Part shown: one piece after another, positions 1 to 37,177 of the stretch | How the letters are laid out: each line of letters starts with the position of its first letter | Position numbering within the stretch: position 1 is the first letter of the stretch | Source: an uncultured Myxococcales bacterium | Lineage (GTDB): Bacteria; Myxococcota_A; Polyangia; Polyangiales; Polyangiaceae | Direction of reading: 5' to 3' | Assembly (NCBI GenBank): GCA_937902985.1 | Contig: CALFNG010000226.1 | Coordinates: forward strand, 1 to 37,177 | DNA: 37,177 bases | Notes under the pieces: generated by a model | Databases searched by the model: none | The model's input: only the letters and a program-made list of their open reading frames with translations | Told to the model about the DNA's origin: nothing | Position numbers and translations under genes: made by a program

Positions 1-336
1 ACCGCGATCAGCGCGTCGAACAGGAGGGCCACGTGCGTGCGCTCGTAGAGGAGAAAACCTGGGCGCCGCGACGCGAGCCGTGTTCGAGTCGGAGACCTTG
101 ATCGATCCGAAAGTCCGCGGCGTCTCCTTAAATGCCCGCGGCGCTTCGTCGGGCTCCGCGCGCAATCGCACCGCCGCATGTCGATTTTGCGAAGCACCTA
201 GCGTGCGCTGATCGATGAACGGAGGTGCCGTCGCGAGCGCAACCCGACCGGTCCGAGAGCCACGCGGCGAGCACGCCGGACGAACGTTCTCTCGCTTCGT
301 GGACCGGCGAGACCCTCGGACATGCGGAGGAGCGTC
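1..336. other. Left-edge stretch without a firm gene
   Basis: No complete gene is supported here. The plus frame starting at base 3 stays open to a TGA near base 110 and could be the last residues of a gene entering from the left. A minus frame reading off the left edge (residues GFLLYERTHVALL, bases about 3-60) also looks protein-like but has no plausible start. The last bases hold the Shine-Dalgarno GGAGG (326-330) of the next gene. Confidence 0.35.
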
Positions 337-828
337 ATGAGAAATGAGCGAGTCAGGCTTCAGCCCTACGTCGATGCGCCTTTGGCCAAACAGCTCGCTG
401 CCTACGGCGCGGCGACGGGCATGACGACCAGCTTCGTCGTCCAAGCCGCCCTTCGCCAATATCTCGATCGCACCGACGACAAGATGCTGCTCCTGCAGCG
501 ACTCAACCGGCTCGGTCGGGCGTGGGAGCGCACCCAACGCGACCTCGAGATCCACATGGAGGCGTTCGCCATCTACGTGAAGCTCTGGTTCGCGCACACT
601 CCGCACATCCCCGACAACGCGAAGGACTCCGCCCGCCGGGAAGCCGAGAGCCGCTTCGCACAATTCCAGGAGTACCTCGTCGAACAAGTCCAGAGCGGGA
701 GCCGCTTCGTCGACGATCTGCCGCGCGAAGTCATCGCGGACGAGGCCGAGCTCTCCAAGATGGCCAGCGAGGCGTCCGCGGCTCCGGCGGGTGGCGAGGC
801 TCCTTCGGGGAAGCGCGATGAGGAGTAA
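337..828 (+). CDS. Ribbon-helix-helix (CopG-type) protein, conjugative-element type
   Basis: A 163-residue protein. The first 50 residues fit a ribbon-helix-helix DNA-binding fold (beta strand VRLQPYV, then helices around LAKQLAAYGAATG and SFVVQAALRQYL). They are followed by a long helical region with the pattern EAFAIYVKLWFAHTPHIPD. That layout matches CopG-like proteins found beside conjugal transfer genes of integrative elements, so a role in relaxosome or operon control is inferred. I chose the ATG at 337 because GGAGG lies six bases upstream. An in-frame ATG at 322 overlaps that ribosome binding site. The C-terminal 20 residues are low-complexity Ala/Gly/Ser. The stop overlaps the start of the next frame, which suggests a former operon leading toward the recombinase. 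Confidence 0.7.
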   Translation: MRNERVRLQPYVDAPLAKQLAAYGAATGMTTSFVVQAALRQYLDRTDDKMLLLQRLNRLGRAWERTQRDLEIHMEAFAIYVKLWFAHTPHIPDNAKDSARREAESRFAQFQEYLVEQVQSGSRFVDDLPREVIADEAELSKMASEASAAPAGGEAPSGKRDEE

Positions 829-1180
829 GCGTTTGGCCGGGAAACGAGGGCTTTCGAAGGCGCTCGCGTCGACGACCCACCTCGACGGGTCCGCACACCG
901 CGTGAAGCCGCCCATTCCTCCTCCTCCCACCGCTCGTTCGTTCTTGCCCCGTGCTCGCGGCAAGCTCTCGGCGGCGAAGAGCGCAAACGCGCGATCGCGG
1001 CATACTTCGATACCGAGGGACACGCGGTCTGCGTGCCGTTCGCGTGGATCCCAAGCGCGCTTCGCCGTCGCCGAGCTCGACCCGAGCGAACTGCTGCAAC
1101 TCGAGGGCGTGGATTGCATCGCCGAGCCCGCCCGTAAGTCGTACGGGGCGCCCGCCGCGAAAGGGACGTCGGGCAAATGA
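818..1180 (+). pseudogene. Short frameshifted gene downstream of the RHH gene
   Basis: The frame opening with ATG at 818 gives 120 residues (start MRSKRLAGKRG, end AAKGTSGK) and overlaps both neighbours. The first ATG lies inside the end of the RHH gene, and the stop forms ATGA with the next start at 1177. From about 937 to 1055 a different plus frame is the protein-like one (residues GGEERKRAIAAYFDTEGHAV). Before and after, the 818 frame is better (later residues FAVAELDPSELLQLEGVDC). This fits one ancestral gene carrying two compensating frameshifts, or sequencing errors. The family is not recognised. Its position between an RHH gene and a recombinase suggests cargo or maintenance of an integrated element. 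Confidence 0.45.
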
Positions 1181-1637
1181 AACGCAGCGCCCGGCCGCTC
1201 GTCGGCGCCTCTGGGGTCGTGGCGCTTGCTGTTCGTGCCGAGGGCGCTCCACCCTCGCCGCAGGTTGCCGACCCGAGCCGTGCCGAGGGCCCCGAGCCTC
1301 GGGAGCTGACGGGCGCCGTCCTTCAAGCTCTCGCGCCTGCCATCGCTCGAGGCCTCGGCTTCGACCTGCAGGCTGCCGTTCGGGGGCGCTACGTCCGGCT
1401 CCTTGCGCTCCATGCGCTTGACGGCCGGCCGCTCCCGTCCGACTGGGCCATTCCCATCCTACCCGACGAGGTGGTGGTGGCGTGCGCTCCGCTGAGGTCG
1501 CCGCTGTCGGGGGTCGCGGCGCTCGTCGTGCGGGGCGCTGTCTTGCCGCGGCCGAAGCTCGACTGCCGGAACGCGAGCGCATCGCCCGCGCGCTGGCCGA
1601 CGCGCTGCTCGCCGAGCTGGAACGGGGCACAACGTGA
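1177..1637 (+). pseudogene. Short unknown gene with probable -1 type frameshift
   Basis: It starts with ATG at 1177, overlapping the previous stop (ATGA). The first 120 residues look coding (LTGAVLQALAPAIARGLGF, then WAIPILPDEVVVACAPL). In this frame the sequence becomes non-protein-like after about 1550. The frame starting at 1563 continues plausibly with PERERIARALADALLAELE and stops at 1635-1637, just before the recombinase. I read this as one gene of about 150 residues broken by a frameshift near 1545-1560. No known domain is recognised. The same-strand order RHH, two small genes and recombinase with overlapping ends suggests an operon in decay. Confidence 0.4.
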
Positions 1638-1753
1638 ACACGATCGGAGCGGCCCCGCGGTACGCTGCGGCGGCGCCAACACTCAGCGGTGCCGACATGC
1701 ACCGGGAGTCGAACCGAGACGTCTTACCGCAGACGCGAGAGGAGCATCCGCAC

Positions 1754-3439
1754 ATGAGAGCCGCGGTCTACGTTCGACTGAGCAAGGAAGACAGGCAAGG
1801 GGCGCGCTCGGGAGTCGAGTCGTGCCTCGTGCAGCAGAAGAACGCCGAGCGTGCCATCGAGGCGCAGGCCTGGCACCTCGCCGCCGATCGCGTCTTCGTC
1901 GACGACGACGAGAGCGGCGCAGAGATTCTGCGCCGTCCCAAGCTTCAGGCCATGCTCCTTGTCGCCGAGCGCCGCGCCTTCGACGTCGTCGTCTTGCGCG
2001 ACTTGGATCGCCTCGCGCGCGACGCCGCGCGGCAAGCAGCGCTGCTCGTTCAGCTCAAGGACGCCGGCGTCGAGGTGTGGACCTACACCGACCGCGCGTT
2101 CGTGCAGCTCGACGGCTACGGCTACCTGCTGACCGCCGTCAAAGGCGTGGTCGCCGAACAGGAGCGCGCGAAAGCCGCGCAGCGCATCCGGGAGGGCTTG
2201 CGGTTTCGCGTTCAGGCGGGCCGGCGAGCGACCCCGGCGCCCTTCGGGTACCGCAGCATCCGCGACGCGAACGGCGCCGCGCACTGGCAGATCGACGACG
2301 CGCGCGCCGCGGTCGTCGTGCGCATAGGCGAGACGTTTGTCGAACGCAGTGGCTCCTTTCACGCCACCGCCGTAGCCCTCAACGGTGCCGGCGTTCCCTC
2401 TCCAGGTGGCAGCACCTGGAGCCCGCAGACCGTCAAGAACGTCCTCACCCATCCGCTCTACAGGGGCGAATACCGCCATGGCGCCATGCGCACGGTTGCG
2501 CGAGGCGGCACGCTGGTGCGCGTACGCGCGCCCGAGGCGGAGGTGCTGCGCATCGCCCATCCGGAGCTTCGGATCTGGCCCGCTGCGCTGCTCGCGCAGA
2601 TCGACGCCGCTCTCGCGCGGCCGCGCAGGAAGGCCTGGGGCGTGGCCACGCCGCGGCATCTGGCTTCCTCGTTTCTCCGGTGCGCGGTCTGCGGCTCGAG
2701 CCTCGTCGTCTCGGGCACCAAGAGCCGCAACAATCTCTCGTACGTCTGCGACAAGCATCGCATGCACGGGCGCTCGGCCTGCCGCGGCATCGGCTACCGT
2801 GCAGAGCACGCGGTCGACGCGGCCTTGCTTCGCGCGGTCGCGCCATTCATCGACGGGGACGTCGCGCAGCGCGCGCTGGGTCTGCTCAAAGACCGCCTCG
2901 AAGCGCAAGCCAAAGACCATGGTCGCGAATCCGCAAGCGAGCGAGTCCGGCGAGACCTTGATGCTGCGCAGCGCAAGTCCAGGAACCTGGCCGACGCCAT
3001 CGCGCGCGGCGGCGAGATGGACGCGCTCCTTGTCGCGTTGCGAGAGGAGACCGGCCGCATCGACGGCCTCAGAGCCGACCTCGAGCGCGTTAGCCATGCA
3101 GCTCCCGTGGCCATTGACCCGCAACGCATCCTCGCCACGGCGCGCAAGCGCCTCGCCGCCTTCTCGAAGCTTCTGCGCCGCGGGGGCGTCGAGGCCCGGC
3201 CGGTCGTCGCGGCCGTCCTCGGTAGCGAGCGGCTCGTCGCCACGCCCATCGAGGTCAAGGGCTCGCGGCGCTGGCAGCTCGCAGGGCAAATCTCCGCCGG
3301 ATACCTGATGTCCCACGTCGTAAAGGAAGCCTCTGGTTCTTGCCCATCGTGTGGCGTGCCTCGCGCGTCGCCGCGCGCTTCGCGACCGCGACGGCGGTCG
3401 CCTCGGCGGTCATGGGGCTCCGCGGCTTCGGGGGCGTGA
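1754..3439 (+). CDS. Large serine recombinase (site-specific integrase)
   Basis: A 561-residue large serine recombinase. Residues 4-150 form the resolvase domain with the nucleophile Ser10 (VYVRLSKED) and the conserved RDLDRLARD stretch at 82-90. About 165-285 is the recombinase DNA-binding domain (PFGYRSI at its start, LTHPLYRGEY at 231-240). A zinc ribbon uses Cys310, Cys313, Cys332 and Cys343. About 385-440 is rich in charged helix and likely forms the coiled-coil arm. The ATG at 1754 is preceded by GAGAGGAG at 1737-1744, so the longer reading from 1634 is not used. Such enzymes integrate and excise phages or integrative elements. The last 30 residues are Arg/Ser/Pro-rich and are encoded antisense to the next gene, so the natural terminus may have been lost and replaced by read-through. 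Confidence 0.9.
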   Translation: MRAAVYVRLSKEDRQGARSGVESCLVQQKNAERAIEAQAWHLAADRVFVDDDESGAEILRRPKLQAMLLVAERRAFDVVVLRDLDRLARDAARQAALLVQLKDAGVEVWTYTDRAFVQLDGYGYLLTAVKGVVAEQERAKAAQRIREGLRFRVQAGRRATPAPFGYRSIRDANGAAHWQIDDARAAVVVRIGETFVERSGSFHATAVALNGAGVPSPGGSTWSPQTVKNVLTHPLYRGEYRHGAMRTVARGGTLVRVRAPEAEVLRIAHPELRIWPAALLAQIDAALARPRRKAWGVATPRHLASSFLRCAVCGSSLVVSGTKSRNNLSYVCDKHRMHGRSACRGIGYRAEHAVDAALLRAVAPFIDGDVAQRALGLLKDRLEAQAKDHGRESASERVRRDLDAAQRKSRNLADAIARGGEMDALLVALREETGRIDGLRADLERVSHAAPVAIDPQRILATARKRLAAFSKLLRRGGVEARPVVAAVLGSERLVATPIEVKGSRRWQLAGQISAGYLMSHVVKEASGSCPSCGVPRASPRASRPRRRSPRRSWGSAASGA

Positions 3440-3764
3440 GGCCGAAGTCTGCGAGCGCGTCCGCGGCGTCACCGAATGCACCCCGGACGACCGTCTCGAA
3501 CGCGCGGATGACCGCGAGCTGAGAAGGCGCCGCCACGCGCTCGGCCTGGATGCGCGCCGCCAGGGCGGCTCGCTGCGTCGCGATCGCGTCCTTGTTGTCG
3601 ACGAACCGTTGCATGATCTCCGTCAGCTCGGTGACCGTGATGGTCGCGCCGCCCACCCGCAGCAGCTCGCTGGGCGTGAAGTGCTTGTTCGCGCCGCTGA
3701 TGAGCTGCCTCACGTCCGCGCAGGCCTCCCGGATCTTGGAGAAATCGTCCGGTGGGGCTGTCAA
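3255..3764 (-). CDS. Conserved hypothetical protein, 3' end overlapped by recombinase
   Basis: A 169-residue protein, helical and soluble, with no signal peptide. It opens with TAPPDDFSKIREACADVRQ and has the feature AVAVAKRAATREARHTMGK around residue 130. I recall similar proteins in myxobacterial genomes, which end in a basic segment of this type, but I cannot assign a function. The start is a TTG at 3764. No ATG alternative lies near it. The last 60 residues overlap the recombinase 3' end tail to tail (185 bases) and become Arg-rich, so the native C-terminus may have been replaced when the recombinase element inserted there. Confidence 0.65.
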   Translation of the reverse strand: MTAPPDDFSKIREACADVRQLISGANKHFTPSELLRVGGATITVTELTEIMQRFVDNKDAIATQRAALAARIQAERVAAPSQLAVIRAFETVVRGAFGDAADALADFGLTPPKPRSPMTAEATAVAVAKRAATREARHTMGKNQRLPLRRGTSGIRRRFALRAASAASP

Positions 3765-4132
3765 TTGTTCGGGCCCGCGGCGGGCGCGCGTCCCTGACGC
3801 CGACGAGGCGAGTCCTGAGGGGACCGCGGTCGCCTCTGAGGGGAGCGGATCGACGCGTCGGCGACAGGCGGCGGGGCCTGAGTCCCAGGGACCGGCGCGG
3901 GAGCGAGATACGCGGACGCGCGACGGACAAGGATCGACGCGTCGGCCGCCCGCGCCGGGTCCCGAGGGCCAGCGACCGCGTCATCCACGGGACGCCTGGA
4001 GCCCCGCGCGTCGGGAGGGCGCGGCTCTGCGAGGCGCGGGCGGACCCGTGTGGGACGCGCGCGCCCGCGTGCGAGCCGAGCCGCTTCGTAGAAGACGTGG
4101 ACCAGGACGCCCGCCACGGCGGGCCCCTAGCG
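3765..4132. other. Gene-free stretch with a 16-base direct repeat
   Basis: No convincing gene is visible on either strand. Open frames exist only because of high GC. The sequence GGATCGACGCGTCGGC occurs at 3847-3862 and again at 3931-3946. It contains the 10-base palindrome CGACGCGTCG. It may be an operator pair, or the remains of repetitive coding sequence. Confidence 0.5.
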
Positions 4133-5248
4133 TCAGCGACCGCGTGCGGCCTGGGACTCGATGGCCGTGGCGGGGGAGCGGCGGCGGGAGGCATAGCGAA
4201 CGAGCAGGCCGATGAGGGCGGCGTAGTCGATTCCCACGGCGGCGGCGGCGCGGGCCATTCCGGCGCCGGTGGACAGGTCGCAGTTGGGGTTCACGTCGAC
4301 GACGTACGGTATCCCCGAGGGGGCGAGGCGAACGTCGACGCGGCCATAGTCGCGCACGCCGACGGCGCGAAAGGCCTCGGCGGCGGCCCGGCGAACCCGG
4401 GCGGCGACGGAGTTGGCCAGGAGGGGATGGAGCACCGGCACGGTGCCGAGGTCGTCGACGGAGCCTGCCGTCCACTTGGCGTCGTACGAGACGATGCGCG
4501 GCACATCCGGTGGCAGAGCGCCGAAGTCGATCTCGCTGAGAGGCAGGACGCGAGGGGTAGGATGCCCGATGAGCGCGACGTTGAGCTCGCGCCCGTCGAT
4601 GAACTCTTCGACGAGACTGGGCTGGCGGAAGGTGGTCACGACGGCCTCGACCGCGCGCGAAAGCTGGTCTCGGTCGTGAACGACGCTGGTCCGCCAGATC
4701 CCGACGGAGCCGTCTTCGCGCACCGGCTTGACGATCAGGGGGAAGGGCAGGTCGCACGGGTCGCCCGCCCTCGCGAGCACCCGCCCTCGCGGCGTGGGGA
4801 TGTCCGCCGCCTCGAGGCGCTGCTTCACCCGGTCCTTGCGGAGGGCGAAGCTGAGCACCTCGGGAGGCGATCCGGTGAACGGGATCCCGAGTAGCTCGAG
4901 GAGCAGGGGAACGGCGCTCTCGAGGCGCGCGTCGCCACAGAGGGATTCGCAGAGGTTGAAGGCGCAGTCGGTTTCGAGGTCCGCCAGCCGTGCTCTCAGG
5001 GCGGCGAGGTCGCCGTCGACGCCGATGAGATGGGCATCGTGCCCCGCATCGTTGAGGATCGCTCCGACCCCGGCGGCGACTTCACCGACCTGTGCGCGCG
5101 CGGCCCACGCCGGGTCGTCTGCCGCGCACGCGTCTTCGTAGTCGACGTTGTAGAGAACGGCCACGCGCTTGCCGCGGCTTCGTCTGGGGGTCCGCCGCTC
5201 CGGCGTCGCCTGCGCCGGAGAGGACCCTGGCGGCTGATCGACCGTCAT
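4133..5248 (-). CDS. ATP-grasp protein, D-alanine-D-alanine ligase family
   Basis: A 371-residue ATP-grasp enzyme related to D-Ala-D-Ala ligases, which join two carboxylate or amino acid substrates through an acyl phosphate. After a 25-residue Pro/Arg-rich leader, the N-terminal domain starts at RVAVLYNVDYEDAC. The ATP-binding part has FPLIVKPVREDGSVGI, and the C-terminal metal site is VVDVNPNCDLSTG. The sequence is more like the uncharacterised ligase homologues than cell-wall Ddl, so the true substrate is unknown. I prefer the ATG at 5248 (GGAAAGG just upstream); ATG 5260 is also possible. Further upstream the frame is open only because of a 12-base tandem repeat that yields LVRA repeats. 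It is divergent from the CcmB-like gene. Confidence 0.8.
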   Translation of the reverse strand: MTVDQPPGSSPAQATPERRTPRRSRGKRVAVLYNVDYEDACAADDPAWAARAQVGEVAAGVGAILNDAGHDAHLIGVDGDLAALRARLADLETDCAFNLCESLCGDARLESAVPLLLELLGIPFTGSPPEVLSFALRKDRVKQRLEAADIPTPRGRVLARAGDPCDLPFPLIVKPVREDGSVGIWRTSVVHDRDQLSRAVEAVVTTFRQPSLVEEFIDGRELNVALIGHPTPRVLPLSEIDFGALPPDVPRIVSYDAKWTAGSVDDLGTVPVLHPLLANSVAARVRRAAAEAFRAVGVRDYGRVDVRLAPSGIPYVVDVNPNCDLSTGAGMARAAAAVGIDYAALIGLLVRYASRRRSPATAIESQAARGR

Positions 5249-5341
5249 GTGCCTTTCCATGGGGTCTCGCCCGAGTCGCTCTGGGCGCCGGAGGAGAGGC
5301 TGAACGAGAGCCCTGACCAGAACCCGGGGCAGAGCTCCGAG

Positions 5342-5389
5342 GAGAGCTCGGACGAGAGCTCGGACGAGAGCTCGGACGAGAGAGTGGAT
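5342..5389. repeat. 12-base tandem repeat, GAGAGCTCGGAC
   Basis: Three exact copies lie at 5342-5353, 5354-5365 and 5366-5377, followed by a degenerate copy. The array sits in the spacer between two divergent genes. Translated on the minus strand it gives LVRA repeats, which produce a spurious N-terminal extension of the ATP-grasp frame. Confidence 0.85.
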
Positions 5390-5464
5390 GACAACACGCG
5401 CCCTATTGCTCGAATCTACCGATGTCGCGATCAGGGTCAAGACGAGATCGCGCTCAATCGAACA

Positions 5465-6355
5465 ATGGCCGACGCCGATCGCGACGCACGCTCGCAACCG
5501 TCCCCACCAGGGCTGGCCCCGCCGGGGCTCGCGTCCCCATCAGGGCTGGCCCCGCCGGGGCTCGGCCCGCGCGCCGCGGCTCCGGTCGACCCGCCGGGAC
5601 GATCGAGTCCCTCGCAGAACGGGCGCGCGCCCGGTAACGGGTCTGCGCCCGGCTTGGCGCTCGGCTTCGCGCGCGGGTCCCTTGCCGTCTTTCTCAAGGA
5701 CCTCCGCATCGAAGTGGCGACCCGCGAAATCGTGACGACTGCGGCGTTCTTTGCCGCGCTCGTGGCGATCTTGGCGAGCGTGGCGTTCGCTACGGGCCCC
5801 CAGACGACGACGCGAGTCGCCCCGGGCGCGCTCTGGCTCGCGGTCGTGTTCTCGTCGATCCTCGCGCTCGGACGGACCTGGCAGCGGGAGCGGGAAGAGT
5901 CGGCCCTCGTGGGCCTGCTCGTCTCGCCCATCCCGCGGGCGGCCATCTGGTGCGGCAAGGCCGCCGGGGTGCTCGTCTTCATCCTGGCGGTCGAGGCCGT
6001 CGTGGTGCCCCTCGTGGCGCTCCTCTTTCACGTCGACCTTCCGCCCATCGCCGGACCGCTCGCCATGGTCATGGTCCTCGGCTCGATCGGCGTGGCCGCG
6101 ACCGGAACGCTCTTCGGCGCCATGACCGTGCGCACCCGGGCGCGGGAGCTCCTGCTCGCGAGCGTTCTCTTTCCGCTGCTGTCTCCGGCGCTCGTCTCGA
6201 GCGTGGCGGCGACCCGCGAGATCTTTTACGCGGTCACGAGCGGCCAGGCTGTGGACCTCGCAGAGCTCCGCGACTGGTTCTTCTTGCTCGGAGTCTTCGA
6301 CGCGGTCGCGATCGCGGGGGGGATGGCGATGTTCGGGGCCCTCGTCGAAGACTGA
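5465..6355 (+). CDS. ccmB: CcmB-like heme exporter/ABC membrane protein with extended N-terminus
   Basis: A 296-residue protein. Residues about 75-296 match CcmB, the membrane subunit of the CcmAB transporter used in cytochrome c maturation: an amphipathic start FLKDLRIEVATREIV, six hydrophobic segments, and the central stretch REREESALVGLLVSPIPR. Typical CcmB is about 220 residues. Here the first 70 are Pro/Gly-rich and partly encoded by a 31-base repeat (PPGLAPPGLASP), so this part is probably disordered. No ccmA, ccmC or other maturation gene adjoins it, which is unusual. The ATG at 5465 is the only reasonable start before the domain; a later start near residue 70 is possible. It converges on the oxidoreductase gene. 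Confidence 0.8.
   Translation: MADADRDARSQPSPPGLAPPGLASPSGLAPPGLGPRAAAPVDPPGRSSPSQNGRAPGNGSAPGLALGFARGSLAVFLKDLRIEVATREIVTTAAFFAALVAILASVAFATGPQTTTRVAPGALWLAVVFSSILALGRTWQREREESALVGLLVSPIPRAAIWCGKAAGVLVFILAVEAVVVPLVALLFHVDLPPIAGPLAMVMVLGSIGVAATGTLFGAMTVRTRARELLLASVLFPLLSPALVSSVAATREIFYAVTSGQAVDLAELRDWFFLLGVFDAVAIAGGMAMFGALVED
5501..5564. repeat. 31-base direct repeat inside the CcmB-like leader
   Basis: Two copies (5501-5531 and 5534-5564, period 33 bases) differ at one base. Each contains the self-complementary part GGCCCCGCCGGGGC. In frame they encode the PPGLAPPGL-type leader repeats. Confidence 0.8.
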
Positions 6356-6369
6356 CGGCGCTAGCGCCG
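6356..6369. terminator. Palindrome between convergent genes
   Basis: CGGCGCTAGCGCCG is a perfect 14-base palindrome directly after the CcmB-like stop and before the oxidoreductase stop. It could end transcription from both sides, but no T-run follows, so this is only a suggestion. Confidence 0.3.
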
Positions 6370-6397
6370 GTCCGCCGAACGCGCCGCGGCGAGCCCG

Positions 6398-7711
6398 TCA
6401 GACCTCCGCCGCCAGATCGCGAGCGGCCTTGGCGATGGCCTCGGGCTCGAGGGCCGTCCCGACGGCTTCGCCGATGGCAAAGACCCCCTCGCGAATGCGC
6501 CCGCCCCGGCCCGCGCGAACGACGAACCCCCGGACCTCGTGCGAGAGCTGCGCCCCGGCTTGCGAGCTGAGCTCGTATGCCGGAGCACCGGGGGCGTCGA
6601 TGAGCAACGCGTCGCACGGGATACGCCGCTCGCCGCTCGCGCCTCCGCTCGCGCCTCCCTCTGCGCCCGCGAACGTGACCGCCTTGATCCGCGAGCTCCC
6701 GGATGCGCGACGTGGCGCGCCGCGAACCACGAGCGCCTCGGGCTGGGCGGCTGCGTACGCCCTGCCGTAGGGGCCACCGCCATCGATGCACGCGATGACG
6801 ACCCTGGCGCCGACCACGACGCGGTGCGCGAGCAACCGACATCCCGCCCGCGCGCTCAGGACGCCGGGGACGTCGTTTCCCTCGAACGCGACCCCACCGT
6901 CGTGGGCCCCGGGGGCCAGCACCAGCGTGCGCGCTCGGACGACCTCGACGCGAACTCCGGCGTCCCGTCTTTCGCCGGGTCCGTCGTCGGCTTCCCTCGC
7001 GAGGAGCACATCGTCGCCGTAGACGCCTGCCGCGGTCGTTCGAAGGGACAGGCGCACCCGCCCCCGGGCGAGGACGCCGGCGAATGCCGTCATCGACGAC
7101 CGCCAGCGACCGGGGGCCACGCCCTCGAGGACGCGAGCGGCGCCGCCCCATGCGAGGTCGTCGTCCACCACCTCGACCTCGCGCCCGCGGGCGGCGAGCG
7201 CCGTGGCTGCCCCCATGCCTGCTGGGCCCGCGCCCACCACGAGCACGTCGACTTCGCGTCGCCGGGCCGCCCGGGGCGGGACAACGGCGTCTGGAAGGCG
7301 CCCGATGCCCGCCACGCGTCGGGCGAACCCCTGAAACACCCTCTGCAACCCCGGTACGCCCGCGAGGAGCTCGTGGTGGTTCATGCCCTCGGGAAAGAAC
7401 CAGTCGGCGACGCGAAGGAGGTCGGTGTCCTTGGAGCCAACGACATTCTGGGTCTCGATGCGCAACCCCTCGCGGCACGGGATCCGGCACGTCATCACGT
7501 TGGGCACGCCGTCGACGCGCGCGAGGCACCCGTCGCAGGCCGCCCGGAAGCACGCCGGTCCCCGGGGGCGGTGAAACTTCGGGCTCCTCGCGAGCGCGAG
7601 CTGGCCGGCAGCGACGAGGGCCACGGCTGCCGGCTCTCCGCGCTCGGCTACGACCGGGTCGCCGTCGAGGTGAATGGTGACGGGATCGCGCGGGGCGGCG
7701 AGGCGAGTCAT
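6398..7711 (-). CDS. 2Fe-2S/FAD oxidoreductase, sarcosine oxidase alpha-like
   Basis: A 437-residue protein. Residues 8-85 resemble the N-terminal 2Fe-2S domain of sarcosine oxidase alpha and hydrogen cyanide synthase A-type proteins, with Cys54, Cys59, Cys62 and Cys75 (FRAACDGCLARVDG). A Rossmann FAD/NAD-binding domain begins at about 155 (VDVLVVGAGPAGMGAATAL). The C-terminal part has the second dinucleotide fold and the closing motif GVFAIGEAVG. The aminomethyltransferase (GcvT-like) half of real sarcosine oxidase alpha is absent, and no beta subunit lies nearby. It probably transfers electrons from an unknown amine or opine-like substrate. The ATG at 7711 is chosen because the sequence upstream is not protein-like. 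It is divergent from the permease with a 45-base gap. Confidence 0.8.
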   Translation of the reverse strand: MTRLAAPRDPVTIHLDGDPVVAERGEPAAVALVAAGQLALARSPKFHRPRGPACFRAACDGCLARVDGVPNVMTCRIPCREGLRIETQNVVGSKDTDLLRVADWFFPEGMNHHELLAGVPGLQRVFQGFARRVAGIGRLPDAVVPPRAARRREVDVLVVGAGPAGMGAATALAARGREVEVVDDDLAWGGAARVLEGVAPGRWRSSMTAFAGVLARGRVRLSLRTTAAGVYGDDVLLAREADDGPGERRDAGVRVEVVRARTLVLAPGAHDGGVAFEGNDVPGVLSARAGCRLLAHRVVVGARVVIACIDGGGPYGRAYAAAQPEALVVRGAPRRASGSSRIKAVTFAGAEGGASGGASGERRIPCDALLIDAPGAPAYELSSQAGAQLSHEVRGFVVRAGRGGRIREGVFAIGEAVGTALEPEAIAKAARDLAAEV

Positions 7712-7756
7712 GGTGCCGGAAACGCGGAGGCAACACGCTAGCGCAATCGACCGTGT

Positions 7757-9301
7757 ATGGTCCGCCTCGCAGGCGTGGCGTTCCAGATCTTCCGAACGAA
7801 GTCGATCGACGCGGTCCTCGCCCAGGCGCACCGCCACGGCGGCGATGGCAGCGGCGAGGGCGGCGCGACCGGGGCGTCCCTCAAGAAGGTGCTAGGCCCC
7901 TGGAGCCTCATGGCGCTGGGCGTGGGCGCCATCATCGGGACCGGCATCTTCGCGACGATCGGCACGGCGTCGGCCGGCGACGCCAGTCGCCCGGGAGCCG
8001 GCCCCGCGCTGATGGCGTCGTTCGTGCTGACTGCCGTGGTCTGCAGCTTCACCGCGCTCTGCTACGCCGAGTTCGCCTCGATGGTCCCCGTGGCGGGGAG
8101 CGCATACACGTACGCCTATGCCACGCTCGGCGAGCTGGCGGCGTGGATCATAGGGTGGGACCTGCTCCTCGAGTACGCGATCGGCAACACGGCGGTCGCC
8201 ATCTCGTGGGCCGGCTACGCCGACGCCTTCCTTCGAGGCCTCGGCGTGCAGCTCCCGCGCTGGCTCGTCATTGACTATCGCACGGCGTCGGCCGCGCCCG
8301 CGATCCTCGCCGGGGCGCCGCACGTCTTCGGCGTACCCATCGTCTTCAACGCCCTGGCGGCAGGCATCGTCGCGCTCGTCACGATCGTCCTGGTCTGGGG
8401 CGTCAAGGAATCGGCGCGCGTCAACGGCGTCATGGTCGGCGTGAAGCTCGTGGTGCTCGCGTTCTTCGTGCTGGCCTGCACGCGGTACGTTCGTCCCGAA
8501 AACTGGCACCCCTTCGCTCCGAACGGCTTCGCCGGCATCGGCGCCGGCGCGGCCGTCATCTTCTTCGCGTACATCGGCTTCGACGCCGTCTCGACCTGCG
8601 CCGAAGAGTGCCGCGATCCCGGGCGCGACATGCCGATCGGCATCCTCGGCTCGCTCGCGCTGTGCACGGTCATCTACGTCGTCGTGGCGGCCGTCTTCAC
8701 CGGCCTCGTCCCCTATGCGGCCCTCCTGCGCCTCGACCCCGCCCGCCGCGCCGAGTCGCTCGCGGTGGCCATGGAATACGTCGCGATGCCCGGCTGGGCC
8801 ATCGGGGTGGTGGCGCTCGGGTCGGTGGTCGCGCAGACCGCCGTGCTCCTCGTCTTCCAGCTCGGTCAGCCCCGCATCCTCTTCGCGATGGCGCGCGACG
8901 GCTTGCTCCCGCCGGTCTTCGCGCGCGTTCACCCTCGCTTCGGCACGCCTCACGTCTCGACCATCGTGACGGGGGTCCTCGTCGGCGTCGTGAGCGCCGT
9001 GGCGAGCATCGACGAGATGGTCGACCTCACGAACATCGGGACTCTCTTCGCGTTTATGCTCGTCTGCGCCGGCATCGCGATCATGCGCTTCCGGGATCCC
9101 GCGCGCCGCCGGCCGTTCCGCGTCCCGTTCGGCCCGCTGCCCGTGCCGATCCTGGGCTTCGCCTCGTGCGCGTTCCTCGTCGCCTACCTGCCGCCCTCGT
9201 CCTGGATGCGCTTCTTCGGCTGGCTCATCGCGGGCCTGGTCCTCTATGCGGCATACGGCTTCCGGCGGTCACTGCAGCACACTTCCGGTCGGAGAGATTA
9301 G
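7757..9301 (+). CDS. APC-family amino acid permease (cationic amino acid transporter type)
   Basis: A 514-residue polytopic inner-membrane protein with about 12 hydrophobic segments. The N-terminus FRTKSID and the first transmembrane motif GVGAIIGTGIFATIG are typical of the YfnA/CAT branch of the APC superfamily, as is FFAYIGFDAVSTCAEECRDP in segment 6. It should import amino acids with a cation or by exchange. Substrate choice cannot be read from the sequence. The ATG at 7757 gives the usual short cytoplasmic leader. The upstream spacer is only 45 bases and shows no strong ribosome binding site. The stop codon lies within the left arm of an inverted-repeat element. Confidence 0.92.
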   Translation: MVRLAGVAFQIFRTKSIDAVLAQAHRHGGDGSGEGGATGASLKKVLGPWSLMALGVGAIIGTGIFATIGTASAGDASRPGAGPALMASFVLTAVVCSFTALCYAEFASMVPVAGSAYTYAYATLGELAAWIIGWDLLLEYAIGNTAVAISWAGYADAFLRGLGVQLPRWLVIDYRTASAAPAILAGAPHVFGVPIVFNALAAGIVALVTIVLVWGVKESARVNGVMVGVKLVVLAFFVLACTRYVRPENWHPFAPNGFAGIGAGAAVIFFAYIGFDAVSTCAEECRDPGRDMPIGILGSLALCTVIYVVVAAVFTGLVPYAALLRLDPARRAESLAVAMEYVAMPGWAIGVVALGSVVAQTAVLLVFQLGQPRILFAMARDGLLPPVFARVHPRFGTPHVSTIVTGVLVGVVSAVASIDEMVDLTNIGTLFAFMLVCAGIAIMRFRDPARRRPFRVPFGPLPVPILGFASCAFLVAYLPPSSWMRFFGWLIAGLVLYAAYGFRRSLQHTSGRRD

Positions 9302-9515
9302 CCGCAGAGGGCGCAGAGGGCGCAGGAGGGGAGCGGGGCGTGGACGCGCTGGGGTCACGCGAGCAGGAGGCCTGGATCTCCAGTGGAGACAAGGCGGCGC
9401 CTGGTTCGAGGGACGGCCGCATTTGGATCGAGGGACACGCGCGTGGCCATCACGGGATGTGCGGACTTCCATCGAGGGATATGGGTCACCCTCTGCGCCC
9501 TCTGCGGCCAATCTC
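9294..9515. repeat. CGCAGAGGG-type inverted-repeat element (MITE-like)
   Basis: The left arm at 9294-9320 reads GAGATTAGCCGCAGAGGGCG and onward. The right arm at 9489-9515 is its complement with one mismatch, about 27 bases in all. Between them lie a small palindrome CTCCAGTGGAG (9378-9388) and several TCGAGGGA copies. The left arm includes the permease stop codon. The arms resemble those of a second element at 26757-26845. Confidence 0.75.
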
Positions 9516-9536
9516 CCCTCTCCTTCCGAGCCGCAC

Positions 9537-10229
9537 CTACCGTTCATGAGCGATATCTTCGGCCAGGGCGGTCCAGGCGCGGGGCCGGACGGCGGCGCGC
9601 GGCGGCGCGTCGGGGCCGTGCACCCGGCTGTCGTAGATGGCGAGCCAGAACTCCTGCGTGGGGCGTTCGACGAGCCAGTCGGTCGCGTGGAGGTCGAGCC
9701 CGAGCGCGCACACGACGATGGGCTTTCGCTCCGCGACCGCCCGGAGGCGATCCATGACGCCGGCGAGCACGTCGCCCGTGAACGGCAGATACATGAAGAA
9801 CACGGTGGCGTCGTCGAGGTTGGCGTTGAGCGCGTCGCCGTCGGCGAACGCCACGTCGAGGGCCAGGTCGTGTGCGCGCTCGCGTGCCCGCGCGGCGAGC
9901 TCCGGCTGCACCTCGACGCCTCGCGCTCGCGCGCCCGTGAGCAAATGCACGGCCATGACGACCTTGCCCAGGCCCGAGCCCAGGTCGACGAACACGTCGT
10001 CCGGGCCGATCGGCGCGTCGAGGACGGTGCGCACGATCGCCGAGATCCCGCTCGGCATGTACCCCATTCGTCCCTCGCCGAGAGGTCGCTGGGGCGGCGA
10101 GTCGTCGATGCCGAGGAGCTGCTCGAAGGCCGCGTCGCGCTCGCTGACCGGGAGCTCCCTCAGCCAAGCGAGCATGGCGGCGCCTCGCAGGCCCCCTCGC
10201 CGAGCTTTCGAGCGGAGCTCGAGCGTCAC
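9537..10229 (-). CDS. SAM-dependent methyltransferase, DOT1-like fold
   Basis: A 230-residue class I methyltransferase. Motif I is DVFVDLGSGLGKVVMAVHLL, followed by the acidic strand GVEVQPELAARARERA and the strand ATVFFMYLPF. This FVDLGSG...GVE arrangement is closest to the DOT1-like group, whose eukaryotic members methylate histone lysine. Bacterial members have unknown targets. I use the GTG at 10229 because its GTGA overlaps the stop of the upstream glycosyltransferase gene. An ATG at 10175 would also leave motif I intact. It is the last gene of a three-gene minus-strand operon, so it may modify a glycan, a lipid carrier or an associated protein. Confidence 0.72.
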   Translation of the reverse strand: MTLELRSKARRGGLRGAAMLAWLRELPVSERDAAFEQLLGIDDSPPQRPLGEGRMGYMPSGISAIVRTVLDAPIGPDDVFVDLGSGLGKVVMAVHLLTGARARGVEVQPELAARARERAHDLALDVAFADGDALNANLDDATVFFMYLPFTGDVLAGVMDRLRAVAERKPIVVCALGLDLHATDWLVERPTQEFWLAIYDSRVHGPDAPPRAAVRPRAWTALAEDIAHER

Positions 10230-12007
10230 GGCTTTCGGTAAATGCTCACGATGGGCACTCCGTCGTGCGCGACGACGTAAACGGGGTTTACGGTTCCCAG
10301 CGCGGTCCAGATTGAATAGTCGACTTCGCTCATGTGAAGCTCGTGCTGAACGAGCGCGAACTGTGCCTCGTGGGGAGCGCCGGCGCCGCGAAGATCGCCG
10401 CGCACGCGCCCTTCTTCTTGCATGCGGCCCCAAGCGTCCCAAGTGGTGTCATCGAAAAAGACGGTCGCCCCCCGAGGAGCCTTCGCGTTCAGGTACTCGG
10501 CGGCCGCGTCTTGCGTCGTATAGCCCCAGAACTGCCGGTTCAGGCCGAGCGTTGCTCCGCCCGCCGTGCCTCCCACGATCGGCACGTACGACGATAGACC
10601 GAACGGGTGCGAATGCACGGTGATCGCGAGCGGCGCGGCGATCACGGTCAGGACGAGCACGCCTTCGGCCCATCGCGCCCGCGCGCCGGCGAGGTCTGGA
10701 AGCGCGCGGCGCATCGCGAGCACGATCCGGTCGAACCCGTGGCCCGCGAAGAGCGCGAGCGCCGGATACGCCGGGAGCCAGTGCTTCGTTCCGCCGAAGA
10801 TGGGCGTCTTGGGCAGAAAGAACGGCCCGATCGCGACCGCGAACGAGAGCGCGAGGAGCAGGTCGGTCTCACGTCGATCGCGCGGCGGTCGTTCGGCGCG
10901 CTCGTTGTCGCCGCCCGCATCGCCAGCGGGACGATTGCCGGACGACCCCTTGCTGCCGAGCGATCGCGCCCACGCGACCAGACGGCGGACAGTGACGGCG
11001 ACGCGATCGGTCGCGCCCACGGCGAACAGCACGAGCGTCACCGTGGGCACTGTCGCCAGCACCATGACGGGCAAGTAGCTCTTGGGTGAGGGCGGACCGA
11101 AGTAGTTCCGGCCCAGAAACTCGATGTTGTAGTACTCGTGATTCAGGTGGAATTCGACCCACCACTCGATGCGCGCCAGCGTGTCGTTCCAGAGGTAGGG
11201 CCACAACGCCAGGAACACGATCGGGCCGAGCACCGCCATCGAAACGAGGCTCGTGGGGATCGAGACGCGCCCCGCCCGCAGGGCGTGGACGATCTCGCGG
11301 CGCTGAACGAAGAGCGCGTGCGGAACGAGCACTGCCGGAAGGATCCACGCATTGTGTTTCGTTTCGAGCGCGAGGCCGAAGACGAGCCCCGCGGCGATGG
11401 CCCAGCCCAGGCTCCGCGTCTCCTGCGCCCGCCAGTGAACGTAGACGCACAGGATCCACATCGTCATGATGGGCACGTCGAAGCAGGCGAGGTGGGCGTG
11501 GAAGAACACGCGCGGCATCAACCCGAGCAACGCCGCCGCCACCAGCCCCGCCCGCCGGCTGAAGGCGCGGGCCCCGAAGAGGTAGGTGATCCACAGGCCC
11601 CCGCCCGCGACGGCCATCGCGGGGATCCGGTAGGCGGTGCTCGCGTCGGAGACGACGTGCCACTGCTCGTGAAGGAACCACCACGAGAGCCCGAAGAGCG
11701 TCTTCATGAGCGCCGGGTGCTCGTGATTGTAAGACCAGGCGCTGTCGATGGCGCCTTGCTTCAGCGCGTCTTGCCCGTGCTCCCAGAGGGCGTGGAGCCA
11801 GGTGACGTAGTCCGTACCGGCACGGAAATAGACGCCCTCGTCGCGCGGAAAGCCAAGCGAGCGTGCGGTCAGCCCGAGCCAGATCGCGTAGACGAGCGCC
11901 ACCGCGGCGCCGATCGCGTGGTCTCGCCAGCCGATGCGTCGCGGGAGCTCGAAGAGCGAGCGGAGCGGGGGGCGCGTGCGGCGCGTGCGGCGCGTGCGGC
12001 GCGTCAC
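10226..12007 (-). CDS. GT-C membrane glycosyltransferase (PMT/ArnT type)
   Basis: A 593-residue polytopic membrane protein. It opens with an Arg/Thr repeat, then a transmembrane segment and the first periplasmic loop with the catalytic-type acidic pair FPRDEGVYF. This, the later EHPALMKTLFGL and a dozen hydrophobic stretches are typical of GT39/GT83 enzymes that take sugar from a polyprenyl phosphate donor. A soluble C-terminal domain (about 480-593) follows. The GTG at 12007 overlaps the preceding gene stop as GTGA. Upstream reading in this frame is only the shadow of that gene. The RRTRRTRR stretch comes from a 9-base tandem repeat. The acceptor is unknown. Confidence 0.82.
   Translation of the reverse strand: MTRRTRRTRRTRPPLRSLFELPRRIGWRDHAIGAAVALVYAIWLGLTARSLGFPRDEGVYFRAGTDYVTWLHALWEHGQDALKQGAIDSAWSYNHEHPALMKTLFGLSWWFLHEQWHVVSDASTAYRIPAMAVAGGGLWITYLFGARAFSRRAGLVAAALLGLMPRVFFHAHLACFDVPIMTMWILCVYVHWRAQETRSLGWAIAAGLVFGLALETKHNAWILPAVLVPHALFVQRREIVHALRAGRVSIPTSLVSMAVLGPIVFLALWPYLWNDTLARIEWWVEFHLNHEYYNIEFLGRNYFGPPSPKSYLPVMVLATVPTVTLVLFAVGATDRVAVTVRRLVAWARSLGSKGSSGNRPAGDAGGDNERAERPPRDRRETDLLLALSFAVAIGPFFLPKTPIFGGTKHWLPAYPALALFAGHGFDRIVLAMRRALPDLAGARARWAEGVLVLTVIAAPLAITVHSHPFGLSSYVPIVGGTAGGATLGLNRQFWGYTTQDAAAEYLNAKAPRGATVFFDDTTWDAWGRMQEEGRVRGDLRGAGAPHEAQFALVQHELHMSEVDYSIWTALGTVNPVYVVAHDGVPIVSIYRKP
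11971..12006. repeat. 9-base tandem repeat at glycosyltransferase start
   Basis: Four units of GGCGCGTGC (the last ends TCA) follow directly after the GTG start on the minus strand. They encode alternating Arg-Arg-Thr. Because the unit is a multiple of three, copy-number change would alter charge before the first membrane segment without breaking the frame. Confidence 0.8.
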
Positions 12008-13086
12008 TGCGTGTCCGCCTCGAAGCAGTACACGCGGCGGTCGCCGGAGGGCGACTCGATTTCGGCGACCACGTCGGCTCGGCCGGTCGCGCTGGTCGAG
12101 TTCAGCAGCGAGCTCGTGTCGAACTCGAAAGGCTTCCAGCCGTCGCCGTCGTTGTGAACGACGCTCCCTACGACCGTGTCGCCGACCTTGAAGGTAAGGG
12201 TGACGGGAGCGCCCGTTCGGTTGCGCTCCGCCTCGACGTAGATCCCGTGGTGCCCGTGCAACGTGCGACCGAGACGGACGCCCAGGAACCGCACCCGGAG
12301 AACGCTCTTGCCGCCCTGGGGAGGAGCATAGATGCAGCGGCGCGGACGGTACGCCAGGTCGGCGGCCACGCTCGCGGCGACGAAGCCCCCGTTCGGGCAA
12401 GCGAAGCGATCGCCCGGCACCGCCGGGCCCGCGCCGAGACCCCCGCTCACCGGCGACCCGTGCGCGAACGCGCATTCGGTAGCGTGGTCGCCGTCGAGCC
12501 GGGAGACCTGCATCCGCTGCGGGCCGACGAACGCGACGAGGTCGTCGAGCACGTGCACGGGGCTCGGGTTCTCGAGGGTCGCGACCGTCACCCTGCCGAA
12601 GGAGCGCTCTTCGGTGCGTCGCCAGCCGTCGAGCGTCGGGTCGTGCGCGCCGTGGATCGAGACCTCGAACGCCCTCGGGAAGCGCGACTCGTCGGGCCGG
12701 GCCTCGCGCTGCAAGGTCGCGACGTCGGGGCCGAACTCTTGCCGGCCTATGGGATCGACCCACCTCGGCGCGAACGTCACGAGGTCGTCCGGCTGGCTGG
12801 CCCCCACGACGAAGTCGCGCGCGCTCTTCCAGTCGCTCTCGTGAACGACCGAATGGGCCTGCACGAGATGGGCCCCGAGCTCGAGGAGGCCGACGGCAGG
12901 CACGGCCGCGAACGCCCACCGTTTACAATGGGCTCTCCAGTGGGCCTTCCATTGCGTCTTCCCCCGCGGTTCCTGCCGCGCGCGTTCGCCTTGCGACGGT
13001 CGGCTCGCGGGCGGCTCCTCGCGCGGCGTGGTCGAAGCGGTCGAAACCGGCTCTGTTTCCGTGCGCTTGTGATCGTCGCCGTCCAA
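12004..13086 (-). CDS. Membrane-anchored extracytoplasmic protein of unknown family
   Basis: A 360-residue protein with a hydrophilic cytoplasmic leader (about 50 residues), one hydrophobic anchor around AFAAVPAVGLLELGAHL, and a large extracytoplasmic part. The region SARDFVVGASQPDDLVTF resembles the soluble C-terminal domains found in some membrane glycosyltransferases. The last 120 residues look like a beta-rich domain (GRTLHGHHGIYVEAE, GDTVVGSVVH). The start is a TTG at 13086: an in-frame TAA lies six codons upstream and no ATG or GTG occurs early. Its stop overlaps the next start (GTGA), so it is likely coupled to the GT-C enzyme as accessory or acceptor protein. No function is assigned. 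Confidence 0.7.
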   Translation of the reverse strand: MDGDDHKRTETEPVSTASTTPREEPPASRPSQGERARQEPRGKTQWKAHWRAHCKRWAFAAVPAVGLLELGAHLVQAHSVVHESDWKSARDFVVGASQPDDLVTFAPRWVDPIGRQEFGPDVATLQREARPDESRFPRAFEVSIHGAHDPTLDGWRRTEERSFGRVTVATLENPSPVHVLDDLVAFVGPQRMQVSRLDGDHATECAFAHGSPVSGGLGAGPAVPGDRFACPNGGFVAASVAADLAYRPRRCIYAPPQGGKSVLRVRFLGVRLGRTLHGHHGIYVEAERNRTGAPVTLTFKVGDTVVGSVVHNDGDGWKPFEFDTSSLLNSTSATGRADVVAEIESPSGDRRVYCFEADTQ

Positions 13087-13136
13087 GGCGCGCAGAGCTT
13101 ACACGCCGGCTTTCCCTTCGTCACGGTCGCCGCTTC

Positions 13137-14648
13137 ATGGTACTTCGGGGCGCCGTGCGTCTGCCCGCCGTACGACCGAGCACGATCTTCTACGGATGCG
13201 TGGCGGTGCTGGCTTCGGCGCCGGCGTGGATCGTCGAGCATCCGCCCCTCGAGGATCTGCCGTTTCACATGGCGACGCTCCGCGCGATCCACAGCTACTC
13301 GGATCCCGCGTACGGCTTCGGCGCCGACTTCTTCCTCAACCTCTTTCACACGCAGTACGCGCTCTACTACGTCGTCGGCTCGGCCCTGGCGTACGTCTTC
13401 GGGGTCACGGGCGCGACCATCGCGCTCATGAGCGCGTACCTGGGCGGCACCGTCCTGGCGCTTCGCGCCCTGCTCGCGGCGATCGGCAAAGACGAGCGGC
13501 TGACGCTCTTCGTCCTGCCGCTCCTCGTGAACGTGATGTTCCTCTACGGTCTCTTGCCGTTCGTGTGCGGCATCCCGCTGATGCTCGTCGGGCTCGCGGC
13601 CACCGTGCGATATCACGAGCGTCCGTCGCGGGGCGCGGGCGTGGGGCTCGCGGCGCTCGCGGTCGCGCTCTTCTACGCCCACGTCGTGCCCTACGCGCTC
13701 TTCGGCGTCGGTTACGCCGCCCTCTTCCCCTGGAAGCGACCCTCGCGATGGCTCTCGGCCGCGCTCCCGGTCGCGCCCTCGCTCCTGGCCGTCGTCGGCT
13801 GGGTGGCCCTGTCGTCGCAGGGCCAGGAGTCCGCCGGAGCCCTCGAGGCCGCGCTCCGTCACCCGCCGTACGTGGACGCGATGGCGCGCCTGCCGCAGTG
13901 GTCGATCGACGTCTTTCGCGACACGACCGACGAGTGGCACATCCTGGCTCTGGCCATCGTGGTGTTGCTCTCGGTCGGCCTCGCGCAGGGCGATCGAGAT
14001 CACGCGAAGCCGGCGGCCCGGGCGCTCGTCGTCATCCCGATCGTGTGTCTCGTTCTCTATTTCACGACCGGCGACATGCTGGGCGACGTGTGGCTCTTCT
14101 CCCAGCGGTTCCCGGTCCCCGCGATGATCTCGGCGATCCCGCTGCTCCGTATGCCGACGGGCGCGCGCGGAGTGGTCGTCTCGGCGCTGGCGCTCTGGGT
14201 CGGCGCGTCGTCCATCGTGAACGATTGCACGCACTTCATTCGCTTCGAGCGCGAGGAGGTCGGCGACTTCGACGAAGCCATCGAGAAGATGGCGCCGCGG
14301 AGCCGCGTCGCGGCCCTCATCTACGACAAGTCGTCTTCCATCGTGAACGACGTGCCGTTCCTGCATTTCGGATCGTACTACCAGTCGCAGAAGGGGGGCG
14401 TGATCCAGTTCTCGAACTCGGGCGCCCTCTACTGGCCGGTGCGCTTCCGGCCCGGTCACTACCCACCGCCCGGTACGCGCCCGCGCCTCCGCTGGGAGTG
14501 GATGCCCGAGCAAGTGTCGATTCAGGAGCTCTATCCGTACTACGACTACGTGCTGACGCGCGGCAGGAACTTCTCGCCGCCGCCTGGAACGTTCCATCTC
14601 GCCTGGTCGGGCGATCGCTGGGCGGTCTATGCGCGCGACGGCCGGTGA
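13137..14648 (+). CDS. Polytopic membrane protein, GT-C-like, unknown function
   Basis: A 503-residue protein with about ten hydrophobic segments and a hydrophilic C-terminal domain of about 130 residues. The first loop after segment 1 carries acidic and His residues (PLEDLPFHMATLR), as in membrane glycosyltransferases that use polyprenyl-linked donors. The overall sequence is not a family I recognise. It is divergent from the three-gene glycosyltransferase operon with a 50-base gap, suggesting shared control and a common glycan pathway. The C-terminal part has many Tyr and Trp residues (LYPYYDYVLTRGR), consistent with sugar contact. The ATG at 13137 is the first available start. Confidence 0.7.
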   Translation: MVLRGAVRLPAVRPSTIFYGCVAVLASAPAWIVEHPPLEDLPFHMATLRAIHSYSDPAYGFGADFFLNLFHTQYALYYVVGSALAYVFGVTGATIALMSAYLGGTVLALRALLAAIGKDERLTLFVLPLLVNVMFLYGLLPFVCGIPLMLVGLAATVRYHERPSRGAGVGLAALAVALFYAHVVPYALFGVGYAALFPWKRPSRWLSAALPVAPSLLAVVGWVALSSQGQESAGALEAALRHPPYVDAMARLPQWSIDVFRDTTDEWHILALAIVVLLSVGLAQGDRDHAKPAARALVVIPIVCLVLYFTTGDMLGDVWLFSQRFPVPAMISAIPLLRMPTGARGVVVSALALWVGASSIVNDCTHFIRFEREEVGDFDEAIEKMAPRSRVAALIYDKSSSIVNDVPFLHFGSYYQSQKGGVIQFSNSGALYWPVRFRPGHYPPPGTRPRLRWEWMPEQVSIQELYPYYDYVLTRGRNFSPPPGTFHLAWSGDRWAVYARDGR

Positions 14649-14653
14649 CGCGT

Positions 14654-14755
14654 TTACTTCAGGATCATCGTCGAGCGCCCGGTGCGGCAGAAGAGGCCCG
14701 CGAAAATAGGCGCGAGCGCGGGAATGGCGCGAACGAGAGGCGCCGCGGTGTGCAA
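14654..14755 (-). pseudogene. C-terminal remnant of an unknown gene
   Basis: The minus frame reads protein-like residues LVRAIPALAPIFAGLFCR and ends STMILK before a TAA at 14656-14654. Upstream in the same frame the text loses protein character, so only the last 33 or so residues remain. Its stop lies five bases after the convergent gene, a normal convergent spacing. The family is not recognised. Confidence 0.35.
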
Positions 14756-14820
14756 GGAATCTTGCTCGGGGCGCCTCGTCAAGCATCGAGCGCGTGCGTC
14801 CGACCGGTGCGCTGATCCTC

Positions 14821-14940
14821 GAGCTCGCCCGACTCGACTTCGTCCACCCGGGCTTCGTACGCGCGGGGTTCTGCTAGATCACGTGGGGCGGCTTGGAGCA
14901 GGTCCTCTCGACGTTCGAGACGCTCGTGCTGGGGCCCTGA
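14821..14940 (+). pseudogene. DM9/DUF3421 repeat remnant with internal stop
   Basis: The plus frame reads HPGFVRAGFC, a TAG (14875-14877), then ITWGGLEQVLSTFETLVLGP and TGA at 14938-14940. It aligns closely with the C-terminus of the DM9 pseudoprotease encoded at 18693-20195 (VDPGVVRQGACDVTWGGVEQ and onward). The Asp after Cys is replaced by the stop. This is the tail of a decayed paralogue. Confidence 0.7.
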
Positions 14941-15052
14941 CGACGACACGCGAACCTCGGCCGTCGCTGCCCCTTCGCGCCATCAGCGCGCGCTCAGCGC
15001 GCGCGATCGTACGGAGGTTGTGCCCTCCGTCGTTTCTACGCGCGCCCTTCGT

Positions 15053-15751
15053 TCAAGGTAACTTCGTGAACGTGGTCGTGGCGGGCATGCCGAGGCCAAA
15101 GCCTGGAGAAAAAGACAATGTCGTCGAGGTCACGGCATAGGTCACTGTCATCGCCGGAATCAGGCCCTGAGATCTGTAGGATGTGATGCCGTCCGCCGTC
15201 ATTGGCACCCCGGCGCCGACGTCCGAAGCGTCCTCGCATCCCAGGATGGCGTTCGCCGTGCCATCCGTGAATGTCATCGTCAGGGTGTTCGTGCCGGCTG
15301 GGTCGGTCTCGGTATACGTCCCGAGGTAGGTGTCCGTCGTGGTGCACCCGCGGGCAGAATCGTTGGTATGACCGGCTGGCGTGGTCGCAGGAGCTACTTG
15401 CTCCACGATGATACACGTCTTGTCAGAGTTGAAAGTGATAGCGAGGGTCACCTGCGCGGGGACTTTTCCGCTGTAGGTCCAGGTGCCTAGCAGCCGATCC
15501 GCACCGCCCCCCTCTCCGGCAGCGTCACCGCCGCCTGTCGAACCGATGCTGCTGCCGCCGCCCTCTGCACTCGTCGAACTGCCCGCCCCAGAGTTGGTCG
15601 CGCTCGAGCTGGCCGCACTGCCCGTCGTGCCGTCCTGGCCGCCGCCGTGACCGTCGGAACTGGTAGTCCCGTTCGCCCGCAGGCCAGAGCAGGCAGCGAC
15701 CAAAGATCCGGCGAGAACAAGACCGATTGTCCCTTTCGCAGTGCGCTTCAT
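15053..15751 (-). CDS. Secreted lipoprotein with Ser/Gly linker
   Basis: A 232-residue protein with a lipoprotein signal peptide: MKRTAKG start, hydrophobic core and lipobox LVAAC with Cys21. Residues 22-85 are a Ser/Thr/Gly-rich linker, common in myxobacterial surface lipoproteins. The remaining 145 residues form a compact beta-rich domain (LLGTWTYSGKVPAQVTLAI, then YLGTYTETD) reminiscent of small lipocalin-like or lipoprotein beta-barrel folds. I cannot name the family. The ATG at 15751 is preceded by GGAG at a good distance. A sigma-54 promoter match lies about 85-97 bases upstream. It is divergent from the DM9 lipoprotein gene, suggesting joint control. Confidence 0.78.
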   Translation of the reverse strand: MKRTAKGTIGLVLAGSLVAACSGLRANGTTSSDGHGGGQDGTTGSAASSSATNSGAGSSTSAEGGGSSIGSTGGGDAAGEGGGADRLLGTWTYSGKVPAQVTLAITFNSDKTCIIVEQVAPATTPAGHTNDSARGCTTTDTYLGTYTETDPAGTNTLTMTFTDGTANAILGCEDASDVGAGVPMTADGITSYRSQGLIPAMTVTYAVTSTTLSFSPGFGLGMPATTTFTKLP

Positions 15752-15834
15752 GAAGAGATCTCCGCGTGTCCCTCGACGGGGAATCGTTGCGGTCCCGAGC
15801 GTCCCGCGCTGGTCTCCATGTTCGCCCTTCCGGA

Positions 15835-15848
15835 GCAAGCCGTGTGCC
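15835..15848 (-). promoter_or_regulatory. Candidate sigma-54 promoter for the 15053-15751 lipoprotein
   Basis: On the minus strand the sequence CGGCACACGGCTTGCT fits the -24/-12 consensus TGGCAC-N5-TTGCW in all positions except the first T. A start about 12 bases past the TTGC element would leave a leader near 70 bases. This is pattern matching only. Confidence 0.5.
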
Positions 15849-16004
15849 GCGGTTTCATACACACGAACGCTCCTTCCTTCTGCTTGCGGAGTTGCCATTG
15901 GCGGCGAAGAGAGAACGAATTCCTTCCTGGCGGTGGTTCCTCCGGCGCGTCGGCTCGAGTCCGAAGTCAGGATGGCGGAGGCCGTAACCGGTCGCGGGAA
16001 CACT

Positions 16005-16025
16005 GGTAACACCCAGGTAACACCC
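16005..16025. promoter_or_regulatory. Tandem 11-base repeat, possible enhancer site
   Basis: GGTAACACCC occurs at 16005-16014 and 16016-16025, so the copies lie one helical turn apart on the same face. They are about 130-150 bases upstream of the start expected from the plus-strand sigma-54 match and about 180-200 from the minus one, typical enhancer distances. The binding protein is unknown. Confidence 0.4.
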
Positions 16026-16127
16026 CTGACCGCGCGTAGCGTTCCGCCGTGCCCCGTCTCGGCGTCGCTCGCCGGCGTTCGCCTACGAAATGCGGCGGCA
16101 GCGTGGGCGCGCGCAACGCAAGAGGTG

Positions 16128-16141
16128 GGCACGGTTGTTGC
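16128..16141 (+). promoter_or_regulatory. Candidate sigma-54 promoter for the DM9 lipoprotein
   Basis: GGCACGGTTGTTGC preceded by G matches TGGCACG-N4-TTGC with correct spacing. Transcription would begin near 16153, giving a leader of about 150 bases before the ATG at 16307. The match is by eye. Confidence 0.5.
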
Positions 16142-16306
16142 GAAGGGCCCGGCGCGACCACCGACGACCGGGCATCGCGCCTTCTGACACGAAGCCAGGA
16201 GCCGTCGGACACTTCATCAGGAAGGGATTGGTTGAGGCCTAGTTCCTAGTAGGTCGAATGGCCCATTGCAGTTCGCCCACGTCTCCAGAAAACGGGAGTC
16301 ACATTC

Positions 16307-18211
16307 ATGATCTCAATTCGACGCTATTCGAATTTTTTCCTCACGCCCCTCTTGGTGCTGGCAAGCTGCTCGAGCGGCCCCACGGAAGATCCTGCATCCT
16401 CGACTGCAGAAGCACTCTCCGCGAACGCGGCGACCCAGGCCACTTCCTCGGCGAGTCCTGCGCCTGCACACAAAGAGTGGCACCGGGCGATGTCGAAAAC
16501 GCGCTCTTCGTCGAAGGACGGGTGCTTTCAAGCCACTTACCCGAGCACGACCTGGGTCGAGGTTCCGTGCACGAAGGCCCCGGACTACCCGCTCATCCCC
16601 GCACAAGGGGGCGCTCGCGCCGCGGGCGCCCCCGAGACGGTGGGCAACAACTCGGGCGACTCCACGTCTATCGCTTCGGGGACGATTTCCTGGTCGGAAG
16701 GTTCGTTCCCCAGCGTCATCGGCGTGAACAGCGAGAAGGCCAACGGCGTCGCCAACACCTATTCGCTCCAGCTGAACACGAACAAGTTCAACACCTCGGC
16801 CTGCAACGGGCACTCGGGCTGCCAGGGCTGGGAGCAGTTCGTCTTCGAAGGAACGGGGGGTGGATTCATTCAGTACTGGCTCATCGGCTACGGCGGCACC
16901 TGCCCGTCGGGGTGGACGAACAATGGTGCCCCGGCCGGAGACTGCTACCGGAACTCCGGCACCTCTGCTCCCGTTCCGGCCCAGGCGATCACGAACCTGG
17001 CCAACCTCTCGGTGTTGGGTTCGGCCGGTAGCTCGGACATGCTCACGATCGCGGTAGGAAACGTGGTCTACATGATCTCCCAGGCTAGCGTCCTGGGCCT
17101 GAACGCGGGCGGGTGGACGACTTCCGAGTTCAACGTCTTCGGGGACTCCGGTGGCGACCAAGCCGTCTTCCAAGACCCCGGCACGACGATCGTCGTGCAG
17201 ACCTTGACCGAGAGCGTCACACCGACGGAAAACGCGCCGCAGTGCGGGACCAGCAGCTTCACCGGCGAAACGAACAACCTGACCTTGGTCCCGGGTTCCT
17301 GCTGCGCCATCGGCGGCGTCTCGCCGGGAATCCAGTTCGAGGAGAGCAACGGTTCGCCGGCGGCCCAGTCTTGCCAGCTCGTGGCGCTCCCCGATCCCGC
17401 TTGGTCGTCGGTCGGTCACCCGTTTGACGCCGTTCGGACGGGGACGGACACCGATGGGGCGACCTTCTTTTCATGCCGCGCCAATTATCAGGGTAGCCTT
17501 CAAGTTGGTAAGACGCGCGGCAGCTGGCAATCCTGCGACATCAGCTTTGGCGGTCAGGAGGTCTTTCTCAAACCCTACGAGTCGCTCGTGGGCCCTTGGA
17601 CCGACGGGAGCGGCGACACGATGTCCAGCAACGCGCTGGCGTTCGGTACGGACGGCAGCGGAGGACCGCCGTTGTATCCCTGCCGGGCATACCTGAACGG
17701 CAATGGGTATCAGTTGGGCAAAGTCCGGCCAGGTCTCGGGGGCTGCTATATCCCCTACGGAGGCTCGGAGCAGATAGCCACCCGCTATCAAGTGCTGACG
17801 GGGGAACTCGCGTTGGTCACGCAGGGCTTCAGCAATGCAACCCCGCCTTCCAACGCGTTGGTGGGCGGCTACGACACGGACAACGCGCCGTTCTACGTCT
17901 GCCAAGCCGTGTTCAATGGCGGGTACGTTCCCGGCAAGACCCGCTCGAGCTGGCATAGCTGCGACGTGAGCTGGGGCGGGTCAGAGCACTTCGTCTCGAG
18001 CTACAATGTGCTGGTGCCGTTTTTCAAGGCTGCTCCGGGCACGATCTTCCAGGCCGGGCTCGATACGAACGGGAGTCCGCTTGGCATTTGCCACGCCAGC
18101 TACCAAAACAGCCAGCAGGTCGGCAAGTACCTGAGCTACGGCGCTTGCAACTTCGGCTTCGGGGGTCACGAGGTGTCGCTCAATTCGGGGTACCAGGTGC
18201 TCTCGTTCTGA
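16307..18211 (+). CDS. Lipoprotein with four DM9 (DUF3421) repeats
   Basis: A 634-residue secreted lipoprotein: lipobox LVLASC with Cys21, a Ser/Ala linker to about 55, then a Cys-rich beta domain (about 56-356; GCFQATYPSTTWVEVPC at 72-88) that I do not recognise. Four DM9 repeats follow at about 377-428, 443-498, 516-570 and 581-633. Each has the pattern aromatic-x-C-R/Q/H-A, then GK, then C-x3-(F/W/Y)GG-x-E. DM9 domains in animal proteins bind mannose-type glycans and microbes. A glycan-binding surface role is inferred. Paired Cys in each repeat suggests disulfides. The start ATG follows GGGAG. The gene faces away from another lipoprotein gene across a spacer with sigma-54-like promoters and is followed by a terminator-like hairpin. 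Confidence 0.88.
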   Translation: MISIRRYSNFFLTPLLVLASCSSGPTEDPASSTAEALSANAATQATSSASPAPAHKEWHRAMSKTRSSSKDGCFQATYPSTTWVEVPCTKAPDYPLIPAQGGARAAGAPETVGNNSGDSTSIASGTISWSEGSFPSVIGVNSEKANGVANTYSLQLNTNKFNTSACNGHSGCQGWEQFVFEGTGGGFIQYWLIGYGGTCPSGWTNNGAPAGDCYRNSGTSAPVPAQAITNLANLSVLGSAGSSDMLTIAVGNVVYMISQASVLGLNAGGWTTSEFNVFGDSGGDQAVFQDPGTTIVVQTLTESVTPTENAPQCGTSSFTGETNNLTLVPGSCCAIGGVSPGIQFEESNGSPAAQSCQLVALPDPAWSSVGHPFDAVRTGTDTDGATFFSCRANYQGSLQVGKTRGSWQSCDISFGGQEVFLKPYESLVGPWTDGSGDTMSSNALAFGTDGSGGPPLYPCRAYLNGNGYQLGKVRPGLGGCYIPYGGSEQIATRYQVLTGELALVTQGFSNATPPSNALVGGYDTDNAPFYVCQAVFNGGYVPGKTRSSWHSCDVSWGGSEHFVSSYNVLVPFFKAAPGTIFQAGLDTNGSPLGICHASYQNSQQVGKYLSYGACNFGFGGHEVSLNSGYQVLSF

Positions 18212-18692
18212 GCCGCTTCGGGTCTGGAATGAATGGTCGTTGACCTACTCTGAGGTCCACGGGGGCGGCAACCGGGATGGTTGCCGCCCCGGTTCATTTC
18301 GGCGGAACCGTCCGGGTGCTCCGGTGTTGATCGGGAGGAGATGCCTCGGTCGGCATGGAACGAATGCCGAGACGTTACCCGACGGGGTGTCGTGTGGGAA
18401 CGGCGCTCACGCGGCCCGATCGATGGTCCCACTCTCGTAGCCTTCGCGAGACGCCGTGATCGAATACACCCGGCTCGTCGATCGAGCCGAGATACAGCAA
18501 CGCCAACGGCATCGAGTTCACGCGATCGCGTCCGCACCGAAAAAACGATCGGGCACGGGTAGAGCAGAAGAACGGGGCGGTCGTCCGGCGACTTGCAGGC
18601 TACGGACGATTCGAAGGCACGCCCACCCGATGACGCCGACGGTGGATCCTGATGCAGTCACATGTGAACGGCTTACGCTAGCTTAAGCTAAG
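18212..18692. other. Spacer between convergent DM9 genes
   Basis: Apart from the hairpins at its two ends I see no gene. Frames on both strands around 18450-18540 look weakly protein-like but have no start, ribosome site or recognisable family. Confidence 0.5.
18263..18291 (+). terminator. Rho-independent-like hairpin after the DM9 lipoprotein
   Basis: A perfect 12-base stem (GGGGCGGCAACC at 18263-18274 with its complement at 18280-18291) and a five-base loop lies about 50 bases after the stop. The T-run downstream is weak (GGTTCATTT). Confidence 0.6.
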
Positions 18693-18696
18693 CTAG
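18678..18696. terminator. AT-rich stem-loop at the end of the pseudoprotease gene
   Basis: CTAGCTTA and TAAGCTAG form an 8-base stem with loop AGC. It includes the TAG stop of the minus-strand gene and is strikingly AT-rich for this window. It may end the kinase operon transcript. Confidence 0.4.
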
Positions 18697-20195
18697 AGCG
18701 GCCCGATGACGAGCGTCTCGAACTGAGGGACCACCTGCTCGACGCCTCCCCAGGTGACGTCGCAGGCGCCCTGGCGCACGACGCCCGGGTCGACGCCGGC
18801 CCCATACGAGGCGCGACAGGCGACGAGGGGGGTCGGGCCCGCGTAGCCTGGCGCGAAGGACCCGGGCACGGGGACTCCCGCGGAAGCGCTCTGCCACGAA
18901 GACGAGCCCGAGACCTGGAGCAGCTTATAGACGAGTGGCCACGCCTCGCCCCCATTGGCGTCGTACGAGCAGCCACCTTCCGCCCAGAATTTGCCTGGAA
19001 TCTGCTGCCCTGCCATCCACACCAAACAAATGCCGAACGAGCGCGTCCGCATGTTACCAGCCGTGTCCGTAACCACTTCGGATCCTGCTTCGAAAAATGT
19101 CGCAGGCAGCGGGTCGCGTTCCTCGGGCGGGTCTTCGAGCAGTTCCGATTCACGAGACCAGCTGTACGGGCCCGATGTCGACGGCGGCGCGACGCCCTGG
19201 ATCATCGACTCGTCGCGTAGCCAGAGCATCTGCTCCAGCCAGCTTCCCTCGGCCGCGGAAAACGTCGTGTGGAACGAGAGGAGCGAGGACGCGGGTTGAT
19301 AGAGGCTACCCATGACGAGCGCACCACTGTGGGCGAAGGCGGGGGCGCCGAGGTCGCTGGAGACTGGCGCGAGCGAGCCCACCACGTCGAGTTGCAGGCT
19401 CGAGTCATCAACGAGGGTCGCTCCGCCGCCCTGCGCGCGACGTACGACGCTCGTTGGATTCTCGATCCTCCAGCTTGCCGTCATCATGGTTCCCGTACCG
19501 CTCCGGAGCACCTGAGCTGCGGGTATGCCCGAGTGCCATCCGAAGGGCGACGCAATGCCGTCTGTCGACGTCATGGTGAGCATCGGAGCCCCGATCGACG
19601 ATGGTTCCGGCTGGTCGCTTGCGACGGCGAGCAGCAGCGCGGCCTGTCCTCCGGGACTGCGGTGGACGCTTTGTACCGCGTAGACGATCGTTCTATCGGC
19701 GTGAAGAAGGGCGTCGCCCGTCGGGTTCAACGCGAACCGCGTTTGCGACGTGGCGCTGGCCAGGCAGTTTACGGAGGTGAGCACGGTTCGCGGGCCAACC
19801 AGGACTCCGGTGCACGACAGGGTGAGTGCGGCGAGGCGCTCGTTGGAGTGGTCCGTGACGCTGGCGCTCGTGACATTCACGGGCGTCGAGACGCCCGTGA
19901 CGAAGCCAACCGCAGGGAAGGTGATGTCAGCCATGCCCTGAAGATCACTTGCCTCGGGGGCCTCAGAAAGGAGGCCCGCATCCCCTGCATCGACGACGTC
20001 CACGTCATTCGGGGTGGGCGGCGTCGAAGCGTCGACCGCCGCACCGGCGGCGTCGGTAGGTCCCGACGACATCCAAGCGCCGCCTTCCGCGGGCCAACCG
20101 TCGCGCGGAGACCCCAAGCCGAGAAGGTCGCCGCATGCGACTGCCGCGGACGTGAGCACGACGGACGTGGCGATCGTCGCAAGGATGCGGTTCAC
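18693..20195 (-). CDS. Lipoprotein: trypsin-like pseudoprotease with C-terminal DM9 repeats
   Basis: A 500-residue protein starting at GTG 20195 (GTGA overlap with the upstream stop). It has a lipoprotein signal with Cys21 (SAAVAC). Residues about 95-330 resemble a trypsin-fold domain, but all three catalytic positions are lost. The His motif TAAHC is TSVNC (Asn143), the DIALL Asp site reads QAALLL, and GDSGGP is SDLGAP (Leu282). Two DM9-type repeats follow, about 385-428 and 445-498 (RASYGAGVDPGVV, CDVTWGGVEQ). So it is probably a binding protein, not an enzyme. It is the last gene of the operon with a Ser/Thr kinase and a TPR/PEGA protein. A decayed copy of its tail lies at 14821-14940. Confidence 0.82.
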   Translation of the reverse strand: MNRILATIATSVVLTSAAVACGDLLGLGSPRDGWPAEGGAWMSSGPTDAAGAAVDASTPPTPNDVDVVDAGDAGLLSEAPEASDLQGMADITFPAVGFVTGVSTPVNVTSASVTDHSNERLAALTLSCTGVLVGPRTVLTSVNCLASATSQTRFALNPTGDALLHADRTIVYAVQSVHRSPGGQAALLLAVASDQPEPSSIGAPMLTMTSTDGIASPFGWHSGIPAAQVLRSGTGTMMTASWRIENPTSVVRRAQGGGATLVDDSSLQLDVVGSLAPVSSDLGAPAFAHSGALVMGSLYQPASSLLSFHTTFSAAEGSWLEQMLWLRDESMIQGVAPPSTSGPYSWSRESELLEDPPEERDPLPATFFEAGSEVVTDTAGNMRTRSFGICLVWMAGQQIPGKFWAEGGCSYDANGGEAWPLVYKLLQVSGSSSWQSASAGVPVPGSFAPGYAGPTPLVACRASYGAGVDPGVVRQGACDVTWGGVEQVVPQFETLVIGPL

Positions 20196-21190
20196 AGCTC
20201 TCCTTCCATTGTCAGGCCCCTGGTCGTCCCCAGCGTTGGCACGACTCGAATGTGCGGGGACCGTGACAGGAGGGCCCACGTGACTCCCGCCAAGACTGCG
20301 CATGAACCGGCCGCGATCTCGACCGTCGCCATCGTCGACCACGATCGCGCGTCGTGATCAGCGGCGAGACCCGTCGGATCACAGTAGCGTGACGAACAGT
20401 GGTCGTTGCGCGTGCGCGTGGTTTCGACAGCAAGCCACCCTGACCCTAGGCCGACCCCAACCGCCACGGTTCCGAGGACCATGAAGGAAAGTGGGATCAC
20501 CCCCAGCCGGACGGTGCCTGGCCTCGGCGCAAGGACCGACGCCTCCCGCGCCTGACTGTTCGCACTCGACGGCACGGGTGCGACAAGATCCTGACGCGTG
20601 TCCGGCGACGCTGTGTCTGTCTTCGCCGCCCCATCATCGCGTTCGAGCGACCTCAGCGAGGCGGTCACGCGAGTGACGACGCCCGCCGCGATGGCTGCTT
20701 CGCCTTGGAACGAGCTGTAACCGGCCGCTTCGACCACGAACAGGCGAGGACCAGTGGATATCCGCGTCGGGACGCCGGCTGCGAGGGTCGCGTGACCGTC
20801 GACGATCACCCGGGCCTCGGCAGGAGTCGCATCGACTTCTAGCCATCCGAGATGCATGGCTACCGTCGCCATCGCTCCCTCGATCGCCGTTCGATGCTTC
20901 CGAATCCACGGGTCATGCGTGGCTGCGAGTGCTAGCGTCAGATTGACTTCCGCTTCCGACCAGCGTGAAAGCGCCTGCTGTGCGAGACCGATCTGGGCGG
21001 TCGCGCACGGAGAGGGCTCGATTTGACTCGCGGCTTCGAAGCTCGCCAGAGCTTCCTCATTTCGATGTTCGCGACGTAGCGCGATCCCTCTCCGTAGGAG
21101 TTCGGTAGCGGTGGCATCGCCGGCTCGGCACGGCGCGACGTTCGCGATGACGAAGGCGGCGACGAGCGCCAGTCGCGTGCGCACCTTCAT
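20192..21190 (-). CDS. TPR and PEGA domain protein with membrane segments
   Basis: A 332-residue protein with a signal peptide (1-23, ending PCRAG), TPR-like helices about 28-90 (LLRRGIALRREHRNEEAL), and a PEGA domain about 115-180 (GWLEVDATPAEARVIVDG, then AAGYSSFQGEAAI). A Ser/Ala linker follows, then two hydrophobic segments near 230-252 and 288-308. Such TPR/PEGA proteins are very common in myxobacteria beside Ser/Thr kinases and act in the envelope, probably as scaffolds. The ATG at 21190 overlaps the kinase stop (ATGA), and its own stop overlaps the pseudoprotease start (GTGA), so the three are translated together. Confidence 0.85.
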   Translation of the reverse strand: MKVRTRLALVAAFVIANVAPCRAGDATATELLRRGIALRREHRNEEALASFEAASQIEPSPCATAQIGLAQQALSRWSEAEVNLTLALAATHDPWIRKHRTAIEGAMATVAMHLGWLEVDATPAEARVIVDGHATLAAGVPTRISTGPRLFVVEAAGYSSFQGEAAIAAGVVTRVTASLRSLERDDGAAKTDTASPDTRQDLVAPVPSSANSQAREASVLAPRPGTVRLGVIPLSFMVLGTVAVGVGLGSGWLAVETTRTRNDHCSSRYCDPTGLAADHDARSWSTMATVEIAAGSCAVLAGVTWALLSRSPHIRVVPTLGTTRGLTMEGEL

Positions 21191-22419
21191 GGATCGAGGT
21201 CGAGTATCGGTGCGTCTTCTACGTGCGCACTCCGGACGGAGTTCGCCAAACGCGCTTGGTGCGGACGTTCGCGTCTGGCCGCGGGCGGCGACGCCACCAC
21301 GACGGTCGATGGCAACACGGCGGGCGGCGTAGGCGCCGGCGCTAGATCCATGGCGAGCGTCTCGCGAACGGGACTCGCAGATACAGCCAACTGATCCGTG
21401 GCCGACTGGCTCTTTGCCGCGGCCTGCAGGAGAGAATGCGCGCTCTTGCGTGCACTCATGATGAAGATCACCGAGATAGCCGCGGCGGTCGTCAGCGAAA
21501 CCGCCAACCGGCCCGGCAACGCCTTCCAAGGACCTGGCGCGACCGTGAGCGCTACAGGCGCGATGGCACCCGCCGAGGAGCCATCCGCTGCGAAGATCGA
21601 CAGCTCTTTGGCGAGACGAGGCATCGACGGGAATCGATCCGCCGGGTCGCGGCTCATCGCTCTCAGGACCAGCGAGTCCCATGCCGGCGTGAGCGCACCG
21701 TTGTGCGAGCTCGGTGGCAAGACGCGGTTCGTCGCGATGGCGTGCATGAGCGCGTACGGGCTGTTGCCCGCGAACGGTCGACGACCGGTCGAGGACTCAT
21801 AGAGCATGACGCCGAGAGCATATTGGTCGCTTCGCGCGTCTGCGCTGCGGGGTGTGCGCAGTACTTCCGGTGACACGTATGCTGGAGTGCCGAGCAGAGC
21901 ATCGCTCGTCGTGAGCGCCGGATCGCATTCCGAACGAGAAACGCCGAAATCCGTCACGATGGGCCACGGCCCACCCGGACGGTCCGTCGCCAGCAGGACG
22001 TTCGATGGCTTCAAGTCACGATGCAGTATCTTCGCCGCGTGCAGCGCAGCGACCGCCTCGGCGACTGGCAGAAGGACGGCCGCTGTCTCTGCGCCTGTGA
22101 GCGGGCCACGGCTCGAGAGATACTCCGCGAACGTCTGCCCTTCGATGAACTCCATGACCAGGTAGCAGAGTCCGCGCTCGGCTCCGCAGTCGAAGACGTT
22201 GATGATGTGCGGGTGCCTCACGTGGGCCGCCGAGCGAGCCTCCCTGAAGAAGCGGGCGAGGGAGCGCTCGTCGGTCGCAATATTGGCGTTCAGTACCTTG
22301 AGCGCCACGCGGCGCTCCAAGGTGGAGTGCGAGGCCTCGTAGACCTCGCCCATTCCACCGCGCCCGATCAGCCGGCGCACCACATAGTTTCCGCAAACAT
22401 CGCCCGATCGCAGCCGCAT
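21187..22419 (-). CDS. Transmembrane Ser/Thr protein kinase (PknB type)
   Basis: A 410-residue kinase. The catalytic domain (about 11-275) has all key residues: glycine loop IGRGGMGEVYEA, Lys41 in ALKVL, Glu60, HRDLKPSN with Asp135 and Asn140, DFG with Asp157, and the activation loop end GTPAYVSPE. One transmembrane helix at about 304-321 is followed by an extracytoplasmic Ala/Pro-rich tail without recognisable sensor domain. It probably phosphorylates local partners. The FHA-domain activator encoded divergently is the obvious candidate. The ATG at 22419 fits the usual domain start. It heads an operon with the TPR/PEGA and pseudoprotease genes. Confidence 0.92.
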   Translation of the reverse strand: MRLRSGDVCGNYVVRRLIGRGGMGEVYEASHSTLERRVALKVLNANIATDERSLARFFREARSAAHVRHPHIINVFDCGAERGLCYLVMEFIEGQTFAEYLSSRGPLTGAETAAVLLPVAEAVAALHAAKILHRDLKPSNVLLATDRPGGPWPIVTDFGVSRSECDPALTTSDALLGTPAYVSPEVLRTPRSADARSDQYALGVMLYESSTGRRPFAGNSPYALMHAIATNRVLPPSSHNGALTPAWDSLVLRAMSRDPADRFPSMPRLAKELSIFAADGSSAGAIAPVALTVAPGPWKALPGRLAVSLTTAAAISVIFIMSARKSAHSLLQAAAKSQSATDQLAVSASPVRETLAMDLAPAPTPPAVLPSTVVVASPPAARRERPHQARLANSVRSAHVEDAPILDLDP

Positions 22420-22452
22420 CTCAGGCCCCCACTGCCGAACCGATCGATAGCC

Positions 22453-22489
22453 TGACGGAAGTTTTTACGTCATGAACGTAGTTTCGTCA
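22453..22489. promoter_or_regulatory. Inverted repeat in the kinase/activator divergent spacer
   Basis: TGACGGAA (22453-22460) and TTTCGTCA (22482-22489) form an 8-base inverted repeat with one mismatch, with ACGT half-sites inside. It covers the putative kinase promoter and could be an operator for either gene product. Confidence 0.4.
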
Positions 22490-22490
22490 A
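22462..22490 (-). promoter_or_regulatory. Candidate housekeeping promoter of the kinase operon
   Basis: On the minus strand TTGACG (22490-22485) and TAAAAA (22467-22462) are separated by 17 bases, a good -35 and a moderate -10 for the main sigma factor. The leader would be about 35 bases. Confidence 0.45.
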
Positions 22491-22500
22491 TCGACGACGG

Positions 22501-23931
22501 ATGCACGCTACGATCGTGGTCGTGATGCACCCGGACGACGCGACCCACGACGACAGCGCGAACGAATGCCGCGACGCTGATCAATTCTCTAGGCCGTTCT
22601 TGGTCGTGGCGTTCGAATGCGGGCGGCCGCTTGCTGGAGCGACAAGAGTCGATCTCGAGGGTGTGGAGCGGGTGCTGATTGGACGAGGCGAGCAGCGTTC
22701 GTTCGCGCGCAGTTCCGATCCCGGCCCCGTCACGCTCAATGGGCAAGTTCCGGGCCGTTCCATGTCAGGGTCGCATGCACGCCTGGTTCGAAACGGCAGC
22801 CAGTGGGCCATCGACGATCTGGGAAGCACCAACGGCATTTTCGTGAACGGCGCCCGCACACGGCGGGCCGTGATCAGCGAGCAGGACGTCATCGAGGTCG
22901 GTCATACGATCCTCTTGCTCCGGAGCGCGGTCGCGCGACCGGTTCCAGACGCGCACGAAGACGTCCAGGGCCCCGATGCCATGCCTGTCACTCTGAACGC
23001 CGACTTCGCGCGCCGGCTGCTGGCTCTCGAGCGCTTGGCCCCGTCGATGGTACCGGTCCTCATTCTCGGAGAGTCCGGGGTCGGCAAGGAGGTCGTCGCA
23101 AGAGCACTCCACGCCGCCTCGAACCGGAAGGGGCTGTTCGTCGGCGTCAATTGCGGCGCCATCCCCGAGTCACTGGTGGAGAGTCAGCTGTTCGGTCACG
23201 TCCGGGGAGCCTTTTCAGGGGCGGTTAGAGACGAGCCCGGCTTCGTGCGGAGCGCTGATAGGGGAACGCTGTTCCTCGACGAGATAGCCGACCTTCCTCG
23301 TGCGTCGCAGGCGGCCTTACTGCGAGTGCTTCAAGAGCGCGAGGTCATACCCATCGGGACGACGCGACCCGTCAAGGTCGACCTTCGCTTCGTGGCGGCG
23401 ACGCACCAGTCCCTGGCTACCCTCGTGGCAAGAGGATCCTTCCGTCATGATCTATTCGCGCGCCTCGCCGGGTACACGCTGACGGTGTGTCCGCTCCGCG
23501 AACGCAAGGAAGACATCGGGATGCTCGTTCCGTCGATCTTGCGGAAGCTCGATGCCGAGCGAGCGCCACGGGTGACGTTCACGCCGGCCGCGGGGCGCGC
23601 GCTCTTCGCGCACGATTGGCCGTTCAATGTGCGTGAACTCGAGCACGCTCTGGCCGCCGCCATGGTACTCGCACCCGATCTCCGTATCGACGCGAACCAT
23701 CTGGGGGCGAGTGTGCTCGGAGAGATCGAGATGACCGATGCGCCCTCGGACCGAGAACCGCCGGGCGCCGACGACCCGATTCGGCTGCAACTCCTCGAGC
23801 AGCTGGCGATGCACGGCGGCCACGTCCCCACGGTCGCGCGAGCCATGGGCAAGGCGCGAATGCAGGTGCACCGGTGGCTCAAACGCTACGGAATCGACCC
23901 GGGCGCCTACCGTCGCCGAGACCTGTCTTGA
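22501..23931 (+). CDS. FHA-domain sigma-54-dependent transcription activator
   Basis: A 476-residue enhancer-binding protein. Residues about 57-140 form an FHA domain that binds phosphothreonine (GRG at 61-63, SGSHARL at 89-95, STNGIFVNG at 109-117). The AAA+ domain has Walker A GESGVGKE at 190-197, a GAFTGA loop here written GAFSGA (236-241), Walker B TLFLDEIADL, and the arginine region FRHDLFARL. A Fis-type helix-turn-helix is at about 430-465 (GHVPTVARAMGKARMQVHRW). FHA-type activators are expanded in myxobacteria and are thought to respond to Ser/Thr kinases. The divergent kinase gene makes it a likely partner. The ATG at 22501 lacks a strong ribosome site; GTG/ATG codons nearby at 22522-22525 are alternatives. 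Confidence 0.9.
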   Translation: MHATIVVVMHPDDATHDDSANECRDADQFSRPFLVVAFECGRPLAGATRVDLEGVERVLIGRGEQRSFARSSDPGPVTLNGQVPGRSMSGSHARLVRNGSQWAIDDLGSTNGIFVNGARTRRAVISEQDVIEVGHTILLLRSAVARPVPDAHEDVQGPDAMPVTLNADFARRLLALERLAPSMVPVLILGESGVGKEVVARALHAASNRKGLFVGVNCGAIPESLVESQLFGHVRGAFSGAVRDEPGFVRSADRGTLFLDEIADLPRASQAALLRVLQEREVIPIGTTRPVKVDLRFVAATHQSLATLVARGSFRHDLFARLAGYTLTVCPLRERKEDIGMLVPSILRKLDAERAPRVTFTPAAGRALFAHDWPFNVRELEHALAAAMVLAPDLRIDANHLGASVLGEIEMTDAPSDREPPGADDPIRLQLLEQLAMHGGHVPTVARAMGKARMQVHRWLKRYGIDPGAYRRRDLS

Positions 23932-23966
23932 AGAAGTCTTCTGCTCGGTGGTAATCGCTCTCTCCG

Positions 23967-25976
23967 GTGAACTATCCGTACACCTCGCAGCCGTTCGACG
24001 CGTTCGTGGTGGCGCAGACGTCGGCGGGGCTCGTTCTCGGCGCGACCGTGCTCGGGCGGCGCATTCGCCCCTGGCCCGCGGTGCCGTTCTTCCTGGCCGC
24101 CATCGCTCTCGCCACGGTCTTGCCCACGGAGGCCGAGTTCCTTCGAGGCCTGGGGTTTACGCTCAAGCCTGAGCACGCGAAGACCGTGCTCAAGCTCGCG
24201 GCGGCGATGGCCACGGTCGGCGCGCTGCTCACGCGGCAGCGGTGGCTCGCAGTGCTCGCGGTTCTCGGCCAGGCCGCGCTCTGGCCGATTACGAATTACA
24301 TTCAAGACAGCGATCCAGATCTCGCGGTCGCGCACCTCGCGTGGATCGGCTTGCTCGTCGGCGCCTACCGGCCGAGAGCGCACTCGCGCGCGCCGGGGCT
24401 CGAGCCGGCGCCCGAGCCGGCGTCCGTGCCCGTGCTCGACCTCCTTCGCGGCTTCTGGATCGACGACGCGGTCATCGGCGTCGTCGCCACCGTCGCGGCG
24501 AGCGTCGTCTGCTGGCTCGTCTTGCATGGTCGCACCGACAGCGCCGACGAATGGGCCAACACCTACCAAGCCGCGCTCTTCGCCCGGCTCCACGCATACG
24601 GGGCGGTCCCGCACTGCTCCGAAGCGCTGCGGAGCTTCTACGTCTTTCAGTACATGGGGCGCTCGTTCTCTCAATACACGCCGGGCTGGCCCTACTTCAT
24701 GGTGCCGTTCACTGTGCTGCACGTTCCGTGGCTCGCGGGACCGGCCTCGCTCGGCGTTCTCGCCATGGGCGTCGCGCGCCTCGGCCGGCGCGCGGCGGCC
24801 GGCTTCGCGAAGGGAAACGAGGCTCCTCCGGTCGCGCTGGTGCGCGTCACCGGGCGCTTCGCGGCGCTCGTGCTGATCACGAGCTCCACGGTCCTCATCA
24901 ACGGCGGCTCGCGCTATCCGCACATCTTCGTGGCCGCGATGTTCGCCTGGGCTCTCGAGGCGCTCTGCGTCGTCGCGGACCGCGCGCTGCCCGTCATCGA
25001 CCAGCGGCGCTGGGGCGCGGTCCTCGGCGCCAGCCTCGCCCTCCTCGTCTCGGCCCGGCCTCCCGATGGTGCGACGCTCGGCTTCGGTCTCTTTCTCTAC
25101 TTCGCCTACGCCTTCGCTCGGCGGCGCATCCGGTGGCAAGCCATCGGCCTGGCCGCCGCGCTGTTCGCCCTCATCGGCGGCGTCACACTCGTCGTGCTCC
25201 GGCTGCAGCTCGGCGTCTGGTTCACGACGGCCTACTCGCTCACCGACGTCATCTATCCGTGGACCAAGGTCTCCTGGAGCGTGCCCAAGTCCAGCGAGTT
25301 CCGCTGGGGCCTTCCGCTCGCGGCAGGGTCGTATTGCTGGTGGCCTTGCTCGCCGGCGGTCGGCATGGCGGGCATCGCACTTCTGCAGGGGCGCGCGCGC
25401 CGGCTGGGTTTCGTCTTCTTCACGAGCGCGCTGCCGCTCTTGACGATGTACACGCTCCTCGAGCTCGGGCGCGGTTTCGACTTCGGTTACGGGCCCCGCT
25501 ACGCGCTGGCGTTGATCGTCCCCATGGCCGTCGGAACCGGCGTGGTGTTCGGGCGGCTATGGGCGCTCGCGACGGACCCATCCCTCGTGGCCGAAGCGCA
25601 CACCCGGTTCGGCGGCGCGCTCGCCGCCGGGGGCCCGATCGCCGTGGCCCTGTCGATCGCCGGGCTCGGAGTGATCCGGCTCGCGGCGCTCATGTATCCG
25701 CACACTTATGCCGACGTGCACGAGCACAACCGCCTGCACGACGCGATCGACACCACGGCGCCCAAGCACGCGGTCATCATGGCCGGGGCCGGCCTCAACA
25801 TGACCGACCCCATGGACCTGACGGAGAACCTGCCGCTCGATCTCTATCCGGATCAAGACGTCATCGTCGCGATCGATCGCGGGCCCGACGAGACGCGATG
25901 CGTCCAGGAGAAATACCGCGGGCGCACGTTCTACCGGGCCATTCCCGGTGATCCGGCGCGGATCGTCCGGTACTGA
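23967..25976 (+). CDS. Large polytopic membrane protein, GT-C glycosyltransferase-like
   Basis: A 669-residue membrane protein with about 13 hydrophobic segments. The periplasmic loop near residue 190 carries SADEWANTYQAALFARLHAYG, matching the acidic loop of GT39/GT83-like enzymes that use polyprenyl-linked sugar donors. Also visible are SQYTPGWPYFMVPF and GGSRYPHIF. The last 100 residues are soluble. Start is GTG 23967, following an in-frame TAA at 23952. It is 35 bases after the activator gene, on the same strand, but it probably belongs with the glycan locus to its right. Substrate unknown. Confidence 0.75.
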   Translation: MNYPYTSQPFDAFVVAQTSAGLVLGATVLGRRIRPWPAVPFFLAAIALATVLPTEAEFLRGLGFTLKPEHAKTVLKLAAAMATVGALLTRQRWLAVLAVLGQAALWPITNYIQDSDPDLAVAHLAWIGLLVGAYRPRAHSRAPGLEPAPEPASVPVLDLLRGFWIDDAVIGVVATVAASVVCWLVLHGRTDSADEWANTYQAALFARLHAYGAVPHCSEALRSFYVFQYMGRSFSQYTPGWPYFMVPFTVLHVPWLAGPASLGVLAMGVARLGRRAAAGFAKGNEAPPVALVRVTGRFAALVLITSSTVLINGGSRYPHIFVAAMFAWALEALCVVADRALPVIDQRRWGAVLGASLALLVSARPPDGATLGFGLFLYFAYAFARRRIRWQAIGLAAALFALIGGVTLVVLRLQLGVWFTTAYSLTDVIYPWTKVSWSVPKSSEFRWGLPLAAGSYCWWPCSPAVGMAGIALLQGRARRLGFVFFTSALPLLTMYTLLELGRGFDFGYGPRYALALIVPMAVGTGVVFGRLWALATDPSLVAEAHTRFGGALAAGGPIAVALSIAGLGVIRLAALMYPHTYADVHEHNRLHDAIDTTAPKHAVIMAGAGLNMTDPMDLTENLPLDLYPDQDVIVAIDRGPDETRCVQEKYRGRTFYRAIPGDPARIVRY

Positions 25977-26001
25977 CGCCCGAACGTCGGCCTCCGCGGG
26001 A

Positions 26002-26700
26002 TCAGGCTCCCTTGGTTCCCCACACATAGTACTGCGCGCCGAGGGGCACCGACCGAAGATACCGCTCGCTCCACCGGAGGCGTTTGAGCTGCTTCGGATA
26101 GAACACGTAGTACTTCGGCGCGCGCGCGGTGAGGAGCGCGCTCCGCACGAGGCGGCGCAGGTACCACGGGAGGAGCATCTTCGTTCCGGCGTCGAACGGG
26201 TTCTGCCGCATCGCGCGCACCGAGAGGGGGTTCAGCGGGTTGTTCTCGAACACGAAGAGGTGGCCCCCCGGCCGCAAGACGCGCCGGAGCTCGGCGAACA
26301 CCGCCGGGTGCTTGCCGTGATCGATGTGGTGAAACGTGCCGTTCGAATAGACGAGATCGAACGCGCCGTCTTCGAACGGCAGGCGCTCGCTCTTGGAGAA
26401 ATGGAACGTCACGTCTCGCAGCCCCATCGAGTCGGCCGCCTTGACGCTCTCGGCCGAGGCGTCGACGCCGTGAATCGACGCCGCGGGAAAGCGGTCGCGC
26501 AGGATCTTCTCGGTCGCGCCGATGCCGCACCCGAAGTCGAGAATGCGGAGAGGCGCGCCCGCGCCGGTCGCGGCGAGCTCGCCCGCCAGAGTGTCGACGC
26601 GGAGCTCGATGAAGTACTCGAACGTCTCGCCGGTCAGGGCGGCGCCGCGATCGATGATCGCCTTGTAGTCCTGGACGTACGAGTCGAACTCCGAGGGCAT
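26002..26700 (-). CDS. Class I SAM-dependent methyltransferase
   Basis: A 232-residue methyltransferase of the Methyltransf_11 type. Motif I is RILDFGCGIGATEKIL (about 52-67), the acidic loop is HGVDASAES, motif II/III is FDLVYSNGTFHHI, and motif IV is LRRVLRPGGHLFVFENNP. It has no membrane segment. The C-terminal part (LLPWYLRRLVRSALL and KYYVFYPKQLKRLRW) is as in glycan-locus methyltransferases, so it may methylate a sugar. Convergent with the membrane protein (25-base gap), and separated from the next operon by a repeat element. Confidence 0.85.
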   Translation of the reverse strand: MPSEFDSYVQDYKAIIDRGAALTGETFEYFIELRVDTLAGELAATGAGAPLRILDFGCGIGATEKILRDRFPAASIHGVDASAESVKAADSMGLRDVTFHFSKSERLPFEDGAFDLVYSNGTFHHIDHGKHPAVFAELRRVLRPGGHLFVFENNPLNPLSVRAMRQNPFDAGTKMLLPWYLRRLVRSALLTARAPKYYVFYPKQLKRLRWSERYLRSVPLGAQYYVWGTKGA

Positions 26701-26756
26701 CGGGCGCCCAGCCTAGCAAGCACGGCGGCCCCACGCGACGCGTGAGCCGAGAATGG

Positions 26757-26845
26757 CCGCATGGGCGCAGAGAGCGCAAAGAAGAGGGGGTGCGAAGACT
26801 CTCGGTCTTCGCACTCGATCTCTGCGTTCTCAGCGGCTCTGCGGC
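26757..26845. repeat. Second CGCAGAG-type inverted-repeat element
   Basis: Outer arms begin CCGCATGGGCGCAGAG at 26757 and end GCGGCTCTGCGG near 26843, imperfectly complementary. Inside is a perfect stem TGCGAAGA (26791-26798) with TCTTCGCA (26806-26813). The right arm forms the end of the GT2 gene (residues EKPQSR and stop). It resembles the element at 9294-9515. Confidence 0.65.
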
Positions 26846-27816
26846 TTCTCGCTCTCGCCCCGGGTTCCGGAGTTCGCGTCGTCGAAATTCAGCAGCTTGG
26901 CGACCACGAACTGCGGCCGCTGTTTCACCTCGTCGAACATCTTTCCGACGTACTCGGCGATGAACGACAGGCTGAGCAGGTTGATCGCGCCGAGGAAGAG
27001 ACTCGTCACGATGATCGTCGCGAACCCCTGGGGGATCTCCGGGTGCAGGATGCGCCCGATGACCTGCGCGACGATGCCCAGCACCGCCAGAAACGAGACC
27101 GCGAGCGCCCCGAGCGAGATCATCTCGAGAGGGACCTGAGAGAACGAGAAGATCCCTTTCTTGGCCCACCGGAGGTTGGCGAGTAGGCTGTTCGTCGAGC
27201 GCCCGAACATTCGCTCGGGCCGCACGTAGGGCACGCCGGTCTGCCGGAAGCCGACCCACGCCCGCAGCCCCCTCACGAAGCGGTCGCGCTCGGGCAGCTG
27301 ATTGAGCGCGTTCATGACCTTGCGATCGATCAGGGAGAAATCGCCGGCGTCGAGCGGGACGCGGATGTTCGCCATGCTCTGGAAGAGGCGGTAAAAGCCC
27401 TTGTAGCCGAACTCCCAGAGCCACGGCATCTCGCGCTTGATCCTGACGCCGTAGACGACGTCGTAGCCCTCGAGCCACTTCGCGTGGAACGGTTCGATGA
27501 GCTCGGGCGGGTCCTGCAGGTCCCCGTCGAGGAGGACGCACGCGTCGCCCGTGGCGAGCTTCATCCCGCTGGTGAACGCGTTCTGAGAGCCGAAATTGCG
27601 GCTGTGGGTGATGGCCTTGATGTGGCGGTCGCCGGCGGCCAGCCGCTCGAGGACGTCTTGCGTCTCGTCGGGGCTGCCGTCGTTGACGAAGATGATCTCG
27701 TAGTCGACGGCGAGCTTCTCGAAGGTCGCCCGCAGCCGCTCCGCCATGATCGGGATCGCCTGCTCGTCCTTGTAACAGGCGATGATCGCGGAGATGCGCT
27801 TCGCGGCCACGGTCAT
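26830..27816 (-). CDS. GT2 glycosyltransferase, polyprenyl-phosphate sugar type
   Basis: A 328-residue family 2 glycosyltransferase. The GT-A domain has ISAIIACYKDEQAIP, the nucleotide-binding VNDGSPDET (44-52) and the metal-binding LLDGDLQDPPE (96-105). Two transmembrane helices follow near 232-255 and 265-290, as in ArnC/GtrB-like enzymes that load a sugar onto undecaprenyl phosphate. That product would feed the GT-C enzymes in this window. The ATG at 27816 overlaps the transketolase C half stop (ATGA). The last few residues lie in a repeat element arm and are probably not native. Fourth gene of the operon. Confidence 0.9.
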   Translation of the reverse strand: MTVAAKRISAIIACYKDEQAIPIMAERLRATFEKLAVDYEIIFVNDGSPDETQDVLERLAAGDRHIKAITHSRNFGSQNAFTSGMKLATGDACVLLDGDLQDPPELIEPFHAKWLEGYDVVYGVRIKREMPWLWEFGYKGFYRLFQSMANIRVPLDAGDFSLIDRKVMNALNQLPERDRFVRGLRAWVGFRQTGVPYVRPERMFGRSTNSLLANLRWAKKGIFSFSQVPLEMISLGALAVSFLAVLGIVAQVIGRILHPEIPQGFATIIVTSLFLGAINLLSLSFIAEYVGKMFDEVKQRPQFVVAKLLNFDDANSGTRGESEKPQSR

Positions 27817-28757
27817 GACGGGGCGGCCAGGGGCGCGACCTCGCGCACGGTGGCCACGAGGGCCTCCGGCGTCAGCTTGCATTGCTGCATGTGGAACCGC
27901 GGGCTCCCGTAGCGCTGGGCGGGATCGTACGAAGCGCTCAGGATGCGGAGCGACGCGAGCCCGGGAACGGCGGCGGCGAACGACTCGCCGATGCCTCCCT
28001 CGCGGTAGTGCTCTTCGACGAAGACGACGCTCCGCGTCTCGGCGATGCTCGCGGCGAGCAGCGCGTCTTTCCGCAGGTCGAGCGGGAAGCGCGCGAGGCC
28101 GAAGACGTCGACGTTCATCTGGTCGAGGCGGTGGTTCGCGAGCGCGTGCAGCGCGACGTGCACGCCGTGCCCCGCGCCGATGATGGTGACCCCCGGCGTC
28201 CGGCGCGACGAGCGCGCGAAGTAGTGTCGCGTGAGCGTCTCGGGATGCTCGTGCAGCGCGGGCCGCGCCGTGTCGTAGGCCGAGATGGCCAGGCGGATGT
28301 ACGACGGGCCCGCGAGCGCCGCCATCTTCGCGACGGCCACGGTCACGTGATCGTTGGCGCACGGGAAGAAGAGCTGCATGTTGGGCAGCGCCTTCAAGAC
28401 CGCCAGGTCTTCGAGCGCGTGGTGGGTCGAGCCCATGACGCCGTACGTGAAGCCCCCGCCGTTGCCGGCGATGCGAACCGGCAGATCGTGAAGGCAGATG
28501 TCGTTGCGGATCTGCTCGAGGCACCGGTAGGTCGCGAAGGGCGCGATCGAATAGACCCAGGGGCGGAGACCGGTCAGCGCGGCGCCCGCCGCCACGCCCA
28601 TCATGTTCTGCTCGGCGACGCCGGCGTTGAGGAAACGCTTGCCGGCGCTCGCCGCCAGTTCCTCGAGCGCGTTGAAGCCGAGGTCTCCGGTGATGAACAT
28701 GCTCCCGGCGTCGCGGGCGAGCACGTCGGACACGGCACGAACGAAGGGGACCCTCAT
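27813..28757 (-). CDS. Transketolase, C-terminal half (split enzyme)
   Basis: A 314-residue protein matching the pyrimidine-binding and C-terminal domains of transketolase. NAGVAEQNMMGVAAG (44-58) holds the catalytic-type Glu49 that activates thiamine diphosphate. VFGLARFPLD and VFVEEHYREGGIG come from the C-terminal domain. With its partner encoded just upstream it should form a two-subunit transketolase moving a two-carbon ketol unit. Placement between an epimerase and a GT2 gene points to sugar-nucleotide or branched sugar synthesis rather than central metabolism. The ATG at 28757 overlaps the N half stop. Confidence 0.88.
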   Translation of the reverse strand: MRVPFVRAVSDVLARDAGSMFITGDLGFNALEELAASAGKRFLNAGVAEQNMMGVAAGAALTGLRPWVYSIAPFATYRCLEQIRNDICLHDLPVRIAGNGGGFTYGVMGSTHHALEDLAVLKALPNMQLFFPCANDHVTVAVAKMAALAGPSYIRLAISAYDTARPALHEHPETLTRHYFARSSRRTPGVTIIGAGHGVHVALHALANHRLDQMNVDVFGLARFPLDLRKDALLAASIAETRSVVFVEEHYREGGIGESFAAAVPGLASLRILSASYDPAQRYGSPRFHMQQCKLTPEALVATVREVAPLAAPS

Positions 28758-29599
28758 CGGCCGGCTCTTCCGCCGGGGTCGGCGTCGCTGATGTTGTCGG
28801 CGCTCTCGCCCCCGCCGAGGCCGTCGAGCGCCTCGAGGTACTGCGCCTCGCTCATGGGCAGATAGTGCCACTCGAGCTTGTCTTCCATGAACCGCACGCC
28901 CTTGCCCTTGATCGTGCGGGCGACGATGCAGTGGGGCCGGCCGTCGCCCGGCCCGTCGAGCGCGGCGCGGATCTGGGCGACGTCGTGGCCGTCGATCTCC
29001 GAAGTTCGGAAGCCGAACGCATCCCACTTCTTCGGCAAGGGCTCGAGAGTCATCACGTCTTCGGTGCGACCGAACCCTTGCAGGCCGTTCGCGTCGATGA
29101 TCACGGTCAGGTTGTCGAGGCGGTGGTGCGCCGCGAACAGCGCCGCTTCCCAGATCGACCCTTCGTCGCACTCGCCGTCGGACACGAGGCAGGCCACTCG
29201 CGTGCCGCTCGCGTGGACGTGCTTGTGGGCATACGCCATTCCTGCCGCGATGGGGAAGCCGTGACCCAGTGAGCCCGTCGCGGCTGGAATGGCAGGGAAC
29301 GCCCGCGCCGCCGGGTGGGCGGGCAGGAGAGTCCCGTCTTTGTAATACGTGGCGAACTCTTCGTCCGTGAGGAGGCCGTAGTGGTGCAGCGTCGCGTAGA
29401 GCGACGAGGCCCCGTGCCCCTTGCTGAGAATGAAGAGATCTTCCGGGCGCAGCCAGTTACCGTAAACGGACGTCAAGACGTCGATGTCCGACAGACCAGT
29501 GCCGAGGTGCCCGGCTTTCGCCTCGTAGTGCATCTTCAGGAACTTGCGGCGAATCGACCGAGCGTCGTCCGCGAGTTCGGAGAGCGTCCTCGGGGTCAT
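28754..29599 (-). CDS. Transketolase, N-terminal half (split enzyme)
   Basis: A 281-residue thiamine diphosphate-binding half. Conserved features are AGHLGTGLS (His31), FILSKGHGASSLYA (57-69), GSLGHGFPIAAG (109-120), and the diphosphate/metal motif SDGECDEGS to IIDANG (140-172). The first Gly of GDG is Ser here, which occurs in some homologues. Split transketolases occur in archaea and in many secondary metabolite or polysaccharide loci. ATG 29599 overlaps the epimerase stop (ATGA), and the stop overlaps the C half start, so the halves are made in equal amounts. Confidence 0.9.
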   Translation of the reverse strand: MTPRTLSELADDARSIRRKFLKMHYEAKAGHLGTGLSDIDVLTSVYGNWLRPEDLFILSKGHGASSLYATLHHYGLLTDEEFATYYKDGTLLPAHPAARAFPAIPAATGSLGHGFPIAAGMAYAHKHVHASGTRVACLVSDGECDEGSIWEAALFAAHHRLDNLTVIIDANGLQGFGRTEDVMTLEPLPKKWDAFGFRTSEIDGHDVAQIRAALDGPGDGRPHCIVARTIKGKGVRFMEDKLEWHYLPMSEAQYLEALDGLGGGESADNISDADPGGRAGR

Positions 29600-30597
29600 G
29601 ACTTTGCCGGAGCGATGGCGCTCTTCTGACCTTCCCGTACGAGCTCCGGATTGGCCTCGATCCACCGCATCGTTGCCTTCAGGCCGTCGACCAGGGGCGT
29701 CTTCGCCGCCCAGCCGAGCTCGACCTCGGCCTTGCGCGGATCGCTGTACCAGTCCGTGTGGTCCCAGTGCCTGTCGGGCATGCTCCCCCAATCCGGGCTC
29801 TTCGCGATACCGAACGCCGCCCGCCCGACCGCGACCAGCTCCTCGAGGGTGACGCGCGCCCCGGCGCCCACGTTGTAGATCTCGCCCGGCCTCAGGCGAT
29901 CGGCCCGCTCGATCACGGCGGCAAAGGCTCGAGACACGTCGTCGACGAAGACGAAGTCCCGCGAGATCTTCGGATTGACGAGCGGCGGTAACTCCTTGTC
30001 CCTCGCCTTCAGGAGCAGCTTCGGCATCAGGCGTGAGAAATCTTCGAACGGCCCGTAAACCGAGTAGAGCCGCAAGACCCAGCCGGGGACTCCGTACTTG
30101 GTCGCGTAGCACTGCACGAGCGCGGTGGTCGCCACCTTCGAGACGGCATAGTCGCTGTCGGGCGTGGTCGGCGCGTCCTCGCGTGGTGCGGCGCAGTTCA
30201 TTCCGTATTCCGACGAGCTGCCCGCCTGGACGAACGCGCGACACGATCGGGTCTCGCGGAGCGCTTCGAGCATGTAGCGGACCGCGTCGAAATTGACCCG
30301 ATAGATGCGGTTGGCCTCTGTCTGGCTGGAATACGCGCCGTACGCTGCGCAGTTGAGGAGCGCTACCGGACGCGTCTCCCGGATGAACGCCTTGACGTCC
30401 GCCTCGTTGCAAAGGTCGAGTTTGACGAGCTCGGAGCCGGGGACGTTGCGCGTGCGCCAGTCGACGCCCGCAGGGCCTTCGATCCCGATCACGCGCGCCC
30501 CCGTGGCGGCGAAGTGGCGGAGCAGATTGGCCCCGACGAACCCCGACGCGCCCGTGATGACGATCGGCATGAGCACCGGCCGACGCTCCTCAGGCAT
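29596..30597 (-). CDS. NAD-dependent sugar epimerase/dehydratase (extended SDR)
   Basis: A 333-residue protein. The NAD-binding motif GASGFVG is at 16-22, the catalytic YAVSK at 150-154 (Tyr150, Lys154), and SSSEYG at 127-132. RDFVFVDDVSRAFAAV is typical of nucleotide-sugar epimerases or dehydratases. The likely substrate is a nucleotide sugar used by the downstream transketolase. Two starts are possible, ATG 30597 and ATG 30570; the second gives the family-typical beginning MPIVITGASG. It is the first gene of a four-gene operon, with about 180 bases of less GC-rich sequence upstream that likely hold the promoter. Confidence 0.88.
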   Translation of the reverse strand: MPEERRPVLMPIVITGASGFVGANLLRHFAATGARVIGIEGPAGVDWRTRNVPGSELVKLDLCNEADVKAFIRETRPVALLNCAAYGAYSSQTEANRIYRVNFDAVRYMLEALRETRSCRAFVQAGSSSEYGMNCAAPREDAPTTPDSDYAVSKVATTALVQCYATKYGVPGWVLRLYSVYGPFEDFSRLMPKLLLKARDKELPPLVNPKISRDFVFVDDVSRAFAAVIERADRLRPGEIYNVGAGARVTLEELVAVGRAAFGIAKSPDWGSMPDRHWDHTDWYSDPRKAEVELGWAAKTPLVDGLKATMRWIEANPELVREGQKSAIAPAKS

Positions 30598-30775
30598 GGG
30601 AAGCTAAGTAGGCGAAAAGGTTCATTAGTTCAGGGAGTTTAGCGCGCGCCTCGGTCATGCGTCAACGCGCGCCGGACGGCAATGGGTGATGTTCGGGCAG
30701 CCGGTGGGACACGCTTCCAGTGGGGGCGCGACTCGGATTGTCCGCGCGAGATGGTAGCTTACCGCGGAGAGAGCC

Positions 30776-31606
30776 ATGGCGACGCGTCTGACCGGTGCGA
30801 GGCGTCGAAACAACCTGGCGTGGGGGGGGAGCGGGGGCCGCGAGAAGTGGAAGCCTCCCCCGCTCGAGGCCCCTCGTACGGCGACGCAGCGTTGGGCGCA
30901 AGCCTTGCGACGGTATTTCGATCTGCAGGCGGGTTCGGTCTGGAACGATATTTCCGAGCTCGTTGCCGAGCACCTCCCGGATCAGCGGAGGAAGGTCGTC
31001 GACGTCGGGTGCGGAGCGCAGCCTTACCGCTCGCTCCTGCCGGGCCACGTCGAGTACGTGGGTATCGACATCGCCGAAGCTGGCGCGCGGTTCGGATACG
31101 AGGCGCCGGATACGGTCTACTTCGACGGCGTGACCTGGCCGACACAAGCGGAGAACGCGGACCTGCTCCTCTGCACCGAGGCGCTCGAGCACGTGCTCGA
31201 CCCGGCCGCTTTTCTCGCGGAGGCGTTCCGGTGTCTCCGGCCCGGAGGGACGCTCCTGGCAACCGTTCCGTTTGCGGCGCGGTGGCACTTCATTCCGTTC
31301 GACTACTGGCGCTTCACTCCATCGGGCCTCGAGCGCTTGCTCGAGGCGGCGGGCTTTTGCGACGTGAACGTCTGGGCGCGAGGGAACGCGCTCACGGTGG
31401 CCTGTTACAAGGGCATGGCGCTCTTTCTCCCGCTCCTCTTCCCGCAGAGCGCGAAGCCCGCCGAAGCCTGGCTGCGCAGAGCCGCGGGCGCCCCGCTGCT
31501 GCCCTTCTTCGTCACCTTGTCCGTGGTCGCCAACGTCTCGCTTCGCGCCGAAGGCGGCGACGACTGCCTCGGGTACACGATCATGGCCGCGCGCCCGGCC
31601 GTGTAG
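30776..31606 (+). CDS. Class I SAM-dependent methyltransferase
   Basis: A 276-residue methyltransferase. Motif I is KVVDVGCGAQPYRSLL, then YVGIDIAEAG, LLLCTEALEHVLDP and CLRPGGTLLATVPF. The pattern FDYWRFTPSGLERLLEAAGF is common in methyltransferases of polysaccharide loci. ATG 30776 has GGAGAG five bases upstream. The first 40 residues are basic and may be disordered. Convergent with the next methyltransferase gene (three-base gap). It is divergent from the epimerase operon, so the roughly 180-base spacer may serve both. Confidence 0.85.
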   Translation: MATRLTGARRRNNLAWGGSGGREKWKPPPLEAPRTATQRWAQALRRYFDLQAGSVWNDISELVAEHLPDQRRKVVDVGCGAQPYRSLLPGHVEYVGIDIAEAGARFGYEAPDTVYFDGVTWPTQAENADLLLCTEALEHVLDPAAFLAEAFRCLRPGGTLLATVPFAARWHFIPFDYWRFTPSGLERLLEAAGFCDVNVWARGNALTVACYKGMALFLPLLFPQSAKPAEAWLRRAAGAPLLPFFVTLSVVANVSLRAEGGDDCLGYTIMAARPAV

Positions 31607-31609
31607 CTC

Positions 31610-32563
31610 TCAGGCCGGCTTGTAGCCGACGGCCGCCAGGTTGCCGACGGGCGCCGCGAGCAGCGTTCGTCCGAGGCGCGAGCCCTCGAGCCACCTCAGA
31701 ACGGCGGCCTTCATCGAAGCGGGCAAGGGGGCGAGCTTGGCCCAGTAGTGGAGCGGGTATCGGTTCACCACCACGCGGACCTCGACGCCGGTGAAGCCGG
31801 CTCTCTCGAGCGTCTTCCGGATGCTCCTGGGCGAGAAGAGCTGCAGGTGCTCGATATCGAAGATGGGCGACTTCAGTCCCATGACGCGCGCGGACAGCGC
31901 GCGGTGATTGTGGCAAACGAGGAAGATCGCGCCCCCGCCGCGGAGGAGCCGGTGAGCGTCGCGACAGAGGCCCAGCGGATCGTCGACGTGCTCCATGGTC
32001 TGGAAGCAGGTCACCAGCTGGAAGCGCCCGGCTTCGAACTCCGACGCGCGGAACGGACCGAGGCGAATCAGGCCCTTGACCCTCGGGGATGCGACCGCAA
32101 CCGGGGCCGCGGACGGCTCCACCCCGACGACGTCGGTGAAGCCTTGCTCGAGGAGTCGCTGCAAGAAGGCGCCGTCGCCCGTGCCGATGTCGAGGGCCCC
32201 TCGGCGATCGGGGGTGCGCACGAAGCGGCGCAAGAAGTCGCCGTAGGTCAGGCTCGCCAGACGCGACTCCTCCGACGCGCCGAACGACGCGTCACGGTAG
32301 GCGCTCTCGAGGAACTCTCGCGTCGGAACGGGGCTCGAATAGAGCAGCTCGCACTCTTCGCACTCGACGATCCGGTGGTGCAGGTTCTCGGGTGCCTTGC
32401 GCGAAGAGAAGGCGAAGCGGGTCAGCGACTCCGGGATGACGCTCGCCTCGGCGAAGACGCGCGTCTCGCGGCTCGAGCCGCAGACCGGGCAGCTGCGCGC
32501 CACGAGAACGCCGCCCTGGAACGTAGTCGGCCCGCGAGGCGTGGTTTCAGGAAGAGCGACCAT
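31610..32563 (-). CDS. SAM methyltransferase with N-terminal zinc motif
   Basis: A 317-residue protein. The N-terminal part has two Cys pairs, Cys25/Cys28 (CPVCGSS) and Cys68/Cys71 (CEECELLY), a zinc-ribbon found in methyltransferases such as sugar C-methyltransferase relatives. The Rossmann domain has ALDIGTGDGAFLQRLL, VVGVEPSAAP and CFQTMEHVDDP. It is probably a glycan or nucleotide-sugar methyltransferase. ATG 32563 is the first good start; upstream reading in the frame is only the shadow of the divergent gene. The C-terminal part has a weak amphipathic helix. Confidence 0.82.
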   Translation of the reverse strand: MVALPETTPRGPTTFQGGVLVARSCPVCGSSRETRVFAEASVIPESLTRFAFSSRKAPENLHHRIVECEECELLYSSPVPTREFLESAYRDASFGASEESRLASLTYGDFLRRFVRTPDRRGALDIGTGDGAFLQRLLEQGFTDVVGVEPSAAPVAVASPRVKGLIRLGPFRASEFEAGRFQLVTCFQTMEHVDDPLGLCRDAHRLLRGGGAIFLVCHNHRALSARVMGLKSPIFDIEHLQLFSPRSIRKTLERAGFTGVEVRVVVNRYPLHYWAKLAPLPASMKAAVLRWLEGSRLGRTLLAAPVGNLAAVGYKPA

Positions 32564-32614
32564 AGGATCGAATCCGAGTGAGCAGGCGCGCTTGTGGGGC
32601 GCTGTCACGCGCGG

Positions 32615-34330
32615 ATGCAAGCAGACGCGCGGGGGTCGGTCAAGGTCGCCCTTGCGAGCCCGTTCCGCATGGGGCAGAGTCCGCCCGCCGTGCCCGAACC
32701 GACGCCGATTCGGCGGCCAAAGCTCGACCTCGAGAGCGCGGCGCGGTGGCTCGCGCCGGCGTCGTTGCGATCCACCGGCGCCGCCGGAATTCGCCTCGGG
32801 CGATACGCGCTCTGCCTCGCGATCCCGTGCTGGGTGTTCTGGCGTCTCAGCATTCCCATGCTCCAGACCGCGCTGGGATTCGACGAGCAAGTCTTCGTGT
32901 GGACGGGCTGGTCCGTCTTGAAGGGCCTCGCGCCCTACAAGGATTTCATGGAGTGGAAGCCACCGCTCGCGTTCCTTTCGCACGCGCTCGCGCTCGAGCT
33001 CTTCGGCTTTCACGGTTACCATTTTCGCTATTTCTTCGGGTTTCTCTCGATTGCGTCGATCGGCGCGCTCCTGGTGTCGCTGGTACGGCGCGGCTGCGAC
33101 GTCGTGATCTGCTCGGCCCTGGGCCTGGCCATGGTCTTCCTGTTTCTCTATCCCGGCCTTCACGAGGCCTACGTGGCCGACACGGAGGCGATCGGTCTCT
33201 CGTATTACTATTTCGGCATCGCCGCTCTCATCGCGAGCACGAGGCACCGAGCGGCAGCGGAGATCGCGGGCGGCATCTTCTTCACGTGCTGCGTCCTCTC
33301 CAAGGAGCCCTTCGCCTTCGTCGTGATCGCGACGTGGGCGGGATGCTATTTCGTCGTCAATCCGCGGTTCTCCCTGCCCACGGCGCGCCACTTCGGCACG
33401 TACACCACGCTCGGCGTGGCCATCGCGGTGGCGGTCCTGTGCCTCTACATGGTCCCGACCGGGTCGATGGCCGCTTACGTCGCGCTCGTTCGACGCTACA
33501 CCGCGATGTTCCGGGATCCGAAGAGCGGGTACTGCGCGGTGCTGGGCATGTTCCAGCCAACGGGTCGCTTCTGGGACGATCTGCCGGCGCAGTGGCAGCG
33601 GATGCACGAGCAGTTCTTCAACCCGAAGACGCTCGGATGGTCGGCCCCGTTCGTGGCGGCGACCGTGGTGTTCGTACCCAGGCGCTCGCCGGCGTTGTTC
33701 GCGTGCGCGCTCCTGGCGATCGCCGGATCGCTCTACGGAGTGACGGCGACCAATTGCTACTTTCCGCACTACTACGTGCTCGGCGAGAGTGGCGTCGTCT
33801 TCTTCCTCGTCGTCGGAGTCGACGCGCTCGGGAGCCGGCTCTCGCGCGCGCCCGCCAGCGTGCGACTCTGGGTCCAGTCGGTGATGTTCCTGACGATGGC
33901 AATGACCGTCTGGCCGGGCGTCGACGCCGCCTCGGAGGCGGCCTTCAAGGACCCTCCCCCTTACCCCGATCCGGTTCCGGGCGCGCTCGCGTTCGTCCGG
34001 GAGCACAGCGTCGCCGCCGACAGGATCTTCACGACCGGCCCGGCTGGGTTCTACGTGGCGACCGATCGGCGGCCCGCGACGTCGGGAGCGCCCATCGTCG
34101 ACGAGCTTTTACCCGCGATGCCGGGCAAGACTGACGCCGAGAAGCTGCGGCCCCTCTACGACCAGCTCGTCAGCGGGCGACCCAAGATCGTCTTTCTCGA
34201 TCCGGAGCTTCACGGCGCGATTCGCGTCACGCCCGACCGGAAGCGTCGGTACATGGCCGGCGCCATCATGCCCTTCCTGACGGAGTACAAGTACGTCAAG
34301 ACCGGCGAGTATTTCTACGAACGCCCGTGA
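32615..34330 (+). CDS. GT-C membrane glycosyltransferase (GT39-like)
   Basis: A polytopic protein of about 571 residues from ATG 32615. After a 70-residue cytoplasmic leader and the first membrane segment, the loop FDEQVFVWTGWSVLKGLAPY leads into KDFMEWKPPLAFL. The Asp-Glu pair and the PYKDF...KPP pattern are typical of dolichyl/polyprenyl-phosphate mannosyl- or arabinosyltransferase-like enzymes. About ten further segments and a soluble C-terminal part (PELHGAIRVTPDRKRRYM) follow. GTG 32594 and ATG 32669 are other possible starts; none has a clear ribosome site. Divergent from the zinc methyltransferase. Confidence 0.8.
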   Translation: MQADARGSVKVALASPFRMGQSPPAVPEPTPIRRPKLDLESAARWLAPASLRSTGAAGIRLGRYALCLAIPCWVFWRLSIPMLQTALGFDEQVFVWTGWSVLKGLAPYKDFMEWKPPLAFLSHALALELFGFHGYHFRYFFGFLSIASIGALLVSLVRRGCDVVICSALGLAMVFLFLYPGLHEAYVADTEAIGLSYYYFGIAALIASTRHRAAAEIAGGIFFTCCVLSKEPFAFVVIATWAGCYFVVNPRFSLPTARHFGTYTTLGVAIAVAVLCLYMVPTGSMAAYVALVRRYTAMFRDPKSGYCAVLGMFQPTGRFWDDLPAQWQRMHEQFFNPKTLGWSAPFVAATVVFVPRRSPALFACALLAIAGSLYGVTATNCYFPHYYVLGESGVVFFLVVGVDALGSRLSRAPASVRLWVQSVMFLTMAMTVWPGVDAASEAAFKDPPPYPDPVPGALAFVREHSVAADRIFTTGPAGFYVATDRRPATSGAPIVDELLPAMPGKTDAEKLRPLYDQLVSGRPKIVFLDPELHGAIRVTPDRKRRYMAGAIMPFLTEYKYVKTGEYFYERP

Positions 34331-34366
34331 CCGGAACGGGTCGCGCTCCCGGTCGAGGGCGCGTCG

Positions 34367-35311
34367 CTACCCGCCGAACACTTCACGCGCGACCTCGGCG
34401 ACGGCGAGGCGCACGGCGTCGTCCGACGAGTGACGCACCCGGAACCCCAGCTTGGCCAGCTTGTCGGGCTTCACGAGCGAGCGCGGTACGTCGCCGGGCC
34501 AACCCTGAGGCGTGGTGCCGTACTCGATTTGCGCCGAGGGGTTGGGCGACTGGGCCACGCAGAGCTCGGCGATTCGCTTCACGCTGGTCGAGTCGGGCGG
34601 GGCCAGGTTGTAGGTCGCGGGGCGCTCGCCGGTCGCGTGGTCGAGCACGAAGAGCAGCCCGGCCGTGCAATCGGTCACGTGCAGGTAAGGCTTGGCCTGC
34701 CGGCCGTCGCCCAGCACCTCGAGGCGACCGGGCGTGGCCTTGAGCTTCATGCAGAAATCGAGGATGGCGCCATGCGTGCCGCGCGGGCCGACGACGTTCC
34801 CGAAGCGGCAGATGTAGCCCTCGAGCCCGAAGCACTCGACGAACGCGGCGATCATGGCCTCGCCGGCGAACTTGCTGGCGCCGTAGAGCGAGATCGGCAG
34901 GCTCCCGAGGTCGCCCTCGCCGCAGGCCTCGGCCACGTTGCCGTAGACCGTGCCGCTCGACGAGAACACGAACTTCTTCACGCCGTTGACCCGGGCCGCT
35001 TCGAGCGCGTTGTAGGTCGCGATCGTGCCCTGCTCGAGATCGAGCCGCGTGCGCTCGAGGCCCCAGCGGGCCTCGGGGTTCGCGGCGAGGTGGAAGATGA
35101 CGTCGTGATCGCGCAGGGCCGCCGTCAACCGCGGAAGATCGAGCGCGTCACCCTCGACGAGCGTGGCGCGGCCGCTCGCGAGGTGCGCGCCGATGAACGC
35201 GGGCTTTCCGACGCTCAGGTCGTCGTAGACCGTCACCGGGCCGCGCTCGACCAGTCGATCGACCAGATGGCTCCCGATGAAGCCGGCACCCCCGACGACG
35301 AAAGACCTCAC
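34367..35311 (-). CDS. NAD-dependent epimerase (UDP-glucose 4-epimerase-like)
   Basis: A 314-residue extended SDR enzyme: NAD motif GGAGFIGS at 7-14, HLAANPE near 74-80, SSSGTVYG at 117-124, and the active pair Tyr143/Lys147 in YGASK. It resembles the GalE/WbpP group that inverts C4 of nucleotide sugars, but exact specificity cannot be read. Start is a GTG at 35311. Convergent with the GT-C gene (36-base gap), and 47 bases downstream of the GT2 gene on the same strand, probably co-transcribed. Confidence 0.88.
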   Translation of the reverse strand: MRSFVVGGAGFIGSHLVDRLVERGPVTVYDDLSVGKPAFIGAHLASGRATLVEGDALDLPRLTAALRDHDVIFHLAANPEARWGLERTRLDLEQGTIATYNALEAARVNGVKKFVFSSSGTVYGNVAEACGEGDLGSLPISLYGASKFAGEAMIAAFVECFGLEGYICRFGNVVGPRGTHGAILDFCMKLKATPGRLEVLGDGRQAKPYLHVTDCTAGLLFVLDHATGERPATYNLAPPDSTSVKRIAELCVAQSPNPSAQIEYGTTPQGWPGDVPRSLVKPDKLAKLGFRVRHSSDDAVRLAVAEVAREVFGG

Positions 35312-35358
35312 GGTCCCGGGTTCTTAGCACGCTCGAACCCCGCCGGGACGAATCGGCC

Positions 35359-36612
35359 TCACTTGCGCCAGACGACGACCGCGGTCGAGTGGAGGAGCAG
35401 CGCGAAGGTGAAGGTCACGAAGCCGGCAATCGTGAAAAACAACCCCGTCACACCCAGGTGGTTCACGTACACGGCCGCCGGATCGTCGAGGCGTAGCCCG
35501 TGCGTGATGTAGTAGACGAGCAGCCAGCCCGTGAGCGCGAGGCCCGTGGCGAAGATGCCAGCGGCGGCCAGCACGGTGCGCGTATAGGGGAACCGCGCGA
35601 ACCAGCGCTTCGTGGTCTCGCCCGAGTAGTCGAAGAAGATCTGGGCGAGAATGCCGAGGTAGACGCACTGCAAACCGAGCGTTGCGAGCGTGAGCCCGAG
35701 GAGCATCCAGTGCAGCGAGAACGTGATCGGGCCCAGGGTGAGCGGCCCGAGCGACAGGGGCAGCATCAGCGCCGCGCCGACCGTCGCGAGGAGGAGCCCG
35801 GGCCGGTAGAGGAAGAACGCAGCGCCGTAGGTGAACATCGCGCGCAGGTTGATCCACGCGGCCGACCACGGCGAAAACCAGCCCGACCGCTTGTGGTGGC
35901 TCGTCCGGCCTTCCTGGTCCTTCAGGAACCGGATGGGCACCTCTTCGGTGCGAAGCCTCATGTGAACCGACTTGAGCACCATCTCGGACGCGTACTCCCA
36001 CGACTGTGACCGCAGGCCCATCCGCTCGAGAGCCGAACGCGTGATGCCGCGCATGCCGCAGTGAATGTCCGAGAAGTGGCTCGAGAAGATGACGTTGAGG
36101 ACCCACGTCGTCACCGGCGTGCCCAGGTACCGATGCAGCGCCGGCATCGAGCCTGGCTCGATGTAGCCGCGGAAGCGCGAGCCCATGATGAACTCGGCGC
36201 CGCCGTGGAATTTCTCGACGAAGGGCTCGAGCTCGCGAAAGTCGTAGGTGCAGTCGCAGTCACCGAGGATGACGTATTTGCCGCGAATGAACGGCAAGCT
36301 GTCGATGTACGCGCGGCCGAGACCCAGCTTCGGCGCCTTGAGCACCCGGGCGCCGCCGGCGAGCGCGAGCTCCGCGGTCCGGTCCGTGGAGCTGTCGACG
36401 ATGAGAATCTCGCCCCGCACGCCCGCGCGACGCATGCCCTCTTTGCACCAGCCGATGAACATCGGCATCGTGAGCTGCTCGTTGAGCGCGGGGATGACGA
36501 TCGAGAACTCGGGGTTCTCGACGTCGTCGTCCGGAACAAGTAGCTCGAGCTCCGGATCGAGACTCGATGGCATTCCGGAGACCCGCGCAAGCGCGGCGCT
36601 CATCGGCGCCAT
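35359..36612 (-). CDS. GT2 glycosyltransferase with C-terminal membrane domain
   Basis: A 417-residue protein. The GT-A domain starts at FSIVIPALNEQLTMPMF, with VDSSTDRTAE (72-81) for nucleotide binding and ILGDCDCTYDF (115-125) for metal. HCGMRGITRSAL is the DPM-synthase-like acceptor loop. At least four transmembrane helices follow, more than in ArnC types and like larger dolichol-phosphate mannose synthase homologues. It likely makes a polyprenyl-phosphate sugar for the nearby GT-C enzymes. I chose ATG 36612, which has AAGGGAA nine bases upstream, over the TTG at 36633. Confidence 0.88.
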   Translation of the reverse strand: MAPMSAALARVSGMPSSLDPELELLVPDDDVENPEFSIVIPALNEQLTMPMFIGWCKEGMRRAGVRGEILIVDSSTDRTAELALAGGARVLKAPKLGLGRAYIDSLPFIRGKYVILGDCDCTYDFRELEPFVEKFHGGAEFIMGSRFRGYIEPGSMPALHRYLGTPVTTWVLNVIFSSHFSDIHCGMRGITRSALERMGLRSQSWEYASEMVLKSVHMRLRTEEVPIRFLKDQEGRTSHHKRSGWFSPWSAAWINLRAMFTYGAAFFLYRPGLLLATVGAALMLPLSLGPLTLGPITFSLHWMLLGLTLATLGLQCVYLGILAQIFFDYSGETTKRWFARFPYTRTVLAAAGIFATGLALTGWLLVYYITHGLRLDDPAAVYVNHLGVTGLFFTIAGFVTFTFALLLHSTAVVVWRK

Positions 36613-36628
36613 GCTCGCAGATTCCCTT

Positions 36629-36748
36629 GCCAAGATCGAGCGGCGGCGTCGCGGAACGAGCCCGTCTCGACGCTCGCCGTACGGAAGTACGCCTCCGCGC
36701 GGGCGACCGCCGAGCCGGACCCGTTCCGCTTAGCCGTCGCTCGATCTT
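36629..36748. repeat. Imperfect inverted repeat, about 30-base arms
   Basis: The left arm (36629-36657) reads GCCAAGATCGAGCGGCGG and onward. The right arm (about 36718-36748) is its complement with several mismatches (GCTCGATCTTGCC at the end). The GT2 upstream region lies within the left arm, including part of its ribosome binding site. Possibly a small non-autonomous element. Confidence 0.55.
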
Positions 36749-36770
36749 GCCCCGAGTGGCACCGGGAGCC

Positions 36771-36840
36771 CTCGCGACAGACTCGGTCCCGGATGGGGAG
36801 CTTCCCGCTCGCGACAGACTCAAGTCCCGGATGGGGAGCT
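36771..36840. repeat. Direct repeat, CTCGCGACAGACTC type
   Basis: Two copies of CTCGCGACAGACTC followed, with a one-base length difference, by GTCCCGGATGGGGAGCT lie next to each other. The second runs into the 46-base hairpin array. Confidence 0.7.
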
Positions 36841-36974
36841 CGAGGGGAGCTTCCGGCTCCCCTCGACCTCAATCAAAAATGGAGCTCGAGGGGAGCTTCC
36901 GGCTCCCCTCGACCTCAATCAAAAATGGAGCTCGAGGGGAGCTTCCGGCTCCCCTCGACCTCAATCAAATGGAG
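36835..36974. repeat. Three 46-base hairpin repeats
   Basis: The unit has a perfect 11-base stem TCGAGGGGAGC and GCTCCCCTCGA around the loop TTCCG, starting at 36840, 36886 and 36932. Read on the minus strand, the first two units have the hairpin followed by ATTTTTG, so the array could act as serial terminators for the gene at the right edge. Confidence 0.8.
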
Positions 36975-37177
36975 CTGTTGAGCGGATCGTACTTGTTGCC
37001 GCCCGTCGTGAAGGTCGTCGACTTGGCCTTCGAGGAGCCGCCGCCGCTGTGCGCCGCGCCGCCGCCAGTGTGGCGAGTCTTCGATTTCTGATCGCGGGTC
37101 TTGTCGGCTGCGACGAGCTTCGCCTTGGTGTCTTCGTTGAGGCGGGTCGTGAACTGCGGATTCAACGGCGAGCCCTC
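36965..37177 (-). CDS. C-terminal part of a small basic protein (runs off the edge)
   Basis: The frame is open from the right edge to a stop at 36965, so only the C-terminus (about 70 residues) is visible. It has NPQFTTRLNEDTKAKLVAAD, a Lys/Thr/Gly/Ser-rich stretch with HTGGGAAHSGGGSSK, and the end NKYDPLNSSI. No domain is recognised. The composition suggests a soluble, flexible, possibly secreted or nucleic-acid-binding tail. A TTG at 37165 could be an internal start, but the frame continues upstream without a break. Confidence 0.55.
   Translation of the reverse strand, partial: EGSPLNPQFTTRLNEDTKAKLVAADKTRDQKSKTRHTGGGAAHSGGGSSKAKSTTFTTGGNKYDPLNSSI

Follow-up and report, generated by a model that had tools for sequence, protein, structure and literature searches.

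The spacer at 15752-16306, which separates two outward-facing putative lipoprotein genes in the window (the whole stretch of 37,177 nt analyzed here), likely carries a divergent pair of sigma-54 promoters, because upstream sites scoring like those found in it have local false discovery rates (FDRs) of about 4-9% in the case of the minus-strand site and about 10-30% in that of the plus-strand site. The minus promoter is surer than the plus promoter, and the best explanation, held with modest confidence, is that both outward-facing sigma-54 promoters are real. A wider pattern was also detected in the genome, its family and its class, where the TTGCT of sigma-54-like elements is followed at 12-15 nt by an ATG far more often than expected by chance. 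This candidate leaderless pattern matters more than the spacer pair itself and deserves a separate study.

The spacer and its two -24/-12 matches

The features considered are the following.

15053-15751, minus strand: gene encoding a putative lipoprotein of 232 aa (MKRTAKGTIGLVLAGSLVAACSG...), with a lipobox-type N-terminus and a Gly/Ser-rich linker
15748-15819, minus strand: 23-codon open reading frame (ORF; METSAGRSGPQRFPVEGHAEISS, then stop), with its ATG at a predicted position of about +5 and its TGA overlapping the lipoprotein ATG (ATGA)
15760-15763, minus strand: Shine-Dalgarno-like GGAG, 8 nt ahead of the start codon of the lipoprotein gene
15834-15849, minus strand: probable sigma-54 promoter (-24/-12), CGGCACACGGCTTGCT, oriented toward the minus-strand lipoprotein gene; best genome-trained score in the window
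16005-16025, plus strand: perfect direct repeat GGTAACACCC with an 11-bp period, between the two sites
16127-16142, plus strand: possible sigma-54 promoter (-24/-12), GGGCACGGTTGTTGCG, oriented toward the plus-strand lipoprotein gene; poor at -26 and -11
16307-18211, plus strand: gene encoding a putative lipoprotein of 634 aa (MISIRRYSNFFLTPLLVLASCSSG...) whose C-terminal half contains DM9 repeats
22501-23931, plus strand: FHA-domain sigma-54 activator with GAFSGA for GAFTGA and a C-terminal HTH

The motif GGCAC-N5-TTGC occurs exactly twice in the whole window, at 15835-15848 on the minus strand and at 16128-16141 on the plus strand, just where the first-pass annotation had placed it. Its statement that each match faces the neighboring lipoprotein gene is likewise borne out, with distances of approximately 84 nt to the ATG at 15751 (minus strand) and 165 nt to the ATG at 16307 (plus strand). 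In dinucleotide shuffles of the window, 0.25 matches were expected, and two or more were reached in 4 out of 100 shuffles. The GG of the -24 element and the GC of the -12 element are present exactly, at the fixed spacing, in both sites. Neither site matches the full TGGCAC-N5-TTGCW, which is a consensus and not an absolute requirement for a sigma-54 promoter: the T at -26 is missing from both, and the A/T at -11 from the plus site as well. Among the sites used for training, T at -26 was found in 56% and W at -11 in 94%. Searches of the spacer for consensus sigma-70 promoters and terminators, and for structured RNAs or tRNAs, gave no hits.

Genome-calibrated scoring of sigma-54 sites

The genome (8.31 Mb in 563 contigs, approximately 69% G+C) contains 59 copies of the nine-base core, compared with 94 of a reversed control pattern, and 11 of the 28 core sites that could be classified fall inside predicted coding sequence. 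Since the core is uninformative on its own, the earlier argument that two such matches are unlikely by chance is weaker than was stated, and core-motif counting, showing no genome-wide enrichment, was dropped as evidence for sigma-54. A matrix was therefore trained on the same genome. The same counts, together with the fact that the region was picked after the matches had been seen, would fit the view that the two matches arose by chance in DNA rich in G+C; we regard this as improbable, and against it stand the genome-trained matrix and the spacing controls described below, by which upstream sites with such scores have low local FDRs.

The scan covered 1.94 of the 8.31 Mb, taken as stretches of the same genome in which genes were called with a simple codon-usage model. 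The first matrix was an approximate consensus, with weights after the published one, and matrices with an altered, wrong spacer length served as controls; a second matrix was retrained on 50 upstream sites with 4-fold cross-validation. In this sample, high-scoring sites with the correct spacer clustered upstream of genes. At an approximate-matrix score of at least 11.5, there were 68 upstream sites with the correct spacer versus 14.8 with a wrong one, and at a cross-validated score of at least 13, there were 49 versus 4.8 in the controls; many of the sampled contigs were already known to contain the core motif, so that site density is inflated, although the upstream-to-coding ratio should be unaffected. 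The wrong-spacer controls thereby validated the fixed spacing of GG and GC across the sample. Local FDRs of upstream sites decreased from 0.53 (score 11-12) to 0.27 (12-13), 0.09 (13-14), and 0.04 (14-15).

The minus site reached a genome-trained score of 14.4 (cross-validated mean 14.0, folds 12.9-14.9), corresponding to a local FDR of approximately 0.04-0.09, wider across folds. The plus site scored 13.0 (cross-validated mean 12.8, folds 11.7-13.9), with a local FDR of about 0.09-0.27 and up to 0.5 in one fold. These are the only two scores above 11 in the 37-kb window, the minus site being the best and the plus site the second. The weight-matrix comparison that had been proposed as a check on the promoters was thus carried out on this part of the genome, and the sigma-54 reading survived it. 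Plausible positive controls appeared in the same scan, namely sites before pilin-like and flagellar-type genes and a sigma-54-like site, TGGCACGAAAGTCGCT, located 51 bp upstream of the single rpoN gene (L069, 17247, plus strand), which suggests that rpoN may be autoregulated by sigma-54.

Several other divergent sigma-54-like pairs were found in the sample, and the arrangement is therefore unexceptional in this genome. By extrapolation, the sigma-54 regulon is large, in the order of 200 sites, and the spacer pair is an ordinary addition to it. Lipoprotein genes showed no significant over-representation among sigma-54 targets (8 of 59, versus 8.3%; p = 0.11), and no significant preference of sigma-54 for genes of lipoproteins or exported proteins was seen in the genome. 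As a separate observation, one locus (L059, G000:C447, ~23.8-34 kb) holds at least seven sigma-54-like sites, two of which form a divergent pair at 13208 (minus) and 13301 (plus), ahead of genes of the universal-stress-protein-like, CBS-domain-like and other types; similar stress-type genes preceded by sigma-54-like sites were also present in L049, L091, L125, and L142.

Start codons close to the -12 element

Sigma-54 promoters are usually discussed together with a leader and a Shine-Dalgarno sequence, and their transcripts usually start approximately 12 nt after the -12 element. In the genome sample, a start codon was located 11-17 nt beyond matrix position 18 in 18 of 59 true sites, versus 9 of 212 wrong-spacer sites, and in several genes whose starts had been trimmed by the gene finder, the ATG at the preferred distance opens a complete signal sequence. 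The sampled loci behind this clustering of start codons after TTGCT are L047-L127 and L137-L196.

The pattern TGGCACN5TTGCT-N2-32-ATG was then searched for across 108 genomes of the family, giving 457 matches. Among the first 150 listed, the ATG lay exactly 12-13 nt after TTGCT in 41, compared with about 3.4 per position elsewhere, and a control with one extra base in the spacer gave 61 matches and no peak at 12-13 nt. In other families of the same order and class, 30 of the 63 matches listed had the ATG at 12-15 nt (8.1 expected), and in other classes of the phylum, a weak peak was detected among the matches listed (15 of 74, 9.5 expected); these listings are not fully independent, as they come from related genomes and include overlapping ATGs. 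Because sigma-54 transcription usually starts about 12 nt past the -12 element, leaders of 0 to ~6 nt are predicted. Many sigma-54 promoters of this class would sit directly on their genes, with the -12 element 12-15 nt from the start codon. The positional signal across the class is strong, and we consider it quite probable that leaderless sigma-54 transcripts are common there. No description of such a pattern was found in limited open-access full-text searches. If true, it would combine the most stringent mode of activating transcription with the simplest way of initiating translation, many annotated gene starts would have to be corrected, and the positional rule of TTGCT, then 12-15 nt, then ATG would predict sigma-54 targets in these genomes.

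At the minus site of the spacer, an ATG is located 14 nt after TTGCT, inside the elevated range seen family- and class-wide. This codon is out of frame with the minus-strand lipoprotein gene and opens the 23-codon ORF. The minus promoter may represent a variant of the pattern in which a leaderless start codon opens a short ORF coupled through ATGA to the lipoprotein gene. The ATGA overlap is suggestive only as a coupling signal, because around 14% of upstream ATGs in the genome open ORFs ending in this way.

The plus site has no ATG at the preferred offset, and its implied leader is of approximately 154 nt. Such a long leader, the missing consensus bases on both flanks, and a poorer FDR (about 0.09-0.27, to 0.5 in one fold) are what would be seen if only the minus site were a real sigma-54 promoter, the plus match being a chance near-consensus and the DM9 lipoprotein gene being under another sigma factor. 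This alternative is the less likely one, although it deserves some weight: the genome-trained matrix ranks the plus site second in the 37 kb, the site is oriented toward a gene, and a sigma-70-like promoter was not found in the spacer.

Flanking genes, activators and known systems

The minus-strand lipoprotein had no Pfam match, and its relatives within the family were only weak; its gene has a low codon-usage score, was missed by the simple gene finder, and is accepted as putative on the basis of its signal sequence and the Shine-Dalgarno-like GGAG. The plus-strand lipoprotein gave a match to PF11901 (1.6e-55; 186 bits versus a cut-off of 26.2) that confirmed its DM9 repeats, and it resembles solved DM9 domains filed as Natterin-3; its lipobox-type N-terminus was judged by eye, a strict script having missed it. 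The nearest relatives of its N-terminal part are in Actinacidiphila/Streptomyces (Actinomycetota) and in Acidobacteriota MAGs, and relatives in its own family are patchy, a pattern consistent with horizontal spread of the DM9 gene. A second DM9-type gene (18693-20342, minus strand), whose match is below the Pfam cut-off, faces the first. Neither flanking gene occurs in the two further genomes of the genus that were compared, and no close homologues for assessing spacer conservation were found in the genus or family; the homologues from Actinomycetota and Acidobacteriota are too distant for their spacers to be compared.

RpoN and AAA+ activators, both needed by sigma-54 promoters, are encoded in the genome, the latter by approximately 50 genes with strong PF00158 matches; together with its size and G+C content, this profile suggests a polyangial myxobacterium. 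The activator noted earlier at a distance of 6 kb is indeed one of them: it matches PF00158 (1.2e-57), FHA (3.2e-12) and an HTH-type domain, its main motifs are intact, and its P-loop reads GESGVGKE. It thus has the features of a bacterial enhancer-binding protein, that is, an AAA+ domain with a GAFTGA-type loop (GAFSGA), a sensor domain and an HTH, and GAFSGA is among the loop variants expected to keep activity (PMC4641369). Its relevance to the spacer found no support, however. Sigma-54 sites were not enriched within 7 kb of activators (4 observed versus 3.3 expected), so the position of this gene says little, and with some 50 activators encoded, the neighboring one is unsupported as the regulator of the spacer.

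The direct repeat GGTAACACCC is unique in the genome and is located upstream of both -24 elements, at a distance of ~103-123 bp from that of the plus site and of 156-176 bp from that of the minus site; tandem repeats bound by activators are typically found 80-150 bp upstream (PMC7910581). These distances, the uniqueness of the repeat and the presumed activity of the GAFSGA loop would agree with a shared enhancer at which one activator, perhaps the FHA-type protein, switches both promoters. We consider this very improbable, as proximity of an activator is uninformative, exact 10-nt tandem repeats occur in 49 of 153 divergent spacers of the genome, and the regions upstream of sigma-54 sites in the genome sample show no enrichment of short tandem repeats. 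The repeat is therefore unsupported as an activator operator.

Under the preferred reading, with both sigma-54 promoters real, the spacer would be a divergent regulatory region whose RpoN-dependent promoters fire outward. The minus transcript would start near 15823, from RpoN-RNA polymerase bound to the -24/-12 element at 15849-15834, and, with lower certainty, the plus transcript would start near 16153, from polymerase bound at 16127-16142. Each promoter would stay closed until one of the ~50 bacterial enhancer-binding proteins opens it. The minus transcript would begin approximately 4 nt before the ATG of the 23-codon ORF, on which ribosomes could load in leaderless fashion before passing to the lipoprotein start by ATGA coupling, perhaps helped by GGAG, whereas the leader of the plus transcript would be of the conventional kind and ~154 nt long.

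The closest reference is the sigma-54 -24/-12 promoter with the consensus TGGCACG-N4-TTGC(T/A), examples in Myxococcus xanthus being those of actB (TGGCACA-N4-TTGCT), of pilA, and of MXAN881, a putative-lipoprotein gene (PMC9765219). The spacer sites share with these promoters GG and GC, correctly spaced, and the minus site has the TTGCT of M. xanthus actB. In contrast with the consensus, the T at -26 is missing from both, and the spacer promoters are predicted from sequence. Lipoprotein genes are known sigma-54 targets, both in M. xanthus (MXAN881; PMC9765219) and in Leptospira (PMC5243855). The back-to-back -24/-12 elements in one spacer resemble the divergent T3SS operons of Desulfovibrio vulgaris, which are controlled by sigma-54 from one shared intergenic region (PMC4641369); for those operons, an activator and a putative binding motif have been proposed, whereas neither was identified for the spacer described here. 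Regarding translation, leaderless promoters with a -10 element adjoining the ORF are found in Deinococcus-Thermus (PMC12340547), and Leptospira has leaderless mRNAs (PMC5243855). Although the element proposed here, deduced from sequence, is a sigma-54 -12 box and not the sigma-70 -10 box of Deinococcus-Thermus, the arrangement would be alike in all these cases, with a short, fixed interval between promoter element and start codon and little or no 5' leader.
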